From contig NZ_CP031311.1 of NCBI RefSeq assembly GCF_004799685.1, positions 2,845,355-2,909,354 of the forward strand: a stretch of 64,000 nucleotides of DNA, written 5' to 3'. The first letter of the stretch is position 1. The number at the start of each line of letters is the position of its first letter. Both the position numbers and the translations under genes were made by a program. The DNA comes from Halobellus limi (GTDB taxonomy: Archaea; Halobacteriota; Halobacteria; Halobacteriales; Haloferacaceae). The notes below the pieces were generated by a model, which saw only the letters and a list, made by a program, of their open reading frames with translations, made no database searches and had not been told where the DNA came from. Positions 1-64,000 of this stretch are shown one piece after another.

Positions 1-49
1 CCGCGTGTTCACCGGGACTGCGGACGACGGCCGCTTCGATCTCACGCAT
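1..49 (-). CDS. N-terminus of a protein cut by the window edge, possibly zinc-type alcohol dehydrogenase
   Basis: Reading leftward from an ATG at 49, an open frame runs to the window edge and gives MREIEAAVVRSPGEHA. The pattern 'EIEAAVVR.PG' is typical of the first strand of medium-chain zinc alcohol dehydrogenases (aryl-alcohol type) in haloarchaea. Only 16 residues are visible, so the family is an inference. An in-frame GTG lies three codons further upstream. The gene is divergent from the Rieske oxygenase operon and shares its AT-rich upstream region, which would fit a role in the same catabolic pathway. Confidence 0.35.
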   Translation of the reverse strand, partial: MREIEAAVVRSPGEHA

Positions 50-187
50 CTCGATCACCGTCCGCGTGACCGCACGGGACGACAACAGCGGTGGGCGCGG
101 CTACCGAGTCCCCGTCGCCCGAATTCGGTGTCGGCCGGTTCATTGCCTTCCCATATGAACCGGAGCGTAATATAATTTTGGCCTTCT

Positions 188-205
188 AGAATACAATAGA
201 GTATT
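188..205. promoter_or_regulatory. Candidate operator: AGAATACAAT with inverted repeat AATAC-N6-GTATT
   Basis: AGAATACAAT is at 188-197, and AATAC (190-194) and GTATT (201-205) form an inverted repeat around six bases. The same ten bases occur upstream of the split dikinase (5197-5206) and of the ABC transporter (36108-36117). The site lies about 40 bp upstream of the TATA box of the oxygenase operon. An IclR-type regulator encoded at 36507-37304 is a possible binder; that link is inference. Confidence 0.4.
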
Positions 206-245
206 TTGATCCCGATAGAAATTACAAATACATCTATTCGCGGAA

Positions 246-252
246 TATTTAA
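246..252 (+). promoter_or_regulatory. TATA box of the Rieske oxygenase operon
   Basis: TATTTAA in an AT-rich island, 32 bp before the ATG at 284. The spacing predicts a transcript start near 275 and a very short leader containing an AG-rich stretch before the ATG. Confidence 0.5.
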
Positions 253-283
253 GTATCTACACACTGAACCAAGAGGCGTAAGT

Positions 284-1681
284 ATGGCAGCAGGTGACAA
301 ACCCAGCGCGACGGAACGAGCCCTCCAGGACGCTCGCGACTCGCTCGACGAGGGGTTCTTTCCGCTCGAGTTCTTCCACGACGAGGACCTCCACGACCTG
401 GAGATGGAGCGCATCATCGGACAGTCGTGGGTGTTCATCGGTCACGAATCGGAGATCCCGGAGCCGGGCGACTACGCCCGTCGGTACATCGGCGACGACA
501 CGTTCATCTTCGTACGCGACGAGAGCGGCGAGGTGAACCTGCTGTTCGATAGCTGTCGTCACCGCGGCGCGCAGGTCTGCCGCGCGGAGCAGGGCAACAC
601 GTCGCACTTCCGGTGTCCGTATCACGGCTGGACGTACAAGAACGACGGCGAGGCCGCCGGCATCCCCCAGAAATCGAAGGCCTTCAAGAACCTCGACCGC
701 TCGGAGTACGGGCTGGCGCACGTGCCCCGGTTGGAGAGTTACGAGGGCCTCGTGTTCGCCTCACTCGCCGAGGAGGGCCCGTCGCTCGACGAGTGGCTCG
801 GCGACTTCAAGTGGTACTTCGACGTCCACATGAAGCTCCCCGAGGGCGGGATGGAGGTCATCGGCGAACCGCACCGTTGGGTCATCGACGCGAACTGGAA
901 GACCATCGCGGACAACTTCAACGGCGACAGTTACCACACCGCGTGGGCCCACGGCTCGGTGCTCGACCTCGAACTCGGCGGCGAGGAGACGGTCGGTCAC
1001 GCGGGCACCGGCGACAGCCTCGACCGGCACATCCACTGCGACGGCCACACGACGAGTATGCGCGGCTTCGAGGGCGAGGACGTCTTCCTCACGTACCCCG
1101 ACGAGGTCGTCGAGGACCTGTTCACCAGAGAGGGCCTCTCCGATGCGCAGTGGCAACTGGCCCGGCAGGCGCTGTCGTTCACCGGCGCGATCTTCCCGAA
1201 CTTCGGGTTCCTCCACTTCGGCGACACTACCGACGATCCCGAGAAGGACGTCGCGCCCTTCTTCACCATCCGGAAGTGGCGGCCGCTCGGCCCCGATCAG
1301 ATGGAGCTGTGGAGCTGGGGGCTGGCCCCGAAGAACGCCCCCGAGGAGTTCAAACAGCGGATGTACAAGATGTACACCGCGAACTTCGGCCCGACGGGGA
1401 ACTTCGAGCAGGACGACGTGCCCATCTGGAAGGGCATCACCGACTCCGCCAGCGGGCAGTTCGCCAGCAGTCAGAACCTCCAGTTGAACTACCAGATGGG
1501 CCTCGAGTGGATGAGCGAGATGGACATCGACGAGGAGTGGCTCGGCCCCGGCTTCGCCTACTCGGAGAACCTCGAGGAGGGCGGGATGCGCCTGTTCCAC
1601 GAGCAGTGGTACGAGATGCTCGCGGGCAACGACCGGACCGACGCGACCGGGACGCCGATAAACCTCCAGGAGGACCGGTGA
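284..1681 (+). CDS. Rieske non-heme iron ring-hydroxylating oxygenase, alpha (catalytic) subunit
   Basis: Large subunit of an aromatic-ring hydroxylating dioxygenase (465 aa), which inserts oxygen into an aromatic or related substrate using electrons from a ferredoxin. The Rieske [2Fe-2S] ligands are visible: CRH at C91/H93 and CPYHGW at C111/H114. The mononuclear iron site is GDSYHTAWAH, with bridging D215 and ligands H218 and H223. The ATG at 284 was chosen because homologous sequence starts there; the frame is open 26 codons further upstream, but that stretch is AT-rich promoter DNA. The stop overlaps the beta-subunit ATG by one base (TGATG). No reductase gene is adjacent; a separate Rieske ferredoxin lies at 31011-31388. 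The substrate cannot be told from sequence. Confidence 0.93.
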   Translation: MAAGDKPSATERALQDARDSLDEGFFPLEFFHDEDLHDLEMERIIGQSWVFIGHESEIPEPGDYARRYIGDDTFIFVRDESGEVNLLFDSCRHRGAQVCRAEQGNTSHFRCPYHGWTYKNDGEAAGIPQKSKAFKNLDRSEYGLAHVPRLESYEGLVFASLAEEGPSLDEWLGDFKWYFDVHMKLPEGGMEVIGEPHRWVIDANWKTIADNFNGDSYHTAWAHGSVLDLELGGEETVGHAGTGDSLDRHIHCDGHTTSMRGFEGEDVFLTYPDEVVEDLFTREGLSDAQWQLARQALSFTGAIFPNFGFLHFGDTTDDPEKDVAPFFTIRKWRPLGPDQMELWSWGLAPKNAPEEFKQRMYKMYTANFGPTGNFEQDDVPIWKGITDSASGQFASSQNLQLNYQMGLEWMSEMDIDEEWLGPGFAYSENLEEGGMRLFHEQWYEMLAGNDRTDATGTPINLQEDR

Positions 1682-2214
1682 TGTTGGCCGAACGCGAATC
1701 GCAACTGGAAGCCCTGCTCGTCGAGCGCGAGGTCGAGCAGTTCCTCTACGAGGAGGCGGAACTGCTCGACAACCGCGAGCTCCACGAGTGGTTCGACCAC
1801 GTCGCCGACGACGTCAACTACCGGATGCCGCGGCGGCTGATGCGCGAGAACACCAGCAGCGTGTTCAGCGAACAGGGGTACTACTTCAACGAGGACTACG
1901 GCTCGCTGAAGGCCCGCGTCGAGCGCTTCGACTCCGAGTACGCGTGGGCGGAGCGCCCCCCGACGCGAACGCGCCGCTACGTCACCAACGTGCGCGTCAC
2001 CCGCGAGACGGAGGATCTCACAGAGGACGAACTGTTCGTGGAGAGCAACCTCCTCGTGTACCTCAGCCGCGGCGACAGCGACGAGCACACGTTCTACTCG
2101 GCGCGGCGCGAGGACGTCCTCCGGCGGCGCGGGGACACCTTCGAGATCGCAGACCGAGAGATCCGACTGGATCAGACGGTCTTGAGCACCGACAACGTCT
2201 CGATATTCCTATGA
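1681..2214 (+). CDS. Ring-hydroxylating oxygenase, beta subunit
   Basis: Small (beta) subunit of 177 aa with the SnoaL/NTF2-like fold of aromatic dioxygenase beta subunits, which has a structural role in the alpha3-beta3 enzyme. Visible features are the N-terminal acidic helix ending in LLDNRELHEWFDHVADDV, typical for this family, a YVTNVRV strand in the middle, and a C-terminal ADREIRLDQTVL strand. Length matches the family. It overlaps the alpha subunit by one base and the next gene by four (ATGA), so the three are translationally coupled. Confidence 0.9.
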   Translation: MLAERESQLEALLVEREVEQFLYEEAELLDNRELHEWFDHVADDVNYRMPRRLMRENTSSVFSEQGYYFNEDYGSLKARVERFDSEYAWAERPPTRTRRYVTNVRVTRETEDLTEDELFVESNLLVYLSRGDSDEHTFYSARREDVLRRRGDTFEIADREIRLDQTVLSTDNVSIFL

Positions 2215-2687
2215 CCGACGGCACCGACGCGGAACACTACATCGAGGTCGCCGAAGAGACCGAGATCGGCGGCGACGACGCGACGGCGACCGTCCGGCGG
2301 ATCAGGACCCCGAAGGGCGAGCGCCTGGAGGTCCGCGCCGGCGACGACGTCCTCCGAGCGGACGCGCTCGGCCTCGAGAGCCTCTCGTGGCAGGACCTGG
2401 AGGTCTTCGAGGACTTCCTCGGCCACGAGTACGACCTCGCGGCCCGCTCGGAGTCGGCGGCCGACGACGAGATCGACTGCGAGTTCACGCTGAGCAACGA
2501 GTACGCCGACATCGTCGTCCGCAGCGTGGAGTCGCCGGACGGGGACCGGCTCGTGATCGAGGCGCCGAAGAAACACTTCAGCGTCCGGGTCGACGCCGAG
2601 GGGCTCGCCGGCCTCGCCGCGCAGGACACGAGCATCTTCTCGGAGTTCCTCGAGACGCCGCACGGCCCCGGTGGGCACGCACATTGA
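2211..2687 (+). CDS. Small acidic protein with an internal duplication, third gene of the oxygenase operon
   Basis: A 158-aa protein I cannot assign to a named family. It contains two copies of a roughly 45-residue unit: the first (about residues 26-69) and the second (about residues 101-148) share the pattern V-R-x-(I/V)-x2-P-x-G-x-R-L, then D-A-x-G-L, then a Q-D and F-x-(D/E)-F-L ending. A His/Gly-rich tail (GPGGHAH) closes the protein. It is coupled to the beta subunit by an ATGA overlap, so it is probably an accessory or assembly factor of the oxygenase, or a substrate-specific partner. Function is unknown. Confidence 0.8.
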   Translation: MTDGTDAEHYIEVAEETEIGGDDATATVRRIRTPKGERLEVRAGDDVLRADALGLESLSWQDLEVFEDFLGHEYDLAARSESAADDEIDCEFTLSNEYADIVVRSVESPDGDRLVIEAPKKHFSVRVDAEGLAGLAAQDTSIFSEFLETPHGPGGHAH

Positions 2688-2745
2688 GCGGACCGGTCCC
2701 GGCGGACATCGTCGCGGGCCTCCGGGTCGACGCAGCACGGACAAA

Positions 2746-2835
2746 CACGCGAACGAAAGAGATGCGAACCGAAGAGATGCGAACCGAAGAGACGCGAACC
2801 GAAGCGATGCGAACGACTGGCACGCGAACCACACA
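2746..2835. repeat. Tandem 15-bp repeat, six imperfect units
   Basis: Units of consensus GATGCGAACCGAAGA follow each other without gaps (2746-2760, 2761-2775, 2776-2790, 2791-2805, 2806-2820, 2821-2835); the central three are nearly identical and the outer ones decay. The array fills the gap between the oxygenase operon and the aldehyde dehydrogenase. Read in the dehydrogenase frame it would encode a run of RDANR units, but no homologous domain starts there. Confidence 0.85.
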
Positions 2836-2850
2836 CGGACCACCGACACA

Positions 2851-4353
2851 ATGACAGGGCAGTCATCACGAGCGACGGCGGTAGAGGCGAGGGACTTCTC
2901 GATCGACGCGGACTGGAACGGCCTGTACGTCGACGGCGAGTGGCGGTCGGCCGACGGCGGGGAGACGATCCCCGTCGAGAACCCCGCCACGCGCGAGGTC
3001 GTGAGCGAGGTTCCCGCGGGCACCGTCGCCGACGTCGACGCGGCGTTCGAGGCGGCCGCGGAGGCCCAAGAGGAGTGGCGGGACGTCCTCCCGCAGGAGC
3101 GCGGCGAGATCGTCCGCGAGGTCCAGCACCTCGTGGAGACGTACCACGAGGAGCTGACGGAACTGCTGGCGATCGAGTCCGGGAGCGCCCGGCCGAAGGC
3201 GTCCCGGGAGTTCACCTCGACGGGCGAGATGATGCACGACGTCGCCACCTACCCCTTCCGGATGACGGGGAGCCACAGCCGATCGAAGATCGAGGGGAAA
3301 GAGAACATCGTCAAGCGCGAACCGGTCGGCGTCGTCAGCGTCATCTCGCCGTGGAACTTCCCGTTTCAGCTCTCGCTGCGTGCGGTCGCGCCGGCGATCG
3401 CGCTCGGCAACAGCGTCGTGCTCAAGCCCGCCACCGAGACGCCCATCACCGGCGGCCTCCTCATCGCGCGGCTGTTCGAGGCCGCGGGGTTGCCCGAGGG
3501 CGTCCTGAACGTCGTCACCGGTCACGGCTCGGAGATCGGAGATCGGGCCGCCTCCCACCCGGAGATGTCGGCCGTGGCGTTCACCGGCTCCACGTCCGTC
3601 GGGCGGCGCGTCGCCCGCAACGCGGCCGGCGCGTTCGCGCTCCCGGCGATGGAACTCGGCGGCAACAACCCCCACGTCGTCCTCGACGACGCGGACGTCG
3701 AGCGCGCGGTCGACGCGGGCGTCTTCGGTTCGTTCATGCACCAGGGACAGATCTGCATCTCGATCAACCGCCACCTCGTCCACGAGGACGTCTACGACGA
3801 GTACGTCGACCGCCTCGTCGACCGCGCCGCGGAACTGCCGGTCGGTGACCCCCTCGACGAGGAGACGGTCGTCGGCCCGATCATCAGCGAGTCCGAACGC
3901 GACGACGTCCTCGCGTACGTCGAGCGGTCCGTCGAACAGGGCGCGACGCTCGAACTCGGCGGCGACGCCGAGGGTCTGCTGGTCGAACCGACGGTTCTCT
4001 CGGACATGGAGAACGACATGGCCGCCGCCTGCAACGAGCACTTCGGTCCCGTCGCGCCGGTCGTGCCGTTCGGCGACGACGACGAGGCGGTCGAACTCGC
4101 GAACGACACCGAGTACGGCCTGGCCGCGTCGGTCCACTCCGAGCGGATCTCGCGCGCCCGCGACGTCGCCGACCGGATCGACGCCGGGATGGTCCACGTC
4201 AACGACCAGCCGATCAACAACGAGCCGCACGTCCCGTTCGGCGGGACGAAGGCCTCGGGGATGGGACGGTACAACGGCGAGTGGATCATCGACGAACTCA
4301 CCGAGACGAAGTGGACGTCGATCCAGCACCAGCCGCGGGACTACCCGTTCTGA
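2851..4353 (+). CDS. NAD(P)-dependent aldehyde dehydrogenase
   Basis: Aldehyde dehydrogenase superfamily enzyme of 500 aa, oxidising an aldehyde to the acid. The cofactor site (SPWNFPF), the catalytic Glu in MELGGNNPHVV (E268) and the nucleophile in GQICISINR (C302) sit at the classical ALDH numbering. The C-terminal PFGGTKASGMGRY is also typical. The closest types are benzaldehyde/salicylaldehyde or vanillin dehydrogenases (the EHFGPVAPVVPF stretch), which fits the neighbouring ring oxygenase, though the substrate is inferred. The ATG at 2851 was preferred over an upstream in-frame start at 2671, because the extra 60 residues are repeat-derived. Confidence 0.92.
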   Translation: MTGQSSRATAVEARDFSIDADWNGLYVDGEWRSADGGETIPVENPATREVVSEVPAGTVADVDAAFEAAAEAQEEWRDVLPQERGEIVREVQHLVETYHEELTELLAIESGSARPKASREFTSTGEMMHDVATYPFRMTGSHSRSKIEGKENIVKREPVGVVSVISPWNFPFQLSLRAVAPAIALGNSVVLKPATETPITGGLLIARLFEAAGLPEGVLNVVTGHGSEIGDRAASHPEMSAVAFTGSTSVGRRVARNAAGAFALPAMELGGNNPHVVLDDADVERAVDAGVFGSFMHQGQICISINRHLVHEDVYDEYVDRLVDRAAELPVGDPLDEETVVGPIISESERDDVLAYVERSVEQGATLELGGDAEGLLVEPTVLSDMENDMAAACNEHFGPVAPVVPFGDDDEAVELANDTEYGLAASVHSERISRARDVADRIDAGMVHVNDQPINNEPHVPFGGTKASGMGRYNGEWIIDELTETKWTSIQHQPRDYPF

Positions 4354-4417
4354 ATCCCGTGGCCTGATGGTTTCAGCGCCGTTCGAGAACGGGCGGCGAG
4401 TGCGGTAGGGACGCGAG

Positions 4418-5122
4418 CTATTCTACGGAGTCGGTGACGGAGCGCTTGGCCCGCCCGAACACCAGTTCGCCGTGTTCGAGGCCGTCGATCAGGACCTCCG
4501 GGAGGCCGTACTCGTCGATCTTCGCCTGGGTCTCCTCTCTGGGATACTCGACGCGGTGGAGGTCGACGGTTCCCGATTCGACGTCGAGGACGGCGTACCC
4601 GGCGCGCCAGTCCCCGTCGCGGGGGAGCCCGACGCTGCCCGGGTTGACGACGGTTCCCTCGTCGAACTCGGATTTCGCCTGGACGTGCGTGTGCCCGACG
4701 ACGAGCACGGACTCCTCCCCGAGGAGATCCGCGGAGAAGTCCTCCGGGTAGGTGTAGGTGTTCGGCTTGCCGGGCGCGCCGTGGGCGACCTTGACCGCCC
4801 CCTCGTACAGGTCGCGCTCGATCGGCAGCGACTCGAGGTACGCGAGTTCGTCTTCGGTCAGGCGCTCGGTGGTCCACTCGGCTGCCGACTTCGGGATCTC
4901 GTGGAAGTTGTCGTGGAAGTCGCCCAGCACCCCGCGGTCGTGGTTGCCCTGGATCGAGACGATGTCGTGCTCCCGAAACGTCTCGATGACCGCACTGGGG
5001 AACGGGCCGTAGCCGACCACGTCGCCGGCGTGGACGACGGCGTCGACGTCGGGCATCGCGTCGAGGACGGCGTCGAGGGCGGGTCGGTTGGCGTGTACGT
5101 CACTGATGAGTCCGACTTGCAT
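4418..5122 (-). CDS. Metallophosphoesterase (YfcE/MJ0936-type phosphodiesterase)
   Basis: A 234-aa calcineurin-like phosphoesterase. The metal-binding motifs appear in order: D-x-H in LISDVHAN at the N-terminus, GDVVGYGP, GNHDRGV, then VAHGAPG and the C-terminal VVGHTHVQ, followed by NPGSVGLPRDG. The family hydrolyses phosphodiester bonds with Mn/Ni/Fe; physiological substrates are usually unknown. It is convergent with the aldehyde dehydrogenase and divergent from the split dikinase, so it looks monocistronic. An alternative role in stress or cyclic-nucleotide hydrolysis cannot be excluded. Confidence 0.88.
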   Translation of the reverse strand: MQVGLISDVHANRPALDAVLDAMPDVDAVVHAGDVVGYGPFPSAVIETFREHDIVSIQGNHDRGVLGDFHDNFHEIPKSAAEWTTERLTEDELAYLESLPIERDLYEGAVKVAHGAPGKPNTYTYPEDFSADLLGEESVLVVGHTHVQAKSEFDEGTVVNPGSVGLPRDGDWRAGYAVLDVESGTVDLHRVEYPREETQAKIDEYGLPEVLIDGLEHGELVFGRAKRSVTDSVE

Positions 5123-5171
5123 AGACGTGTATAGTAATTATAGTGTAATCAATCTACTCCTTTATACAACC

Positions 5172-5206
5172 GTATTCTCTTCTGAATACCAGATAAAGAA
5201 TACAAT
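5172..5206. promoter_or_regulatory. Candidate operator region with GTATT-N8-AATAC and AGAATACAAT
   Basis: Within the AT-rich gap 5123-5288, GTATT (5172-5176) and AATAC (5185-5189) form an inverted repeat, followed by AGAATACAAT at 5197-5206. This repeats the motif seen at 188-205 and 36108-36117. The site is about 50 bp upstream of the TATA box of the split dikinase genes. Confidence 0.4.
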
Positions 5207-5256
5207 AATTTCTATACTTCGATTAATAGATTACAAATTAAAGACACCTTCGTTAA

Positions 5257-5265
5257 TTATAAATA
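5257..5265 (+). promoter_or_regulatory. TATA box of the split dikinase operon
   Basis: TTATAAATA placed about 27 bp before the ATG at 5289, which predicts a leaderless transcript. Confidence 0.6.
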
Positions 5266-5288
5266 GTTGAGCCACGCTGTCTATTCAC

Positions 5289-7199
5289 ATGGGATCAGAC
5301 CAGGGGACACCCACGACGGCCGAAGAAGCCCCTCGCGACGCGGGAGCGTCCCGCGAGCGGTTTCCGCACGCCGGTGAACTAGAACTGCCCGCGGAGCTGG
5401 ACGGCTGGGAGGAGATGTACCCCGAGTACTTCCAGTTCGAACTCACGGACGATCGGACCGACTACGAGCGGGGCCGGTTCTGGTTCTGGGACAAGAAGGA
5501 CACCACCGAACCGGTGATGCCGTGGGACATGACGATCAGCGCACAGGCGTGGCAGATCGCGATGGCGCAGAACACGAGCCGGGTGTTCGCAATCCCGCCG
5601 TCGATGTCGGTCGACATCCGCGTCGTCGCCGGCTACGTGTACTTCACCGGGATCAACGTCGACGACGAGGAACTCTTGCAGGAACGCGCTCAGATCTTCG
5701 CCGAGCGCAGCGAGTACTACTACGAGAACTACGACGCGCTGTACAACGGCACCTGGCTCCCGGCCGTCAAGGAGATCGGCAACGAGATCGACTCCCTCGA
5801 AGTACCCGAAAAGCTCCCCGAGTACGTCCCCGAGGACGTCATCACCGAGGGGAAGGGTCAGAGCCAGTCGACGCTCGACGTCATCCGGAACTACAACCGG
5901 CTCACCGAACTCGCGCTCGAGGGCTGGCAGCGCCACTTCGAGTTCCTGTACCTCGCGTACCTGGCGTATATGCAGTTCACCGAGACGAGCCGAGAACTGT
6001 TCCCCGACATCTCCGACGACGCGATCGGGAAGATGGTCTCGGCAGTCGAGGCCGACGTCTTCCGACCGGACCAGGAGCTGAACGGACTGGCCGAACTCGC
6101 CGTCGACCTCGGCGACGACGTCACCGACGTCCTGACTTCCGACGCGTCTCCCGAGACGAAGATGGAACGCCTCCGGGAGACCGATGCCGGGCGGGAGTTC
6201 ATAGATCGGTTCGACGAGATCAAAGATCCGTGGTTCTACATGACCTACGGCGACGGGTTCCACAGCTACAAGGGCTCGTGGATCGAGGACCTCGAAGCGC
6301 CGTTCGATCACCTCGAATCCAAGGTCGGACGCCTGCAGGACGGCGAGGAGCTGGGCCGGGACTTCGAGGCGCTGCAGGACGAGCGCGACGAGATCGTCGA
6401 GGAGTACCGGCGGTACCTCGACGCGGAGGAGCGCGAGGAGTTCGACCACGCCTACGAGACGTGTATGACGGTGTACGAGTACGCCGAGAACCACCAGTTC
6501 TGGATCGAGAACTGGCTGCACACGATCGTCTTCCGCAAGATGCGGGAGTTCGGCCGGCTACTCGTCAACCACGGGCTGCTGGAGGACGCCGAGGACGTCT
6601 TCCTCTTCAACCGCTTCGAGGTCGCGGAACTCCTCGAAGAGGCCTGCGAGACGTGGGCGCTCGGAAGGGGCGCGTTCGTCTCCGAGCGCTGGCAGGACCG
6701 CGCCGCGGAGCGCCGGCGGACGTTCGAGGCGGCCAAGGAGTGGGACCCCTCGCCCGCGCTCGGCGAGCCGCCGGAGGAGGTCACCGATCCGCTGATGCAG
6801 ATGCTGTGGGGTATCACCACCGAGAAGGTCAACGACTGGCTCGACGTCGAGTCCGACACGGGCGACGAGTCGCACCTGGAGGGGTTCGGCGCGTCGTCCG
6901 GCCGGGTCGAGGGACCGGCACGCGTGATCGAGGACTCCGCCGACATCGACACGCTCGAGGAGGGCGAGGTGCTCGTCGCGCCCCTGACGAACCCCGCGTG
7001 GGCGCCGGTGTTCCCGCGGGCCGAGGGGGCCGTGACCGACGACGGCGGCATCACGAGCCACGCGGCGATCGTGTGCCGCGAGTACGGGCTGCCGGCCGTC
7101 ACCGGCACCGGTCACGCCACGTCGTTCATCGAGACCGGCGACCAGATTCGTCTCGACGGGGAGACGGGCGAAGTCGAGATCCTCGAGAAGACAGAGTAA
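5289..7199 (+). CDS. PEP-utilising swivelling-domain subunit of a split dikinase (phenylphosphate synthase alpha-like)
   Basis: A 636-aa protein ending in a PEP-utilising mobile (phosphohistidine) domain: DDGGITSHAAIVCREYGL has the catalytic His at residue 591, preceded by LVAPLTNPAWAPVFPRAEGA. The first about 520 residues are a helical substrate-binding region rich in Trp/Tyr/Phe (FWFWDKKDTTEPVMPWD near residue 60). There is no ATP-grasp domain here; that is supplied by the next gene. This two-gene split with about 70 and 40 kDa partners is the architecture of phenylphosphate synthase (PpsA/PpsB), which phosphorylates phenol using ATP in two steps. Rifampicin phosphotransferase-type enzymes share the parts, but fused. 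The phenol assignment is inference. Confidence 0.75.
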   Translation: MGSDQGTPTTAEEAPRDAGASRERFPHAGELELPAELDGWEEMYPEYFQFELTDDRTDYERGRFWFWDKKDTTEPVMPWDMTISAQAWQIAMAQNTSRVFAIPPSMSVDIRVVAGYVYFTGINVDDEELLQERAQIFAERSEYYYENYDALYNGTWLPAVKEIGNEIDSLEVPEKLPEYVPEDVITEGKGQSQSTLDVIRNYNRLTELALEGWQRHFEFLYLAYLAYMQFTETSRELFPDISDDAIGKMVSAVEADVFRPDQELNGLAELAVDLGDDVTDVLTSDASPETKMERLRETDAGREFIDRFDEIKDPWFYMTYGDGFHSYKGSWIEDLEAPFDHLESKVGRLQDGEELGRDFEALQDERDEIVEEYRRYLDAEEREEFDHAYETCMTVYEYAENHQFWIENWLHTIVFRKMREFGRLLVNHGLLEDAEDVFLFNRFEVAELLEEACETWALGRGAFVSERWQDRAAERRRTFEAAKEWDPSPALGEPPEEVTDPLMQMLWGITTEKVNDWLDVESDTGDESHLEGFGASSGRVEGPARVIEDSADIDTLEEGEVLVAPLTNPAWAPVFPRAEGAVTDDGGITSHAAIVCREYGLPAVTGTGHATSFIETGDQIRLDGETGEVEILEKTE

Positions 7200-7232
7200 C
7201 CCTCAATAGCGATCACTCATTAACGAACTGAT

Positions 7233-8297
7233 ATGAACGGGCAAACGTACACGCTACACTTCGACTCACCGGACTGCACCAAAGCGAATATCGACCTCGT
7301 CGGCGGGAAGAACGCCTCCCTCGGCGAGTTGATGGAGGTCGGCGAGGACGTTCAGGTCCCGCCGGGCTTCGCGGTCACGACCGACTTCTACGAGGCGTTC
7401 CTCGAAGAGGAGTCCCTCGGCGAGTACATCGGAGAGCGGCTGTCGACCGTCGATATGGACGACGACAACGCCGTCGCCGCCGCGAGCGAGGACATCCGCG
7501 AACACGTCGAGAGCGCGGAGTTCCCCGACTTCCTCGCCGACGAACTCGAATCCTCGTGGGAGCGCCTCCAGGCCGAGACGGACACCGACGAGTTGCAGGT
7601 CGCCGTTCGGTCCTCGGCCACGGCGGAGGACCTCCCCGACGCCAGTTTCGCCGGCCAGCAGGACACCTACCTCAACGTCACCGACTTCGAGACGGTCGCC
7701 CAGCGCACCAAGGAGTGTATGGCCAGCCTGTTCACGGCGCGGGCGATCACCTACCGCGAGGAGAACGGCTTCGACCGCGACGAGGTACTCATCAGCGTCG
7801 GCATCCAGAAGATGGTCGAGGCGCGGACCTCCGGCGTGATGTTCACGCTCAACCCCTCGAACGGCGACCAATCGAAGGTCCGCATCGAGGCGAACTGGGG
7901 GCTCGGCGAGGCGGTCGTCAGCGGCGCGGTCACCCCGGACAGTTTCCTCGTCGACAAGCCCGTCTACAAGATCGTCGACCGCAACGTCCAGGAGAAGAAC
8001 GTGATGACGGTCCCGACCGACGCCGGGACCGAAGAGGTCGAAGTCGACGACGACAAGCGGGACGTGCCCGCGATCACGGCCGACGAGATCGTCAAGCTGA
8101 CCGACCTCGCGAAGGCCATCGAGCAGTACTACGACGAACCGCAGGACATCGAGTGGGCGATCGAAGAGGAGGGCGACGACAAACGCTTCTACATCCTCCA
8201 GAGCCGTCCGGAAACGACGTGGAACGAGGACGACGAGACAACCACCACCACGACCTCGTCGTCGAGCACGGCCGAGCGGATCCTCGATCGGCTGTAG
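7233..8297 (+). CDS. ATP-grasp (PEP synthase N-terminal) subunit of the split dikinase (phenylphosphate synthase beta-like)
   Basis: A 354-aa PPDK_N/ATP-binding protein: KNASLGEL and VPPGFAVTTDFYEAFL at the N-terminus, VAVRSSATAEDLPDASFAGQ as the nucleotide loop, GVMFTLNP, ANWGLGEAVVSGAVTPDSF, and the terminal FYILQSRPET. It stops exactly where a full-length PEP synthase continues into its swivelling His domain, which is encoded in the gene 33 bp upstream. The pair would therefore form one functional ATP:substrate dikinase. The C-terminus has a Thr/Ser-rich tail. The length matches PpsB of phenol-degrading bacteria rather than PEP synthase (about 760 aa). Confidence 0.8.
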   Translation: MNGQTYTLHFDSPDCTKANIDLVGGKNASLGELMEVGEDVQVPPGFAVTTDFYEAFLEEESLGEYIGERLSTVDMDDDNAVAAASEDIREHVESAEFPDFLADELESSWERLQAETDTDELQVAVRSSATAEDLPDASFAGQQDTYLNVTDFETVAQRTKECMASLFTARAITYREENGFDRDEVLISVGIQKMVEARTSGVMFTLNPSNGDQSKVRIEANWGLGEAVVSGAVTPDSFLVDKPVYKIVDRNVQEKNVMTVPTDAGTEEVEVDDDKRDVPAITADEIVKLTDLAKAIEQYYDEPQDIEWAIEEEGDDKRFYILQSRPETTWNEDDETTTTTTSSSSTAERILDRL

Positions 8298-8382
8298 GCG
8301 ACGCGGGGGGTTTTCGACGTTCCACGCTCTTCTACCCCGGGATTCTGACTGTTCTATCTGCGCGGAGCCCCGGTTCGCCGGT

Positions 8383-9078
8383 TCAATCGACAGTCGGATC
8401 GGCCGACGCCTCCGTCCGTCCGCCCACGGCCTCGGCGTCCAGCACGCCGCGTTCGTCGAGGTGCGGGACGATCTCGAAGAAGTTCTGTTCGTCGGTGGCG
8501 ACGTCGGGGACGTCGCGGACGGCGGGCTTCGGATCCATCGCGATCGAGAAGCCGGCGCGCTCGAACAGGGGGACGTCGTGGGGCCCGTCGCCGACGGCGA
8601 TGACCTGCTCGTGGTCGATGCCGAGCGCCTCGACGAGGTCGTCGAGAACGGGGCCCTTCCCCCGGTCGACGATGTCGCCGCGGAGTTCGCCCGTGAGGAC
8701 GCCGTCCTCGACGACCGGGTCGTTCGCGCGCTTCCAGTCGAAACCCAGTTCGGTCGCGATCCGATCGGCGAGCGGCGTCAGCGCCGTGAATATCGCGGTC
8801 CGGCAGGTGACGTTGCCGGCGACCGCCCGCGCTCCGGGGGCGAACGAAAGCGACCGAACGAGCCGGTCGAGTTCCGCCGCCGAGACCCCCTCGAAGAGCG
8901 GGAAGATCTGCTCGGAGAGCGCCTCCATCGCGTCGAGGTCGTGCTCCCAGACGTCGGTCTTCACCCGCTGGAACTCGTCTTCGACGCCGGCGTGCGCGGC
9001 GACCGACTCGACGATGTCGCCGTCGATGAGCGTCTCGTCGCCGTCGAAGACGACGAGTTCGTACGTCGTGTCGTGCAT
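8383..9078 (-). CDS. serB: Phosphoserine phosphatase (HAD family)
   Basis: A 231-aa HAD-superfamily phosphatase for the last step of serine synthesis. Motif I is FDGDETL (the usual form is DxDxT), a motif II Thr/Ser lies in the TCRTAIFTAL stretch, the conserved Lys is in DRGKGPVL, and motif III is AVGDGPHDVPLF. The cap region fits SerB. The C-terminal about 20 residues after EIVPHLDERG are low-complexity. It is convergent with the dikinase pair. Other small-molecule HAD phosphatases remain possible. Confidence 0.82.
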   Translation of the reverse strand: MHDTTYELVVFDGDETLIDGDIVESVAAHAGVEDEFQRVKTDVWEHDLDAMEALSEQIFPLFEGVSAAELDRLVRSLSFAPGARAVAGNVTCRTAIFTALTPLADRIATELGFDWKRANDPVVEDGVLTGELRGDIVDRGKGPVLDDLVEALGIDHEQVIAVGDGPHDVPLFERAGFSIAMDPKPAVRDVPDVATDEQNFFEIVPHLDERGVLDAEAVGGRTEASADPTVD

Positions 9079-9205
9079 CCGTATTCACGTACGCCGGAGG
9101 TCGATATAATACGCCGGTATTTCGGCTCGCGTAGACGCTTCGCTCGCTCCGACGCGTCCCACGGCCGTCCGTCCCACGACCGTCCGCCCCGCGTCGTTTC
9201 GGAAT

Positions 9206-9213
9206 TTATATTC
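9206..9213 (+). promoter_or_regulatory. TATA box of the acyl-CoA synthetase alpha gene
   Basis: TTTATATT about 27 bp before the ATG at 9237, consistent with leaderless transcription. Another ATG (9233) lies four bases upstream but is out of frame. Confidence 0.55.
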
Positions 9214-9236
9214 CGCTCATCGACGCTGGTCTATGC

Positions 9237-10562
9237 ATGGGTATCTCAGACCTGTTCGATCCGTCCGGCATCGCGGTGATCGGCGCGTCGGCGACGCCCG
9301 GCAAACTGGGCAACGACGCGATGGCGAACGCCAAGGAGTTCGACGGTCCCGTCTACCCGGTCAATCCGAAGGGGGAGGGCGAGGTCTACGGCTACGAGTT
9401 CGTCGACTCCGTCGCGGACACCGACGCGGACCTCGCGCTCTGTTGTGTCCCGGCGCCCGCCACGCCCGGCGTCATCGAGGACTGCGGGGAGGCCGGCGTC
9501 GGTGCCGCGGTCGTCTTCGCCGGCGGGTTCGCCGAGGCCGGCGAGGACGGCGAAGAGCGCCAAGAGGAGATCCGTCGGACCGCCGAGGAGTACGACATCG
9601 CCGTGCTCGGCCCCAACACGGCCGGGCACATCATCCCGCACAAGAGTATCTTCAGCTCGTTCGTCCCCGGCTTCGACGAGATCGAGACGGGCGAGGTCGC
9701 GATCGTCGCCCAGAGCGGCGGGATCGGCGTGACGTCGACGTTCCAGCTCGAACGAGAGGGCTACGGCATCTCGGGGATGTACGGCCTCGGCAACCGCGTG
9801 AACACGGACTTCGACGACGTCATCCCGATGCTCGACGACGACCCCCAGACGGAGGCGATCGGCCTCCACATCGAGGGGACCGCCGAGATCGACCAGTTCG
9901 AGGCCGTCGTCGAGGATGCCGACACGCCCATCGTCGCGCTCAAGTCGGGCAACCGGATGCACGAGTTCGTCAAGTCGCACACGGCCGCGCCGAACCAGGA
10001 CTACGAGCGCTACGAGGAGATCCTCACGAACAACGGCGGCGTGATGGCCGACTCCGTGACGGAACTGCTCGACGCGAGCCGCGTCCTCGGGAAGTCGCCC
10101 GTCCCCGACGGCCCGAACGTCGGCCTCGTCACGGCGCAGGCCGGCCCCGGCATCATGATGGCGGACTACCTCGCAGACCGCGGCGCCGAATTCCCCGAAC
10201 TGACCGACGAGACCCACGAGCGCCTCGACGACCTGCTCCTCGGGTTCACCTACGACGAGAACCCCGTCGACACGGGGCGTCCGATGCCCGAGTTCGGCCA
10301 GGTCATCGACGCCGTCGCCCGCGACGACAACGTCGACATCGTCCTGGTCTACGAGATCTTCGAGCACTCGCTGGGTTACCCGATCGAGGAACTCGAACAG
10401 CTGTCGGAAGATCTCGACAAGCCGATCGTCTTCACGGTCGCCGGGCCGTACGACGCGCTCGAACCGGACCGCGAGCGGATGGAGGAACTCGGAATCTCGA
10501 CGTTCGACGCCCCCGAGCGCGGCGCGTACGCCACGTCGGCGCTCATCGACTCGATCCGCTAA
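9237..10562 (+). CDS. NDP-forming acyl-CoA synthetase alpha-type protein (CoA-binding and ligase domains)
   Basis: A 441-aa protein with an N-terminal CoA-binding Rossmann domain (FDPSGIAVIGASATPGKLGN), the GPNTAGHI motif, and a succinyl-CoA-ligase-like domain starting VAIVAQSGGIG. These are the alpha-subunit domains of ADP-forming acetyl-CoA synthetase (acyl-CoA + ADP + Pi to acid + ATP). The ATP-grasp beta part, fused at the C-terminus in many haloarchaeal enzymes, is absent and not next door. The phosphorylated-His region, normally SHTG(A/S)-x-AG, reads KSHTAAPNQD: the His is kept but the following Gly-rich turn is lost. It may therefore have another substrate, or need a beta subunit encoded elsewhere. 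Confidence 0.8.
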   Translation: MGISDLFDPSGIAVIGASATPGKLGNDAMANAKEFDGPVYPVNPKGEGEVYGYEFVDSVADTDADLALCCVPAPATPGVIEDCGEAGVGAAVVFAGGFAEAGEDGEERQEEIRRTAEEYDIAVLGPNTAGHIIPHKSIFSSFVPGFDEIETGEVAIVAQSGGIGVTSTFQLEREGYGISGMYGLGNRVNTDFDDVIPMLDDDPQTEAIGLHIEGTAEIDQFEAVVEDADTPIVALKSGNRMHEFVKSHTAAPNQDYERYEEILTNNGGVMADSVTELLDASRVLGKSPVPDGPNVGLVTAQAGPGIMMADYLADRGAEFPELTDETHERLDDLLLGFTYDENPVDTGRPMPEFGQVIDAVARDDNVDIVLVYEIFEHSLGYPIEELEQLSEDLDKPIVFTVAGPYDALEPDRERMEELGISTFDAPERGAYATSALIDSIR

Positions 10563-10640
10563 CCCGGCGCGTCGCGTTCTCGCTCGCTCAGGTCTGGCGC
10601 CGTTTTCGTCCGCTCAGGTCTGGTTAGCGTTCTCGCCCGA

Positions 10641-11987
10641 TCAGGCGTGGTCGTCGCCGTAGCCGCCAGCGAACGCCCCGTCTTCGAACTCGATCGGCGA
10701 GGGCTCCGCGACGACGCGGAGGTCCTCGCGCGAGCGGGCCTCCTCGACCAGCGCCGGCGACGCCCGCAGCCGATGGAGGCGCATCGTGTCCGGGGCGCGC
10801 AGGACGCGGACGGTGTCGGTGTCGACGACGCCGATCGTCGAGAGCGCGGCGACGAGCCCCGCCCGGTCGGTCTCGACGACCGGCGGGAGGCGGACGCCGC
10901 GGATGGTGCTCGCGGTGAGCGCGTTGATGAGCGTGGTCGGGGCGTCCAGTTCGGCGACGATGTCCTCGTGGATCACGTCCGCGGAGCCGACGCCCATCGC
11001 GTTCCCGTGGGTCGTCTCCGTGAGGCCCCGGACGTAGATCCGCTTGATCCGCGGGCTCTCGGGCTCGGGCTCGTTGATCGCGAACGGCCGCCGCCCGATG
11101 ACGTTCGTGTCCAGCCCCTGGCCGCTGACGTCCTTGCCCTGTCGGTCGAAGACGGCGACGTCGACCGCCTCGAAGGGGATCTTCGGCATGATCTCGTAGG
11201 CGGTTTCGAGCAGTTCGGCCTCGCGGTCGAGGAAACCGCTCGGGGGGACGCCCTCCAGAATCGACGTGTCGTCGTGCTGGTCTTCGACGATGGCGACGCC
11301 GCCGACGACCGGGAGTTCCGAGAGCAGTTGTTCGGTGATCTCGGGGATCATCTCCCGGAACGACCAGTCGACCGCCCACTCGTGGGCGATCTTCGCGCCG
11401 CGCTGTTTGCCCATCCCGATGACGAGCATCTTCGAGAGGCCGCTCTCGACGACGCCGTCGAAGTCCGTGTGGGGCTTGACGCGGTTGATCGGGACGATCC
11501 CGTCGGCCGCGGCCGCGTTGGCGTCGGCGACGACCGGGACGTCGCGCTCGGGCGTCCGGCCGACCTCGACGACCTCCATACTCGATCGGATCTCACAGCC
11601 GATCGCCTCCTCGGTCACGCCGAGCTCGTTGAGCATCTCCCGCTGTCCGTCCCCGGTCGCGCCGCCGTGGCTCCCCATCGCGGGGAAGACGAAGGGTGTG
11701 TAACCCGCCCCCGAGAGCGCGTCGCCGACGCCGGCGACGATCTCCGAGAGGTTCGCGATGCCCCGACTCCCGACCCCGAGGGCGATCTCGCCGCCCTCGG
11801 GGACCGACTCCAGGGGGAGCGTCTCTGCGGCCGCCGCGGCTCGCTCGCGCACCTCGTCGTCCGGAATCGGATCGGTGTCCCAGACCTGTTCGATCACGCC
11901 CATCTCGGGGAGCGGCGGATCGCCGCACGCCTCCAGGATCGTCTCCTCGGGTACCGAGAGCGCCTCCACGGCGTCGTTTCCTTCCAT
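10641..11987 (-). CDS. LarA-like (nickel-pincer lactate racemase superfamily, DUF2088) protein
   Basis: A 448-aa protein of the LarA/DUF2088 superfamily. Visible motifs are PAMGSHGGATGDGQ, the INRVKPHTDF segment with the second conserved His, and GLSKMLVIGMGKQRGA with the conserved Lys. LarA racemises lactate using a nickel-pincer nucleotide, but many superfamily members act on other hydroxyacids and their substrates are unknown. No cofactor-synthesis genes (larB, larC, larE) are in the window. It is transcribed toward the acyl-CoA synthetase gene; an AT-rich 294-bp gap precedes its start. Confidence 0.78.
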   Translation of the reverse strand: MEGNDAVEALSVPEETILEACGDPPLPEMGVIEQVWDTDPIPDDEVRERAAAAAETLPLESVPEGGEIALGVGSRGIANLSEIVAGVGDALSGAGYTPFVFPAMGSHGGATGDGQREMLNELGVTEEAIGCEIRSSMEVVEVGRTPERDVPVVADANAAAADGIVPINRVKPHTDFDGVVESGLSKMLVIGMGKQRGAKIAHEWAVDWSFREMIPEITEQLLSELPVVGGVAIVEDQHDDTSILEGVPPSGFLDREAELLETAYEIMPKIPFEAVDVAVFDRQGKDVSGQGLDTNVIGRRPFAINEPEPESPRIKRIYVRGLTETTHGNAMGVGSADVIHEDIVAELDAPTTLINALTASTIRGVRLPPVVETDRAGLVAALSTIGVVDTDTVRVLRAPDTMRLHRLRASPALVEEARSREDLRVVAEPSPIEFEDGAFAGGYGDDHA

Positions 11988-12281
11988 ATCCGCACGTCTC
12001 GTCGTTCGATATTAAACGTGGCTCACCGGATCCCTCCGTGCGTCTGGCAGAAATAACAGCCTAAAAGTAATTGATATACTGTATAAATATAAATTTGATA
12101 TTAGAATAGATTTATTCGTCTATTTTGCACTCTTAGAGTATGAGTTTGGAATTATAATCAAGTGATATTCTCGATACTAGCCTGTTATATACATTTTTCT
12201 GTCAGTCAGAATAGAGCGGTACCGCTCCTGCCGGTCTCGAATCCGGGTTCGCGTCCCCCACCGGGAAGCGCTCGAACGGGG
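11988..12281. other. Non-coding AT-rich gap
   Basis: About 130 bp (12057-12190) are strikingly AT-rich in a GC-rich chromosome, with several TATA-like stretches (for example TATAAATATAAATTT near 12082). This should contain the promoter of the LarA-like gene. No open frame or RNA structure worth calling was seen. Confidence 0.5.
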
Positions 12282-12803
12282 TCAGTACAGGAGTTGACTG
12301 CAGGTCCCACAGAGGTTCTCCTCTTTGACGTCGACCTCGCGGACCGTCGGGGAGAAAGACATCACGCACTTGCTGTTGTCGCAGTGTTCGAGTCCGAGCG
12401 TGTGGCCGATCTCGTGGACGACCTCCTTGCGGACGCGGTCGGCGAACACCTCCGACTGGGGTTTCGTGGTGATGCCGCCGTCGGAGGAGGTCTGGAGTCG
12501 GTGCGTCGAGATCACGGAGCCGTTGCCGTTCAGGTACGCCAGCCCGAACACGTAGTTTCGCCGCCGGTAGTAGAGGTCCTGGGAGGTGATGCCGATGTTC
12601 TTCTCGCCGGTGCCGACGCGACTCGCCAGTTCGATGAACTGCTCGGCGCGGTACTGGTTCCGGCTGCGGTCGAACGCGCCGTCGGGGATCGACTGTTCCT
12701 CCTGGACCGTGACGTCGCAGTCGTAGACCCCTCTGAGCGCGGCCGACGCCTCGCGCTTCACCTGCGCGGAGAGGTCCCCGATCGGCACGATGTCGACGAG
12801 CAT
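12282..12803 (-). CDS. amzA: Archaemetzincin, zinc metallopeptidase
   Basis: A 173-aa archaemetzincin. The extended zinc signature is complete: HEIGHTLGLEHC, followed by the Cys-x4-Cys-x-Met element (HCDNSKCVM) and the distal CGTC, giving the second, structural four-cysteine zinc site. The methionine is the Met-turn of metzincins. Length matches archaeal members. The family is a presumed protease; natural substrates are not established. The ATG at 12803 begins MLVDIVPIGDL, as in homologs. It is divergent from the UPF0146 gene, with 39 bp between starts. Confidence 0.93.
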   Translation of the reverse strand: MLVDIVPIGDLSAQVKREASAALRGVYDCDVTVQEEQSIPDGAFDRSRNQYRAEQFIELASRVGTGEKNIGITSQDLYYRRRNYVFGLAYLNGNGSVISTHRLQTSSDGGITTKPQSEVFADRVRKEVVHEIGHTLGLEHCDNSKCVMSFSPTVREVDVKEENLCGTCSQLLY

Positions 12804-12842
12804 AGAAGGCCTTAAGCGGGGTGGATTGATAAATATCCCGCC

Positions 12843-13265
12843 GTGGAAACGCGCCGTAATACCGCTCTCGTCGCCCGTTTTTCGGCGTACGAGACCGCGG
12901 TGGAGATCGGAGTCGGTCGCCGTCCGGAAGTCGCGGTCGGCCTCGCCGACGCCGGCGTCTCAGTCACCGCCACGGACGTCGCCGACGCCGACGACGTCGA
13001 CGTCCCCGCGTCCGTCCCGTTCGTCCGCGACGACGTCGTCGCGGCCAGCGAACGCGACGATCCCGGCGAAGCCTACCACGTCGGTCTCGTCTACGGTCTG
13101 AACCTCCCGCCGGAGCTCCACCGACCGGCGCTGGAGGTGGCCGAGGCCGTCGACGCCGACTTCCTCTTCACGACCCTCGGGTACGACTCGCCGGCGGTCT
13201 CGACCACGACGGAATCGCTTCCCGGCGGCGAGACGCTGTACGTCGCTCGCGGGGGCGAGCGGTAG
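12843..13265 (+). CDS. UPF0146 family protein
   Basis: A 140-aa archaeal protein of the UPF0146 family, starting with GTG. The AVEIGVGRRPEVAVGLADAG and TATDVADADDV segments resemble the first strands of a class I methyltransferase fold with a shortened SAM loop; the second half is reduced, so methyltransferase activity is doubtful. Function is unknown. It is head-to-head with amzA, and the two may share an upstream region. Confidence 0.78.
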   Translation: METRRNTALVARFSAYETAVEIGVGRRPEVAVGLADAGVSVTATDVADADDVDVPASVPFVRDDVVAASERDDPGEAYHVGLVYGLNLPPELHRPALEVAEAVDADFLFTTLGYDSPAVSTTTESLPGGETLYVARGGER

Positions 13266-13292
13266 CGGGATAAAACGTCGGTGTCGGCACGT

Positions 13293-13502
13293 TCAGAGGG
13301 CCGAGAGACCCCATAACCCCTGGAATATCGTCAGCACGCCGATCCCGGACCACCACAGTTCGTCGAAGAGCCCGAACAGCGGGTCGCCGAACAGCCCCGC
13401 GTAGATCATATAAAACCCGGTCACGAACGCCATCAGCACGCCGAGGGCCGACAGGAGATCGAACAAACTCCCCAGGGTCTGACGGAGGAGCGAATCGCTC
13501 AT
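13293..13502 (-). CDS. Small membrane protein with two TM helices
   Basis: A 69-aa protein with two hydrophobic segments (about residues 13-37 and 48-66), separated by a short acidic loop DPLFGLFDELWW. I do not recognise the family beyond small conserved haloarchaeal membrane proteins. It is convergent with UPF0146 and 66 bp downstream of hsp20 on the opposite side. Confidence 0.65.
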   Translation of the reverse strand: MSDSLLRQTLGSLFDLLSALGVLMAFVTGFYMIYAGLFGDPLFGLFDELWWSGIGVLTIFQGLWGLSAL

Positions 13503-13568
13503 CGGTCGGTGTGGCCGGCCGAAATCCGAAAAATCCTTCGCTGTTTCGACACCGAAAGCGAGGCGACG

Positions 13569-14012
13569 CTACTCCACGTCGATGTGGTGGGCGTCCTCGT
13601 CGTCGTCGACGACCAGTTTGGGCAGCGTCACGGAGAGGACGCCGTTGTTGTACGTCGCCGAGGCGTCGTCGGCGTGGACCGCCGCGGGAAGACGGATCGA
13701 GCGCCGCGCGCCCTCGGAGCGTCGCTCGCGGTGGACGTAGTGGTCCTCGTCGGTCTCGGCGGACTCGGTCCGGGAGGCCTCGACAGTCAGGACGTTCTCG
13801 GTGACGGCGAGGTCGATGTCCTCCTTCTCGAAGCCCGGGAGGTCGATCACCGCGACGAAGGCGTCGTCCTCCTCGCGGAGATCGACGGCCATATCGCGGC
13901 CGAACGAACGGGTGCTGTCGAACTGTCGGCTCATCTCCTCGAACTGCCGGGACATCCGGCCGAAGAGGTCGTCGAACTCGATGTCGTCGAAACTGGGGGA
14001 GCGTCTCATCAT
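13569..14012 (-). CDS. Hsp20/alpha-crystallin small heat-shock protein
   Basis: A 147-aa small heat-shock chaperone that binds unfolding proteins as an oligomer. The alpha-crystallin domain runs from AVDLREEDDAFVAVIDLPGF to the end, with the conserved YNNGVLSVTLPK (the A-x-x-x-n-GVL motif). The N-terminal arm has the repeat SRQFEEMSRQFD. Two consecutive ATGs start the gene (14010-14012 and 14007-14009); longer in-frame starts extend into AT-rich promoter sequence. Confidence 0.9.
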   Translation of the reverse strand: MMRRSPSFDDIEFDDLFGRMSRQFEEMSRQFDSTRSFGRDMAVDLREEDDAFVAVIDLPGFEKEDIDLAVTENVLTVEASRTESAETDEDHYVHRERRSEGARRSIRLPAAVHADDASATYNNGVLSVTLPKLVVDDDEDAHHIDVE

Positions 14013-14117
14013 AGTAATTTCACCAATCTCACAGACGCGCCGCGAGATAATAAACTCGACAGGACGCGTGATCGCAAATCGCACGCTGTGGCGTCCAGAA
14101 GCGACGCCTATACCGAT

Positions 14118-14924
14118 TCAGTAGAGGACGTGTCGCTTGTCGTACGATCCGAGTCGCTTGACCCATCCGTTCTCTGCGATCTCCTCGACGTCTTCGAGCG
14201 CCTCCTGGGCGCGGTCCTCGTAGAAGCCCGCGTCGAAGTCGATGTGGAAGAGGTAATCGCCGAGGCGGTTGCCGCTCGGGCGCGATTCGATCCGCGAGAG
14301 GTTGATGTCGCGCTCGGCGAACGCCTCCAGGAGTTCGAGCAGGAGTCCGGGGTAGTTCGCGTTCGGGTAGACGACGATGGTCGACTTCCCGCCGCCGTCG
14401 GCGCGCTCTTCGGCCGGCGCGATGACGAGGAACCGGGTCGCGTTCGAGGAGCGGTCCTGGATGTCCTCGGCGATAACCTCAAGGTCGTCGCCGGCGTTGT
14501 CCGGGTGACCGATTCCGGCGACCGTGGCGTCCTCGCGAGCGTACTCGACGCCGCGGGCGGTGCTGGTGACCGGTTCCAGTTCGGCGTCGGGGTACTCGCG
14601 TTCGAGGTAGGAGCGACACTGCGCCAGCGCCTGCGAGTGGGAGGCGACCGTGTCGAAGTTCGGCGACTGCGCGAGGAGGGCGTGGCGGATCGGCGTGACG
14701 ATCTCCTGGATGACGGCGATGTCCGCGTTCGCGATGGCGTCGAGCGTCTCGGTGACGCTCCCCTCGATGCTGTTCTCGATGGGGACGACGCCGCGGTCGT
14801 ACTCGCCGCTGTCGACCGCGTCGACGATGCCCGAGACGGACTCGCGGAACACGACGTCCTCGTCGACGGCGCGGGCGGCGCGGTGGGAGTACGTTCCTTC
14901 GGGGCCCAACGTGACTACCTGCAT
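14118..14924 (-). CDS. pheA: Prephenate dehydratase
   Basis: A 268-aa enzyme converting prephenate to phenylpyruvate for phenylalanine synthesis. The N-terminal PDT domain starts VVTLGPEGTYSHRAA, and VVPIENSIEGSVTETLD contains the conserved ENS. The TRF dehydratase motif appears as NATRFLVI, and a C-terminal ACT domain follows with the ESRP motif (LSRIESRPSG) for phenylalanine feedback inhibition. The ATG at 14924 matches family starts. Confidence 0.93.
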   Translation of the reverse strand: MQVVTLGPEGTYSHRAARAVDEDVVFRESVSGIVDAVDSGEYDRGVVPIENSIEGSVTETLDAIANADIAVIQEIVTPIRHALLAQSPNFDTVASHSQALAQCRSYLEREYPDAELEPVTSTARGVEYAREDATVAGIGHPDNAGDDLEVIAEDIQDRSSNATRFLVIAPAEERADGGGKSTIVVYPNANYPGLLLELLEAFAERDINLSRIESRPSGNRLGDYLFHIDFDAGFYEDRAQEALEDVEEIAENGWVKRLGSYDKRHVLY

Positions 14925-15012
14925 AGCGCGGTCTACTCCACGGGATCCTAAAAGCCCGTCGGGGAGAACGCGCTCGGTCCCGCACGTCCGGGCCGACCGC
15001 TCTGCTGTCGCC

Positions 15013-15675
15013 CTACCTATCGGCGCAGTAGTCGACGAAGTTCCGGAGGATCCGCAGGCCGGTCTCGCCGGACTTCTCGGGGTGGAACTGGGTCCCGAAG
15101 ACGTTGCCCGCCTCGTTGGCGATGACCGCCGGGAACGACACCCCGTAGTCGGTCGTCGCGACCACGGCGTCGGGGTCGTCGGGTTCGGCGTAGTACGAGT
15201 GGACGAAGTAGGCGTACTCGCCGTCGACGCCCTCGACGATCGGGTGATCCCGCTGGACGTCGAGTTCGTTCCAGCCCATGTGCGGCACTTTCAGCTCCTG
15301 TCCGAACCGCACGTTGGTTCCGGGTACGAAGTCGAGACCCTCGACCTGCCCCTGTCCCGCGTGGTCGGCCTCCTCGCTGGTGGTGAGAAGCATCTGCATC
15401 CCGAGGCAGATCCCGAAGATCGGCTGGCCGCGGTCGGCGGCCGCCGCGAGCGGGTCGCGGAACGGCCCGGCGTTCTCCATCCCCTCGCTGAACGCCCCCA
15501 CGCCGGGGAGAACGATCCCGTCTGCGGCCGCGAAGTCGTCCGGGTCGTCGGTGATCGAGACCGACGCGCCGGCGCGTTCGAGCCCCCGCTGGGCGCTGCG
15601 GAGGTTGCCGAGGCCGTAGTCGACGAGGACGATCTCGGCTAGCGCCTCGTCGGTCTCTCTCGTCGTCGTGCTCAT
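15013..15675 (-). CDS. hisH: Imidazole glycerol phosphate synthase, glutaminase subunit
   Basis: A 220-aa class I glutamine amidotransferase that supplies ammonia to HisF in histidine synthesis. VLVDYGLGNLRSAQRGLERAG is the typical N-terminus. The catalytic triad is the nucleophile Cys in GICLGMQML plus His and Glu in QFHPEKSG, and the oxyanion loop is PGVGAFSEGM. Other his genes are not adjacent, as is common in haloarchaea, where his genes are scattered. The first about 12 residues before IVLVDYG are a variable extension. Confidence 0.93.
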   Translation of the reverse strand: MSTTTRETDEALAEIVLVDYGLGNLRSAQRGLERAGASVSITDDPDDFAAADGIVLPGVGAFSEGMENAGPFRDPLAAAADRGQPIFGICLGMQMLLTTSEEADHAGQGQVEGLDFVPGTNVRFGQELKVPHMGWNELDVQRDHPIVEGVDGEYAYFVHSYYAEPDDPDAVVATTDYGVSFPAVIANEAGNVFGTQFHPEKSGETGLRILRNFVDYCADR

Positions 15676-15765
15676 ACACCGAATCGAGCGGGCGGGGCAA
15701 AGTCACTTTCTGTCGGTGCGAATCGCTCCGCCCGGCCTCCGCGCGTCCGATACCGAGGGGGTGGA

Positions 15766-16407
15766 TCAGAAGTCGTCGAGGCCCGCCTGACCGCCGTCGT
15801 CGCCGCCGACGCCGGCGATGTCGGCGGCGCGGGCGATCGTCTCGAAGAACGTCTCCCGCTGGCTGCCGTCGTACAGGGTCGCCGCCGGGTGGACCGAGAC
15901 GACGACGCGGTAGGAGCGCTCGCCGAGTCGGACGTCGACGACGTCGCCGGCCTCCTTCGTGACGGCGACCGATCGGTCCAGCAGGTGCTCGGAGGGCACC
16001 TTCCCGAGCGTGACGACGAGTGCGGGATCGACGAGACCGAGTTCGCGTTCGAGGTAGCCGCGGCAGTTCGCGAGTTCTTCACTCGTGGGGTCTCGGTTCT
16101 CCGGCGGCCGACACCGCACGCAGTTCGTGATCCGGACGTCGACGCGGGCGAGTCCGGCGTCGCGAAGCGCGTCGTCGAGGATGCTTCCCGAGCGCCCGAC
16201 GAACGGTTCCCCCTCCTCGTCTTCGTTCGCGCCGGGCGCCTCGCCGAGAAAGAGGAGGTCGGCGTCCGCGGGGCCGACGCCGTCGACGATCTGCGATCTC
16301 GATTCGACGAGTTCGGGACAGCGCTCACAGGCGCGGACGGCGAGCCCCTCCATCGAATCGGCAGCGGCGGCGTCGCCCGTGGCCGTGTCGGTCTCCTCGC
16401 CGGTCAT
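15766..16407 (-). CDS. Uracil-DNA glycosylase, family 4 (iron-sulfur)
   Basis: A 213-aa DNA-repair enzyme removing uracil from DNA. Motif A is GEAPGANEDEEGEPFVGRSG and motif B is HPAATLY. Four cysteines for the [4Fe-4S] cluster are visible: C-x2-C in CERCPEL, a cysteine pair in NCVRCRPPENRDPT, and the later NCRGYL. The N-terminal about 20 residues are acidic and variable. It is followed by a DUF99 gene on the same strand, 24 bp upstream in transcription order. Confidence 0.9.
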   Translation of the reverse strand: MTGEETDTATGDAAAADSMEGLAVRACERCPELVESRSQIVDGVGPADADLLFLGEAPGANEDEEGEPFVGRSGSILDDALRDAGLARVDVRITNCVRCRPPENRDPTSEELANCRGYLERELGLVDPALVVTLGKVPSEHLLDRSVAVTKEAGDVVDVRLGERSYRVVVSVHPAATLYDGSQRETFFETIARAADIAGVGGDDGGQAGLDDF

Positions 16408-16431
16408 ACCGGAGAGGCGGCCGGCGACGAC

Positions 16432-17073
16432 TTACCCGTGACGGTCCGAGTCGACGGGCGCCCGCTCGGGCCACTGTCGGGCTGCGCGGGCGGCGAGACG
16501 AGCGACCCGAACCGGCTCCGGTCGGCCGCCGGTCGGCGTGTACGCGCGGACGATCCGAGCGGCCTCGTCGTCGAGATCGTCGAGATCGTCGCCGGCACCG
16601 TCGGTGGAACGTCCGGAGTCGCCGTCTCCGAGGCCGACGCTCCGCACGAACAGCGTCTCGCCGTTGACGCGGAGGCGTCGGCGGGGTGGCAGCCGCTCGT
16701 AGACGGCGAGCCGGGAGTCGAGCGCCTCGCCGTCGAACTGCTCGCGGAGGGCGGGTTCCAGCCCCGGGCTCGCCTCGTAGGACACGGAGAGCACCGGTCG
16801 CTCGGCGACCTCGGCGATCCGATCGAGATCGAGGACGTTGAACCAGGCGGGCGCGACGCCCGAGACCAGCAGGTACTGGACGTCCTCGCGATCCGCTCGA
16901 TCGACGAGCGCGCAGACGGCGTCGGTGGCGTCCAGCCCGCCGACGGTCGCCGTCGCGTACGCGAAGCCGTCGACGACGCGGTCGGCGCGGACGACGGCTC
17001 CACAGAGGACGGCGCGGCCGCTGTCTTCGTCCGTCGACTCCGCGACGCCGAGCGCCCGCGTGCCTGGCTTCAC
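16432..17073 (-). CDS. DUF99 family protein (endonuclease V-like fold)
   Basis: A 213-aa archaeal DUF99/UPF0215 protein; the family is distantly related to endonuclease V and conserved in archaea without a proven role. Key segments are ALGVAESTDEDSGRAVLCGA at the start and LLVSGVAPAWFNVLDLDRI in the middle, the family hallmark. An acidic insert (DDLDDLDDEAA) sits before the C-terminal helix, which ends in a basic ARAARQWPE. It lies directly upstream of the uracil-DNA glycosylase on the same strand, which would suit a DNA-repair role (inference). Confidence 0.8.
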   Translation of the reverse strand: MKPGTRALGVAESTDEDSGRAVLCGAVVRADRVVDGFAYATATVGGLDATDAVCALVDRADREDVQYLLVSGVAPAWFNVLDLDRIAEVAERPVLSVSYEASPGLEPALREQFDGEALDSRLAVYERLPPRRRLRVNGETLFVRSVGLGDGDSGRSTDGAGDDLDDLDDEAARIVRAYTPTGGRPEPVRVARLAARAARQWPERAPVDSDRHG

Positions 17074-17112
17074 CGGCGGCTCACCCCTCTGTGAGCCGCA
17101 GCCGCGTTGACG

Positions 17113-17295
17113 CTACTCCCCCTCGTCTTTGATGTCTTTGAGCCGATCCAGAAGTTCGTCGTTCGACGCGCCGATCTCGAACTCGACGTCTCCCCCGTGC
17201 TCGGCCTGGGAGGTCGCGACCCCGTCGCCGTCGTCGAGATCGGTGTCGAAGTCCTGATTCTCTTGTTCGGACTCGTCGTAGCTCCCAAATCCCAT
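17113..17295 (-). CDS. Small acidic haloarchaeal protein (DUF5786-like)
   Basis: A 60-aa protein beginning MGFGSYDESEQENQDF and ending ELLDRLKDIKDEGE. The start pattern MGFGSYDESEQ and the LxDRLKDIKD ending match a small conserved haloarchaeal family that I believe is DUF5786. The ATG at 17295 was chosen because homologous sequence starts there; longer frames upstream run through element A. Function is unknown. Confidence 0.7.
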   Translation of the reverse strand: MGFGSYDESEQENQDFDTDLDDGDGVATSQAEHGGDVEFEIGASNDELLDRLKDIKDEGE

Positions 17296-17440
17296 ACAGG
17301 GAGACATAGGAGGCAGACCGACAAAAAACACACGCAGGATCCGACGGGGGCGAGCGGACGTCGGCGTCGGCCGGAGCACCGCTCTCGGCGGGGTGACACC
17401 GCCCCGAGAGACAGGCGGACGCCCTCGGCGCTGCGTATTG

Positions 17441-17590
17441 GCGAACAGTCGGCACACCGCCCGCGACGACGGCCTCACCTCCGTCGTCGCGATCAACTCC
17501 CGCGTCGAGGCGCCGAACGACCGCAGAGCGACGCGGGACGAGGCTCAAGTCACGGGGACACTGGCCGCCCGTTCGTACATAAACCCTCGT
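17441..17590 (-). ncRNA. Copy A of a repeated structured element (putative non-coding RNA)
   Basis: One of four copies in the window (others at 30541-30687, 42158-42298 and 55973-56124). On the minus strand it begins ACGAGGGTTTATGTACGAAC, carries a stem CCCGCGTCG/CGACGCGGG around a 21-nt loop, a second stem GCGACGACGG/CCGTCGTCGC, and ends GTGCCGACTGTTCGC. The TTTATGTA box lies about 27 nt before GTGACTTGA, the predicted RNA start. No open frame is shared by the copies. It sits upstream of the small DUF5786-like gene in the same direction, ending 145 bp before it. Confidence 0.65.
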
Positions 17591-17667
17591 CGAGTCGGGC
17601 GATCGCCGATGGAGCGACCGTCGCCGCCCGGCCGAGGCTTTTTCGTCGGCGAACGGGAACGGAGCGT

Positions 17668-18300
17668 ATGGAGATCCACACGGTCACCGAGGGCGCGACC
17701 GAGTTCACCTGCAACGCCTACCTGCTCGACGGCGAGGACCCCGTCCTCGTCGACGCCGGAACGATGCCGGGCGTCGAGGACGTCGTGGCCTCTCACGTCG
17801 ACGACCTGGAGGCGGTGTATCTCACCCACCAGCACCGGGACCACGTCGGCGAACTCGACGCCGTACTCGACCGCTTCGACGCCGACCTGTACGCCTACGG
17901 CGAACACCCGCGGCGGACGGGGGGGTTAGAAGACGGCGAGACGGTCGAACTGTGCGGGGAGTCCTACGAGGTGGTGTACACGCCCGGCCACGCCGACGAT
18001 CACGTCTCGCTCGTCGGGGAGGAGCGGGTGTTCAGCGGCGACGTCGTCGTCTACAACGACGGCGCGTTCGACGACGGGAGTTTCGGCCGGACGGATATGC
18101 CGGGACAGTCCCGCGAGGAACTCATCGACAGCCTCGAACGGCTGCTCGATCGGCTGCCGGAGACGGTGTCGGCGCTGTACGCCGGTCACGGCGACGTCTA
18201 TCGCGCGGACCCCGACGGCGAGGACGACTCCGTCCGCGAGGTGATCGCGCGGGCGCTCGAACGGGCCGAGCGCAGAGAGCCGAAGTATCCCGAGGAGTAG
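17668..18300 (+). CDS. MBL-fold metallohydrolase
   Basis: A 210-aa metallo-beta-lactamase-fold hydrolase. The metal motif is LTHQHRDHVGEL (a HxHxDH-type site with Gln-His-Arg-Asp-His), followed by YTPGHADDHVSL, FSGDVVVYNDG (bridging Asp), and YAGHGDVY at the C-terminus. The overall plan resembles glyoxalase II-like or hydroxyacylglutathione hydrolase-like proteins. The substrate is unknown. The ATG at 17668 fits the family start EIHTVTEGATEFTCNAYLL. It is monocistronic and convergent with the L40e gene. Confidence 0.82.
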   Translation: MEIHTVTEGATEFTCNAYLLDGEDPVLVDAGTMPGVEDVVASHVDDLEAVYLTHQHRDHVGELDAVLDRFDADLYAYGEHPRRTGGLEDGETVELCGESYEVVYTPGHADDHVSLVGEERVFSGDVVVYNDGAFDDGSFGRTDMPGQSREELIDSLERLLDRLPETVSALYAGHGDVYRADPDGEDDSVREVIARALERAERREPKYPEE

Positions 18301-18305
18301 CGGAC

Positions 18306-18455
18306 TTACGCGGCGCGGCGTTCCTTCGACTTGGGTCGAAGGTTCTTGTAGCCGCACTTGCGGCACGCGTCGGCGCGCTGGGGGTTGCGGGCGTTACAGC
18401 GCATACAGATCTGCTTCTCCAGCATCCGTTTCACCGCAGCTTCGTTCTTGGCCAT
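18306..18455 (-). CDS. rpl40e: 50S ribosomal protein L40e
   Basis: A 49-aa zinc-ribbon ribosomal protein. Translation from the ATG at 18455 gives [20 protein letters not shown], then C-x2-C (CRKC) and a basic tail ending [10 protein letters not shown]. Four cysteines in C-x2-C...C-x2-C spacing bind zinc, and the basic composition stands out from the acidic proteome. Length and sequence match archaeal L40e. It is followed by thioredoxin further upstream on the same strand, 103 bp away. Confidence 0.95.
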
Positions 18456-18558
18456 ACACGCGGGTTCCGGACGCGGAAGTATAACGCTTGCGAGACGGGA
18501 GACTCCGAACGAACCCCGGGAGAAACAGCGAGACGGCGTCCGCGCGGTGCGAGGCGAA

Positions 18559-18837
18559 TTAGGCCCCGGCCGGCTGGACGGCGCCTTTCAGCGCGGCCTC
18601 GATGTCCTCGCGCTGGGTGAAGCCGACGAAGCGGTCGACGATCTCGCCCTCCCGTTCGATCACGATCGTTGGGAGCGAGCGGACCTGATACTGGTTCGCC
18701 ACGTCCTGTTCCTCGTCGACGTCGATCTTCTGGAACTCCACGTCGCCGTAGTCGGCTTCGAGCTCTTCGAGGATCGGATCCTGCTTCTTGCACGGGCCGC
18801 ACCAGTCGGCGTAGAAATCGAGTACTCGGACGGTCAT
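18559..18837 (-). CDS. trxA: Thioredoxin
   Basis: A 92-aa thioredoxin, a cytoplasmic disulfide reductant. The active site WCGPCK lies at residues 12-17 in [15 protein letters not shown], and the cis-proline loop is SLPTIVIER. The short N-terminus starts directly with the beta-strand VRVLDFYA, as in compact archaeal thioredoxins. The C-terminal tail (KGAVQPAGA) is short and variable. Confidence 0.93.
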
Positions 18838-19034
18838 CGTGTGCGTAGCGACGTTGCACGGGGCGTCGCATAAGCGTTTCCACCGCTGTATCCCCCGGAT
18901 CGGCGCCGATCGGGCGCCGGGAGACGGCGACTTCCGTACCGGGGGACGACGACTTCGATGCTGGGGTTCACACGGCTGGCGGCGACCGCTGAGCGATCCG
19001 AAACGTTTAGGCGAGTCAGCACCGACGAGAGAGT

Positions 19035-19199
19035 ATGAGCAGTGGTCAGAACAGCGGCGGCCTGATGTCGAGCGCGGGGCTCGTCCGCTACTTCGACGCC
19101 GAGGACCGAAACGCCATCCGCATCGATCCGAAGACCGTCTTCGCCTTCGGCCTCCTCTTCGGCGTCGGCGTCCTGGTGCTGAACGCCGTCGCGATCTGA
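19035..19199 (+). CDS. Preprotein translocase subunit Sec61 beta (archaeal SecG)
   Basis: A 54-aa single-span membrane protein: a Gly/Ser-rich N-terminus ([20 protein letters not shown]), the conserved amphipathic segment [16 protein letters not shown], and one C-terminal TM helix ([19 protein letters not shown]). This is the archaeal Sec61 beta/SecG partner of SecY and SecE in the translocon. A TATA-like ACGTTTAGG about 30 bp upstream suggests a leaderless or short-leader transcript. It lies just upstream of pdxT. Confidence 0.93.
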
Positions 19200-19302
19200 A
19201 CGGTCGATCGGGACCCCACCCGACGGCTGCGCGCCAGCCGCACCCGTCGAGCCCGGCCGGGACAACGGACGCTTTTTATCGATTCGACTCCGAGCGACGC
19301 GT

Positions 19303-19899
19303 ATGGTACGAGCGGGCGTCGTCGCCGTCCAGGGCGACGTCACAGAGCACGCCGCAGCGATCCGTCGAGCCGGCGAAGCCCACGGCGAGGACGTCGAAGT
19401 GATCGAGATCAGACAGTCGGGGCGCGTGCCCGACTGCGACGTCCTCCTGCTCCCGGGCGGGGAGTCGACCGCCATCTCCCGACTCCTGGCACGGGAGGGA
19501 ATCGACGCGGAGATCAGAGAACACGTCGCGGCCGGGAAGCCGGTGTTGGCGACGTGTGCGGGACTCATCGTCGCCGCCCGGGACGCCAACGACGAGCGGG
19601 TCGACACGCTCGACCTCCTCGACGTGACCGTCGACCGCAACGCGTTCGGCCGGCAGGTCGACAGCTTCGAGGCCCCGCTGGACGTGACGGGCTTCGACGA
19701 GCCGTTCCCGGCGGTGTTCATCCGCGCGCCCGTCATCGACGAGGTCGGCGAGGGCGTGGAGGTCCTCGCGGAGTGGGACGGTCGACCGGTCGCCGTCCGC
19801 GACGGCCCGGTCGTCGGCACCGCGTTCCACCCGGAGCTGACAGACGACAGCCGGATCCACGACCTCGCGTTCTTCGAGGACCTGGCCGTCGAAGCGTAG
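19303..19899 (+). CDS. pdxT: Pyridoxal 5'-phosphate synthase glutaminase subunit
   Basis: A 198-aa class I glutaminase that feeds ammonia to PdxS in vitamin B6 synthesis. It starts VRAGVVAVQGDVTEHAAAI, with LLPGGESTAISRLL as the family signature, the nucleophile Cys in VLATCAGLI, and the His/Glu pair in TAFHPELTDD. A TTTTTATC box about 30 bp before the ATG suggests leaderless expression. pdxS is not in the window. Confidence 0.93.
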   Translation: MVRAGVVAVQGDVTEHAAAIRRAGEAHGEDVEVIEIRQSGRVPDCDVLLLPGGESTAISRLLAREGIDAEIREHVAAGKPVLATCAGLIVAARDANDERVDTLDLLDVTVDRNAFGRQVDSFEAPLDVTGFDEPFPAVFIRAPVIDEVGEGVEVLAEWDGRPVAVRDGPVVGTAFHPELTDDSRIHDLAFFEDLAVEA

Positions 19900-20065
19900 C
19901 CGGCCACGGCGTCGACGCGGCGGCTGCGGTGTTTTGATCGCGTCGCCGGCGGCAACGTCGACGGCGCTTTGACCGCCTCGCCGGCCGGGACGCGTCGCGG
20001 TCGGCGCGGGCAGCCACGCCGTCGGTTCCCCGAGGCTTTTCTACGACAGCGACGCACGTTCGAGC

Positions 20066-21244
20066 GTGAGCGCGAACCGGACCGAAGTGAGAGAACTGAC
20101 GCGCCGGCTCGTCTCGATCCCGAGCCACGAGGACGAGACGGCCGCCGGTGACGCGATCGAGTCGTGGCTGCGCGCGGAGACCGACGCCGACGTGACGCGC
20201 GACCGACACGGCAACGTCGTCGCACGCCGCGGCGAGGGGGCGTCGCTGGCGCTCGTCGGCCACCACGACGTCGTCGAACCCGACGGCTCCCAGGTCGTCG
20301 GGCCCGCCGGAGACGGCCCCGCAGCCGACGACGGCGTCGGGGACGATATCGCCGACGGAAACGAGGCCAACGAGGGCGAGACCTCCACGAACGACGTCGA
20401 GTACGTCGTCGAGGAACGCGACGGGCGGCTGTACGGCCGCGGCACGGCCGACATGAAGGGGTCGCTGGCGGCCGCGATGCTCGCCTTCCGCGACGCCGAC
20501 CCCGCGGGCGAACTCGTCTTCGCGTCGTTCGTCGGTGAGGAGCAGGGCGGCGTGGGCGCCCGCGCCGCCATCGACGACGGCTTCGCGCCGGAGTACGCCG
20601 TCGTCGGCGAGGGGTCGACGAACTACGCGGGCGACGACCAGACGGACGTCGTCGTCGCCCACCGCGGGCGGCGGGGATCCACGCTCACGGCGCGCGGGAC
20701 CGCGGCGCACGCGAGCGAACCCGAAGCGGGCGAGAACGCGGTGTACCGCGCCTGCGACGCGGTCGACGTCGTGCGCGGTCTCGACGCCCCCGACGCGACG
20801 GTGCTCGGCGAGCGGGTGGCGGGGAGCCTCGTCGTCACCGAGATCGACGGCGGATCGGCGTGGAACGTCGTCCCCGAGCGCTGTACCGTGACGGTCGACG
20901 AGCGCACTGTGCCCGGCGAGCGCGTGCGCCTCGATGCGGTCGAATCGATCGACGGCGTCGAGTGGACGGTCGACCAGGACCTCCCGCCGATGGCCTGCGA
21001 CGACGGGCGGTTCGCCGACGCCGCGCTCGCCGCGGCGGACGAGGCGCAGTCGGCGACGCCCGAGCGGGTGACGAAACCCCACGCGACCGACGCCGGGTGG
21101 CTCGCGCAGGCCGGCACGACGTGTGTCGTCTGCGGCGCAGCGGAACCCGGGGAGGCCCACACGGCGGGCGAGTCCGTGAGCGTCGACGTGCTGGCGCGGT
21201 GCTACCGGATCTACCGGGAGGTCGCGACGACGTTTCAGCCGTGA
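20066..21244 (+). CDS. M20 family metallopeptidase (ArgE/DapE-like)
   Basis: A 392-aa zinc aminoacylase/deacylase-type peptidase, starting with GTG. The zinc site motifs are LVGHHDVVEPDG (H-x-D), the GRGTADMKGSLAAAM loop with the bridging Asp, FVGEEQGG (catalytic and metal Glu), and a late HATDAGWLAQAG His. A dimerisation lid lies in the middle (VAHRGRRGSTLTARGTAAHAS). An acidic low-complexity insert follows the first metal motif. The substrate may be an N-acyl amino acid or small peptide. It is on the plus strand, facing the borosin-like locus across one gene. Confidence 0.82.
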   Translation: MSANRTEVRELTRRLVSIPSHEDETAAGDAIESWLRAETDADVTRDRHGNVVARRGEGASLALVGHHDVVEPDGSQVVGPAGDGPAADDGVGDDIADGNEANEGETSTNDVEYVVEERDGRLYGRGTADMKGSLAAAMLAFRDADPAGELVFASFVGEEQGGVGARAAIDDGFAPEYAVVGEGSTNYAGDDQTDVVVAHRGRRGSTLTARGTAAHASEPEAGENAVYRACDAVDVVRGLDAPDATVLGERVAGSLVVTEIDGGSAWNVVPERCTVTVDERTVPGERVRLDAVESIDGVEWTVDQDLPPMACDDGRFADAALAAADEAQSATPERVTKPHATDAGWLAQAGTTCVVCGAAEPGEAHTAGESVSVDVLARCYRIYREVATTFQP

Positions 21245-21427
21245 TGGGTCCGGGGATGCGTTTTTTACGACGTGCGAACGAGGTACCCCAACGAGTGAAT
21301 CGACGAGCGCGGAGGGACGGACCGTGAGGGCGACGCCCGTTGGGGTCGGAGTCGGCGTCACCGACGTAGCCCCGGCTACGGCCGAGGGCGGACGAGCGGT
21401 TCCGGTCGTGGTCGGGAGGAGGCGAAC

Positions 21428-22213
21428 GTGAGCGACGGTGAGATCTCGAAGGCCGTCGACGAACTCGTCTCCGAGAGCCGCCGGGTGTTCAGTTACCAGC
21501 AGGACGCCCTCGAGGAGACGCGGACGGTCATCGACCACCAGATCGACATCGCGGAGGACGCCGACAACGAGTCGCTCCGCATCATGCGACTCAACTTCGT
21601 CGTCATCGGCGCGTTCGTTCCGATCTTCGTCTCGACGCCGGAGTTGCTGGCGCCGGCGCTGCCGTGGGCCGTCGTCGCCCTGCTGTTCTCGACGATGTCC
21701 GTGTTCGCCTCCGCGTACATCTACCGCGGGCTGACGCTGTACGGCGGCTTCGGGGACTCGCCCGATCTGACGTTCGACTCGCTGGTCGAGGAGTACGGGA
21801 CCGCCGAAGACGGCGGCCCGGACATCTCACAGGCGGAGTTCCAGAGTCGGTTGCTCGAGGACCACCAGGCCGGGATCCTCCACAACAACGTCGAGATCAA
21901 ACACCGAAGCGAGATCCACCAGCAGACGACGCTGCTCCTGTTGTTCGCCATCGTGCTGCTGGTTCTCGGCATCCTCCAGAGCATCACGAGCGTCCCGACG
22001 GTCTACCGGTACCTCATCTACCTCGGCTCCGTCCCGCCGATCGTCTTCGGGTTACACCGCTCCGTTCGGGCGGCCAGTTTCATCTGCCGGCTCGAACGGC
22101 GCGGTGAGGACGAGGAGCGCCTCGACTTCGACTACTCGTTCGCACGCGAGTACCCGTACATCTCGATGATGTGTTCGTGTCTGCTGTGCGTGTACGATCC
22201 GATGGACGACTGA
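21428..22213 (+). CDS. Four-TM membrane protein of unknown function
   Basis: A 261-aa protein starting with GTG. It has an N-terminal amphipathic or coiled region (residues 1-50), a hairpin of two TM helices (about 54-71 and 78-99), a soluble helical stretch with a histidine cluster (150-166), a second TM hairpin (about 168-186 and 191-210) and a Cys-containing tail (MMCSCLLCVYDP). I do not recognise the family; the layout loosely recalls SLATT-type membrane modules, but this is not established. It is convergent with the borosin-like methyltransferase, with 11 bp between stops, so it is not in the same operon. Confidence 0.6.
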   Translation: MSDGEISKAVDELVSESRRVFSYQQDALEETRTVIDHQIDIAEDADNESLRIMRLNFVVIGAFVPIFVSTPELLAPALPWAVVALLFSTMSVFASAYIYRGLTLYGGFGDSPDLTFDSLVEEYGTAEDGGPDISQAEFQSRLLEDHQAGILHNNVEIKHRSEIHQQTTLLLLFAIVLLVLGILQSITSVPTVYRYLIYLGSVPPIVFGLHRSVRAASFICRLERRGEDEERLDFDYSFAREYPYISMMCSCLLCVYDPMDD

Positions 22214-22224
22214 TACCGATCGAC

Positions 22225-23061
22225 TCACTCGTCGGAGTCGGCCGGGAACTCGTCGTCGGCCGTGATCTCGTCGAGATGCGCCCGTGAATAGAGGTCGTCG
22301 CGGTACTCCTCGTTCGGCGCCGCTTCCGAGCGGACGGGCGGGACGTAGAGCGTGTGGCTGGGGTGGACCTCCGCGGCCATCGATTCGAACGCCGACAGCT
22401 CGAACGTCTGGACGTCTCCCGACTCGAAGGGAAGCGTCGCGGCCCGGACCAGCGACACCTCGTGTGTCGGCGGGTAAAACCGCTCCAGGTAGCGTCGGAG
22501 TCGCGTGAACCGCTCGGGGGCGTTCGGCCTCGCGGTGTAGAGTCGGGACCCGACCGTTCCGACCTGGAAGAGAAACGCCGGAACCGACGGGGTCAGCGGC
22601 AGTTCCCGGAGCAGCAGGTCGTTCACCTCGAACATCTGCAGACCGGTCTCGAAGGGGTTCAGACCCAAGTCGACGTACATCGCGTCGAGCGACGAGATCC
22701 CCGGGCGGACGTCGACGTCGACCCCGGCCGCCTCCCCGCGGCGGACGATGTCGTCCGTCGGCGTGACGCCCACGGTCGGATGCCCGTAGGTGGCGAGCGC
22801 CACCGGTGAATCGGCGTCCGCAGCGGCGGAGACCACCCGGTCGACGATGCTGTCGTACGTCTCCGCCCGCGGTCGGCCCTCCTCGTACTCCGACCCGAGG
22901 CGTACGACGGCCCCGAAGCGGTCGGAGAGGGCCTCGGCCACGATGTCGTGGGGATGCAAGAGGAAGATCCGGTCCGAGCGATCGAGCGCGACGTCGACCT
23001 CGTCGGTCAGCTGGTTGCAGCCGACCATACCGAGTCCGACGACGTAGAGGCGAGTGGTGAT
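22225..23061 (-). CDS. Borosin-type peptide backbone alpha-N-methyltransferase (tetrapyrrole-methylase fold)
   Basis: A 278-aa SAM-dependent methyltransferase if started at the ATC at 23061 (267 aa from the ATG at 23028). From the ATC, RLYVVGLGMVGCNQLT is the Gly-rich SAM loop. The catalytic stretch YEEGRPRAETY (Y59, G62, R65, Y69) reproduces the OphMA catalytic pattern Y-x2-G-x2-R-x3-Y. TYGHPTVGV, VRPGISSLDAMYVDLGLNP and LFQVGTVG align in order with OphMA. The family methylates backbone amides of a RiPP precursor. The peptide gene directly upstream at 23131-23310 is the likely substrate. The fungal clasp and core region is absent, as in bacterial split borosins. The ATG at 23028 would cut off the first SAM-binding strand. 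The substrate pairing is inferred from sequence and position. Confidence 0.8.
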   Translation of the reverse strand: MTTRLYVVGLGMVGCNQLTDEVDVALDRSDRIFLLHPHDIVAEALSDRFGAVVRLGSEYEEGRPRAETYDSIVDRVVSAAADADSPVALATYGHPTVGVTPTDDIVRRGEAAGVDVDVRPGISSLDAMYVDLGLNPFETGLQMFEVNDLLLRELPLTPSVPAFLFQVGTVGSRLYTARPNAPERFTRLRRYLERFYPPTHEVSLVRAATLPFESGDVQTFELSAFESMAAEVHPSHTLYVPPVRSEAAPNEEYRDDLYSRAHLDEITADDEFPADSDE

Positions 23062-23072
23062 AGTGTTCCTCC
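23059..23072 (-). promoter_or_regulatory. Shine-Dalgarno GGAGG with ATC as probable start codon
   Basis: On the minus strand, GGAGG (23072-23068) is followed by AACACT and then ATC (23061-23059). The six-base spacing is ideal. The frame has no ATG, GTG or TTG between the preceding TGA (23133-23131) and the internal ATG at 23028. A strong SD placed exactly before the conserved N-terminus decides the start, even though ATC is a rare initiator. Confidence 0.6.
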
Positions 23073-23130
23073 GGGAGCGAGAAAAATCGCGGGTCGTGAA
23101 AAACGCCGGCGATCGAATTCCCGATCGCGG

Positions 23131-23310
23131 TCAGTTGTTAATGAGCCACGATCGCGGGTCGAAGTCGCCGTCCGGTTCCCCCGGAAGGCCGTCGACGTCG
23201 GAGAGTCCGTACTCCCGAAGGACGGCGTCGGGGTCGGCCTGGAACCGTTCACGCACTTCCGCGTCGGAAACGAGCGCTTTCTTGAGCGCGTGGATGTCGT
23301 CGCCTGTCAT
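23131..23310 (-). CDS. Borosin-like RiPP precursor peptide
   Basis: A 59-aa peptide, MTGDDIHALKKALVSDAEVR followed by ERFQADPDAVLREYGLSDVD and a tail ending DPRSWLINN. The first about 40 residues match the recognition helix bundle of split-borosin precursors: a short helix, then (D)-x3-L/V-x3-F/Y-x2-(N/D)P-(E/D)-A-V-(M/L)-x3-GL-(T/S)-(D/E). The Gly/Pro/Asp-rich linker then leads to a short hydrophobic end, SWLINN, the likely methylated core. It lies 69 bp before the methyltransferase start, on the same strand and in the same frame, with only its own TGA between them. Without the neighbour it would look like any small ORF; function is inferred. Confidence 0.72.
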   Translation of the reverse strand: MTGDDIHALKKALVSDAEVRERFQADPDAVLREYGLSDVDGLPGEPDGDFDPRSWLINN

Positions 23311-23417
23311 ACACGGTAGACGTTACTAGTCACCGACAAAAGTGTTTGGTCCCTGATTATGCGAGGGAAATCGGTCGGCAATAGGACTAAATAGTGGTAC
23401 GCCATACCATAGCGTGT

Positions 23418-23600
23418 ATGGCCTCAGCACCGAGCTCCGACGATGCGCTGTTCGACCAGTTCCTCGACGACCGCGGTCACGACATCGAGACAGTGGACTG
23501 GGAGACCTCGTATAACAAGAAGCAGTGTCCGGAGTGTGGTGCACTCCACGACGACTCGGCGTCCGTCTGCGGGGTCTGCGGGTGGGACCCCCGGACCTGA
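23418..23600 (+). CDS. Small zinc-ribbon protein (HVO_0416-like)
   Basis: A 60-aa protein with a disordered N-terminus and a four-cysteine zinc ribbon, CPECG...CGVCGW, near the end (NKKQCPECGALHDDSASVCG). It resembles the small haloarchaeal HVO_0416-type zinc-finger family; its function is unknown. The ATG at 23418 lies about 27 bp after CTAAATA (near 23387-23393), so the transcript is probably leaderless. It is divergent from the borosin-like precursor, sharing a 107-bp gap. Confidence 0.75.
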   Translation: MASAPSSDDALFDQFLDDRGHDIETVDWETSYNKKQCPECGALHDDSASVCGVCGWDPRT

Positions 23601-23668
23601 TCGGCGGCGAGCGGCCCGGTTCCTTCGAAACACGTCTTTTATCAGGTACAAGCCCGTGAACGTGTCTA

Positions 23669-25525
23669 ATGAGCGACTCGGACGCGGAAGTCACCCGATT
23701 GTTCGGTGGCCCCGGGAGCGGGAAGACGACGGCACTACTCGATCGGGTCGACGAACTGCTGGAGCGCGAGGACGTCTCGATCCGCGACATCCTCGTCGTC
23801 TCCTACACGCGGGCGGCCGCCGCCGAGGTCCGCGAGCGCCTCGCTGAGCGACGCGACGTCTCGCCGCGCGCCCTGAAGGGCAACGTCGCGACGATGCACG
23901 CGAAGGCGTACGAACTGCTGGACCTGTCGCGGAACGACGTCGTCGGCGAGAGCGACAAGAAGGAGTTCTGCGAGGAGTACGGCGTCGAGTTCGAAGACGA
24001 GTACGGCGGCGCCGGCCGCCGGACCGCGCGGTCGACGACCATCGGGAACAAGATCATCGCGACGAGTCAGTGGCTCCAGCGCACCCGACGGGACGTCTCG
24101 GAGTGGTACGACGTCCCCTTCCAGTGGAACGTCGAGGAGGTCCGACTCCCGCCCGAGGTCGATCCGAACGCCCAGGAAGGGAACAAGTACACGCCGACGT
24201 GGCCCTCCGACGACGACCGGATCGACGTCCCCGAGGTCATCCGGGCGTGGCGCGGCTACAAGGGCGAACACGGCCTCGTCGGCTTCGCGGATATGCTCGA
24301 ACGGGTGAAGGAGCGCTCGCTCGTCCCCCACGTCGACTACCTCGTCATCGACGAGTTCCAGGACATCACGACCCTCCAGTACGACGTCTACGAGGAGTGG
24401 AAGCCGCACATGGAACGCGTCCTCATCGCCGGCGACGACGACCAGGTCGTCTACGCGTGGCAGGGCGCAGACCCCAATCTGCTCCTCGACGCCGACCGCG
24501 ACGAGGACGTCGTCCTCCCGAACTCCTATCGGCTCCCCTCGAACGTCCTCAACGTCGTCAACCAGGAGATCCGCCACATCGAGAAGCGCCAGGAGAAGGA
24601 CCTCCACCCGCGGAAGGAGGGCGGCGTCGTCGAGGGCATCGAGTCGCCGTCGATGCTGGATCTCGCGCGCAACGTCCGCTACACGATCGAACAGGGCGAC
24701 GACGACGAGACGATTATGATCCTGTTCCGCGCGCGGTATCAGCTCTTCCAGTTCATCGACGAGTTCCTCCCGCTCGGGATGCCCTTCTCGGCGCTCACCG
24801 ACCAGCGGATGTGGACCGACCGGCTGACGCAGTACGTCCGCGCCGTCGAGGCGCTCGAAGACGACGAACCCGTCGACGGCCTCCAGGCACGACGGCTCGC
24901 GGACATGCTGCAGGACTCGGCGTTCGGCGCGAACGACCGCGACGAACTGTTCGACCGCATCGACGAACTCCAGGAGGCGGCGGGCGTCGACGACCTGACC
25001 GACCTCAGCGTCGATCCCGACGTGATCTCGGAGTTCGCTCCGTTCGCGCCCGGGACCAAGGACGCGGGCGACATGCTCCGGAAGGTGACGTCGTTCCAGC
25101 GGAAGTCGGTTGAGGCGTACTTCACCGGCGAGTACCAGGGAATGGACCCCAGTCGCGTCCGGATCGGCACGATCCACTCCGCGAAGGGCCGCGAGGCCGA
25201 TCACGTCTTCGTCGCCACCGACCTGACCGAGAAGGTCGTCGAGCAGATGGCCGCCTCCGTCGAGGACGAGGAGGTCGAGGGCGTCGAGGAGTTCACCTCG
25301 ACGACCGATCCGGTGCCGATCCTCACCGACAACGAGCGCCGGGTGTTCTACGTCGGGATGTCCCGTGCCCGCGAGCGACTCGTCCTCCTCGAGAACCTCG
25401 TCAGCGGCGCGCCGACGCTCCCCGTGAGCGTCCTGCTGCACAACGAGATCCGCGACGAGCCCGTCGAGTCGCTCCTGGCGGACGCCCAGGAGGGCGAGGT
25501 TCCGGCGCCCGAACCGGACGCCTGA
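23669..25525 (+). CDS. UvrD/Rep-like superfamily I DNA helicase
   Basis: A 618-aa ATP-dependent 3'-5' helicase of the UvrD/PcrA type. Motif I is GGPGSGKTTAL (Walker A), motif Ia is YTRAAAAEVRERL, motif II is LVIDEFQD (Walker B), motif III is IAGDDDQVVYAWQGA, motif IV is NSYRLPSNV, motif V is IGTIHSAKGREADHVFV, and motif VI is VFYVGMSRARERLVLL. It is shorter than bacterial UvrD (about 720 aa), with compact accessory domains. Its role is probably DNA repair or recombination. It is followed 6 bp later by an M24-like gene and may be cotranscribed with it. Confidence 0.9.
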   Translation: MSDSDAEVTRLFGGPGSGKTTALLDRVDELLEREDVSIRDILVVSYTRAAAAEVRERLAERRDVSPRALKGNVATMHAKAYELLDLSRNDVVGESDKKEFCEEYGVEFEDEYGGAGRRTARSTTIGNKIIATSQWLQRTRRDVSEWYDVPFQWNVEEVRLPPEVDPNAQEGNKYTPTWPSDDDRIDVPEVIRAWRGYKGEHGLVGFADMLERVKERSLVPHVDYLVIDEFQDITTLQYDVYEEWKPHMERVLIAGDDDQVVYAWQGADPNLLLDADRDEDVVLPNSYRLPSNVLNVVNQEIRHIEKRQEKDLHPRKEGGVVEGIESPSMLDLARNVRYTIEQGDDDETIMILFRARYQLFQFIDEFLPLGMPFSALTDQRMWTDRLTQYVRAVEALEDDEPVDGLQARRLADMLQDSAFGANDRDELFDRIDELQEAAGVDDLTDLSVDPDVISEFAPFAPGTKDAGDMLRKVTSFQRKSVEAYFTGEYQGMDPSRVRIGTIHSAKGREADHVFVATDLTEKVVEQMAASVEDEEVEGVEEFTSTTDPVPILTDNERRVFYVGMSRARERLVLLENLVSGAPTLPVSVLLHNEIRDEPVESLLADAQEGEVPAPEPDA

Positions 25526-25531
25526 GCGCGC

Positions 25532-26773
25532 GTGACCGACGACCGCGATCCGTCGGGAGCGACCGCCGGGCCGTCCGCTGCCCCACCCGCACGCGACCCC
25601 CCACCGTCTCCCGCTCCACCCACGACCGACCGCTCGTTTCTCGACGCCGCCCTCGACGAGCGAGACGCGGTCGGCTTCGTCGCCGTCGGCGACCGACGCG
25701 ACGCCGACCTCCGGTTTCTGACGCGCTTCGAGGGCTCCGAAGACGACTGCGCGTACGTCCGGACGCTCGACGCGGACGTGCTGTGCGCACCCCGGGGACA
25801 CGTCGCGCGGGCGGCCCGACGGTTCGACGGCCGCGTCTCGAGCGACCGCCCCGGCGACCACCCCGGCGAACGGGCCGCGGCCGTGCTCGACGGGGTCGTC
25901 GACGCCGAGCAGGCGGCCCCCCGGACCGTTCTGGTACCGTCGTCGATCCCCCACGACGCCGCCGTCTACCTGGAGCGCGCCGGGTACGAGTTGCGATCGA
26001 CGACCGCCGTCGCGGACGCGCGGGCGACGAAGACCGACGGGGAACTCGACGCGGTCCGCGCCGTCCAGCGAGCGGCCGTCCGCGCCACCGACCGGGGCGA
26101 GCGCGTGCTCGCGGCGGCCGAAACGGACGACGGCGACGAACTCCGGTGGGGGGACGCGCCGCTGACGGCCGAGCGTCTCCGGCGGGTCGTGAACGCCGAA
26201 CTCGCACGCCGCGGCGTCGACTCGGCGGGGAATACGGTCGTCGCGGCGGGGGCGACGGGGAGTGAGAGCGCCGACGAGCCGATCGCCACCGACGAGCCGG
26301 TCCGGATCGACGTCGCGCCCCGGGAGCCACACGGCTACCACGGCTTCCGCTCGCGGACGGTCGCCGTCGACAGCGACGGCGGGTGGGAGCGCCGCGCCTA
26401 CGTCGCCGTCGAGGCGGCGCTGGAGGCCGCCCTCGACGAGGTCGAACCGGGCGCCGACGCCGCCGACGTCCGGAGGGAAGCGGAGGCGGAACTGACCGCG
26501 TTCGGGTTCGATCCGACCGGCGGATCCGGCGAGGGTGACCCGGGCGGTGACCCGATCGAAACCGGCCACGGGGTCGGCCTCTCGCGTCGCGAGCGGCCGT
26601 TCCTCCGGGCGGGCGAGACGCTCGACGTCGGGTGCGTTCTCGCGGTCGCTCCGGGCCTGACCGACCCCGAGCACGGCTCCGTCCGTCTGGGCGACCTCGT
26701 CGTCGTGACCGAGGCGGGATACGAACTGGTCGGAGACGGAACGCGGTCGTTCGCGCCGCAGGGTCGATACTGA
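25532..26773 (+). CDS. M24 (creatinase/Xaa-Pro peptidase) fold protein, probably catalytically inactive
   Basis: A 413-aa pita-bread-fold protein starting with GTG. The N-terminal creatinase-like domain is followed by an M24 domain (about residues 165-410). The first metal Asp may remain in VRIDVAPREPHGYHGF, but the next position, where peptidases have GY-x2-D-x-TRT, reads GYHGFRSRT, with no Asp. GHGVGLSRRERP keeps the His. The two C-terminal metal glutamates are lost: V-E-PG reads VAPGL, and R-x-E-D reads VRLGD. It is thus likely a non-enzymatic binding protein. It begins 6 bp after the helicase, and its stop lies inside a hairpin repeat. Confidence 0.72.
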   Translation: MTDDRDPSGATAGPSAAPPARDPPPSPAPPTTDRSFLDAALDERDAVGFVAVGDRRDADLRFLTRFEGSEDDCAYVRTLDADVLCAPRGHVARAARRFDGRVSSDRPGDHPGERAAAVLDGVVDAEQAAPRTVLVPSSIPHDAAVYLERAGYELRSTTAVADARATKTDGELDAVRAVQRAAVRATDRGERVLAAAETDDGDELRWGDAPLTAERLRRVVNAELARRGVDSAGNTVVAAGATGSESADEPIATDEPVRIDVAPREPHGYHGFRSRTVAVDSDGGWERRAYVAVEAALEAALDEVEPGADAADVRREAEAELTAFGFDPTGGSGEGDPGGDPIETGHGVGLSRRERPFLRAGETLDVGCVLAVAPGLTDPEHGSVRLGDLVVVTEAGYELVGDGTRSFAPQGRY

Positions 26774-26848
26774 TTACTCTCGTCTCGTACCGCCGGGCGC
26801 AACCCCCGTTGCCGGCGCCCGGTGGTAAAAAGTGAGAGTGATCAGTAT
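26767..26848 (+). repeat. Long inverted repeat, copy 1
   Basis: An 82-bp palindromic unit: outer arms ATACTGATTACTCTC and GAGAGTGATCAGTAT (14 of 15 paired), inner arms ACCGCCGGGCGC and GCGCCCGGTGGT, and loop AACCCCCGTTGCCG. The left arm contains the TGA stop of the M24-like gene. A diverged copy lies at 36429-36507 (minus), next to the stop of the IclR gene. It may act as a terminator hairpin or be a small mobile inverted-repeat element. Confidence 0.7.
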
Positions 26849-26898
26849 GAGGGCGTCGACGGGGGAGAGGGTGGTCCGCGGACTTCCGAACACGTCGT

Positions 26899-27147
26899 CT
26901 ACGCGTCGTCGTCGTCCTCGGGCGTCTTCACGACCAGCCCCACCGCGCGCTCGCCGAGCTGCATCGGGATGTCCGTGGGCGTCGTGAGGTAGTGGGGCAG
27001 CGCGACCATCCCGACCGCGATGGCGACCGCGCCGCCGCCGATGACCGTGTCGCCTTCGAGGAGTCGGGTGAGGCCGAAGATTCCCACCGGGGCGGCGAAG
27101 ACGAGCGTCGCCGCCAGTTGGATCGTCCCGAGGATACCGAGTCGCAT
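26899..27147 (-). CDS. Small membrane protein, two TM helices
   Basis: An 82-aa protein with two hydrophobic helices (about residues 5-27 and 35-52) and an acidic tail (PEDDDDA). The loop PHYLTTPTDIPMQLGERAVG looks conserved-type, but I cannot name the family with certainty. The ATG at 27147 was chosen because upstream frames lack hydrophobic or conserved sequence. It is transcribed away from nadE's end, with no clear operon partner. Confidence 0.62.
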   Translation of the reverse strand: MRLGILGTIQLAATLVFAAPVGIFGLTRLLEGDTVIGGGAVAIAVGMVALPHYLTTPTDIPMQLGERAVGLVVKTPEDDDDA

Positions 27148-27266
27148 CGTGCCGTAGATGGCCGCCTCCGAACAAAAGGGTCGCGGTCGGTAGAGGCGAG
27201 GCGCTGCGGAGCGTACGACGACGCGGGCTGCAGCGACGTCGAGGCAGCGGTACAGCGGCAGCGACA

Positions 27267-28100
27267 CTACCGGTGCAGCGGTTCCGGGGCCGGGGGCATC
27301 GCCCGCTTGTGCGCGCTCTTCTCGTAGAGTTCGACGACGCGTTCGACCTGCGCTTCGGTGACGTCGAGGTGCCGGACGGTCGCGGCCGTCGAGAGCGGAC
27401 CGTCGACGTGGAGCGCGAGCACGGCGTCGAGGGTGTCGTAGTCCAGACCCATCTCCTCCTCGTCGGTCTGGCCGGCCCACATCTCGGCGGAGGGCGTCTT
27501 CGTCACGAGGGCGTCCGGAACGCCGAGCGCGCTCGCGAGCTGTCGGACTTGCTGTTTGTAGAGGTTACCGATCGGGTTGCAGTCGACGGCCTGATCGCCG
27601 TACTTCGTGAAGTAACCCGTCAGCGCCTCCGAGCGGTTGCCGGTGCCGAGGACAACCTTGTTCTCGTGGTTGGCGACGAAGTAGTTCAGCACCGCGCGGA
27701 TGCGGACGTAGACGTTCCCCGCGGCCGTCCGGTCGTCGGCGGCCTCCGGGAACGTGTCGAAGAACGTCTCCGCGATGGGCTGGATCTCGACGACGTCGTA
27801 CTCGATCTCGAGTTCCTGGGCGACCCACTCGGCGTCGCTCATGTTGTCCTCCGTGTTCGCGACGCTCGGCATCACGAGCCCGTGGACGTTCTCCGCGCCC
27901 AGCGCCTCAACGGCGAGGTACGCCACGGTCGTGCTGTCGATACCGCCGGAGAGGCCGAGGACCGCCCCCTCGGCGCCCGCGTCGTCGACGACGTCGCGGA
28001 GAAACGAGGTGAGGTGCTCGGTCGTCGCGTCGAGTTCGGCCTCCGAGAGTCGGAGGTCGAGCGGTGCGTCCGCTTCGAGGACCGTCCCGTCCGTAGTCAT
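27267..28100 (-). CDS. nadE: NAD+ synthetase (ammonia-dependent type)
   Basis: A 277-aa PP-loop ATP pyrophosphatase that amidates nicotinic acid adenine dinucleotide. The PP-loop is GLSGGIDSTTVAYLA. Other family signatures are GTGNRSEALTGYFTKYGD and DCNPIGNLYKQQVRQLA, then KTPSAEMWAGQTDEEEMGLDYDTLD. There is no glutaminase domain, so free ammonia is the donor. A second, clearly different NadE is encoded at 50923-51777; the two share the C-terminal EHKR-like ending (SAHKRAMPP and SEHKRTPPG). It is divergent from panE. Confidence 0.94.
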   Translation of the reverse strand: MTTDGTVLEADAPLDLRLSEAELDATTEHLTSFLRDVVDDAGAEGAVLGLSGGIDSTTVAYLAVEALGAENVHGLVMPSVANTEDNMSDAEWVAQELEIEYDVVEIQPIAETFFDTFPEAADDRTAAGNVYVRIRAVLNYFVANHENKVVLGTGNRSEALTGYFTKYGDQAVDCNPIGNLYKQQVRQLASALGVPDALVTKTPSAEMWAGQTDEEEMGLDYDTLDAVLALHVDGPLSTAATVRHLDVTEAQVERVVELYEKSAHKRAMPPAPEPLHR

Positions 28101-28289
28101 CGGATAGAGATACCGGCTCGGAGCACTAATACTCACCCGTCTCCCCCGATCGGTGGACGACTGTTCAGTTCTCTCGCCGGATTGGTCGCGGCAGCCGCTG
28201 CCGCGATCGACGAACGGCCCCGAAACTGAATGGTCTCGACCGCCGACCCCCAGCACAACCACTTTCTCCGTCGCCGTCGTGGCTCCGGT

Positions 28290-29219
28290 ATGGACATCGT
28301 CGTCTTCGGCGCGGGCAGCATCGGGAGCCTGTTCGGCGCGCTGCTCGCGCGGGTTCCCGAACACAGCGTGACGCTCGTGGGGCGGGACCCGCACGTGTCC
28401 GCCGTCCGCGACTCGGGGCTCCGCGTCACCGGCGTCGACGAGTTCGTCGTCCGACCGGCGGTGACGACCGACGGGACCCGCCTCTCGGCTGACCTCGCGC
28501 TCGTCACCGTGAAGGCGTTCGACACCGAGACGGCCGCCGAGGAACTCGCGACCGGAGCGTTCCGGGCGGTCTGTTCGCTCCAGAACGGGATGGGAAACGA
28601 GGAGACGCTCGCCCGTCACCTCGACTGCCCGGTACTGGCGGGGACGACCAGTTACGGGGCGGTCCGAGAAGGGCCCGGAGAAGTCGCCTGGAACGGGAGC
28701 GGCGACGTCGTCGTCGGTCCCTGGGATCCGAGAGACGCCGACGGAGTAGCCGAGGAGGTCGGAGAGGCGTTCGCGGCGGCGGACCTCTCGGTCGCGGTCG
28801 AGGACGCCGACGGGATCCGCCGTCGGCTCTGGCGCAAACTCGCGGCGAACGCGGCGGTCAACCCGACGACCGCGCTCGCCCGCGTGGAGAACGGCGCACT
28901 CGGAGAACCACCCGGATCGGACCTCGTTGAGCCGATCGCTCGCGAGGTCGCTGCGACGGCCCGGGCGAGCGGCGTCGATATCGACGACGAGGAGACCGCA
29001 GCGGCGGTCGAGGAGGTCGTCGCCGCGACCGCGGCGAACGAGTCGTCGATGTACCGCGATATCGAGCGCGGACGGCGCACCGAGGTCGACGTCATCAACG
29101 GCTACGTCGTCGAACGGGCGCGCGAGCACGGCGTCGACGTGCCGGTGAACAGGACCCTGCGGACGCTGATCGGCACCTGGGAGGCGGCGCGGGGGCTCCG
29201 GGAGCCGGACTCGTCGTGA
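28290..29219 (+). CDS. panE: 2-dehydropantoate 2-reductase (ketopantoate reductase)
   Basis: A 309-aa NADPH-dependent reductase for pantoate formation in coenzyme A synthesis. The N-terminal GxGxxG loop is VVFGAGSIGSLFGALLA, VTVKAFDTETA holds the conserved Lys, LQNGMGNEE is the substrate loop, and WRKLAANAAVNPTTAL contains the catalytic Lys and Asn. ESSMYRDIERGRRTEVDVINGY is the C-terminal signature of the family. It precedes panB by 85 bp on the same strand, giving a pantoate-synthesis pair. The ATG at 28290 was chosen over an upstream in-frame ATG at 28230. Confidence 0.92.
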   Translation: MDIVVFGAGSIGSLFGALLARVPEHSVTLVGRDPHVSAVRDSGLRVTGVDEFVVRPAVTTDGTRLSADLALVTVKAFDTETAAEELATGAFRAVCSLQNGMGNEETLARHLDCPVLAGTTSYGAVREGPGEVAWNGSGDVVVGPWDPRDADGVAEEVGEAFAAADLSVAVEDADGIRRRLWRKLAANAAVNPTTALARVENGALGEPPGSDLVEPIAREVAATARASGVDIDDEETAAAVEEVVAATAANESSMYRDIERGRRTEVDVINGYVVERAREHGVDVPVNRTLRTLIGTWEAARGLREPDSS

Positions 29220-29304
29220 TCGGGGCACCCCGAGCGCCGGACTCGCCGTGGTCGGGACGTCCGGACGGATCATTTGAAGGCCCCGCGCGGACGAGTGGGA
29301 AACG

Positions 29305-30102
29305 ATGACGACCGTTGCGAGCATACAGGAGCAGGAGACGCCGGTGACGATGCTCACGGCCTACGACGCCCCGACGGCCGCGCTGGCCGACGAGGCGGGA
29401 ATCGACGTCGTGCTCGTCGGCGACAGCATCGGGAACGCCGTCTTCGGCTACGAGTCGACGCTGCCGGTGACGATGGACGATATGACGCGGGCGACGACCT
29501 CGGTCGTGAACGCCGTCGACGACGCGCTCGTCGTCACCGACCTCCCGTTTCTCAGTTACGGCGTCGACCGGGCGCAGAGCCTCGAAAACGCCGGTCGACT
29601 GCTGAAAGAGGCCGGCGCGCACGCGGTCAAGATCGAGTCCGGGCCGCACACGGTGGAGCTGACCGAGGCGATGACGCGTCTCGGCATCCCGGTGATGGCG
29701 CACGTCGGCCTCACGCCGCAGCACGTCAACAGCGTCGGCGGCTACACCCGACAGGGAACGACGGCGGAGCAGGCGGCGGCGATGCTCGATCTCGCGAAAT
29801 CCCACGAGGAGGCCGGCGCGTTCTCGCTGGTGATCGAACACGTGCCGCGGGAGGTCGGCGCGGCCGCGAGCGAGGAACTCGACATCCCGGTCGTCGGCAT
29901 CGGCGCGGGGCCGGAGACGGACGGGCAGGTGCTCGTCGTCGACGACGCGGTCGGGCTCTCCGAGCGGGTGCCGCCGTTCGCGGAGGCGTTCGGCGACGTC
30001 CGCGGCGAGATGCGCCAGGCCATCGAGCGATACCGCGACGCGGTCGAATCCCGTGACTTCCCGGCAGACGAGCACAGCCACAGCGAAGGGCTCGATCTGT
30101 GA
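29305..30102 (+). CDS. panB: 3-methyl-2-oxobutanoate hydroxymethyltransferase (ketopantoate hydroxymethyltransferase)
   Basis: A 265-aa enzyme forming ketopantoate from ketoisovalerate and methylene donor, the step before PanE. Family motifs are MLTAYDAPTAALADEAGIDV, LVGDSIGNAVFGY, DLPFLSYG, AVKIESGPHTVELTEAM, MAHVGLTPQHVNSVGGYTRQ and IGIGAGPETDGQVLVVDD. The active-site Glu lies in LVIEHVPREV. Length and order match known PanB proteins. Confidence 0.94.
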   Translation: MTTVASIQEQETPVTMLTAYDAPTAALADEAGIDVVLVGDSIGNAVFGYESTLPVTMDDMTRATTSVVNAVDDALVVTDLPFLSYGVDRAQSLENAGRLLKEAGAHAVKIESGPHTVELTEAMTRLGIPVMAHVGLTPQHVNSVGGYTRQGTTAEQAAAMLDLAKSHEEAGAFSLVIEHVPREVGAAASEELDIPVVGIGAGPETDGQVLVVDDAVGLSERVPPFAEAFGDVRGEMRQAIERYRDAVESRDFPADEHSHSEGLDL

Positions 30103-30217
30103 TCGCAGGTCGATCCGGCCGGCGTCGACGCCGTCGGCGGATCGACCGCCCGCACCCGCCGTTCCGTCATCCTTAAGTCCGGCGTGTGGCTCTGTTTCGA
30201 GTGCAGGACGGCACGGC

Positions 30218-30288
30218 GCGCCGGTGGTCCAGTGGTAGGACAGTGGCTTCCCAAGCCACTAGCCCGGGTTCAATTCCCGGCCGGCGCA
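30218..30288 (+). tRNA. tRNA-Gly, anticodon CCC
   Basis: A 71-nt cloverleaf: acceptor GCGCCGG/CCGGCGC, D arm GTCC...GGAC, anticodon stem GTGGC/GCCAC with loop TTCCCAA (anticodon CCC), T arm CCGGG-TTCAATT-CCCGG, discriminator A. No intron is visible and no CCA is encoded. Its 3' end is repeated twice more downstream (30388-30411 and 30461-30475). Confidence 0.95.
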
Positions 30289-30325
30289 CTTCTTCTGCGA
30301 ACGAAGTGAGCGGAGAAATCGCAAC
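30275..30325 (+). repeat. Direct repeat, copy 1: tRNA-Gly 3' end plus flank
   Basis: 51 bp from within the T arm and acceptor of tRNA-Gly (TCCCGGCCGGCGCACTTCTT) through the flank ending GAGAAATCGCAAC. It is repeated at 30461-30511 with one mismatch. This is the pattern left when an element integrates at a tRNA 3' end. Confidence 0.8.
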
Positions 30326-30387
30326 GACGGGAATTGAACCCTATCAGTCGCGCGCAGCGAACGGAGTGAGCGAGCACGTCTGATTCC

Positions 30388-30411
30388 GGTTCAATTCCCG
30401 GCCGGCGCACT
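30388..30411 (+). repeat. Duplicate of the tRNA-Gly 3' end (24 bp)
   Basis: The last 24 bases of the tRNA region, GGTTCAATTCCCGGCCGGCG plus CACT, recur exactly 121 bp after the tRNA copy at 30267-30290. No cloverleaf precedes it, so it is a tRNA fragment and not a second gene. Confidence 0.8.
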
Positions 30412-30460
30412 CCGTTCAGTCGTCCGCCGCCCGACGTCCCGCTCGTCCGACTCGCGGGAC

Positions 30461-30511
30461 TCCCGGCCGGCGCACTTCTTCTGCGAACGAAGTGAGCAGA
30501 GAAATCGCAAC
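30461..30511 (+). repeat. Direct repeat, copy 2: tRNA-Gly 3' end plus flank
   Basis: 51 bp matching 30275-30325 with a single G/A difference. Between the two copies lies 135 bp with a further tRNA 3' fragment and no gene. It is a likely footprint of past integration and excision. Confidence 0.8.
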
Positions 30512-30540
30512 AGTGAGACCCAAATCCGAAAGCGACTGCG

Positions 30541-30687
30541 ACGAGGGTTTATATACGAAGGAGCGGCCAGAGAGCGCGTGATCTGACGGATACCCCGCGT
30601 CGGGTCGCGGTTGCTCGGCACGTCGACGCGGGGACGACGGCGACGGCGTTGCGGGCGGCGTCGTCGCGGCGGGTGCCGACTATTCGC
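30541..30687 (+). ncRNA. Copy B of the repeated structured element (putative non-coding RNA)
   Basis: The clearest copy. ACGAGGGTTTATATACGAAG is followed by GTGATCTGACGG about 27 nt after the TATA box. The stem CCCCGCGTCG/CGACGCGGGG surrounds a loop with GCGGTTGCTCGGCACG. A second stem GACGACG/CGTCGTC follows, and the copy ends GTGCCGACTATTCGC. It lies in the gap between the tRNA-Gly remnants and the small membrane gene at 30793. No coding frame is conserved between copies. Confidence 0.68.
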
Positions 30688-30792
30688 TACGAATTCCCGC
30701 GGTCACGCGTCACGCCGTCGAAGCGGTCTCCGGGCCGGCTATCGAGGGACAACAGCTTTGTCGGCGACGGAGAAATCCGAAGGCGTCCTCCG

Positions 30793-30999
30793 ATGTTCCC
30801 CGGTCTCTCCCGCTGGTTCGACGCGCAGCCCTTCCAACGACAGATCGTCGTCCTCGCCGTGGTTCTCGACCCGATCGGCTTCCTCGCCGGCTACCTGCTC
30901 GGCCCGTCCGTCGGCGTCGATCCCCTCCTCGGCGGCGTCTACGGCCTCGTCGCGGCCAGCCTTCCGATGTCGCTGTTCGTGATGCGCAGCGCGCAGTGA
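30793..30999 (+). CDS. Small membrane protein, two TM helices
   Basis: A 68-aa protein with two hydrophobic helices (about residues 17-38 and 46-63), separated by VGVDPLLGG. The ATG at 30793 gives MFPGLSRWFDAQPFQRQIVV; longer in-frame upstream sequence overlaps element B and is not protein-like. The family is not recognised. It is convergent with the Rieske ferredoxin gene, with 11 bp between stops. Confidence 0.6.
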   Translation: MFPGLSRWFDAQPFQRQIVVLAVVLDPIGFLAGYLLGPSVGVDPLLGGVYGLVAASLPMSLFVMRSAQ

Positions 31000-31010
31000 C
31001 GACGCCGCGC

Positions 31011-31388
31011 TCAATCCGAGGCGTCGCCGTCCGTGACGTACAGGTCGCCGTCGGCCTCGACGACGTCGAACGTCGGGAGCTGGATCCCCCCGTCACCGAC
31101 GTGAACGCCGGTTTCGAGGTCGTACTCCCAGCCGTGTAGCGGGCAGGTGATCGAGGGGTCCTCACAGAACCGTTCGACGTCGCGCTCGCCCGGTTCCGTG
31201 ACGTCGGCGACGAGTCGCCCGTGGACCTTGCCCTCGTCGAGCGACCCGCCGTCGTGAGCGCAGCGGTTCAAGATCGCGTAGCACTCGCCGTCGTGGTTGA
31301 CGACGGCGATCTCGTGGCCGTTCAGCGTCACGACGGCGCGAGAGCCGTCGTCGAAGGCGTCGGCGTCGGCGACCCGGACGCGGGTCAT
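31011..31388 (-). CDS. Rieske [2Fe-2S] ferredoxin
   Basis: A 125-aa soluble Rieske protein. The cluster ligands are C-x-H in CAHDGG and C-x2-H in ITCPLHGWEYDLETG. It carries an insert between the two motifs (HGRLVADVTEPGERDVERFC). Such ferredoxins pass electrons to Rieske oxygenases, so it is the best candidate partner for the oxygenase at 284-2214, which lacks its own (inference). Its start overlaps the amidohydrolase stop by four bases, making it the last gene of the six-gene operon. Confidence 0.88.
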   Translation of the reverse strand: MTRVRVADADAFDDGSRAVVTLNGHEIAVVNHDGECYAILNRCAHDGGSLDEGKVHGRLVADVTEPGERDVERFCEDPSITCPLHGWEYDLETGVHVGDGGIQLPTFDVVEADGDLYVTDGDASD

Positions 31389-32473
31389 ATGCCGAACACC
31401 TCCTCGGCGTTCGTCCCCAGGATCTGCGCCTTCTCCGAGTCGGAGAGGAACGACTGGTCGGTGATGCGCGTCGGGCGATCGAAGTCCCAGTGCGGGTAGT
31501 CCGAGGCGTACATCAACCGACCGGCACCGCCGATCATATCGATCACCGTCTCCAGGTACTTCGGGTCGACCTCGGTCTCCAGCGGCTGCGTCCCGAAGTA
31601 GAAGGACTCCTTGATGTACTCGCTGGGGCGCTGTTCCAGCACCGGCGCCTCCGACGGCCGCTTGAGGTACTCGCAGTCCAGCCGACTCATAAGCAGCGAG
31701 ACGTAGAAGATCCCCGCCTCCAGGAAGACGAAATCCAGATCGGGGAACTTCTCGGGGATGCCCTGGACGAGCACGCTCACCGCCTGCGCGAAGTTGTTCT
31801 CGACGAAGCCCAGCGTGTGGGTCTCGATGAGCTTCTCGTAGCCTTTGGTGTGATAGTTGTCGATCCCCGCGCCGCTGGTGTGATAACAGACCGTCAGGTC
31901 CTTTTCGGAGGCCGCCTGGTAGACCGGCTCGTACTGGCGGTTCCCGAGCGGCGGCTCCGCGCCGCCTGTGATCATGTAGACGCCGGTGATCCCCTCCTCG
32001 TCGCCGACGCGGTCGATCAGGTCGACGGCGTCGTCCGGGTCGTCGAGCGGGATCGGAATCGCCGTGTAGATGCCCTCGCTGGGGTCGACGACCTGGTCGA
32101 GCAGGTAGTCGGTCGCGCCGCTCGCGAACGTCGTCATCCGCGTGTCGTCACCGCCGAGCGCCGGCGCGGCGGCGAGGATGAGATGCGAGAGGACGAGGCA
32201 CTTGTCGACGCCGAGGTAGTCCATCGCCTCCGGGATCTCCTCGGGACGCATCTCGCCCGGATACGACGAGTCCATCCCGGCGACGTTGCGGTCCAGTCGC
32301 CCGCCGACGAAGCGGTCGCCAGTGGACTTCGGGAAGAACGCCCGGCGGGCGAAGTCCTCCCAGCCGCGTTCGAGCCGCGTCTTCCAGGGGTCCTCGAAGT
32401 ACTCTACCAGGTCTTCCATCGGTTCCCAGATGTGGACGTCGGTGTCGACGACAGTGTGTCCGTCAGTGCTCAT
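31385..32473 (-). CDS. Amidohydrolase-2 family metal-dependent hydrolase or decarboxylase
   Basis: A 362-aa TIM-barrel protein of the amidohydrolase_2 family, which includes ACMSD and gamma-resorcylate decarboxylase. The first metal motif is VVDTDVHIWEP (D-x-H). VCYHTSGAGIDNYH holds the central His, FLEAG the following strand and MYASDYPHWDFD the distal catalytic Asp with its His. Many members decarboxylate or hydrolyse intermediates of aromatic degradation. The substrate is unknown. It sits between the MBL hydrolase (11-bp overlap) and the ferredoxin (4-bp overlap). Confidence 0.85.
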   Translation of the reverse strand: MSTDGHTVVDTDVHIWEPMEDLVEYFEDPWKTRLERGWEDFARRAFFPKSTGDRFVGGRLDRNVAGMDSSYPGEMRPEEIPEAMDYLGVDKCLVLSHLILAAAPALGGDDTRMTTFASGATDYLLDQVVDPSEGIYTAIPIPLDDPDDAVDLIDRVGDEEGITGVYMITGGAEPPLGNRQYEPVYQAASEKDLTVCYHTSGAGIDNYHTKGYEKLIETHTLGFVENNFAQAVSVLVQGIPEKFPDLDFVFLEAGIFYVSLLMSRLDCEYLKRPSEAPVLEQRPSEYIKESFYFGTQPLETEVDPKYLETVIDMIGGAGRLMYASDYPHWDFDRPTRITDQSFLSDSEKAQILGTNAEEVFGI

Positions 32474-33404
32474 AGTATCGATCTCGGGAGGCTCCCACGC
32501 GCGGCGATTCCGCGGGGAGCGATTCGCGTTGGTCGTCGGTCGGTACCGCGTTCGCGACGTCGATTTCGAGCCCGTCGTGGCCGACGAGAATCCGCCCGTC
32601 GAAGGCGTCGGCGGCGCCCCGCCAGATCGCGTCGGTGTCTCGGTACGGCGGGAAGTGCGTCAGGACGAGGGTCTCGACGCCCGCCGCGGCGGCGATCTCG
32701 CCGGCCTGTTCGGGCGTGCAGTGTGTCTGCGCCAACTGCTCGGACATCTCGTCCGGGTACGGCGACTGGTACCGCTCGTAGACGAACTCCTCCCCCGAGT
32801 CGCGGGGCGGGTCGCCGACGGGCGACATATGGGCGTCGTGGACGAGCACGTCGGCGTCCGCGGCGAAGTCGGCGAGGGCATCGAGCTTTCGGGTGTCGCC
32901 CGAGAAGACGAAGCGCTCGCCGTTCGGCCCCTCGAATCGGTACGCGTACGTCTCGATCGAGTGCTCGACGGCGAGCGCGTCGATCGTAGTCCCGCTCCGC
33001 TCGAACCGGGAGCCGTCCTCGACGGGAATCCACTCGATGTCCTCGATCCCACTCGCGTCGTATCCCACCTCCGCGCGGTAGGCGAGGTCCTCGTCGTAGA
33101 CGGTGTAGAGCGCGTCGATCAGGTCGTCGGTGCCGTCCGGCCCGTACACCCGAAGCGACTCCCGACCCGCGGTCCACGAGGAGATCGCGAAGTGCGGGAA
33201 CGCCGCGTTGTGGTCGACGTGGTGGTGCGTGAACAGCAGCTCCGAGATCGATCCCGGATCGATGCCGTTCCGGAGCAGTTCGTAGACGGTTCGCGGACCG
33301 CAGTCGACGAGGAACGTCTCGCCGTCGACGCTGACGGTCAGCGCGGTGCCGGCGCGGTCGAGGTTCGGGGCCGGACAGCCCGTTCCGAGGAGCGTCACCT
33401 CCAT
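32463..33404 (-). CDS. MBL-fold metallohydrolase (RNase Z/arylsulfatase-like)
   Basis: A 313-aa metallo-beta-lactamase-fold protein starting MEVTLLGTGCPAPNLDRAGT, as in the ElaC/RNase Z-like branch. The zinc motif is LLFTHHHVDHNAAF. Later ligands lie in FSGDTRKLD and VLVHDAHM, with LVLTHFPPY near the end. RNase Z proper is unlikely given the operon. A lactonase or ester hydrolase of a ring-cleavage pathway is more plausible, but unproven. The C-terminus overlaps the amidohydrolase start by 11 bp. Confidence 0.82.
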   Translation of the reverse strand: MEVTLLGTGCPAPNLDRAGTALTVSVDGETFLVDCGPRTVYELLRNGIDPGSISELLFTHHHVDHNAAFPHFAISSWTAGRESLRVYGPDGTDDLIDALYTVYDEDLAYRAEVGYDASGIEDIEWIPVEDGSRFERSGTTIDALAVEHSIETYAYRFEGPNGERFVFSGDTRKLDALADFAADADVLVHDAHMSPVGDPPRDSGEEFVYERYQSPYPDEMSEQLAQTHCTPEQAGEIAAAAGVETLVLTHFPPYRDTDAIWRGAADAFDGRILVGHDGLEIDVANAVPTDDQRESLPAESPRVGASRDRYYEH

Positions 33405-33405
33405 A

Positions 33406-34161
33406 TTAGCTCGTCGCCCCCGCCCTGGTTTCGAGCTGCCCGACGAACTCCTCGGCGAGTTCGACGAGTTCGGGGTCGTCGATGCTTCGCGGCCGATCGA
33501 TGTCGATCTTCTCGTGGACGAGCACGTTCGAGGGACGGTGCGACATCACGAGGACGCGGTTCGCGAGGAACGTCGCCTCGATGGCGTCGTGCGTCACGAA
33601 GACGATGGTCCGCTTCTGCTCCTTCCAGATGTCGACGAGGTCGCTCCGGAGGTTCCGCGCCGTGATCTCGTCGACGCTGGAGAAGGGCTCGTCCATCAGG
33701 ATCACGTCGGGTTCGACCGCCATCGCGCGGGCGATAGAGACGCGCTGCTGCATCCCGCCGGAGAGCGAACGGGGGTACTCGTCGGCGAAGTCGCCGAGTC
33801 CGACGAGTTCGAGGTAGGTCTCGATCCGCTCGTCCCACTCGTCTTTCGGGACGTCCTTGCCGTCGAGTGCGAACTCGATGTTCTCTCTGACCGTGCGCCA
33901 GTCCAGGAGGCGAGGCTCCTGGAAAACGAAGCAGACGTCGGTCGACTCGCCCTCGGAACCGATCTGGACCGATCCCGAGGAGGGCTCTTCGAGCTGGGCG
34001 ATGATGTTGAGGAGCGTCGACTTCCCACAGCCCGAGGGGCCGAGGATGCAGAGGAAGTCGTTCTCTCCGGTCTCGAAGTCGACATCGTCGAGCACTCGGA
34101 GGTTCGTGCCGTTCATCTGTCGGTACGCCTTGTCGACGCCGTCGATCCTGATTCGCGTCAT
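33406..34161 (-). CDS. ABC transporter ATP-binding protein (nitrate/sulfonate/taurine type)
   Basis: A 251-aa ATPase energising import. Walker A is GPSGCGKSTLLN, the Q-loop follows in VCFVFQEPRLLDWRTV, the signature is RSLSGGMQQRVSIARAMA, Walker B is VILMDEPFSSVD, and the switch His is in IVFVTHDAIEA. The QEPRLLDWRTV Q-loop region is characteristic of the SsuB/TauB/NrtD group. Its ATG overlaps the permease stop by four bases, and its stop is one base before the MBL gene start. Confidence 0.93.
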   Translation of the reverse strand: MTRIRIDGVDKAYRQMNGTNLRVLDDVDFETGENDFLCILGPSGCGKSTLLNIIAQLEEPSSGSVQIGSEGESTDVCFVFQEPRLLDWRTVRENIEFALDGKDVPKDEWDERIETYLELVGLGDFADEYPRSLSGGMQQRVSIARAMAVEPDVILMDEPFSSVDEITARNLRSDLVDIWKEQKRTIVFVTHDAIEATFLANRVLVMSHRPSNVLVHEKIDIDRPRSIDDPELVELAEEFVGQLETRAGATS

Positions 34162-34994
34162 GCGGCTCTCGCACCTCCGTCGTGGCCGTCACCGCGCCAG
34201 GCGGTCACGCGCTTTTCCACCCGCTTGATGATCCCGAACTCGATCGCCATCATCACGAACGTGAACTCCAGCGTCCAGGCGAAGACGCCGACGACGGAGT
34301 ACAGCTGAAACTGCCGGTTGATCATGAATCCGATACCGCTGGTGAGCCCGAGCAGTTCGACGATGACGATGATCTTCCAGCTCATCGCGAGGCCGAACCG
34401 AGCCGCCGCGAGGAGGTGGGGAAGCAGCGACGGCAGGACGACGTTGCGGATGAGACTGATCCGGGAGACCTCGAAGGAACGGCCCATCCGGATGAGGTCT
34501 TCGTCGATCGATTTCGTGCCCTGCCAGAAGTTGAAGACGATCATCGGCGTCGCCAGGAAGAACACCGAGAAGTACGCCGCGAGATCGGAGAGTCCGAACC
34601 AGATGATCGCGACGATGGCGACCGCCAGCCCGGGCACGGAGATGCCGATGAGGATCGGGAGGTCGAACAGGTACTCCGCGCGGTGATCCCGCCCCATCGC
34701 GATGCCGAGCGGGATGCTCGTCCCGATCGCGAGGGAGAACCCGACTGCGACGCGGGAAAGGGTATCCAGGAGGTGGGTGAAGAACGCGCCGCTGACGGCG
34801 ATGGCGATCATCTCGTTGGCGACCGGGACGATGCCGGGAAGCAGGTTCGCGGCGACGGAGCGTGCGACTACCTCCCAGGCGACGAGAAAGCCCACGATCG
34901 AGATGGCGTAGTAGACGTACCGCTGGTACCGGTGAAAGAGCCGTCCGAGCGGCGTCCCCCGACCGAGAACCGAGTCGGCGACTCCGAGCGACAC
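34158..34994 (-). CDS. ABC transporter permease (SsuC/TauC type)
   Basis: A 278-aa inner-membrane permease with about six TM helices, starting with GTG. The EAA loop, where the ATPase docks, is in DEDLIRMGRSFEVSRISLIR. The N-terminal helix is YVYYAISIVGFLVAWEVVA. It is coupled on both sides: 1 bp after the binding-protein stop and overlapping the ATPase by 4 bp. Members import sulfonates, nitrate, taurine, or aromatic acids such as phthalate. Confidence 0.9.
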   Translation of the reverse strand: MSLGVADSVLGRGTPLGRLFHRYQRYVYYAISIVGFLVAWEVVARSVAANLLPGIVPVANEMIAIAVSGAFFTHLLDTLSRVAVGFSLAIGTSIPLGIAMGRDHRAEYLFDLPILIGISVPGLAVAIVAIIWFGLSDLAAYFSVFFLATPMIVFNFWQGTKSIDEDLIRMGRSFEVSRISLIRNVVLPSLLPHLLAAARFGLAMSWKIIVIVELLGLTSGIGFMINRQFQLYSVVGVFAWTLEFTFVMMAIEFGIIKRVEKRVTAWRGDGHDGGARAA

Positions 34995-34995
34995 G

Positions 34996-36096
34996 TCACA
35001 GCACCTCGTTGAAGATGTCGTCGGTCGGTTCGGCCTCGATCAAGCCGAGGTCGCGGGCCTTCTGGACCATCAGCCGCTCGGACTCCTGGAACGCCTCGAT
35101 GTCCCACTCGCTGGGGTAGATGTCGACGAGTCGTTCCTTCGCGAGGTCGATCTGTTCCTGGCTCTCGAGACCGATCGAATCGCTGTACTCCTCGACGACG
35201 GTGTCCACGTTCTCGTTCAGGTACTGCTGGGTGTCGATGAACGCCTCGGCCAGGCTGACGCCGGCGTCGGGGTTGGCGTCGTACCACTCTTTCGTCCACG
35301 CCAGGTCGACCGTCGTCAGCGGGAGGTCCTCGGCCTCGCGCCAGGCCTCCCGCGGCGAGAAGACCGTCTCGAAGTCGTACTGCAGCAGCGCCTTGGTCAT
35401 CAGCGGCTCGTACGTGAGGATCGCGTCGAGTTCACCTTTGTCGAGGAGCGACAGCGCCGCGGGCGGGGCCGCCTGCACGAACTCGTACTGGTCGCGGGAG
35501 ACCCCGTGGGCCTCGTCGAGCATCACGACGAACTTCAACCAGGCGTCGGCCGCCTCGCTGGCGAAACTGATCTGTTTGCCGGCGAGATCGGTCGGCCCTT
35601 CGATGTCGGTATCCGAACGCGTCACGATGTACGCGTGATACAGCATGTACGGCCCGATGAGCTGCGGGTTCTCACCCTTGGAGTGCATCCGGGTCGCGAC
35701 GATCGAACCCATGTATCCCGTCGGGATGTCCTCGTTGAAAACGAGTTGCTGCTGGACCTTCGGCGGGCTCGCGAAGCCTTCGGCCTGCAGCGTGAACCCG
35801 TGGTCCTCGTCGAATCCCTGGTCAGTCATCACCGACGTGAGGATTCCCGTCGTTCCGCCGTTCGTCGCGCCGTGGACGATCGACGTCAACTCTTCGGAGC
35901 CGCCCGAGTCGGTCGCCGTGTCTCCGGATCCTTCCGAGTCGTCCGTCCCGCCCGATCCGTCCGTGGAGCCGTCGGAATCGCCCGAACCGCCCGTGCCGCC
36001 GGCGCAGCCGGCGAGCCCGGCGAGCCCCGACGTCGCGACGCCCCCGGTCAGTTTCAGCGCCGTCCGCCTGTCGATTGTCGTGCTATCGCGTGTCAT
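34996..36096 (-). CDS. ABC transporter substrate-binding lipoprotein (NMT1/SsuA-like)
   Basis: A 366-aa extracytoplasmic binding protein. The N-terminus carries a Tat signal (DRRTALKLTGG) and a lipobox ending LAGLAGC, followed by a Ser/Gly/Asp-rich linker typical of haloarchaeal lipoproteins. The mature part is the NMT1/THI5 fold (for example DLAGKQISFAS, LTYEPLMTKALL). The ATG at 36096 gives the Tat signal directly at the N-terminus; an in-frame ATG ten codons upstream lies in promoter DNA. It is the first gene of the operon reading to 31011. Confidence 0.9.
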   Translation of the reverse strand: MTRDSTTIDRRTALKLTGGVATSGLAGLAGCAGGTGGSGDSDGSTDGSGGTDDSEGSGDTATDSGGSEELTSIVHGATNGGTTGILTSVMTDQGFDEDHGFTLQAEGFASPPKVQQQLVFNEDIPTGYMGSIVATRMHSKGENPQLIGPYMLYHAYIVTRSDTDIEGPTDLAGKQISFASEAADAWLKFVVMLDEAHGVSRDQYEFVQAAPPAALSLLDKGELDAILTYEPLMTKALLQYDFETVFSPREAWREAEDLPLTTVDLAWTKEWYDANPDAGVSLAEAFIDTQQYLNENVDTVVEEYSDSIGLESQEQIDLAKERLVDIYPSEWDIEAFQESERLMVQKARDLGLIEAEPTDDIFNEVL

Positions 36097-36107
36097 CCTC
36101 GGAGTAT

Positions 36108-36133
36108 AGAATACAATGATGTACAATAAAACT
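36108..36133 (-). promoter_or_regulatory. ABC operon promoter with AGAATACAAT operator candidate
   Basis: On the minus strand TAGTTTTATTG (36133-36123) is a TATA-like box about 30 bp before the ATG at 36096. AGAATACAAT (36108-36117, plus reading) lies between that box and the start codon, where a bound repressor would block transcription. The same ten bases occur near 188 and 5197. Confidence 0.45.
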
Positions 36134-36428
36134 ATTTATTTACTGATATTCGAGAGGATAGAACGCAATACAGCGAGTGATATTAGAACATAATAAAGTT
36201 GTTATATTTGGATTCGAAGGGAATTACGCAGCGGATATCTCGGGGGAGGAGCGCCCAGCCCCACTCGTGGCGCGAGAGACGGAACCGGGAAGTTCGAATA
36301 AGATTTATTATATAATCGTCGATTCAACGGACGAGGTTGTGTTCGGACAGGCGGAACAGACGGGGTGCAGAAACGCCGAAGTCCCCCGGGTCGTGGCGTT
36401 CGTTGCTGAGCGTTCGAACGGCGTCGTA
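36134..36428. other. AT-rich non-coding gap
   Basis: About 300 bp between the ABC operon promoter and the inverted repeat. The part 36134-36220 is very AT-rich, and there is a second AT-rich patch near 36298-36320 (TTTATTATATAATCG). No conserved frame was found. Confidence 0.4.
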
Positions 36429-36507
36429 ATGGGTACTCCCGTCTCTTCCCGCCGAGCGCCGTCGACGGGGGTGGCACTCGGCGGTAGCGAGTGAGAGCGA
36501 TCAGTAT
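36429..36507 (-). repeat. Long inverted repeat, copy 2
   Basis: Read on the minus strand from 36507 it begins ATACTGATCGCTCTCACTCG, continues TACCGCCGAG...ACCCCCGTCG, and returns with CGGCGCTCGGCGG. This follows copy 1 (26767-26848) base for base with about 75-80 percent identity through the centre. The far arm is decayed. It directly abuts the TGA of the IclR gene. Confidence 0.6.
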
Positions 36508-37304
36508 CAGTCGTAAGTGAGGTTGACTTCGATCTCGTTGGCCACGCCGAGCAGCATCTCGGGGAGTTCGTGTTCCAGGTACGTCCCCTTGAGCCGGTTC
36601 GCCGGACCGGCGACCGTGAGCGAGCCGATCGGTTCGTCTCTCGAATCTATGATGGGCGCGGCGACGGCGTTGACCCCGCGAACGGACTCCTGGCGGTTGA
36701 ACGCGACGCCCCGTTCGCGGATCGATTCGATCTCGTCGTACAGCGCCTCGCGGTCGGTGATCGTGTCCGGCGTCTCGGCCGGCAGCCCGCGCCGGTCGAG
36801 AATGCGGTCGATCGACGCGTCATCCATGAACGCCAGGACGGCCTTCCCGGCGGCGAAGGCGTGGAGGTGCGCCCGATACCCGTCCCGAGTGTACGTCTCG
36901 ACGGTTTCCTTGCCGGCGTTGTGATAGAGGAATATCCCGTAGCCGTTCTCCTCGGCCATAATCCACACTTTCTCGTCGAGTTCGTCGGCGAGGTCGTCGA
37001 CCTTCGGCTTCGCGATCCGGTAGAGTCTGTGTTCGTTCTGGGCGTGGACGCCGTAGTCCAGAAAGAGGAGTCCGACCCGGTAACCGTCGTCGCCCTCGGC
37101 GACGTAGCCCGCCTCCGCCAGCGTCGAGAGGTGCCGGTGGACCGTGCTCTTCGAGTACCCGAGACGGTCGGCTATCTCCGTCAGGTTCGCCGGCCCGTCC
37201 TCCTTGAGGCTCCGGAGTATCCTGATCGAGCGCTGCGTGGCCTCGACCCCGTTCGGCTCCTCGTCGGTGGACTCCCTCGCCCGGCCCTCCTCGCCGAATA
37301 CCAT
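36507..37304 (-). CDS. IclR family transcriptional regulator
   Basis: A 265-aa regulator: a winged HTH near residues 23-75 (RSIRILRSLKEDGPANLTEI and SKSTVHRHLSTLAEAGYV), followed by the IclR effector domain (about 90-260) with AFAAGKAVLAFMDD and RESVRGVNAVAAPIID. IclR proteins bind aromatic or organic-acid effectors and control catabolic genes. It is encoded next to the ABC operon but on its own transcript. The AGAATACAAT sites upstream of three catabolic operons are candidate targets. Confidence 0.92.
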   Translation of the reverse strand: MVFGEEGRARESTDEEPNGVEATQRSIRILRSLKEDGPANLTEIADRLGYSKSTVHRHLSTLAEAGYVAEGDDGYRVGLLFLDYGVHAQNEHRLYRIAKPKVDDLADELDEKVWIMAEENGYGIFLYHNAGKETVETYTRDGYRAHLHAFAAGKAVLAFMDDASIDRILDRRGLPAETPDTITDREALYDEIESIRERGVAFNRQESVRGVNAVAAPIIDSRDEPIGSLTVAGPANRLKGTYLEHELPEMLLGVANEIEVNLTYD

Positions 37305-37415
37305 CGCTCTAGTGATCGCGGTCGGGGTACAAAAGTTCCGCCCTCGCGAACACGGGAGCGGGCGCGTTGGAACGGCGTCGAAGACCGCACCGGGTCCGCA
37401 GCGGGACTCGCCCGA

Positions 37416-38318
37416 TCACTCGGCCGGCGGCGTTCGGTCCCGTCCGAACTCGTCGAAGGTCTCGAGGTCCTCGGGCAGTTCGTAGTCGATCCGCCGCTCG
37501 GACTGGCGGTTTTCGAGCCGGTCCTCGATAGGGTCGGCGACGGACTCCCAGCCGGGTTTGATCTTCAGGCTCTTCGCGGGGATGCCGGCAGCGACGTGGT
37601 GGTCCGGAACGTCACCCTGCACGACGGAGCGCGCGCCGACGACGGCGTTCTCGCCGATCCGACAGCCCGCGCGGACCATCGCGTCGTAGGTCACCCGGGC
37701 GTCGTCGCCGACGATGGTGTGGTAGTTCTCCACCGCGGTCTGGTCGACGACGTCGTGGTCGTGACTGTAGAGGTGGGCGTTGTCCGAGATCGACGCGCGG
37801 TCGCCGATCGTGAGTCTCCCCCGGTCGTCGAGGTGGACGTCGTCGTGGATCACGACGTTGTCGCCGACGGAGATGTTGTGGCCGTAGGTGAACGTGATCC
37901 CCTTGAAGAACCGGCAGTCGTCGCCGCACTCCTCGAAGAGGTGGTTCGCGAGCATCCCCCGGAACCGGAGCGCGAACGCGACGTTGTCGGCCATCGGCGT
38001 CGCGTCGAACTGCCGCCAGAGCCACTGGAGGTACTTCGACTCGGGGAATCGCTCCTCGTCCTTCTCGGCGTAGTACTCCGATTCGAGGGTCGCGTTGCAG
38101 GGGTCATAGCCTTGCAGTCGAACGCGCTCGGCCGGTGAGACCTCCTCGCCGGCCTGCCAGCGGTCGTACGCCTCGCGGTCCCCGTGGAGGTCGACGAGCG
38201 TCTCCGTGACGACGCGACAGGTGTCCTCCGAGGAGGAGAGCCGCTCGTCTACCTCGTCGATGAACGCCTGGACGTTCGCTTCCGCCTCCGCGGGGAGGGA
38301 GACGTTGACTTTTGTCAT
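37416..38318 (-). CDS. Left-handed beta-helix acyltransferase (hexapeptide repeat)
   Basis: A 300-aa protein with an N-terminal helical domain (residues 1-100) and a hexapeptide-repeat beta helix (about 130-235): ISVGDNVVIHDDVHLDDRGR, LTIGDRASISDNAHLYSHDH, IGENAVVGARSVVQGDVPDH, VAAGIPAKSLKIK. The HDHD segment and the VAAGIPAK ending are typical of maltose/galactoside O-acetyltransferases. The acceptor is unknown; a cell-surface sugar or glycan is possible. The start MTKVNVSLPAEAEANVQAFI is clear. Confidence 0.85.
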   Translation of the reverse strand: MTKVNVSLPAEAEANVQAFIDEVDERLSSSEDTCRVVTETLVDLHGDREAYDRWQAGEEVSPAERVRLQGYDPCNATLESEYYAEKDEERFPESKYLQWLWRQFDATPMADNVAFALRFRGMLANHLFEECGDDCRFFKGITFTYGHNISVGDNVVIHDDVHLDDRGRLTIGDRASISDNAHLYSHDHDVVDQTAVENYHTIVGDDARVTYDAMVRAGCRIGENAVVGARSVVQGDVPDHHVAAGIPAKSLKIKPGWESVADPIEDRLENRQSERRIDYELPEDLETFDEFGRDRTPPAE

Positions 38319-38424
38319 CGCAGTCGGGTTCGGACTCCGGCGGCAAATCCGTTCGGTTGTGCGAGAATATCGACCGACCGCCTCGAAGTCGCCGAATCGA
38401 GAGCGCGTCGCCGGCCGGGGCGGT

Positions 38425-41232
38425 TCAGCGTCCGCCGCGGAGGAACCCCAGGACGCGGTAGTCGTGATCGGGCGTGTACCGCCGGAACAGCAGGCTGTTC
38501 GTCAGCACTGACACCGACGACAGCGCCATCGCGCCCGCCGCGAGGATCGGCTGAAGCAGGCCGAGCGACGCCAGCGGAATCATCGCGGTGTTGTACCCGA
38601 GCGCCCAGAAGAGGTTCTGCTTGATCTTCGCGAGCGTCCCCGCGGAGACGCGGATCGCCTTCACGACGTCCGTCGGGTCGTCCCGCATCAGCGTCACGTC
38701 GGCGGCCTCGATGGCGACGTCGGTGCCGGAGCCGATCGCCGTGCCGACGAACGCCGCCGCCAGCGCCGGCGCGTCGTTGACGCCGTCGCCGACCATCATC
38801 GCTTTCCTCCCCTCGTCCTGGATCGCCTCGACCGCGTCGGCCTTGCCGTCCGGCAGCACCTCCGCGCGGACGTTGTCGGGATCGATACCGACCTGTTCGG
38901 CGACCGCGCGGGCGGTCCGCTCGTTGTCGCCGGTGATCATGTGGACGTCGACGCCGCGCTCGCGGAGCGCGCTGACCGCCGCCGCCGACGTCTCCTTGAT
39001 GGTGTCGGCGTCGGCGACGACGCCGAGGACCTCGCCGGCGGCAGACGTCTCGTCGGTCGCATCGCCTGCCTCGCCGGCGGCGTCGCTCGGGTCGGTCTCG
39101 GAGCCCCGTTCGGAGAGACGACCGACGAGCATCGCCGTCTTACCCTCTTCTTCTAACCGATGCATCGCCTCCTCCGCGGGCGAGGGGTCGATGCCGGCGT
39201 CTTCGAGGAGCCGACGGTTCCCCACGAGGATCGTGTCCCCGTCGACGGTCGCGCGGACGCCGCGCCCGGGCACGTTCTCGAAGTCCGCGGCGTCGGGGAC
39301 GTCGATGCCGCGCTCGTCGGCGCCCTCGACGATGGCCCGTGCGAGCGGGTGCTCGCTGTTCTGCTCGACGGCGGCCGCGAGGCGGAGGACCGTCGTCTCG
39401 GCGTCCTCGCCGCCGGCCGCGTCACCGGGCGTCTCTTCGCCCTCTTCGACTTCCCGGAGCGCGCCGCCGTCGGGCGCGGGGTCGGGCGTGTCGCCGTCCG
39501 TCGAAGGATCGAGCGATCCGCCGTCCGTCGTCGGTTCGAGCGCGACGACGTCCGTCAGCGACATCTCGCCCTTCGTCAGCGTGCCGGTCTTGTCGAAGAC
39601 GACGGTGTCGACGTCGCGGACGCGTTCGAGGACGTCGCCGCCCTTGAACAGCACGCCGTTCTGCGCGCCGATCGACGTGCCGACCATCGTCGCCGCCGGC
39701 GTCGCCAGTCCGAGCGCGCACGGACAGGCGATCAGGACGGCGGAGGCGAACACGAGCACGGCGAACTCCAGCGTCGAGACGGCCCCGCCGGCCGCCGCGG
39801 GGCCGCCGACCACGACGCCCCACAGCGGGAGCGCCTCGACGAACCCGGCCAGCTGCGCCGGGAAGAGCCCCCACAGAACCGCCCAGACGAGCGCGTTGAC
39901 GATCACGGCGGGGACGAAGTACGCCGAGATCCGGTCGGCGACGTTCTGGATCTCGGGCTGACGGGACTGCGCTTCCTTGACGGTCTGGACGATCTGCTGG
40001 ATCGCGGTGTCGGCGCCGACCTTCGTCGCCTCGACGATCAGCACGCCGTTCTGGTTCACCGTCGAGCCGACGACCTCGTCGCCCTCCTCCTTCGAGACGG
40101 GCACGGACTCGCCGGTCACCATCGACTCGTCGACCGCCGACTCGCCGTCGACGACGACGCCGTCGGTCGGGATCTTCTCGCCGGGACGGACCTTCATCAG
40201 GTCGCCCACTTCGACCTCGTCGAGAGGGACCTCACGCTCCTCGCCGTCCGCACGCGGCGTCTCCGACCCGGCTCTGTCGACGAGCGTGGCCGTGTCGGCC
40301 TCCATCTCCAGGAGCGACCGGAGGGCGTCGGAGGCCTGCCCCTTCGAGCGCGCTTCGAGGTAGTTGCCGAGCGTGATGAACACCAGGATGAGCGCGGCGG
40401 TGTCGAAGTACAGCCCCGCGTTCGGCAGGATCCCCACGAGCGCGATCACCGAGTACAGGTACGCCGTGGTGGAACCGAGCGCGATCAGCACGTCCATGTT
40501 GGCCGTCCGGTTCCGCACCAGCGCCGTGTAGCTGTTCTCGTAGAACTCCCGGCCGAGGACGACCTGGACGGGCGTCGCGAGCGCGAACGCGACCCACCCG
40601 AACGGCACGCCGGTCCCGGGGATCGTCTCGGGAACCGTCCCGGGCGCGAACAGGTGGAGCGCGAGCATCGCCAGGAGCGGCGTCGAGAGCGCGGCCCCGA
40701 AGAGCGTCAGGCGCTTCTGTCTCGTGATCTCGGCCTTTCGAGCGACGTCGCGGGCGTCTTCACCGCCGCCTCCCTGGCCGGCCGCACCGCCGTCCGCGTC
40801 GTCGCCACCGGTCTCTCGGACCGGCGTGTACCCCGCGGACTCGACCGCGTCGTACAGTTCCTCGATCGATACCTCGCCCGGAACGTACTCGACCTGCGCC
40901 TCGTCGGTCGCGAAGTTCACGTCCGCGCGGATCACCCCCGGGGTCGACTCCAGCGACTCCCGGTTCGCCTCCGCGCAGTTCGCACAGGACATGTCGGTGA
41001 TCGCGATCGAGACCGTCTCCGAGACGGGGTCGTAGCCGGACCGCTCGATCGCGTCGTAGATCTCCGCGAGCGACACCCGGTCGGGATCGTAGCTCACGCT
41101 CGCTTCGTCGGTCGCGAAGTTGACCGACGCCGATTCGACTCCGTCGAGAGAGTCGAGGGCGTCCTGCACCGTCCCCGAGCAGTTGGCACAGGACATCCCC
41201 CTGACGTCGAGGTGGAGGGTTCGCGTACTCAT
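38425..41232 (-). CDS. copA: Copper-exporting P-type ATPase
   Basis: A 935-aa P1B-type ATPase. It has two N-terminal heavy-metal-binding domains, GMSCANC and DMSCANC, about 70 residues apart; a membrane CPC motif in [19 protein letters not shown] (about residue 503); the phosphorylation site [10 protein letters not shown] (about residue 545); and [15 protein letters not shown] in the hinge. The P-domain region carries acidic low-complexity inserts ([17 protein letters not shown]) typical of haloarchaea. It exports Cu(I). The Lrp-TRASH regulator lies directly upstream. Confidence 0.95.
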
Positions 41233-41339
41233 ACGTGTCTACTAGTACGGGTTCCCCTCTTACCCCGATTGTCCCTTTTGAATCCGCATTCGATCGGGGT
41301 CCAAAATTTCGAATCCAAAGTCACCGTCGTCGCGTCCGA

Positions 41340-41933
41340 TCAGGTCGCGTCGGCCTCGAACTGCTCGTAGCGCTCGCGGAACTGCGCGAGACACGACGGA
41401 CAGCAGAAGTGGTAGCGCTCGCCGCCGATGCGCTCGCTGCGGCCCTCGCTGGTGACGGTGTTGCCGCACTCCGCACACGACAGCGCGAACTCCGCGCCGC
41501 CGAGGGCCGGCGACCACTCGACGTCGCCGACGACGGCCACCTCGTAGTCGTCGACCCGGGAGAGGTCGACCAGCTGGTCGAGCTGCTCGCGGACGGCGTC
41601 GGCGCGGACCCGCGCGTGGAAGACAACGTCGCCCTCGGCCGTGACGAAGACGTGCTCGACGGGGTCCGCGGCGACGACGTCGTCGCGAACCTCGTCGACG
41701 GCGTCGGCGGGAAGTTCGAGCGTCACGAGGACCGGGACGCCCGCCCGGAGCTGCGAGCGGTCGACGTCGACGGTGAACCGGCGGATGACGCCGGACTCCC
41801 GCAGTCTCTCGATCCGATCGGAGACCGCCGGCGGCGAGAGGTCGACCACCTCGGCGATGTCGCTGTAGGAGCGCCGGCCGTTCTCGACCAGGAGTTCGAG
41901 GATCCGGACGTCGGTCTCGTCAAGCGTCGACAT
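41340..41933 (-). CDS. Lrp/AsnC-type regulator with C-terminal TRASH metal-sensing domain
   Basis: A 197-aa regulator. The N-terminal HTH (residues 5-50: DETDVRILELLVENGRRSYS) and the Lrp ligand-domain strand are followed by a TRASH-type cysteine domain at the C-terminus: CAECGNTV, then HFCCPSCLAQF. Such fusions are the copper sensors of archaeal copA operons. It is 107 bp upstream of copA on the same strand, and a palindrome at 41977-41991 precedes its start. A TATA-like ACTTATCC lies about 26 bp upstream. Confidence 0.9.
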   Translation of the reverse strand: MSTLDETDVRILELLVENGRRSYSDIAEVVDLSPPAVSDRIERLRESGVIRRFTVDVDRSQLRAGVPVLVTLELPADAVDEVRDDVVAADPVEHVFVTAEGDVVFHARVRADAVREQLDQLVDLSRVDDYEVAVVGDVEWSPALGGAEFALSCAECGNTVTSEGRSERIGGERYHFCCPSCLAQFRERYEQFEADAT

Positions 41934-41976
41934 ACGTCCCCTTGACGGCGGAAGGATAAGTAGGTTGCCCGCGTGG

Positions 41977-41991
41977 CTTTCGTTTCGAAAG
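41977..41991. promoter_or_regulatory. Palindrome CTTTCGTTTCGAAAG, candidate metal-regulator operator
   Basis: CTTTCG and CGAAAG flank a TTT spacer between the Lrp-TRASH gene and the copZ remnant. The central TTTCGAA recurs once in the copA promoter gap (41307-41313). It is a plausible binding site of the Lrp-TRASH protein. Confidence 0.35.
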
Positions 41992-42058
41992 TTTTCGGGA
42001 TATATTTCGATGAATTAGAAATCGGAGTGGGTGACGGACTCGCACCGACGACGACCCG

Positions 42059-42196
42059 ATGGCTCCGACACGCCCGATCACGGTGGCCGGGACCGGCTGT
42101 TCGCACTGCGAAGAGACCGTCGAGGGAGACGCCGAGGTCACAGCCCCCGTCGCCGCCGTGGGTTTATATACCAACGGGCGGCCAGTCGCGGTGTGA
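42059..42196 (+). pseudogene. Remnant of a CopZ-like copper chaperone, deleted and interrupted
   Basis: The frame from ATG 42059 reads MAPTRPITVAGTGCSHCEET, then VEGDAEVTAPVAAV. The first part matches the heavy-metal-associated domain (ITV-x-G-x2-C-x2-HC-E-x-TVE), and the VEGDAEVTAPVAAV part matches the end of such chaperones; about 30 residues in between are missing. After VAAV the frame enters element C (from 42158) and ends at 42196 with unrelated residues. copA and its regulator lie beside it, where copZ is expected. It is a broken gene rather than a functional 45-aa peptide. Confidence 0.6.
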
Positions 42197-42298
42197 TCTG
42201 ACGGTCGCCCCCCGCCGGGCCGCGGTTGTCCAGCACGCCGGCGCGGGGAATCGACGGTGACGAGGACGGTCCGCCGTCGTCGCGTGCTGGCTGTTCGC
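42158..42298 (+). ncRNA. Copy C of the repeated structured element (putative non-coding RNA)
   Basis: Starts GTGGGTTTATATACCAACGG, then GCGGCCAGT, GTGATCTGACGG, stem CCCCGC-CGG/CCGGCGCGGGG around GCGGTTGTCCAGCACG, second stem CGACGG/CCGTCG, and ends GTGCTGGCTGTTCGC. It interrupts the copZ remnant on the left. It stops 60 bp before the SLC13 start, which has its own TATA-like ACGTATATCGG, so the copy is probably not the gene's leader. Confidence 0.65.
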
Positions 42299-42357
42299 AC
42301 GAATCCGATTCGGACCCTCGAAACGTATATCGGGGCGCCGACCGACTTCCCTCGGGT

Positions 42358-44277
42358 ATGCCGCTCTTCGAGGTCTCCGGCGTGGTGGTCGTCTTCGCGC
42401 TGGTCGGCCTCGCGCTCGTCGCCTTCGTCACCGAGGTCGTCCCGAACGACGTCACCGCGATCGCGATCATCGCCGCGCTCGTCGTCTTAGAGCCCTGGAC
42501 CGGGGTCGGCCCTCGGGCCGCCATCTCCGGGTTCGCCAACCCCGCGACCGTCACGATCATCGCGATGTACATGCTGAGCGCCGGGATCCAGGAAACGGGG
42601 ATCATCCGCCGGTTGGGCGTGTTGCTCGCCGAGTTCACCGACGGCGACGAGTTCCGAGCGCTGCTGGCGACGGTCGGCACCACGGGGCCGATCGCCGGCG
42701 TGATCAACAACACCCCCGTCGTCGCGGTGTTCATCCCGATGATCACGGACCTGGCCGAGCGCACGAACACCAGTCCCTCGAAGCTCCTGCTGCCGCTCTC
42801 GTACGCGGCGATTCTCGGGGGGACGCTCACGCTCGTCGGGACGTCGACGAACATCCTCGCCAGCGACTTCGCCCGCCTGCTCATCGACGGCCGCGACGGG
42901 ATCGGGATGTTCGAGTTCACCGGTCTCGGGGTCGTGCTGCTCCTCGTCGGGAGCGCGTACCTCCTGACGGTCGGCCGGTGGCTCACCCCCGCGCGGATCC
43001 CCGTCGACGGCGACCGGGTCTCGGAGTTCGACCTCTCGGACCACCTCGCGTTCGTCCGCGTGCGGTCGGAGTCGCCCGCCGTCGGAGAAACCCTCGACGC
43101 CTTCGACGCCGAGCACGACGAGATCCGGATCCTCCAGTTGCGGCGCGACGGCGAGGGGATCGCCGGCCCGCACGCGGACGTCCCGATCGAGTCGGGGGAC
43201 GTTCTCGTCGTCCACGGCTCGCTGCAGGCCGTCAACCGGTTCCGCGAGGCCGCCGACGTGAGCCACCTCGTCCGGGAACCGGTCACCGCCGACACCTTCG
43301 AGACGGCCGCAACGGGCGGGACGCTGGCGCGAGCGGTCGTCCCGGAACGCTCCCGGTACGTGGGCGAGACCGTCGCCGAGACCGGGATGGACGAGTACCA
43401 CCGGACGACCGTCCTGGCGATCCGGCGGGGCGGCGATCTGCTCCGGACGGACCTCCGAGAGCGGACGCTCCAGCCCGGCGACCTGCTCCTCGTCCGGACG
43501 ACTCCGGCGTCGGCGCGCTACTTCCGCGACAGCGGCGAGCTCGTCGTCGCCGACGAACGTGCCTTCGAGGATCGGGTCGCCGAGGACGCGTCGACGACGG
43601 GCGACAGCAGTCCGACCGTCGCGGGCGGGGTGGCGACCGGCGGCGTCGAAGCCGGCGACGACGCCGGGACGGGGCTGCCGCCGATCTCGCCGAAGACGCC
43701 GCTGGCGATCGGGATCCTCCTCGCCGTCGTCGCCGTCGCGGCGCTGGATCTGCTCCCCATCGTGATCGCCGCGCTCGCCGGCGTCGTCGCGATGGTCGTG
43801 ACGGGCTGTCTCACCACCGCCGACGCCTACGACGCCGTCTCCTGGAACGTCGTCTTCCTGCTCGCCGGCGTCATCCCGCTCGGCCTCGCGCTGAACGCGA
43901 CCGGCGGCGCGGCGCTCCTGGCCGACCTGCTGGTCGCCCTCGGGGGAGTCCTGCCGATCGTTGGCGTCCTGTTCGTCCTCTACGTCGCCGTCGGGGCGCT
44001 GGCGAGCGTCATCACGCCGGTCGCGACGATCGTCCTCGCGATCCCGGTCGCCGTCGACGGGGCCGCCCGCCTCGGCGCGAACGAGTTCGCGTTCCTCCTG
44101 GCGGCGATGTTCGCCTCCGCGACGTCGTTCGCGACGCCGATCGGCTACCAGACGAACCTGATGGTGTACGGCCCGGGCGGCTACGAGTTCGCCGACTTCC
44201 TCCGGGTCGGCGGGCCGCTGCAGTTGCTCTTGGCCGTCGTCGCGACCGTCGGGATCACCGCGATCTGGGGGCTTTGA
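42358..44277 (+). CDS. SLC13-type (ArsB/NhaD superfamily) transporter with RCK_C domains
   Basis: A 639-aa divalent anion:sodium-type permease. About four TM helices come first (from VVVFALVGLALVAFVTEVV), with INNTPVVAVFIP as the first re-entrant motif. Two TrkA-C (RCK_C) cytoplasmic domains follow in the middle (about 215-420). The second half has TM helices with AALDLLPIVIAALAGVVAM and the second motif FATPIGYQTNLMVYGPGGY. Members carry sulfate, dicarboxylates or other anions; the substrate is open. Confidence 0.9.
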   Translation: MPLFEVSGVVVVFALVGLALVAFVTEVVPNDVTAIAIIAALVVLEPWTGVGPRAAISGFANPATVTIIAMYMLSAGIQETGIIRRLGVLLAEFTDGDEFRALLATVGTTGPIAGVINNTPVVAVFIPMITDLAERTNTSPSKLLLPLSYAAILGGTLTLVGTSTNILASDFARLLIDGRDGIGMFEFTGLGVVLLLVGSAYLLTVGRWLTPARIPVDGDRVSEFDLSDHLAFVRVRSESPAVGETLDAFDAEHDEIRILQLRRDGEGIAGPHADVPIESGDVLVVHGSLQAVNRFREAADVSHLVREPVTADTFETAATGGTLARAVVPERSRYVGETVAETGMDEYHRTTVLAIRRGGDLLRTDLRERTLQPGDLLLVRTTPASARYFRDSGELVVADERAFEDRVAEDASTTGDSSPTVAGGVATGGVEAGDDAGTGLPPISPKTPLAIGILLAVVAVAALDLLPIVIAALAGVVAMVVTGCLTTADAYDAVSWNVVFLLAGVIPLGLALNATGGAALLADLLVALGGVLPIVGVLFVLYVAVGALASVITPVATIVLAIPVAVDGAARLGANEFAFLLAAMFASATSFATPIGYQTNLMVYGPGGYEFADFLRVGGPLQLLLAVVATVGITAIWGL

Positions 44278-44371
44278 GCCGCGAGAGTCGAATCCGGTGG
44301 TCGGTCGGAGCCGCAGTCGGTGGTCGGCCGGAGCCAGAAACCGATGCGCCGGCCGCGGTCCGGAACTCGGC

Positions 44372-44671
44372 TCACTCGGCGTCGTCGCCGTCGGCCTCGG
44401 CCGCCTCGACCTTGGCGGCGTGGGAGTTCAGCGCGTCCGCGACGGTCCGGGCCTCCTCGGCCGAGAGCGTCACCTCGTCGGCGTGAGGCGGCACCGACTC
44501 CAGATGACTGTTGTCGAGTTCGAGCTGGAACTTCACGTGGTCGGGGTTCTCGCGGGGCGACGTGACGTTCAGGACGGCGACCGCCTCGTCCTCGAAGTCG
44601 TGGCCGCGCGCGGCGGCGTCGACGAGGTCGAGCGTGGTGTAGGCGTTGACCTTGAGCAGTCGGTTGGGCAT
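44372..44671 (-). CDS. Small haloarchaeal protein (DUF6360-like)
   Basis: A 99-aa acidic protein starting MPNRLLKVNAYTTLDLVDAA, with EAVAVLNVTSPRENPDHVKF in the middle. It resembles a conserved haloarchaeal family (DUF6360, from memory) often found near nitrite/sulfite reductase genes. Here it lies 66 bp downstream of the nitrite reductase on the same strand. Function is unknown; a role in the assimilation pathway is inference. Confidence 0.68.
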   Translation of the reverse strand: MPNRLLKVNAYTTLDLVDAAARGHDFEDEAVAVLNVTSPRENPDHVKFQLELDNSHLESVPPHADEVTLSAEEARTVADALNSHAAKVEAAEADGDDAE

Positions 44672-44737
44672 AGATGAGATCAGGAGAGCGAGCGGGAAGT
44701 CTGTACCGCCGCGAGCGTCGGCGAGCGTCGGCGACGC

Positions 44738-46486
44738 TCAGTCGTCCGCGGGGGCCGGCGGCTTCGCGTCCATCGAGTCGTCCTCGGCGTAGGGGTACCA
44801 CGTCATCTTCGTGTTGTGCATCATCGGATCCTCGTAGCTCGTCTCCTCGGGCTCGACGAGCTCGTCGAGCTCGTCGTCGTCGTGGCGGTCGACGAACGCG
44901 CGGAAGGACTCGCCCTCCTCGCGCTCGTCGGCGAACGAGTCGATGAGGTTCGCGAGCGCGCCGGGCACCTCGTCGACGGGGACGCGCTGGGTGACCCAGC
45001 GGGCGAACTGCGGCTCGTCGCCGAGCCCGCCGCCGAGACCGACGTCGAGCGCCTCGACCGCCTCGCCGTCCTTCCGCGTCTTCATCCCGCGGAGGCTCAC
45101 GTCGGCGATCTGCGGCTGGGCACAGGAGGCGGTACAGCCCGAGAGGTGGATGTGGAACTCCTCGACGTCTTCGGGGAGGTCGACGTTCTCCTTCAACCAG
45201 CGCGCGAAGCGCACTTGTCGATTCTTGGTCTCGACGATCGAGAGCGAACAGAACTCCGTGCCCGTACAGGCGATCGAGCCGCGCATGAACGGCGACGGCT
45301 CGGGCGAGTAGTGTTCGAGGAGGTCCTCGGCGAGGAAGTCGTCGAGTTCCGAGTCGGGCACGTCGGTGACGATGACGTTCTGTCGCTGGGAGAGTCGGAC
45401 CTCGCCGGAGCCGTACTCCTCGGCGAGGTCGGCGAGTTCGAGGACGTCCTCGGCGCCCATCCGACCGACGAGGACGTTCAGGCCGACGAAGTTCTTTCCG
45501 TCCTTCTGTTCGTGGACGCCGACGAGGTCGTTGCGCTCGCCCTCGCCGGTGTTGTAGGTGTACTCCTCGCGGACGTCGCGGCCGGCGGTATGTAACTCGA
45601 AGTCGACGTACTCCTCCTGGAGCGTCTCGCGGACCTCCTCGGCGCCCCACTCGTCGACGAGGAACTTGATCCGGGCGTTGTAGCGGTCCTCGCGGTCGCC
45701 GTTGTCGCGGAAGAGCGCCGAGAGGCCGCCGGCGACGTCCGAGACGCGCTCCGGCGAGACCCAGACGTCGATGTCGCGGGCGAACCGCGGCTCGTTGCGG
45801 GCGAGGCCGCCGCCGACGCGGACGTTGAAGCCGACGACGTCCTCGCCGTCGATCTCCTTGTACGCCGGCTCGAAGGCGAGGTCGTTGATGTCGCCCTGGC
45901 CGGATCCGTCGGCCGAGCCGGTGACGGAGACCTTCCACTTCCGCGGGAGGTTCGAGTGGTCCTCGTCGCCCTTGAACGTCTCGTTGAGGTCGCGGATGAC
46001 CGGCCAGGCGTCGATGACCTCCTGTCCGTCCTTGCCGGCGACGGGGTTGCCGACGATGTTCCGCCAGGAGTCGCCACACGCCTGCTGGGTCGACAGCCCG
46101 TTCGACTCGAGCTTCTCGAAGACGTCCGGCACGTCAGAGAGTTCGATCCAGTGCAGTTGGATCGCCTGCCGGGTGGTGTAGTCGGCGTAGGCGTCGCCGA
46201 AGATCGGGTTCGTTCCCGGGCCGCGCGCGTACTCGTCGGCGATCTCGCCGACGACGCGCAGTTGGCCGGGTTCGAGCACGCCGTTCGGCGTCCCGATCCG
46301 CATCATGAAGTAGCCCTCCTGCCCGTTCCGCTGGTGGTACAGCCCCCACCACTTGAAGCGCTCGAACCACGCGTCCCGCTCGTCGTCCGGGATGGTGTCG
46401 AAGCCCTCCTCGGCGAACCTGAAGAGGTGTTCGCGTATCTCGTTCCCGTAGACCTCCGACTTCCAGTTTTCGACGTCCGATGGCAT
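44738..46486 (-). CDS. nirA: Ferredoxin-dependent assimilatory nitrite reductase (siroheme [4Fe-4S])
   Basis: A 582-aa nitrite/sulfite reductase hemoprotein. There are two ferrodoxin-like half domains plus the siroheme domains, repeated twice. The cluster ligands are C-x5-C in ACTGTEFC and C-x3-C in SGCTASCAQ. The N-terminal YFMMRIGTPNGVL and the middle VGFNVRVGGGLARNEPR are the family signatures. It reduces nitrite to ammonia with ferredoxin; sulfite reductase is the alternative. The ATG at 46486 is the first in-frame start with conserved sequence. No nitrate reductase is in the window. Confidence 0.85.
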   Translation of the reverse strand: MPSDVENWKSEVYGNEIREHLFRFAEEGFDTIPDDERDAWFERFKWWGLYHQRNGQEGYFMMRIGTPNGVLEPGQLRVVGEIADEYARGPGTNPIFGDAYADYTTRQAIQLHWIELSDVPDVFEKLESNGLSTQQACGDSWRNIVGNPVAGKDGQEVIDAWPVIRDLNETFKGDEDHSNLPRKWKVSVTGSADGSGQGDINDLAFEPAYKEIDGEDVVGFNVRVGGGLARNEPRFARDIDVWVSPERVSDVAGGLSALFRDNGDREDRYNARIKFLVDEWGAEEVRETLQEEYVDFELHTAGRDVREEYTYNTGEGERNDLVGVHEQKDGKNFVGLNVLVGRMGAEDVLELADLAEEYGSGEVRLSQRQNVIVTDVPDSELDDFLAEDLLEHYSPEPSPFMRGSIACTGTEFCSLSIVETKNRQVRFARWLKENVDLPEDVEEFHIHLSGCTASCAQPQIADVSLRGMKTRKDGEAVEALDVGLGGGLGDEPQFARWVTQRVPVDEVPGALANLIDSFADEREEGESFRAFVDRHDDDELDELVEPEETSYEDPMMHNTKMTWYPYAEDDSMDAKPPAPADD

Positions 46487-46554
46487 CGTTGTAGGGTACA
46501 ATACCCCCACCTTCAAAGAGGAACGCGTGCCGTCAACCCTTCCCGCTGCTCCCG

Positions 46555-46887
46555 CTAACCGGAACTTGTTGCCTGTTCTTCGTCGTCGGTCACGCGGAGG
46601 ACGCCCTCGCGGTCGAGATCGACGAATTCTCCGTCGACGACCCGGCCCACGGGAATCCAGCCAGTGGTCGATTTCGTGCCGCAGACGATGCACTGCCCGT
46701 AGACGCGGACCTCGACGGTGCGCCCGTCGACGCCGGTCTCCAGGAAGTTCTCGACGACCATATCCGCGAGGTCGCACTCGCAGAATCCCGGCGCGTCGAG
46801 CCGCCAGAGTTCGCTCACGCTCACCCGCCGTGTATCGTCGACAGAGAGCCACGCGCCGTCGTCGAGGATCCGAAGTCGGGTCGTCAT
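46555..46887 (-). CDS. Cysteine-containing haloarchaeal protein of unknown function
   Basis: A 110-aa protein, MTTRLRILDDGAWLSVDDTR..., with two cysteine pairs: FCECDLADM and GQCIVCGTKST, suggesting a zinc ribbon split by about 30 residues. The C-terminal stretch LRVTDDEEQATSSG is disordered. It is transcribed in the same direction as nitrite reductase, 68 bp upstream of its start. It could be a regulator or carrier for the nitrogen genes (inference). The ATG at 46887 was chosen over longer frames. Confidence 0.6.
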   Translation of the reverse strand: MTTRLRILDDGAWLSVDDTRRVSVSELWRLDAPGFCECDLADMVVENFLETGVDGRTVEVRVYGQCIVCGTKSTTGWIPVGRVVDGEFVDLDREGVLRVTDDEEQATSSG

Positions 46888-47105
46888 ACGCCCACCTACG
46901 CGCCCGAGGACCCCGTCTCTGACGGCGGTCACAAACGGCGACGCTGTCGCCGACGGGACCGAGCGAGTGAAACTCGACGCAGTGCGTCGGTTTATGCCGC
47001 TCAGAGGCGTCATAGAATCCGGAACGGACTTCCGCTATCCGGGAGTAGTGGTCCGATTTACTCCGTAAGGCGCCCTTATGCGGGGAGGATTCCTAGGGGA
47101 GTTCG

Positions 47106-47276
47106 ATGACCGATTCCGTTCGGACGTGCGACATCGACTCGATCGCCGACGACGGGGACGAGCGGCGGCAACACGCCTCCGCCGACGTCGCCCCGGAACT
47201 GTACGGCGCACTGGGACGCGACAGAACCGACGAGACGACGCCGGCGGGCGAACACGCGGCCACGGAGGGACGATGA
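47106..47276 (+). CDS. Small acidic protein, first gene of an overlapping pair
   Basis: A 56-aa protein, MTDSVRTCDIDSIADDGDER..., ending EHAATEGR. It is too small to assign. Its TGA overlaps the next ATG (ATGA, four bases), so the two are coupled. A promoter in the preceding about 120 bp is likely. The family is not recognised. Confidence 0.5.
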   Translation: MTDSVRTCDIDSIADDGDERRQHASADVAPELYGALGRDRTDETTPAGEHAATEGR

Positions 47277-47422
47277 CGCTGACGATGGACCGCGAGACCG
47301 ACGACGAGGCCGAACCGACCGACGATCCCGAAGCCGAGGAGTACGGCCACCTCGACGACCTGGCGGACGGGGCCGGCTGCACGGAGATCTGGGAGCACCT
47401 CTCGGACAGCCGCGAGGAGTGA
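47273..47422 (+). CDS. Small acidic protein, second gene of an overlapping pair
   Basis: A 49-aa protein ending DDLADGAGCTEIWEHLSDSR plus EE. The ADGAGCTEIWEHLS block, with one Cys and one Trp, looks conserved; I recall similar endings in other haloarchaeal small proteins, but no function. It is translationally coupled to the preceding small gene. Confidence 0.55.
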   Translation: MTLTMDRETDDEAEPTDDPEAEEYGHLDDLADGAGCTEIWEHLSDSREE

Positions 47423-47495
47423 CACCGAGAGCAGCAGCTACCGGCGTTCGCGGGGGAGAGGCTTTTAATCGCGCCCTCGTTAGGTGGACTCGAAG

Positions 47496-48191
47496 ATGAC
47501 CGACGACCCCGGCGACCGGGCGGGGCGGCTCCCCGCAGACCGCGAAGAGCCCGTCGGTGAGCCCGTCGTCCGCGCCGACCCCGCCGTCACGGGCGAGCGG
47601 GCCAAGGAGGCCGTCGGGTTCGACCCCGACGACCCCGAGAGCGTCGCCGAGGCCGCCGAGACGGTCCGCGCCTTCTCGGAGAACACCGTCGGCGCCGCGG
47701 ACAACGTGTACATGCTCCGCGGTGCGGCCGCCTGCGCGGCGCTCGTCAGGGGCGTCGGCTCCTACAAGGAGGCGGTCGAACGCGCCGGCGGCGACGTCTC
47801 CGTCTCGTTCGTCCGCAAGTGGGCCCGCGTCCACGACCTCCCGCAGGCGATCCGGCGGCACGTCGCCCGCGGCGACATCGCCCCCACGGCCGCGAAGCAC
47901 ATCGCCCGCGTCTCCGGCGTCGACCGCTTCGACCTCGCGTGGGCGGTCGTCGACGCCGACCTTACGGTCCGGCAGGTTCGTCGGATCGCGAGCGAGGTCG
48001 ACGGGCAGACGAGCACCGCCGAGGCGCTCAGGGCGCGCGGGATCGAACTCGGGCGGATCGAGCTGTCGCTCCCCCTCGACGTCTACCGGGAACTCCGCCG
48101 GCGCGCCTCGATCGAGAACCGAGACCCCGGCGAACTGGTCGCCGAAGCGCTCGATTCGTACTTCGCCGAGGAGTCTGTCACTCCGGAGTAG
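47496..48191 (+). CDS. ParB-like HTH protein of unknown function
   Basis: A 231-aa protein. The middle (about residues 90-180) resembles the ParB/KorB HTH bundle: GSYKEAVERAGGDVSVSFVR, then HVARGDIAPTAAKHIARVSG (the 'A-x3-HA' part) and LTVRQVRRIASEVD. The C-terminal ribbon-like part LGRIELSLPLDVYRELRRRA followed by IENRDPGELVAEALDSYF resembles a ribbon-helix-helix. The combination suggests DNA binding. The ATG at 47496 follows TTTAATC by about 30 bp; a GTG four codons upstream is the alternative. Its end overlaps the histidine-kinase gene by 14 bp, tail to tail. Confidence 0.7.
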   Translation: MTDDPGDRAGRLPADREEPVGEPVVRADPAVTGERAKEAVGFDPDDPESVAEAAETVRAFSENTVGAADNVYMLRGAAACAALVRGVGSYKEAVERAGGDVSVSFVRKWARVHDLPQAIRRHVARGDIAPTAAKHIARVSGVDRFDLAWAVVDADLTVRQVRRIASEVDGQTSTAEALRARGIELGRIELSLPLDVYRELRRRASIENRDPGELVAEALDSYFAEESVTPE

Positions 48192-50439
48192 CGGCGTCCG
48201 CGGCGGGGAGGTCCAAAACGACGACCGAGCCGCCGTCGCCGGACGCGCTTTCGGAAGACTCGAAACGCAGCGACCCGCCCGAGCGCCGCGCCACGTGGCT
48301 GACGAACTGCAGACCGAGCCCCGACCCGTGGAACAGCGGCGTGATGTCCGTCGCGCTGCCGGCGGCCTCCCGCTCCATCTCGGGGATCCCGGGACCGTCG
48401 TCGGCGACGGTGACGGCGACGGTGTCGTCCGTTCGCGCGACTGTCACGGAGACCGTGGGCCGGTCCCCGGCGTGAACGACGGCGTTGCGCAGGAGTTCGG
48501 CGAGCGCCTCTCGAACCTCCGGGATCGCGCTGACCGCGACCGACTTCGGAGAGTCCACGGTGATCGAGGCCTCGGGGTGTGACGCACGGATCTCGGCGAC
48601 GGCGTCGTCGAGGAGTTCTCGGACGTCGGTCCGACGCGGGGCGGATTCGTCGGTGAGCAGATCGACGATCCGGCGCTCCTTGTCGGCGAGTTCGACGAGC
48701 TCGTTCCCGGTCTCTCTGATCTGCCGGACCGAGCGTTTCTCGTCGCCGGTCGTCCGGGTTTCGAGGAGTTCGGCGTGCCCGAGGATCAGGTTCATCTTGT
48801 TGTAGAGGTTGTGCCGCAGGATCCGATCGAGGACGCGGAGTTGGTGTTCGCGCTCGGCCTGCTCTGTGACGTCCCGGCAGATCGCGACCGTCCCGTCGAC
48901 GTCGCCGTCCTCGTCGTAGTGCGGGTAGCGGGTCGTGACGAACGAGCGCTCTCCCTTCGTCGGGAACGTCGGGGTGAGTTCGTAGGTGACCGACCGCTCC
49001 GCTTCGAGGACGCGCGCTTTCTTCTCCTGGATCGTCCGCGCCGCGGAGTCGTCCATGAAGTCGAACTCGTCGCCGCCGATCAGTTCGGACTTGGACAGGC
49101 CGGCGTACTCGGCGACGGCGTCGTTGACGACCTCGAAGCGGCCGTCGCGGTCCTGCAACATGATCGGGTCTTCGAGGCGGTTGACGATCTCCCGGAACGT
49201 TTCGAGCCGCTCGCGGGCGTGGACCTGCTCGGTGATGTCGGTCTGGATCGCGACGAAGCCCCGGACCGTGCCGTCGTCGGCCGTGATCGGTGCGATGGTC
49301 TCGGAGGCGTGGTAGTGTTCGCCCGATTTCCGCTGGTTGACGATCGGTTCGGACCACACCTTGCCCGAGAGGATCGTGCTCCAGAGGTTCCGGTAGTACT
49401 CCTGGCCCATCTTCCCGGACTTCAGGATCGACGGGTCGCGGCCGATGGCCTCCTCGGCGTCGTAGCCGGTGATCGTCTCGAACGCCGGGTTGACGAACTC
49501 GATCGTCCCGTTCCGCTCGGTGATGAAGATCGCGTGACCGGCGGCCTCGACGGCCCGTTTGAACCGACGGATGTCGTCCTCGCGTCGCTTCGCCTCGGTG
49601 ACGTCCTGAAACGAGCCGCGGACGCCGACGATCGATCCGTCCTCGACGATCGGGACGCCCTTCGAGCGGACCCAGCGAACGTCGCCGTCGGCCCGGAACA
49701 GCCGGTACGTCGAGTCGAACGACTCCCCCCGCAGGGCGGACTCGACGTCCTCGCGAACCGCGTCTCTGTCGTCGGGGTGGTAGAACCCGATCGCGTTCTC
49801 GACCGTCGGCTCGAAGGACTCCGAGACCCCGTGGAGGCGACGCGTCTCCGCGGTCCAGACGAGCGACTCGGTGTCGGCGTCGAGTTCCCACCCGCCGACG
49901 TTCGCGAGTGAGGACATCTGAACGAGGAGGTCGCGCTCGGCCGCGTGGGCTCTGAGCTCCCGTTCTCGCGCACGGTGTCCGATGGCCTCCCGGACGGCGT
50001 CGACGAGCAGGGTTCGCTCCCCGGTGTCGATCGACTCCGGGACGTATCTGATCGCCTCCGAGTCGGTCGACCGACGCGCCAGTTCGTCCGTCGGGGTCGC
50101 CGGGTACAGCACCAGCGGCACGGTCAGGCCGCCCGGCTCCCCGGCGGCGACGGTCTGTGACCCCTCCGGGTCGTCGTCGGTTCTCGGGGTCGATTCCGGG
50201 TCGAAGGCGACCGCTCCGTCGGCCGAGTCGGGGGCCGTACTACCATCGAGCGGTGGCAGCCGCCGGGCGACGACGCAGTCGATCGGACGGCGTTTCACCG
50301 CCCGTTCGTACTCGTCGGCCGTCGCCGCGGTGGCGACCTGGACCGTCGTCGGTTCGTCGGCGAAGAACTCCCGGAGCGACGACGCGAGCGGTTCGTCGTC
50401 GAAGACGAGGACGGCCGGAGGATCCGCGCGGTCACTCAT
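48178..50439 (-). CDS. Multi-PAS sensor histidine kinase
   Basis: A 753-aa cytoplasmic sensor. The N-terminal receiver-like region (VLVFDDEPLASSLREFF) lacks the phospho-Asp (DCVVARRLPPLDG in place of D-x-D), so it is degenerate. Three PAS domains follow (about 195-295, 300-425 and 425-545; the second has FITERNGTIEFVNPAFETIT). The H-box is ILRHNLYNKMNLILGHAELL, typical for haloarchaea, and the HATPase motifs are LRNAVVHAG, VADDGPGIP and GSGLGLQFVSHVA. No cognate regulator is adjacent. The signal is unknown. Confidence 0.9.
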   Translation of the reverse strand: MSDRADPPAVLVFDDEPLASSLREFFADEPTTVQVATAATADEYERAVKRRPIDCVVARRLPPLDGSTAPDSADGAVAFDPESTPRTDDDPEGSQTVAAGEPGGLTVPLVLYPATPTDELARRSTDSEAIRYVPESIDTGERTLLVDAVREAIGHRARERELRAHAAERDLLVQMSSLANVGGWELDADTESLVWTAETRRLHGVSESFEPTVENAIGFYHPDDRDAVREDVESALRGESFDSTYRLFRADGDVRWVRSKGVPIVEDGSIVGVRGSFQDVTEAKRREDDIRRFKRAVEAAGHAIFITERNGTIEFVNPAFETITGYDAEEAIGRDPSILKSGKMGQEYYRNLWSTILSGKVWSEPIVNQRKSGEHYHASETIAPITADDGTVRGFVAIQTDITEQVHARERLETFREIVNRLEDPIMLQDRDGRFEVVNDAVAEYAGLSKSELIGGDEFDFMDDSAARTIQEKKARVLEAERSVTYELTPTFPTKGERSFVTTRYPHYDEDGDVDGTVAICRDVTEQAEREHQLRVLDRILRHNLYNKMNLILGHAELLETRTTGDEKRSVRQIRETGNELVELADKERRIVDLLTDESAPRRTDVRELLDDAVAEIRASHPEASITVDSPKSVAVSAIPEVREALAELLRNAVVHAGDRPTVSVTVARTDDTVAVTVADDGPGIPEMEREAAGSATDITPLFHGSGLGLQFVSHVARRSGGSLRFESSESASGDGGSVVVLDLPAADAATPE

Positions 50440-50634
50440 CGCTCGGAGCGCTCCCGTGGCTGGCCGTCACCTTGGCAGGCGCTCCTGTCTGAACCGTCGC
50501 CCGTCTCCGTTGGATCCCCCGACACGCGAATACGTTCGGGCAGTGGTGCGCGGCGGATATATCTTCTTCTCCGCCGCTGTCGTCGGACGCCGAGAGTAAA
50601 CGCTTATCACGGCCGACCAGTTACGCCACAGTGC

Positions 50635-50708
<74 letters not shown>

Positions 50709-50799
50709 TGAGCCGTCTCTGAACGAAGTGAAGAGCGGCGCTGGTACCCGGGAGACTTGAACCAGGGAGCGGCGCGAGTGGAACGAGGAGAGCGACCGT

Positions 50800-50825
50800 G
50801 GTTCAAGTCCCTCCCCGCCCGTGAG
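50800..50825 (+). repeat. Duplicate of the tRNA-Lys 3' end
   Basis: 26 bp, GGTTCAAGTCCCTCCCCGCC plus CGTGAG, match 50687-50712 with one mismatch. No cloverleaf precedes it. It is a likely integration-site remnant in the non-coding gap 50709-50922. Confidence 0.75.
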
Positions 50826-50922
50826 AATCCACGAGCGGTGCGAGATGCGAACGACGTGAACGGCTCGACTGGCGAGCGGCGGAGCCGCGGGCCAGCGAGC
50901 CGTGGACCGCGTCCGCCGCCGA

Positions 50923-51777
50923 CTACTGAAGCGGCTCGGGACTTCCCGGCGGCGTTCGCTTGTGCTCGCTCTCCTCGTGCATCTCCACGACGTGCTCGAC
51001 GTCCTCGATCGAGGCGTCGGCCAGGCGGGCCGTCGTCGACGCGGGGACGCCGCCGTCGACGTGGAGCGCGAGAATCGCATCGAGCGTATCGTAGTCGACG
51101 CCGAACTCCTCCTCGTCGGTGTCGTAGTCGACCATTCCGCCGGTCGGCGTCTTCTGGACGAGTTCCTCGTCGACGCCCAGGTGAGCGGCGACCTGGCGCA
51201 CCTGCTGCTTGTAGAGGTTCCCGAGGGGGTTACAGTCGACACCGCCGTCGCCGTACTTGGTCACGTACCCCGTGGCGAGTTCAGAGCGGTTGCCGGTCCC
51301 GAGGACGAGCTCGTTCTCGTAGTTGGCGACGAGGTAGTTGAGGGTCATCCGGACGCGGGCGCTGGTGTTGCCCACGTAGCGATCCTCCCAGCGACCCTCG
51401 GACTCGTCGTCGACCCCCGCGGTGTAGGCCTCGAGGATCTCGTCGACGATACCATCGATGTGGATCACGTCGTACGTGATTCCGAGTTCCCGGGCGACGC
51501 GCTCGGCGTCGCTCACGTTCTCCTCTTGGTTGACCTGCTTCGGAAGGAGAACGCCGTGGACCGAGTCGGCCCCGAGCGCCTCGACGGCGAGATGCGCGGT
51601 TGCCGTGCTGTCGATCCCACCGGAGAGCGCGACGAGTGCGCCGTCGGCGTCGGCCGCGTCGACCCGCTCTCCGATGAACGCCGTGAGGCGGTCGATCCGC
51701 GCTTCGAGTTCCTCCCGGGAGAACCGGAGGTCGAGCGGTGCGATCTCGGACTTCGTCTGCCTGTAGAGGCTCGGCAT
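50923..51777 (-). CDS. nadE: NAD+ synthetase (second paralog)
   Basis: A 284-aa ammonia-dependent NAD synthetase, paralogous to the one at 27267-28100. The PP-loop is ALSGGIDSTATAHLA. GTGNRSELATGYVTKYGDGG and DCNPLGNLYKQQVRQVA are the signatures, with EEFGVDYDTLDAILALHVDG near the C-terminus. It is about half identical by eye and not adjacent to the first. Having two may reflect ammonium or NAD-demand conditions. It lies just downstream of the tRNA-Lys remnant, on the opposite strand. Confidence 0.93.
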   Translation of the reverse strand: MPSLYRQTKSEIAPLDLRFSREELEARIDRLTAFIGERVDAADADGALVALSGGIDSTATAHLAVEALGADSVHGVLLPKQVNQEENVSDAERVARELGITYDVIHIDGIVDEILEAYTAGVDDESEGRWEDRYVGNTSARVRMTLNYLVANYENELVLGTGNRSELATGYVTKYGDGGVDCNPLGNLYKQQVRQVAAHLGVDEELVQKTPTGGMVDYDTDEEEFGVDYDTLDAILALHVDGGVPASTTARLADASIEDVEHVVEMHEESEHKRTPPGSPEPLQ

Positions 51778-51922
51778 ACCGTGCGACTCCCCATCTCGAC
51801 ACTGAAAAGCGAAACGAACGGTATCGAAAACGGGCGCTGTATATCATACGGACTGCGTACCTGGTTGCCGACGATCACAGACCCGCAGGGCGATCATCGA
51901 GAAGAAACGATAAGAGTCCGTG

Positions 51923-53353
51923 TCACTCCAGCGACCCGTTCAGCACCTTCGCGGCGACGAGGACGGGATCCCAGACGGGGCTGAACGGCGGCGCGTAGCC
52001 CAGGTCCTGGCGTTCGAGTTCGGCGACGGTCATCTCGCCGCCGAGCGCCGTCGCGAGCGTGTCGATGCGGATCGCGGCGCGGTCGGCGCCGACGATACTC
52101 CCGCCGAGGAGTCGGCCGGTGTCGCGGTCGGCGGTGAGCGTGACGGTCGTCTCGGCCGCGCCGGGGTAGTAGCCCGACCGCGAGCCGGCCGTGATCGTCT
52201 CGGAGACGGGGTCGAACCCGGCCTCGCGGGCGCGGTCGTGGTCCAGAAGTCCCGTCCGACCGCACTCGAGGTCGAACGCCTTCACCATCGCCGTGCCCGC
52301 GACGCTGCCGACCGGCGTGGGGTCGCCGCCGACCGTCGCGCCGATGGCCCGGCCGGCGCGGTTCGCGGGGAGGCCGAGCGGGTCCCACGTCGCCGTGCCG
52401 GTGACCGTATGCGGCATCTCCGCGACGTCGCCCGCGGCGTAGACGCCGTCGACGGAGGTCCGACCGTGAGCGTCGGTGGCGACCGCTCCCGACGCGCCGA
52501 GTTCGACCGGCGTGTCGTCGAGGAGTTCCGTGTTCGGCCGGATGCCGATCCCGACGAGCGCGGCGTCGACCGCGAGTTCGGAGCCACTCTCGCAGACGAC
52601 GCGGTCGACGTGCCCCGCCTCGCCGTCGAGTCGGACGACCTCCTCGCCGAGGTGGAGCGTGACGCCCGACTCGCGGAGGTGTTCAGTGACCGCGTCGCCG
52701 ACGGCCTCGCCGAACCCCGGAACCGGGCGTTCGGAGCGCTGGAACAGGTGGACGTCGAGGTCCCAGGCGTCGAACGCCTCGGCCATCTCGACGCCGACGT
52801 AGCCCGCGCCGACGACCGCGACCGTTTCCGGCGACGTCATCCCGCCGTACCGTTCCACCTCGGGTTCGTTCAGGGCGTCGCCTCCGCCGAGAGCGGCCAC
52901 GTCGAACTCGTCGGGCGGCGTCAGGTACGCCCGGATCGCCGCCGCGTGATCGAGCCCGTGGAGGGTGAAGACGCCGTCGAGCGTCGCGCCCTCGATCGGA
53001 TCGGAGACGGCGCGTGCCCCCGTCGCGACCAGCAGGTCGCCGTAGGGCTGCTCGAACGTCGTTCCGCCGGCGTCGACGGTGACCGTCTCCGCGTCGGTGT
53101 CGACCGCGACGACCTCGTGGCCGCGCCGGAGGTCGATGCCGCGCTCTTCGGCCGCCTCCGGCGAGAGCGAGAGGAGGTCTTCGAGCCGGTCGACCTCGCC
53201 TTTCACGAAGTACGGCGTCCCGCAGTGGGCGTAGGAGATCCACTCGCCCTTCTCGAAGACGACGACGTCGCGCTCGGGGTCGGTGCGTCGGCACTTGCTC
53301 GCCGCGGAGAGTCCGGCGGCGTCACCGCCGACGACGACAAACGGGTCGGACAT
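51923..53353 (-). CDS. CoA-disulfide-reductase/NADH-oxidase-like flavoprotein
   Basis: A 476-aa FAD/NAD-dependent pyridine nucleotide disulfide oxidoreductase. The FAD loop is FVVVGGDAAGLSAASKCRRT. The redox Cys sits in SYAHCGTPYFVKG (single-Cys type, as in CoADR/Nox). The NAD loop is TVAVVGAGYVGVEMAEAFDA. GVYAAGDVAEM is the FAD tail motif, and a dimerisation domain ends the protein. It could reduce CoA disulfide or act as an NADH oxidase or persulfide reductase. Haloarchaea use gamma-glutamylcysteine, but CoA-type enzymes are also present. Confidence 0.85.
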   Translation of the reverse strand: MSDPFVVVGGDAAGLSAASKCRRTDPERDVVVFEKGEWISYAHCGTPYFVKGEVDRLEDLLSLSPEAAEERGIDLRRGHEVVAVDTDAETVTVDAGGTTFEQPYGDLLVATGARAVSDPIEGATLDGVFTLHGLDHAAAIRAYLTPPDEFDVAALGGGDALNEPEVERYGGMTSPETVAVVGAGYVGVEMAEAFDAWDLDVHLFQRSERPVPGFGEAVGDAVTEHLRESGVTLHLGEEVVRLDGEAGHVDRVVCESGSELAVDAALVGIGIRPNTELLDDTPVELGASGAVATDAHGRTSVDGVYAAGDVAEMPHTVTGTATWDPLGLPANRAGRAIGATVGGDPTPVGSVAGTAMVKAFDLECGRTGLLDHDRAREAGFDPVSETITAGSRSGYYPGAAETTVTLTADRDTGRLLGGSIVGADRAAIRIDTLATALGGEMTVAELERQDLGYAPPFSPVWDPVLVAAKVLNGSLE

Positions 53354-53597
53354 ACACCCACCTGCAGTCGCCGGAGGTAGATAGCTTTCGCCGGACAGCA
53401 CAGGTGACGCACGAGCGGACCGAGCGATCGGCCGGACGTCGGGATCCGACCGACAACGTTGGGTTTTAGCACCCCACGCGTCCGAACTGTACCGACAACT
53501 CGCAGTCCGGCCGTCGAGTCGACACCGCTGCTCGACGAACGCCGGCGGCATCGGCAGCGAACCGAGCGGACGTCCGAACAAACGGAGACACACGAGA

Positions 53598-55133
53598 ATG
53601 AAAGAACGCACCTACGTCGGCGCGATCGACCAGGGAACGACCGGAACGCGGTTCATCGTCTTCGATCACGGCGGCCAGCCCGTCGCGAACGCCTACGAGA
53701 CGCACGAGCAGATCTACCCCGAGCCCGGGTGGGTCGAACACGACCCCGAGGAGATCTGGGACAACACCACGGCCGTCATCCGACGCGCGCTCGACGACGC
53801 CGGCATCGACGCGTCGCAGCTGGCGGCGATCGGCATCACGAACCAGCGCGAGACGACGGTCGTCTGGGACCGGGAGTCGGGGACGCCGGTGTACAACGCC
53901 ATCGTCTGGCAGGACCGGCGGACGACCGACCGAATCGAGGCGCTCGAACGGGAGGGGAAAGACGCGTGGATCAGGGAGACGACCGGCCTGGAACCGGACG
54001 CGTACTTCGCCGCGACGAAGGCCGAGTGGCTCCTGGAGAACGCGGACCCGATCAAGCTCCAGCGGATGCGTCCCGAGGACGTCCGGGACCGCGCCGAAGA
54101 GGGCGAGCTCTGCTTCGGGACGGTCGACTCCTGGCTGATCTACAAGCTGACCGGCGAGCACGTCACCGACGTCACCAACGCCTCGCGGACGATGCTGTTC
54201 GACATCCACGAGCTGGCATGGGACGACGACCTGCTCGCGGAGTTCGACGTGCCGCGGGCGATGCTGCCCGAGGTTCGTCCCTCCTCGGACGACGAGCGCT
54301 ACGGAACGACCGATCCCGATGGGTTCCTCGGGGCCGAAGTCCCCGTGGCGGGCGCGCTCGGCGACCAGCAGGCGGCGCTGTTCGGCCAGACCTGCTTCGA
54401 CGCCGGCGACGCGAAGAACACCTACGGGACGGGGTCGTTTATGCTGATGAACACGGGCGAGGAGGCCGTCACCTCCGAGAACGGCCTGCTCACGACCGTC
54501 GGGTTCCAGCGCTCGGGCGAGCCGGCGCAGTACGCCCTGGAGGGGTCGATCTTCATCACCGGCGCGGCGATCGAGTGGCTGGAGGACCTGACGCTCATCG
54601 ACGACCCCGCCGAGAGCGAGGCGCTCGCGCGATCGGTCGACTCCACGGACGGCGTCTACGTCGTGCCCGCGTTCACCGGGCTCGGCGCGCCGCACTGGGA
54701 CCAGCGCGCCCGGGGGACGATCGTCGGGATGACCCGCGGGACGCGGCGCGAACACGTCGTCCGGGCGACGCTGGAGTCGATCGCCTACCAGACGCGGGAC
54801 GTCGCCGAGGCCATGACCGAGGACAGCGGGATCGAACTCACGGACCTGCGCGTCGACGGCGGCGCGGTGAAGAACAACTTCCTCTGTCAGCTGCAGGCGG
54901 ACGTCGTCGGCACGGAGATCGTCCGACCGGAGGTCGACGAGACGACCGCCCTCGGCGCGGCCTACGCGGCCGGTCTCGCGGTCGACTACTGGGAGTCGCT
55001 GGAGGGACTCCGCGAGAACTGGCACGTCGACCGCGAGTTCGAGCCGGATCGCGCCGACGACGTCGAGGAGCGGTACGGCCGCTGGCAGGAGGCCGTCGAG
55101 CGCTCGCTCGACTGGGCCAGAGACGAGGAGTGA
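53598..55133 (+). CDS. glpK: Glycerol kinase
   Basis: A 511-aa FGGY kinase phosphorylating glycerol at C3. It starts YVGAIDQGTTGTRFIVFDHG, has ITNQRETTVVWDR, the GTVDSWLIYKLTG and YGTGSFMLMNTG blocks, and ATP-site ALEGSIFITGAAIEWLED, then DLRVDGGAVKNNFLCQLQAD. The usual haloarchaeal partner glpABC is not in the window. A GGAG sequence lies about 10 bp before the ATG. It is followed 5 bp later by a nitrilase gene in the same direction. Confidence 0.95.
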   Translation: MKERTYVGAIDQGTTGTRFIVFDHGGQPVANAYETHEQIYPEPGWVEHDPEEIWDNTTAVIRRALDDAGIDASQLAAIGITNQRETTVVWDRESGTPVYNAIVWQDRRTTDRIEALEREGKDAWIRETTGLEPDAYFAATKAEWLLENADPIKLQRMRPEDVRDRAEEGELCFGTVDSWLIYKLTGEHVTDVTNASRTMLFDIHELAWDDDLLAEFDVPRAMLPEVRPSSDDERYGTTDPDGFLGAEVPVAGALGDQQAALFGQTCFDAGDAKNTYGTGSFMLMNTGEEAVTSENGLLTTVGFQRSGEPAQYALEGSIFITGAAIEWLEDLTLIDDPAESEALARSVDSTDGVYVVPAFTGLGAPHWDQRARGTIVGMTRGTRREHVVRATLESIAYQTRDVAEAMTEDSGIELTDLRVDGGAVKNNFLCQLQADVVGTEIVRPEVDETTALGAAYAAGLAVDYWESLEGLRENWHVDREFEPDRADDVEERYGRWQEAVERSLDWARDEE

Positions 55134-55138
55134 GGGCG

Positions 55139-55927
55139 ATGAACGTCGCTGTCGTCCAACTCCCGGCGGGTGCCGATCCAGAAGCCAACGGCGAACGGGC
55201 GGAGTCGCGGATCCGCGCGGCCGCCGCCGACGGTGCCGACCTGGTCGTCCTCCCGGAGATGTGGCCGGTCGGCTACTTCGCATTCGACGCCTACCGCGAG
55301 GCCGCGGAGTCCGTTCCGGGGCCGACAACCGACCGCCTCGCCGCGCTCGCGGACGAACTGTCCGTTCACCTCCACGGCGGCAGTCTCGTCGAGCGCGACG
55401 AGGACGGCGGGGGGAACGAAGGTGACCTCTACAACACCTCCGTCCTGTTCGGTCCCGACGGGACGCTCCTGGACACCTACCGGAAGATCCACCTGTTCGG
55501 CTACGACTCCGAGGAGTCTGACCTGCTCACGCCCGGGGAACGCCCCTGCGCCGTCGAGACCGAACTCGGAACGATCGGGCTGACGACCTGCTACGACCTC
55601 CGGTTCCCGGAACTCTACCGCTCGCTCGTCGATAGCGGCGTCGAGATGCTGCTCGTCACCTCCGCGTGGCCCCGCGAGCGAATCGATCACTGGCATCTGT
55701 TCGCCCGAACGCGGGCCGTCGAGAACCAGGCGTTCCTACTCGCCGCCAACCTCACCGGATCGATCCGCGGGGTCGAACTCGGCGGCGAGAGCGTCGTCGT
55801 CGATCCGTGGGGAATCGAGCGGGCGAACGCCGGAACCGAGGCGGGAAGCGCACACGCGAACGTCGGTCTCGACGAGGTCCGCGAGACGCGCGAGTCGTTT
55901 CCCGCGCTTGCGGACCGGCGGCTCTGA
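55139..55927 (+). CDS. Carbon-nitrogen hydrolase (nitrilase superfamily)
   Basis: A 262-aa amidase-type enzyme with the catalytic triad Glu in VVLPEMWPVGYF, Lys in YRKIHLFGYD and Cys in GLTTCYDLRFPELYR. It resembles omega-amidase/Nit proteins, which hydrolyse small amides. It starts 5 bp after glpK and probably shares its transcript, though no functional link is evident. The ATG at 55139 is favoured. Confidence 0.88.
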   Translation: MNVAVVQLPAGADPEANGERAESRIRAAAADGADLVVLPEMWPVGYFAFDAYREAAESVPGPTTDRLAALADELSVHLHGGSLVERDEDGGGNEGDLYNTSVLFGPDGTLLDTYRKIHLFGYDSEESDLLTPGERPCAVETELGTIGLTTCYDLRFPELYRSLVDSGVEMLLVTSAWPRERIDHWHLFARTRAVENQAFLLAANLTGSIRGVELGGESVVVDPWGIERANAGTEAGSAHANVGLDEVRETRESFPALADRRL

Positions 55928-55972
55928 CCGGGTTCGTGGCTTCCTGATCTCCCGCGGGGGACCGCGACGGGG

Positions 55973-56124
55973 ACGAGCGTTTATATCCGATGACGGGACC
56001 ACGGTCATCGTGACGTAACGCTCACCCCGCGCCGGGCAGCGGTTGTCCGGCACGTCGGCGCGGGAGCCGAGGGCGACGGGCGGTCGATACCGACCCGCCG
56101 CCACCGCAGGTGCCGGCTGTTCGC
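55973..56124 (+). ncRNA. Copy D of the repeated structured element (putative non-coding RNA)
   Basis: Starts ACGAGCGTTTATATCCGATG, has a GTGACGTAACG start region, stem CCCCGCGCCG/CGGCGCGGG around GCGGTTGTCCGGCACG, a second stem GGCGGTCG/CGACCCGCC, and ends GTGCCGGCTGTTCGC. The T:A pair of copies A and B is replaced by C:G in the first stem, a compensatory change. It stands between convergent genes (nitrilase and pyrC), so it is not a 5' leader. Confidence 0.62.
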
Positions 56125-56164
56125 AAGCGGCCTCAGACGAGAGAGCCGCCGCTCTCGACGGCGC

Positions 56165-57460
56165 CTACCGACGAACGTTCGCTCCGCTCGGCTCGCCCAC
56201 GATCTCCTCGCCGTCGTAGACGACTTCACCGCCGACCAGCGTCAGCGACGGGAAGACGCCGGTCATCCCCTCGAACGGCGTCCACCCGCACTTCGAGTGG
56301 AGGTCGTCGCCGCGGATTTCCCGTTCGTCTTCGGGATCGACGAGCACCAGGTCCGCGTCGTAGCCCTCGGCGATGCGACCCTTCTCGGGGAGGTCGAACA
56401 GCTCCGCGACGTTCGTCGCCGTGACGTCGCGGACGCGTTCGTACGCGATATCACCTCGGCGCGCTCGCTCTAAGAGCAGCGGCAGCATCGTCTCGACGCC
56501 GGGAACGCCGCTCGGGGCGTCCCACAGCCCGTTCTCCTTCTCTTCGACGGTGTGCGGGGCGTGATCCGTCGCGACGATGTCGACGTCGCCGTCGACGAGC
56601 CGCTGCCACAGCGCCGCGCGGCGCTCCTCGCTCCGGAGCGGGGGGTTCATCCGCCCGTACGTGCCGAGTTCGGTCGCGTCCTCGCGGGAGAGAAACAGGT
56701 GGTGCGGCGTCACCTCGCAGGTCGCCCCGCCGGCGACGGCGGCGTCGACGCCCTCGGGCGTGCTCGTGTGCGCGATGTGGATCGAGGCGTCGGTCGCGGC
56801 GCCGACCTCGACGGCGCGTTCGACGGCCGCCGCCTCCGCTTCCGCGCTCCGGTACTGGCTCCAGACGTCGGCGTCGGCGTCGCGGCCGACCCCGCCGGCG
56901 TCGCGCTCGCGTGCGGTCTCGTCGAACAGGTCGGCGTCCTCGGCGTGGACGGTGACGACGACGTCCGCCTCGGCCGCGCGCTCGACGGCCTCGGCGAAGA
57001 GGTCGGCGTCGATCCCCATATCGCCCGTCGAGTCGGCGAGGAACACCTCGCCGAGGGCGAACAGCGGCCGGTCGAACAGCGAGTCGGGGTCCCAGTCGGG
57101 CGTGACGCCGCCGTTGACGCCGTAGTCGACGTGCGAGTCGGCGGCGAGCGATAGCTTCTCGTCGAACGCGTCGCCGGTGACCGTCGGCGGCGTCGTGTTC
57201 GGCTGGTCGACGACCGTCGTCACGCCGCCGGCCGCCGCGCTCCGTGAACCGGTGCGCCACGTTTCCTTCTGGGAGTGTCCCGGCTCGCGAAAGTGGACGT
57301 GCGCGTCGATCGCACCGGGAAGGAGCAGCCGTTCGTCGGCGTCGACGACGCGGTCGGCGTCGTCGTTCGCGTCGCCGACGTCGGTGATGGTTCCGGCCTC
57401 GACCCGGACGTCGCAGGTTCGGCCGTCGGCGAGCCGCGCGTCGCGAAAGAGCGTCGACAT
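56165..57460 (-). CDS. pyrC: Dihydroorotase
   Basis: A 431-aa zinc amidohydrolase of pyrimidine synthesis, forming dihydroorotate. Motifs in order: LLLPGAIDAHVHFREPGHSQ (H-x-H metal site), GGVTTVVDQPNTTPP, VVTVHAEDADL, IHIAHTSTPEGVDA, CEVTPHHLFL and ATDHAPHTVEEK, with the metal-bridging carboxylated Lys replaced by or located near the GSRSAAAGG segment. Class I length. DLVLVDPEDEREIRGDDLHSKC is the C-terminal domain. It is followed by a lipoate-ligase-like gene on the same strand, 67 bp upstream. Confidence 0.94.
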   Translation of the reverse strand: MSTLFRDARLADGRTCDVRVEAGTITDVGDANDDADRVVDADERLLLPGAIDAHVHFREPGHSQKETWRTGSRSAAAGGVTTVVDQPNTTPPTVTGDAFDEKLSLAADSHVDYGVNGGVTPDWDPDSLFDRPLFALGEVFLADSTGDMGIDADLFAEAVERAAEADVVVTVHAEDADLFDETARERDAGGVGRDADADVWSQYRSAEAEAAAVERAVEVGAATDASIHIAHTSTPEGVDAAVAGGATCEVTPHHLFLSREDATELGTYGRMNPPLRSEERRAALWQRLVDGDVDIVATDHAPHTVEEKENGLWDAPSGVPGVETMLPLLLERARRGDIAYERVRDVTATNVAELFDLPEKGRIAEGYDADLVLVDPEDEREIRGDDLHSKCGWTPFEGMTGVFPSLTLVGGEVVYDGEEIVGEPSGANVRR

Positions 57461-57527
57461 ACTCCGGCCTCTCGCGCGGTCGACCTAAGCGCGACGGTTC
57501 GGGGGCGACGGTACCGTGCGATCGGCC

Positions 57528-58271
57528 TCACCCGGGTGCGCCGCCGTACTCGTCGAGCACCGAGGAGAGAGAGACCGACCGACGGCTGCGGTCGCCGCAG
57601 AAGGAGTCACAGAGCGCGTCGACCGCGACGTCGGGGTCCGATCGACCGCCGCTCCGGGCGACGCTGCCGACCGAATCGGGGTCGAACGGCACGTCGAGCG
57701 CCTCGTAGACGGGATCGAGGACCGACGCGAGTTCGTCGTGGGCGTCGACCACGACGACGCCCGCGACGAGCGCCGTCTCGCGGCGGATCCGCTGGGCGAT
57801 GCCCGAGATCTTCCCGCGGGCCTGCACGGAGTGATCGCCCGGACAGAACGACGCCTCCGGTTCGCCGCGACGCGCGGGGACGCCGAGCGACCGCAGCGCT
57901 CGCACGACGGCCGTCGTCGCGGCGTCGTACCGGGATTCGAGCCCGCGCCGGTCGTCTTCGATCGGGACCGCGACGGCGAACGCGACCGTCGTGCCCGCGT
58001 ATGCGACGGCACGTCCGCCGACGCTCCGTTCGACGGCCGGGTAGCCGCGGGACTCGGCCGCCGCTCTCGCTCGCTCGTATCCGGCGGTCCGCGCGTCGCG
58101 GCGTCCGAAGGCCACGTGGCGGTGCGGGGTCCACACGCGGACCGCCGGAACGCCGGTGTCGGCCGTCGAAGCGAGCATCGCGTCGGTTCCGGTCCGGTCG
58201 ACGTCGAGCGTGGGTGCCCGGCCGCGAACGACTCGGACGTCGGCCGCGTCAGGTGTGATCTCTTCGAGCAC
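57528..58271 (-). CDS. Lipoate-protein ligase A-like (biotin/lipoate ligase fold)
   Basis: A 247-aa BPL/LplA-fold protein. The family motif RSVGGRAVAYAGTTVAFAVA (RR-x2-GGG-AV type) is at about residue 80, the catalytic Lys is in VQARGKISGIAQRIRRE, and CPGDHSVQ lies between them. Haloarchaea use LplA-type ligases for lipoylation of 2-oxoacid dehydrogenase-like complexes. The C-terminal part is short, so it may be an octanoyl-transferase or a substrate-specific paralog. It overlaps nothing and is transcribed in the same direction as pyrC. Confidence 0.78.
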   Translation of the reverse strand: MLEEITPDAADVRVVRGRAPTLDVDRTGTDAMLASTADTGVPAVRVWTPHRHVAFGRRDARTAGYERARAAAESRGYPAVERSVGGRAVAYAGTTVAFAVAVPIEDDRRGLESRYDAATTAVVRALRSLGVPARRGEPEASFCPGDHSVQARGKISGIAQRIRRETALVAGVVVVDAHDELASVLDPVYEALDVPFDPDSVGSVARSGGRSDPDVAVDALCDSFCGDRSRRSVSLSSVLDEYGGAPG

Positions 58272-58342
58272 GTCGCCAGAAGATTGGGCCGACGAACCTA
58301 AGCGCTCTCGGTCCTCCGAGGGGGTATGAAGAGTGGTCGTGA

Positions 58343-59320
58343 GTGACAGCCGACGCCGCCGTCCACGTACCGGCGTCGACGCTCCGAGCGTACGGTCGCT
58401 TCTCGCTGTATAACTCGCCGTACCCCGCGCACGACGCCGGGTCCGCTATCGACCTGTATCCTCAGGACGACGTCGGACGCTCGCCGGTCGCCGGCGTCGT
58501 GCGGGAGACCCGCACCGTGCGTGCGCCGGGGAAGCCGTACGCGGCCGACGAGGAGTATCTCGTCCTCGTCGACGTCGACTGCGAGCGGAGCGGAATCAGC
58601 GTCGAGGAGACCGACGCGGAGGGGCTCGTGGCGCGGGTCCTCCACGTCCGACCGGAGGTCGAACCGGGCGATGAGGTCGCCGTCGGCGACCCGCTCGGTC
58701 CGATGATCCGTTCGGGGTTCTTCGCGCCCTGGGTCGCGAACCACGTCCACGTGGGGTTCCGGCGGGCCGAGCAGAACCTCCACCGCGCGGGCGGGTCGCT
58801 GCCGGTCGCTGCCGACGTCGACGTCGGACCCGTGTCGTGGGACGGAACCGGAACCGTCGTCGAGGTCGGAGACACCTACGCGCTCCTCGACAGTCCGACG
58901 CATCCGGATCCGGGCGAGCGGTTCGCCGGCATCGCCGGGACCGTTTCCCGGGCGGCGGACGCGACGACGGGAGATCCGTCTCCGGCGAACGACGACGCCG
59001 CAACGCGGGTCGTCCTCGACGGCGGACTGGCCCACTACGCGGCCGGAGGGGCGTTGGGCGGCGATCCGAGCGCCGCCGTGGCCGATCGCGGTCCGGTCTC
59101 GTTCCTCGGTCGGCACGTCGGCGACGCCGACGGACGAGACGTCGCCTGGCGCGACATCGACGTCGTCGCGAACGGCGACCGAATCACCGGGCTCTCCCTC
59201 TTCGTCGGCCTCGGTCCGACCATCGGCGCGAAGCTCGTCTGTCCGGACCGGGCGTTCGAGGTCGGCGAGCGAGTCGAGGTGTCCATCCGCGAGAGCGACG
59301 ACCCGATCCGTCTGGGCTGA
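58343..59320 (+). CDS. M23-like (LytM-fold) protein of unknown role
   Basis: A 325-aa protein starting with GTG. The N-terminal half has elements of the M23 peptidase zinc site: PAHDAGSAIDLYP (H-x5-D), followed by VAGVVRETRTVRAPG and VHVGFRR in ANHVHVGF (H-x-H), with a beta-hairpin layout in between. The second half has no recognised domain. Archaea lack murein, so the usual substrate is absent; it may bind or process another polymer. The frame's only upstream ATG ends after six codons. It stands alone between divergent neighbours. Confidence 0.6.
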   Translation: MTADAAVHVPASTLRAYGRFSLYNSPYPAHDAGSAIDLYPQDDVGRSPVAGVVRETRTVRAPGKPYAADEEYLVLVDVDCERSGISVEETDAEGLVARVLHVRPEVEPGDEVAVGDPLGPMIRSGFFAPWVANHVHVGFRRAEQNLHRAGGSLPVAADVDVGPVSWDGTGTVVEVGDTYALLDSPTHPDPGERFAGIAGTVSRAADATTGDPSPANDDAATRVVLDGGLAHYAAGGALGGDPSAAVADRGPVSFLGRHVGDADGRDVAWRDIDVVANGDRITGLSLFVGLGPTIGAKLVCPDRAFEVGERVEVSIRESDDPIRLG

Positions 59321-59365
59321 GGGCGACGACCGGGTCGAAGACTGCCGAGTGTCTGCGCCGGGGGC

Positions 59366-59947
59366 CTACTCGAACACGACCTCCGCGCGCGTCGTCACCT
59401 CGCCGAAGAGCCAGTCGGCGTGTTCGAGGGCGTACTCCTTGTGCTCGTCCTCTATCGCGCCGATGGCGTCCTCGACGAGCACCGGCCGGTAGTCCCGCAG
59501 TCCGGCGCTCCCCGCGGTGTGGAGGACGCAGACGTTCGCGAGCGTCCCGCAGACGAGGAGGTCGTCGACGCCGCGGGCAGACAGCCAGCCGTCGAGTTCG
59601 GTCTCGTAGAAGGCGTCGTAGGTGTGTTTCTCGACGACGTGGTCGGACTCGCGGACGTCGAGTTCGCCGACGAGTTCCGCCTCCCAACTCCCCTCGACGA
59701 CGTGTTCGCCCCAGCGGTCGAACTCGTCGTAGTAGTGCGCGCCCTCGAACTGTTCGGGCGGGTGCACGTCGCGGGTGTAGACGACCCGCGCGCCGGCGTC
59801 GCGGGCCTCCTGGACCAGGTCGGTCACGTCGTCGATCACGGCCTCGCTGGCCGGCGCGTGGAGGCTCCCGTCGGGGTGGCAGAAGCCGTTCTGCATATCG
59901 ACGACGACGACGGCGGTCCGCTCGGGATCGAACGCATCGGTGGGCAT
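59366..59947 (-). CDS. Isochorismatase-family hydrolase, probable nicotinamidase
   Basis: A 193-aa cysteine hydrolase. The catalytic triad is Asp in VVVVDMQNGFCHPDG, Lys in VVEKHTYDAFYETEL and Cys in NVCVLHTAGSA. The metal-site HPPEQF (YTRDVHPPEQFEGAHYYDEF) is as in nicotinamidases (PncA), which convert nicotinamide to nicotinate. pncB and two nadE genes in the window fit NAD salvage. The isochorismatase alternative cannot be excluded. Confidence 0.8.
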   Translation of the reverse strand: MPTDAFDPERTAVVVVDMQNGFCHPDGSLHAPASEAVIDDVTDLVQEARDAGARVVYTRDVHPPEQFEGAHYYDEFDRWGEHVVEGSWEAELVGELDVRESDHVVEKHTYDAFYETELDGWLSARGVDDLLVCGTLANVCVLHTAGSAGLRDYRPVLVEDAIGAIEDEHKEYALEHADWLFGEVTTRAEVVFE

Positions 59948-60079
59948 ACCGAACGTAGTTCCGCGGGCGACAAAGGCGTTCTCCCGGCGTGTCGAGGAGT
60001 CCTGCGGGGGCAGCGACGGAGCGGTAGCGGAGCGTGCGACGCGGAAAGGTACTTCCCCGCGTGGTCCCTCCTCCCGGCA

Positions 60080-61540
60080 ATGACGCGGAAACGCGGCCTG
60101 ACCGTCCCGGCGGTCGCCCTGTTGCTCGTCCTGGCCGGGTGTAGCGCACCGGTGCTCGACTCCGGTTCCTCGGTCCCGCCCGCGGCGGGCGGCGACGCCG
60201 TCGCGACGCCGAACGCCGACTTCGACGACCCCGAGCGCGACGTCCTCGGGTGGGAGGGCGGCTACTGGTACAACGAATCGATCGACGTCGACCAGTCCGA
60301 CGGCCTCTCCGAGAAGGAGTTAGACGCCTACGTCGGGCGGGCGATGGCCAGGGTCGAGTACGTCCGCGGCGAGGAGTTCGACTCGCGCGTGCCGGTGAAC
60401 GTGATCTCCCGCGAGGAGTACCGGAACCGGTCGTCCGGCGGGTCGGGGTCGGGCGACGGCGAACCGAGCGAGTACGAGCGCTGGAACGACCAGGTGTGGG
60501 AGGCGCTGTTCGTGACCGGCGAGAGCGAGAGCAGCGGCGAGGCCATCGGCGAGACCAGAAGCTCCGCCGTCGCCGGCTTTTACTCCCCCTCCGACGACGA
60601 GATCAAGATCATCACCGACACGCCCGAGTCGCCGACGATCAACAACGCGACCCTCGTCCACGAACTCGTCCACGCCCTCCAGGACCAGCGCTACGATCTG
60701 ACGAAGCCGAAGTACGGCGGCGACACCCAGGACGAACAGCTCGCGACGGACGGCCTCGTCGAGGGCGACGCGAAGTACGTCGAACAGCGGTACGCCGACC
60801 GCTGCGGTGAGTCCTGGGAGTGCGTCGCCACGCCGTCGAGCGGCGGCGGAGGCGGCGGAGGCGGCGGCACGCCGAACCTTGGAATCTTCCTGACGATCTT
60901 CCAGCCCTACTCCGACGGGCCGGTCTACGTCCACGACCTCGTCAGCGACGAGGGGTGGGACGGCGTCGACGAGCGGTTCGAGAACCCGCCGACGTCGTCG
61001 GAACAGATCATCCACCGGACCGACGAGGAACCGGTTCCCATCGACTACCGCGACCGGGCGCGAAACGGCTGGGAGACGTTCCCCGAACAGGGGGAGGACG
61101 GTTCCGACACCGTCGGCGAGGCGTCGATGTACGTGATGTTCTGGTATCAGGCCCGGAACGCCGGTGCCGACACGGTCGACCCGCGGGAGATCGGAGACGT
61201 CCAAAGTCGGTACGACACGTACAACTACGAGTCCGAGCCCTCCGCGGGATGGGGCAACGACCGACTCTATCCCCACCAGAAGCAGACGGCGGACGGGACC
61301 GAGTACGGGTACGTCTGGGTGACCGAGTGGGACACCGAGGAAGACGCCAGGGAGTTCCAGCGGGCCTACCGGGCGATTCTCGACGCGCACGAGGCGGAAC
61401 CGCGCGCCGAAAACACCTACGTGGTTCCCGACGGCCAGTTCGAAGACGCGTTCCGCGTCACCCGTTCGGGAACGCGGGTGACGATCGTGAACGGGCCGAC
61501 CGTCGACGACCTCGGCGACATCCGGCCGCGGCGGTCCTGA
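60080..61540 (+). CDS. Hvo_1808-type surface lipoprotein with a zinc-peptidase-like motif
   Basis: A 486-aa exported lipoprotein. A hydrophobic signal ends in a lipobox (LLLVLAGC), followed by a Ser/Gly/Ala-rich linker and a large acidic extracellular region. LVHELVHALQDQRYDLT holds a metzincin-like HELVH (H-E-x2-H), which would give zinc-peptidase activity. A poly-Gly run (9 Gly) is at about residues 257-265. It resembles the haloarchaeal Hvo_1808 surface protein family. The ATG at 60080 is preferred over longer frames. Confidence 0.82.
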   Translation: MTRKRGLTVPAVALLLVLAGCSAPVLDSGSSVPPAAGGDAVATPNADFDDPERDVLGWEGGYWYNESIDVDQSDGLSEKELDAYVGRAMARVEYVRGEEFDSRVPVNVISREEYRNRSSGGSGSGDGEPSEYERWNDQVWEALFVTGESESSGEAIGETRSSAVAGFYSPSDDEIKIITDTPESPTINNATLVHELVHALQDQRYDLTKPKYGGDTQDEQLATDGLVEGDAKYVEQRYADRCGESWECVATPSSGGGGGGGGGTPNLGIFLTIFQPYSDGPVYVHDLVSDEGWDGVDERFENPPTSSEQIIHRTDEEPVPIDYRDRARNGWETFPEQGEDGSDTVGEASMYVMFWYQARNAGADTVDPREIGDVQSRYDTYNYESEPSAGWGNDRLYPHQKQTADGTEYGYVWVTEWDTEEDAREFQRAYRAILDAHEAEPRAENTYVVPDGQFEDAFRVTRSGTRVTIVNGPTVDDLGDIRPRRS

Positions 61541-61688
61541 GACGGGCAGCGGCCAGAGGCGATCGGACGTTCCGAGTCGGTCGGGAGCGTCCCGTGTCCG
61601 CGCACCGGCGCCGAGATTGAAGAGGAATCCCCTTCGGAGCGCCGCGGCGAACGAGTGAATTTTTCAGCGCGCGCCGCGAACGCCGCGT

Positions 61689-62855
61689 ATGGAGTTCGAC
61701 ATCGTCGGTCCCGACGCCATCGCCGAGGGGTCGGCGACCGACGCGTACTTCGATCGGACGGAGACGACGCTCCGCCACGCGGGCCGGAACCCCCGCGTCG
61801 TCGCCGAGGTGACCGCCGATCAGTTCCCCGACGGCGACTACGAACTGCTGGCCGGCGTGAAGGACGCCGCGGCGCTCCTGGAGGGCCGTGACGTCGACGT
61901 CGACGCGATCCCGCCGGGACGGTTGTTCGACGGCGGCCCCGTGATGCGGATCGAGGGCGACTACCTGTCGTTCGCCCGGTTGGAAACGTCGCTTCTGGGC
62001 TTTCTCTCGCACGCCTCGGGCGTCGCGACCGCCGCCCTCGACGTGCGGCGAGCGGCGCCCGAATCGACGGTGCTCTCCTTCGGGGCGCGGCACGTCCACC
62101 CGTCGATCGCGGCGATGGTCGAGCGGAGCGCGCTCGTCGCCGGGCTCGACGGTTTCTCGCACGTCGCCGCCGGCGAGGTCATCGGCCGGGAGGCGGGCGG
62201 GACGATGCCGCACGCCCTCCTGATCTGTTTCGGCCGCGGGAACCAGGAGCAGGCCTGGCAGGCCTTCGACGAGGCGGTCGACGAGGACGTTCCCCGGGTG
62301 GCGCTGTGTGACACCTACTCCGACGAGACCGACGAGGCCCTCCGCGCCGCGGAGGCGCTCGGCGACCGACTCGACAGCGTCAGACTCGACACGACCGGCT
62401 CCCGCCGGGGGGACTTCCGACACATACTCAGAGAGGTCCGATGGACCCTCGACGCGCACGGACACGAGGGCGTCGGCGTCTTCGCCTCCGGCGGACTCGG
62501 TCCCGCGGAGCTACGCGAACTCCGGGACGTCGCCGACGGATTCGGCGTCGGAGGCTACGTCTCCAACGCCGACCCCGTCGACTTCGCGCTCGACATCGTG
62601 GAGGTCGGCGGCGAACCGGCGGCCAAGCGCGGCAAGCTCACCGGCGCGAAGTCCGTCTACCGGACGCCCGACGGCGGCCACCACGTCGGGCTGCGGGACC
62701 GCGCGGGGCCGGAGGACAGTGAGGCCCTGATGCGACCGCTCGTCCGCGGCGGAAAGATCGTCGACGACGTCGATCTCGGGATCGACGCGGCCGCCGAGCG
62801 GGCCGCTCGGGACGCAGAGCTGTGTGAGTACGGCGTCGGCGAGACCAGCGGGTAA
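61689..62855 (+). CDS. pncB: Nicotinate phosphoribosyltransferase
   Basis: A 388-aa enzyme producing nicotinate mononucleotide from nicotinate and PRPP. Signature stretches are YLSFARLETSLLGFLSHASG, SFGARHVHPSIAAMVERSAL, ASGGLGPAEL and the G-x2-VSNADPVDFALDIVEV segment. The C-terminal part GKLTGAKSVYRTPDGGHHVG matches the archaeal type. It follows the surface protein gene by 148 bp. It forms a salvage route with the nicotinamidase-like gene and NadE. Confidence 0.92.
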   Translation: MEFDIVGPDAIAEGSATDAYFDRTETTLRHAGRNPRVVAEVTADQFPDGDYELLAGVKDAAALLEGRDVDVDAIPPGRLFDGGPVMRIEGDYLSFARLETSLLGFLSHASGVATAALDVRRAAPESTVLSFGARHVHPSIAAMVERSALVAGLDGFSHVAAGEVIGREAGGTMPHALLICFGRGNQEQAWQAFDEAVDEDVPRVALCDTYSDETDEALRAAEALGDRLDSVRLDTTGSRRGDFRHILREVRWTLDAHGHEGVGVFASGGLGPAELRELRDVADGFGVGGYVSNADPVDFALDIVEVGGEPAAKRGKLTGAKSVYRTPDGGHHVGLRDRAGPEDSEALMRPLVRGGKIVDDVDLGIDAAAERAARDAELCEYGVGETSG

Positions 62856-62896
62856 CGAGTCGGTGCGAACGCGGATCGGATCGATCGGGCCGGTGG

Positions 62897-63499
62897 CTAC
62901 AGTTCTTCGACGCTACCGCCGTCGGCGCGCTCGCGGAACACCTGACCGTCGAACAGCGTGACGGTCGTGTCGTCGTCCTGCCACGCGAGCGGGGAGAGCC
63001 CGGCCTTCCGGCAGGCGTGTGTGAGAAACTGCTGTTCGTTCCAGCCGTTCTCGACCGGGATGGTCGGATAGAGCCAGCCGTGGTCGTCGCCGTTGTCGAT
63101 CACGACGCCGTGTGTGCCCAGTTCGAGGTCGTCGAGCGGGCTGTCGGTCTGTACGTAGTCGCAGACGACGCAGACCGAGATGGTGAGATTCGAGAGTTCG
63201 GGCTGTTCGATCTCCGAGCCACAGGAGTTCTCCGAGGCCGCCTGGATCGCCGCGTCGACGATGGCGTGTCCCAGTTGGTCGCTGCCGCGGTAGGCGCCCG
63301 CACAGCCGCGGAGGCGCCCGCGTCCGCGCGTCGATCGGATCCGGACGAACGCGCCGGTTCGCGCGTAGAAGGCATCGCGCATACTTCCCGGCTGTTCGCG
63401 TTGACCGTGCAAAACGTACGATTCGACCGACTCACGCGCTAACTCGACCGCCCTCGCCCCATCATCGTAGGTGAGACGAACGGTCTGCGCCTCGGACAT
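62897..63499 (-). CDS. AMMECR1/TIGR00296 family protein
   Basis: A 200-aa protein of the conserved AMMECR1 family, MSEAQTVRLTYDDGARAVEL..., with RGRGRLRGCAGAYRGSDQLG as the LRGCIG-like signature and DYVQTDSPLDDLELGTHGVV in the second half. AMMECR1 proteins occur in archaea and eukaryotes; their biochemical role is unclear. GWLYPTIPVENGWNEQQFLT is the C-terminal hallmark. It is convergent with pncB by about 40 bp. Confidence 0.9.
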   Translation of the reverse strand: MSEAQTVRLTYDDGARAVELARESVESYVLHGQREQPGSMRDAFYARTGAFVRIRSTRGRGRLRGCAGAYRGSDQLGHAIVDAAIQAASENSCGSEIEQPELSNLTISVCVVCDYVQTDSPLDDLELGTHGVVIDNGDDHGWLYPTIPVENGWNEQQFLTHACRKAGLSPLAWQDDDTTVTLFDGQVFRERADGGSVEEL

Positions 63500-63709
63500 A
63501 TGTCCGTACAGGCGCTCACCCGACTTGAACGCTTCCCTTCTATCTGCGCCGTATACGGCCGCAGCAGTGCGTTCGTGCGGTCCGGTACGGTTTATAATGA
63601 TACTGTGCGGCCGGTTCGCCGACGCGCACGTCGGCGGGCGCGTCGGTCCGTGCTCCGCCGGTGAACCGAACGACCGAACGCCTTATTGGACTCTACCGCT
63701 TCGGATCGA

Positions 63710-64000
63710 ACGGCAGAGAGAGCTCGGCTCCCGTCGGTCCGCTCCGGACTGACGAGGAAAGTCCCCCCACCGTCCGGACGGGTGACCGGGCGCAAGCCCG
63801 GAGTCGGAGACGGCTGGCTCTGGAACAGAGACGAGACCCCTCGACCCGACCGATGAGACGCGAGCGGCGGACTCCCCGCCGCCGGCGCTCGCGGGGCGAC
63901 CCGCGGGCGCGCGAACCGACCCGTAAGGGGAGGGAGTTAACCCGTCGAGGGTAGCGCGGTCGCTTCGTGATCGCGAAAAGTGAGCGGCATCAGCCGTGAA
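63710..64000 (+). ncRNA. rnpB: RNase P RNA, 5' part (cut by the window end)
   Basis: The conserved CR I sequence GAGGAAAGTCC is at about 63757-63767, preceded by a GC-rich P1/P2 region (TCCGGACTGAC). GGAACAGAGACGAGACCCC (CR II/III-like) and AGGGAGTTAACCCG follow. The gene continues past the window end. CTTATT near 63682 may be the promoter; the exact 5' end is uncertain by about 10 nt. The gap 63500-63709 otherwise holds only a perfect 12-bp palindrome (GCCGTATACGGC at 63548) and a TTTATAATG box. Confidence 0.88.

What the first reader, a model, noticed from the sequence alone, without database searches (positions are those of the whole stretch)
22225..23310. Archaeal split-borosin-type RiPP locus: precursor peptide plus backbone N-methyltransferase
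Seen: a 59-aa ORF (23131-23310) with the leader pattern of split-borosin precursors (D-x3-V-x3-F-x2-DPDAVL-x3-GLSD) and a hydrophobic tail SWLINN, followed on the same strand by a TP-methylase-fold enzyme. The enzyme's YEEGRPRAETY reproduces the catalytic Y-x2-G-x2-R-x3-Y of OphMA (YDNGKSRLNTY there), and TYGHPTVGV, RPGISSLDAMYVDLGLNP and LFQVGTVG align in order. Known: borosins methylate backbone amides; characterised systems I know of are fungal or bacterial. Inference: this haloarchaeon makes an N-methylated peptide.
Basis: partly seen in the sequence, partly recalled or inferred. Interest (0 to 1): 0.95.

Follow-up and report, generated by a model that had tools for sequence, protein, structure and literature searches.

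The report
Haloarchaeal split-borosin peptide-methylating gene pair
A salt-loving archaeon (genus Halobellus) carries a two-gene cassette, a small precursor peptide and an enzyme of the family that methylates peptide backbones, extending the borosin class of peptide natural products from fungi and bacteria into haloarchaea, where it is rare but widely scattered.

Summary
The enzyme (22225-23061, - strand) is a true borosin alpha-N-methyltransferase homologue: a haloarchaeal profile hits dbOphMA at 2e-44 and SonM at 2.6e-40, against 9e-4 for the best cobalamin-type protein. SonM's tested residues Y58, R67, Y71 and Y93 are kept. The 59-aa ORF (23131-23310, -) is a borosin-binding-domain (BBD) precursor. 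A model built without it finds it as the only good hit among 876 window ORFs, and the family profile's best PDB hits are all SonA. The pair occurs in 9 of 391 haloarchaeal genomes, each with a BBD ORF beside the enzyme. Both genes are under purifying selection; the core PDGDFDPRSWLINN is unchanged in a sister species. Added here: no ATG/GTG/TTG start, but a conserved GGAGG-6nt-ATC suggesting an AUC start; a membrane protein (21428-22213, +) found in Halobellus only in the three genomes with the enzyme, beside it each time; relatives with prolyl oligopeptidase, ABC or MFS genes; six tandem cores in H. clavatus. Methylation and product function remain unproven.

The parts
23131..23310 (-). Split-borosin precursor gene, 59 aa (MTGDDIHALKKALVSDAEVRERFQADPDAVLREYGLSDVDGLPGEPDGDFDPRSWLINN)
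   Evidence: leave-out profile hit 2.6e-6; SonA is the best PDB match of the family profile; dN 0.046 / dS 0.28 against the sister species
23176..23310 (-). Leader: reduced borosin-binding domain, three predicted helices (residues 3-15, 17-25, 27-33) plus linker to residue 45
   Evidence: alignment A3; AlphaFold2 secondary structure
23134..23175 (-). Proposed core region PDGDFDPRSWLINN (residues 46-59)
   Evidence: identical amino acids in the sister species with one synonymous change; core boundary and methylation sites are inference
22225..23061 (-). Borosin alpha-N-methyltransferase, 278 aa if started at ATC 23061
   Evidence: SonM 9e-22 and OphMA 6e-17; profile 2e-44 to dbOphMA; Foldseek best hit SonM 7ltc, TM 0.85 by target; key residues
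23059..23061 (-). Probable non-canonical AUC start codon of the methyltransferase
   Evidence: no in-frame ATG/GTG/TTG before the GLGM motif in the window or in G217; homology to relatives' N-termini
23068..23072 (-). Shine-Dalgarno-like GGAGG, 6 nt before the ATC
   Evidence: kept (within CCCGGAGG) in G217 in an otherwise diverged 64-67 nt spacer, 69% identity
23338..23349 (-). Promoter-like box CCAAACACTTTT, 27 nt before the precursor ATG
   Evidence: conserved in G217; reading it as a BRE/TATA of a leaderless transcript is inference
21428..22213 (+). Convergent membrane protein, 261 aa, proposed partner (immunity, export or target)
   Evidence: present in exactly the 3 of 17 Halobellus genomes that carry the methyltransferase and beside it or one gene away in each; only 3 strong hits among 391 haloarchaeal genomes

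Best explanation
This is a haloarchaeal split-borosin (RiPP) cassette. The small gene makes a peptide whose helical leader (a reduced borosin-binding domain) docks on the TP-methylase-fold enzyme. By homology to SonM/OphMA, the enzyme dimer threads the C-terminal core (around residues 50-59, FDPRSWLINN) through its active site and methylates backbone amide nitrogens with SAM, probably at one or a few of W55, L56, I57, N58. The enzyme is translated as the second cistron from a Shine-Dalgarno-led AUC start, which would keep its level low relative to the precursor. The leader is then removed by a peptidase not encoded beside the pair. The convergent membrane protein most likely exports the product, protects against it or is acted on by it. 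Shown: homology, catalytic residues, leader-enzyme linkage, selection, co-occurrence. Inferred: methylation, its sites, leader removal, start-codon use, the membrane partner's role.
For: Enzyme: single sequence against PDB gives only borosin enzymes with significant E-values; profile 2e-44 dbOphMA, 2.6e-40 SonM, 1.5e-38 OphMA; Foldseek top 50 all SonM/OphMA/MroMA/dbOphMA. Residues equivalent to SonM Y58, R67, Y71, Y93, E146, Q167 are kept in all 9 haloarchaeal enzymes; PMC8429565 shows by mutation that Y58, R67 and Y71 matter for turnover and Y93 for cofactor binding. Precursor. Linkage: 9/9 haloarchaeal loci; 11/16 bacterial loci found by the enzyme alone have a BBD ORF upstream on the same strand at E<=1e-4. 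Selection: precursor dN/dS about 0.16, enzyme about 0.14 (NG86). Haloarchaeal enzymes form one clade, 98/97. Membrane partner. Relatives with hydrophobic cores and with POP/ABC/MFS genes.
Against: No chemistry was tested. The window's leader lacks the region of helices 4-5 of the canonical BBD, and its core is acidic, unlike the beta-branched cores of most relatives. The F99/W166 'bottom lock' of SonM is G/F here (lock defined in PMC8429565). No dedicated RiPP protease or transporter was recognised beside the pair in this genome (an M20 peptidase lies at 20066-21244 but is of a common housekeeping family), and the nearest S9 relative elsewhere is weak (27%). The AUC start has no direct proof.
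Confidence: 0.85

Rival explanations
1. The enzyme is an ordinary TP methylase (cobalamin, diphthamide or similar) and the small ORF is an unrelated or chance reading frame.
For: Both share the PF00590 fold, and weak cobJ/cobI matches exist (1.7e-3, 0.018).
Against: Borosin enzymes beat the best cobalamin-type protein by about 40 orders of magnitude in E-value; the catalytic Y/R/Y/Y set is intact; BBD ORFs sit beside the enzyme across archaea and bacteria.
Confidence: 0.02
2. A genuine borosin enzyme that lost activity: the missing start codon and reduced leader mark a decaying cassette.
For: No ATG/GTG/TTG start; short BBD; altered bottom-lock pair.
Against: Both genes are under purifying selection with an invariant core; the same start region with SD is kept in a second species; no internal stops in either enzyme copy.
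Confidence: 0.06
3. The enzyme is made by reading through the precursor's TGA, giving a leader-core-methyltransferase fusion like the N-terminal-core fused borosins.
For: The precursor TGA is in frame with the enzyme and the spacer is open in both species although it differs in length by 3 nt. A naturally fused BBD-proline-rich-enzyme protein exists in another archaeon (L028).
Against: The spacer is only 69% identical at DNA level and its translation is not conserved, while GGAGG is kept. Same frame and open frame are likely enough by chance.
Confidence: 0.08
4. The enzyme methylates the neighbouring membrane protein or another protein instead of, or besides, the small peptide.
For: The membrane protein is a neighbour conserved in all three Halobellus loci.
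Against: The BBD leader family is tied to the enzyme far outside Halobellus, where that membrane protein is absent.
Confidence: 0.04

Closest known systems
SonM-SonA, type IV split borosin of Shewanella oneidensis (PMC8429565)
   Same: Separate adjacent precursor and enzyme genes; homologous BBD leader (1.3e-6) and enzyme; same catalytic residues
   Different: Archaeal; leader lacks the region of helices 4-5; core acidic and ending in SWLINN; bottom-lock F99/W166 replaced by G/F; probable AUC start; convergent membrane partner
OphMA / dbOphMA / MroMA, fungal fused borosins
   Same: Same enzyme fold and active site; POP (S9) present in relatives' clusters, as OphP is for omphalotin (PMC12235650, abstract)
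   Different: Core is on a separate peptide here; the window itself has no POP beside it
Other split-borosin types V-X and fused type 0 (as summarised in PMC11395268)
   Same: BBD plus core on one peptide with separate enzyme is its 'class 3'; bacterial relatives L029-L045 have long or proline-rich regions after the same BBD
   Different: Haloarchaeal enzymes form their own clade; the type number was not assigned here

Membership tests
Borosin (alpha-N-methylated RiPP) | TP-methylase-fold alpha-N-methyltransferase homologous to OphMA/SonM | tested here: met
Borosin (alpha-N-methylated RiPP) | Active-site residues SonM Y58, R67, Y71, Y93 | tested here: met
   roles in PMC8429565
Borosin (alpha-N-methylated RiPP) | Precursor backbone amides are N-methylated | not testable with these tools
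   needs mass spectrometry
Split borosin (type IV-like) | Discrete precursor gene next to the methyltransferase gene | tested here: met
   stop-codon readthrough fusion is not excluded
Split borosin (type IV-like) | Precursor leader is a borosin-binding domain (five-helix bundle in SonA) | tested here: inconclusive
   Homologous by profile but only helices 1-3 are aligned/predicted
Split borosin (type IV-like) | SonM bottom-lock stacking pair F99/W166 (mechanistic detail, not family-defining) | tested here: not met
   G and F in the window and G217, G and Y in H. clavatus; F and W in the other six haloarchaeal enzymes
Cobalamin/diphthamide TP methylase | Best profile matches to those families | tested here: not met

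The most novel reading that the evidence does not exclude
Halobellus borosins are a lineage-specific peptide conflict or signalling system. An AUC-started enzyme methylates a short acidic peptide that acts on, or is exported or blocked by, the dedicated convergent membrane protein, which would make it a backbone-methylated archaeal antimicrobial or signal with its own immunity or receptor gene.
Probability: 0.25. Interest if true: 0.78.

Novelty: new member of a known kind. Interest (0 to 1): 0.58.

Why it matters
PMC8429565 describes borosins as the only RiPPs known to carry backbone alpha-N-methylation on translated peptides. The two borosin papers I could read in detail do not mention archaea. 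A haloarchaeal clade brings salt-tolerant enzymes, compact leaders, a six-core precursor (H. clavatus) and POP-containing clusters that resemble the fungal omphalotin arrangement. It also offers a possible natural case of AUC initiation in an archaeon, and a candidate membrane partner that could reveal what split borosins do, since PMC8429565 states that none was tied to a final natural product at that time.

Tried and rejected
A degenerate-pattern scan of genome contigs with the single enzyme found no relative; the alignment-based scan worked. Adding separate precursor rows to the folding alignment failed because MAFFT placed them inside the enzyme, so only enzyme rows were used and the model says little about docking. 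PADLOC and NCBIfam gave nothing for the membrane protein, and Pfam only a sub-threshold DUF4231 match. No near copy of the locus is in the plasmid collection. A paper search for AUC starts gave nothing archaeal. The codon print is one base out of frame and was not used; the frame is that. The translation was in the wrong frame; one search is right. Surveys Imani 2022 and Cho 2022 are not held, so prior listing of archaeal borosins could not be checked. Considered and rejected: cobalamin/diphthamide methylase, pseudogene, readthrough fusion as the main product.

Full report
Observation. The 59-aa ORF lies at 23131-23310 on the minus strand and the TP-methylase gene follows it on that strand. 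The quoted motifs are all there. The enzyme begins further upstream than a standard ORF caller puts it: the ATG at 23028 is the Met of the conserved GxGMVG loop, and the homologous N-terminus reaches back to about 23061.

What the enzyme is. A single-sequence search of PDB chains returns SonM (9e-22) and fungal OphMA-type enzymes (6e-17 and similar) and nothing else significant. A profile of nine haloarchaeal homologues reaches dbOphMA at 2e-44 and SonM at 2.6e-40, while the one cobalamin-related protein is at 9e-4. An AlphaFold2 model (mean pLDDT 80) of the precursor-plus-enzyme readthrough frame has SonM as best Foldseek match, with TM 0.85 by target length and the top 50 all borosin enzymes. 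The residues that align with SonM Y58, R67, Y71, Y93, E146 and Q167 are unchanged. In PMC8429565, Y58F, R67K and Y71F cut catalytic efficiency about 14-, 97- and 98-fold, and Y93 is tied to cofactor binding. The stacking pair F99/W166 that closes SonM's bottom lock is G/F in the window and its sister species and G/Y in H. clavatus, but F/W in the other six haloarchaeal enzymes.

What the small ORF is. A profile built from haloarchaeal precursors without the window's ORF and its sister copy scores the window's ORF at 2.6e-6; the next of 876 ORFs is at 6.4. The precursor profile's best seven PDB matches are all SonA chains (1.3e-6 to 3.2e-6). Between the window and G217 the precursor has dN 0.046 and dS 0.28, the enzyme dN 0.071 and dS 0.49 (NG86), and the last 14 residues PDGDFDPRSWLINN are identical with one synonymous change. 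The leader is short: alignment and model show only three helices before a disordered stretch at residues 42-50, so a complete five-helix BBD was not demonstrated.

Distribution. The enzyme is in 9 of 391 genomes of the class and 3 of 17 of the genus. One of the three is Halobellus clavatus, by matching contig length and locus, so the window comes from a Halobellus. All nine loci have a BBD ORF at the enzyme, eight upstream on the same strand and one divergent. In 16 bacterial loci fetched with the enzyme alone, 11 have a BBD ORF (E<=1e-4) just upstream on the same strand. The haloarchaeal enzymes form one clade with 98/97 support. A Haloarcula plasmid carries ABC transporter, BBD peptide, enzyme and prolyl oligopeptidase in a row, the same set as in G169 and G083. 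G174 has two precursors with an ABC transporter, and G326 an MFS exporter. The Haloarcula record's annotation says only 'SAM-dependent methyltransferase' and 'hypothetical protein'.

Start codon. Neither the window nor G217 has an in-frame ATG, GTG or TTG between the precursor's TGA and the GLGM motif. Both keep CCCGGAGG, then 6 nt, then ATC ACC ACT CGC CTC. The spacer is otherwise diverged (69% identity). I read this as a Shine-Dalgarno-led AUC start. Readthrough of the TGA, which is in frame in both species, is the alternative.

Membrane partner. The convergent gene 21428-22213 encodes a membrane protein with the conserved motifs LYGGFGDSP and HNNVEIK. In the genus it occurs in exactly the three genomes with the enzyme. 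It is directly adjacent in the window and G217; in H. clavatus, where it is only 35% identical, one class I methyltransferase gene lies between. Under independence the co-occurrence has a probability of 1/680, but two of the three are close sisters, so that figure overstates the evidence. Among 391 class genomes only those three give strong matches; the next, G380, has no borosin enzyme or BBD at the locus.

Mechanism and limits. By homology, the leader docks on the enzyme and the core is methylated on backbone nitrogens using SAM. No tool here can show methylation, its sites, leader removal or bioactivity. The window has no recognised RiPP protease or exporter beside the pair; the M20 peptidase at 20066-21244 lies beyond the membrane-protein gene and I regard it as housekeeping (inference).

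Novelty. The features tested place it in the borosin family, with methylation untested. The papers held that treat borosins in depth speak of fungi and bacteria. The two main surveys were not held, and from memory such surveys may already list archaeal entries, so I call it a new member of a known kind with lineage-specific features.

Noticed in passing
L017:7540-7893 (Halobellus clavatus, NZ_FNPB01000001.1): Precursor with a BBD leader and six tandem 30-bp repeats, each encoding the core DDNIGYTGDS (last copy without its S), divergent from its borosin enzyme; peptide repeats are identical while the DNA carries synonymous differences.
   Followed up: partly
L028:997-2277 (G755, another archaeon of the same phylum): Single 426-aa reading frame with an N-terminal BBD-like region (weak, E=0.02), a proline-rich stretch and a borosin methyltransferase: a fused archaeal architecture.
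   Followed up: partly
L015:4939-10147, L016:4648-10565, L070:4441-8879: Haloarchaeal cassettes with ABC transporter, precursor, methyltransferase and S9 prolyl oligopeptidase, one of them on a Haloarcula plasmid; reminiscent of omphalotin OphP.
   Followed up: partly
L013:7343-7908: Two different BBD precursors in tandem before one methyltransferase, with different beta-branched cores.
   Followed up: no
L069:5049-6474 (G380) and L017:4658-6445: Homologues of the window's membrane protein lie next to a class I SAM methyltransferase-like gene in two different genera, one of them without any borosin enzyme at the locus.
   Followed up: no
window 23394-23600 (+): Small zinc-ribbon protein gene upstream of the precursor, divergently oriented; it was not seen at this place in G217, where other genes lie upstream.
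   Followed up: no

Follow-up and report, generated by a model that had tools for sequence, protein, structure and literature searches.

How is an enzyme translated when its gene offers no canonical start codon ahead of its first conserved strand? This question is raised by a two-gene locus of Halobellus limi, read on the minus strand of the window (the whole stretch of 64,000 nt of DNA that was analysed), where a short precursor gene is followed by a methyltransferase gene whose only canonical start candidate lies inside the conserved coding region. The features of the locus are collected in Table 1. The coordinates given in a preliminary description of this DNA all proved correct on the minus strand when rechecked, and we could likewise verify from the sequence that precursor and enzyme lie in one frame with the precursor TGA as the sole stop between them: the spacer measures 69 nt, and the methyltransferase frame is open from this TGA through to the stop at 22225. 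As set out below, we find it well supported that translation of the methyltransferase begins at an AUC codon, a start assignment to which we give a probability of roughly 80%.

Table 1. Features of the precursor-methyltransferase locus in the window.
Feature	Position	Strand	Remarks
Precursor, split-borosin-like, 59 aa, ATG start	23131..23310	-	23310 is the start of the ATG; TGA stop at 23133-23131; C-terminus DFDPRSWLINN
Stem-loop	23109..23128	-	Directly 3′ of the precursor stop, then CGGCGTTTTT; terminator-like, possible attenuator
GGAGG, Shine-Dalgarno motif	23068..23072	-	6 bases ahead of ATC; same spacing in the sister species G088
ATC, proposed start codon	23059..23061	-	Kept in G088; position agrees with homologue N-termini
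Predicted alpha-N-methyltransferase, TP-methylase fold	22225..23061	-	278 aa from ATC; coordinates include the stop
Internal ATG	23026..23028	-	Residue 12; only canonical candidate, not likely to be the start

When translation was begun at ATC, the product matched Pfam PF00590 (TP_methylase) from residue 4 onward (E = 2.3e-17). Its closest solved structures by sequence were SonM (9.2e-22) and then the fungal OphMA group, and a Foldseek search with an AlphaFold2 model as query (mean pLDDT 76.5) returned SonM as the best fold match (E = 5.9e-20), with OphMA weaker. Residues Y59, R65, Y69, and Y92, which are invariant in both homologue alignments (A1 and A3), align with Y58, R67, Y71, and Y93 of SonM, a residue matching that is our own, made from the SonM alignment; in SonM, these are described as catalytic positions (PMC8429565). 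A second species of the same genus (G088) carries an enzyme with 86% protein identity to that of the window, and comparison of the two genes gave a dS of 0.50 and a dN of 0.085 over 272 codons, i.e., a dN/dS of 0.171, with no stops in either frame, which indicates that the methyltransferase gene is under purifying selection.

The precursor gave a similar picture, with 46 identical codons among the 59 aligned between the two species, a dN/dS of 0.16, and an identical C-terminal end (DFDPRSWLINN). Taken alone, the window precursor yielded a weak LigA match below the cut-off; when six haloarchaeal precursors, among them that of the window, were combined into a profile, this matched SonA chains with E values from 1.3e-4 to 3.6e-4 and gallate dioxygenase equally well. 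The discrete 59-aa ORF that adjoins the enzyme we count as a precursor with a SonA-like binding domain. The locus is most likely a split-borosin-type precursor/enzyme pair with a predicted methylation activity, and it points to the existence of split-borosin-like pathways in haloarchaea; the literature searches made here turned up no paper that pairs borosins with haloarchaea. Of the four other aligned precursors, three are longer than that of Halobellus (70 to 78 aa) and the fourth has 60 aa; the Halobellus precursor is without their Val/Ile/Thr-rich tail.

The spacer and the first 33 nt of the enzyme contain zero ATG, GTG, TTG, or CTG codons in all three frames, such that the absence of ATG, GTG, and TTG described earlier for the interval between the precursor TGA and the internal ATG extends to CTG and to every frame. 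Since no spacer frame holds a canonical codon, an out-of-frame start followed by programmed frameshifting was rejected. The proposed ATC sits where the enzyme should begin: The preliminary description had placed GGAGG six bases before it at the expected N-terminus, and the N-termini of homologues agree with this position. It had also stated that a start at the internal ATG removes the first strand, which is borne out by the AlphaFold2 model, where strand 1 is predicted at residues 5 to 9; moreover, G9 and G11, both upstream of the internal ATG, are invariant in two alignments. Both this predicted strand and the Pfam match, which begins at residue 4, depend on codons ahead of the internal ATG. 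GGAGG occurs about 303 times across both strands of the window (435/3 + 474/3), and given this number, the chance of finding it at a spacing of 5 to 7 from any given codon is ~0.7%. The string GGAGG-N5..7-ATC, with 16 occurrences in the window, is not rare by itself, so the weight of the argument lies on its position and its conservation.

This conservation can be read from the sister species, where ATC likewise follows GGAGG-N6 and none of the three frames offers a canonical start up to the internal ATG, which is itself conserved. ATC is there the only ATN or NTG codon in the spacer/start interval. The start codon of a close relative had been named beforehand as a check on the assignment, and the answer is ATC, not ATG. 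Nucleotide divergence between the two genomes in this stretch is ~13%, and the stretch from TGA to GGAGG has otherwise changed, with a spacer of 69 nt in the window versus 66 nt in G088. The first ten codons from ATC are identical in both species, as compared with 166 of the 272 codons gene-wide, although this run is not unique, with another run of ten at codon 219. Ahead of the internal ATG, all 11 residues of the 11 codons are conserved, with one synonymous change. The conservation of ATC is that of one lineage represented by two genomes, G088 being the only relative so close among the 16 other genomes of the genus. Since G088 shares the ATC despite its independent divergence, a base error is excluded for practical purposes.

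The enzyme is present in 4 of the 170 genomes of the family, namely in the window's own, in G088, and at 45 and 41% identity in two others (G159 and G086, respectively), while wider searches of 392 genomes of the order and 391 of the class, which are overlapping sets, added five haloarchaeal genomes, and a Haloarcula plasmid added one further homologue record. A search of genome contigs gave 0 loci with the single protein and 6 with alignment A1, the sole haloarchaeal one being that of Halobellus clavatus; a search of viral contigs for the enzyme gave 0 matches, and a search of plasmids gave 0 records by DNA and 10 by protein. In all 13 other homologues examined (8 haloarchaeal and 5 bacterial), a canonical codon is available ahead of strand 1 and after the in-frame stop that precedes it. 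Among nine haloarchaeal spacers, GGAGG was found within the last 14 nt in both ATC genes and in none of the 7 others. Most simply, ATC would be a derived state of one lineage, in which it goes along with GGAGG. As a control, we took 48 conserved ORF pairs in synteny, of which 29 were dropped as ambiguous and 19 were kept. The canonical starts in 19/19 kept pairs are a result of this filter, which selects for them, and not independent evidence, and exceptions are thereby not countable genome-wide. GGAGG occurred within 20 nt upstream in 1 of the 19 kept pairs, and in this control the methyltransferase identity before the first shared canonical codon was 12/12.

As an alternative to a separate start, ribosomes could pass the precursor UGA-C, stimulated by the hairpin, and produce a precursor-spacer-methyltransferase fusion like a type 0 borosin. 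This read-through had been put forward in the preliminary description and is not supported; we consider it unlikely. In both species, precursor and enzyme share one open frame, across spacers of 69 and 66 nt, but after shuffling, 52% (window) and 67% (G088) of spacers are open as well, such that an open frame is expected by chance. The frame relation is not general either: among the 7 other haloarchaeal spacers that were measured, 3 have a length not divisible by three. In both species, C and then the stem-loop come after the UGA, an arrangement that could favor read-through. According to a 2021 review (PMC8211752), selenocysteine and pyrrolysine are the only known cases of stop read-through in archaea. 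The peptides encoded by the two spacers are unlike each other and rich in arginine, gaps in the DNA alignment break the frame, and the GC3 of the spacer is lowered to 0.61 (window) and 0.77 (G088) versus 0.89 and 0.86 in the gene, while the parts that are conserved are the hairpin and GGAGG; continuous coding constraint across the precursor-enzyme junction was not found. Borosin cores can vary fast, and a nonconserved linker is thus not decisive, but a fusion would leave the conservation of GGAGG-N6-ATC unexplained. Type 0 borosins, as described in PMC11395268, do show this order, which lends read-through a precedent; as they have an N-terminal core and a C-terminal methyltransferase already, the fused order, described earlier as the fungal design in reverse, would not be new.

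Translation might instead begin at the internal ATG, yielding an enzyme that is N-terminally shortened yet functional. This is the first canonical codon and it is conserved in G088; against it, the 11 codons upstream are conserved as protein and hold predicted strand 1 with the invariant G9 and G11, and the internal ATG is without an SD motif in the 16 nt upstream, which together make such a start very unlikely. A shade less probable again is leaderless initiation on a separate or processed transcript beginning near ATC. Haloarchaeal transcripts are often leaderless (PMC7531240), and oligo-T tracts do lie upstream of ATC, but the distance of the T5 tract to ATC differs between the species (-25 to -21 in the window and -21 to -17 in G088), and leaderless initiation was reported to depend strictly on AUG (PMC3986360). 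The idea that ATG was read as ATC by a sequencing error, from which it is one base away, or that the gene has decayed, is scarcely credible: The independent G088 genome has the same base at ~13% nucleotide divergence, and with this conservation and a dN/dS of 0.171 in a frame free of stops, neither a shared sequencing error nor shared decay can explain the locus.

For initiation at AUC, we envisage that the initiator Met-tRNA would pair with the codon through a third-base mismatch, aided by pairing of GGAGG with the anti-SD, and that the product would carry the N-terminus Met-Thr-Thr-Arg-Leu-Tyr, or Thr-Thr-Arg once Met is removed. The archaeal start codons named in a review (PMC7531240) are AUG, GUG, and UUG. 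Initiation would occur de novo at an internal site, because a spacer of 69 nt lies beyond the reach of termination-reinitiation, which in Haloferax volcanii was abolished at about 22 nt (PMC10666635). With reinitiation out of range and leaderless starts needing AUG, de novo internal initiation helped by GGAGG is what remains. We infer that initiation depends on this motif, which had earlier been called a perfect Shine-Dalgarno; the motif is present, but its helpful role is questionable, as SD motifs of 5 to 7 nt in H. volcanii 5′-UTRs had no positive effect and one of 8 nt repressed (PMC3986360). The SD of gvpH, on the other hand, did help initiation (reviewed in PMC7531240), and the literature on SD function in haloarchaea is thus divided. 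A weak start of low efficiency, backed by the terminator-like hairpin and U-tract that follow the precursor stop, would limit the amount of enzyme with respect to its peptide substrate, a function of the ATC that we infer from analogy with other systems (see below). In its full form, the proposal is a tentative one, which we hold to be possible and no better than that: Haloarchaeal ribosomes would start de novo at AUC, with a strong GGAGG six bases upstream, in a spacer that reinitiation does not bridge, and this start, weak by design, controlled by archaeal initiation fidelity factors and with the hairpin/U-tract as a second brake, would set the ratio of substrate to enzyme in an archaeal borosin pathway. 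The gene fits none of the easy Haloferax routes (a 5′-UTR SD, reinitiation, or leaderless initiation) and yet is kept functional, which makes it a compact natural test case for internal starts. Gene finders that are restricted to ATG, GTG, and TTG will truncate or miss such enzymes.

A search for stem-loops found the one in the spacer versus 0.3 expected in shuffles. Its 7 bp are kept in G088, with one compensatory pair from A-U to G-C, in a comparison of only two sequences. Taken as a whole, the start region folded no better than shuffles (folding energy z of -0.14 and 0.06). The window spacer has T5 tracts at 23099-23103 and 23082-23086, and a T5 tract occurs in 6 of the 9 haloarchaeal precursor-enzyme spacers (the others being L003, L012, L015, L016, and L029, of which L016 and L029 have identical spacers). 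These recurrent tracts may possibly act as partial terminators; T-tracts and some hairpins were reported to terminate partially in H. volcanii (PMC7237163).

Among known systems, the pair most resembles SonM/SonA of Shewanella oneidensis, a type IV split borosin, in having a separate precursor with a SonA-like leader followed by an alpha-N-methyltransferase of TP-methylase fold, with the same catalytic Tyr/Arg positions by alignment. Unlike SonM/SonA, the Halobellus pair, whose methylation activity is a prediction, has an archaeal host, a 59-aa precursor with a short WLINN tail, and an enzyme without a canonical start. Type 0 borosins share the order of core first and methyltransferase second that read-through would yield, whereas the Halobellus genes are separated by a TGA and a nonconserved spacer. 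For the start itself, we regard Streptomyces sigR as the closest functional analogue: With its GTC start behind AGGAGGTG, an SD that is strong and conserved, SigR is kept at a lower level than its partner RsrA (PMC5472188). Both genes belong to a two-gene unit in which one product is to be scarce relative to its partner, and in both a conserved noncanonical start stands behind a strong SD that is itself conserved, but sigR is bacterial, IF3-controlled, and experimentally proven, uses another codon, and has no peptide substrate. The infC gene, which starts with ATT in E. coli and with ATC in Streptomyces (PMC5472188), likewise has a near-cognate start that differs from AUG in the third base, but its product is the fidelity factor itself, and the gene is autoregulated. 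In archaea, an ATC start was inferred from alignment for L12ae of Staphylothermus marinus (Smar_1096; PMC2678158), also a gene without a valid start; it differs in encoding a ribosomal protein of Crenarchaeota, and conservation of the ATC is not reported in that paper's account of the gene. Lacking a canonical start in both species and in all frames, and with its unusual codon and SD conserved in G088, the Halobellus gene is best counted as a gene with a near-cognate start codon, one whose setting is unusual.

Several further features were seen at this and related loci. In G088, ~18.7 kb of extra DNA lies exactly between the region upstream of the precursor and the neighbor gene at 23394-23600 (window positions 23312-23375). 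Two successive small precursor-like ORFs precede a single methyltransferase in G159 (L004:936-1453). On the Haloarcula sp. CBA1115 plasmid NZ_CP010533.1 (L029:2228-5379), a precursor, a methyltransferase, and a prolyl oligopeptidase (PF00326 and PF02897) follow one another, and an ABC transporter gene lies close by; prolyl oligopeptidase is the kind of peptidase that is reported to cyclize the fungal borosin omphalotin (PMC12235650). In Halobellus clavatus (L017:2385-3113, minus strand), a borosin-like precursor, with divergent transcription relative to its methyltransferase, ends its frame with six tandem DDNIGYTGD repeats, a possible multi-core archaeal precursor.
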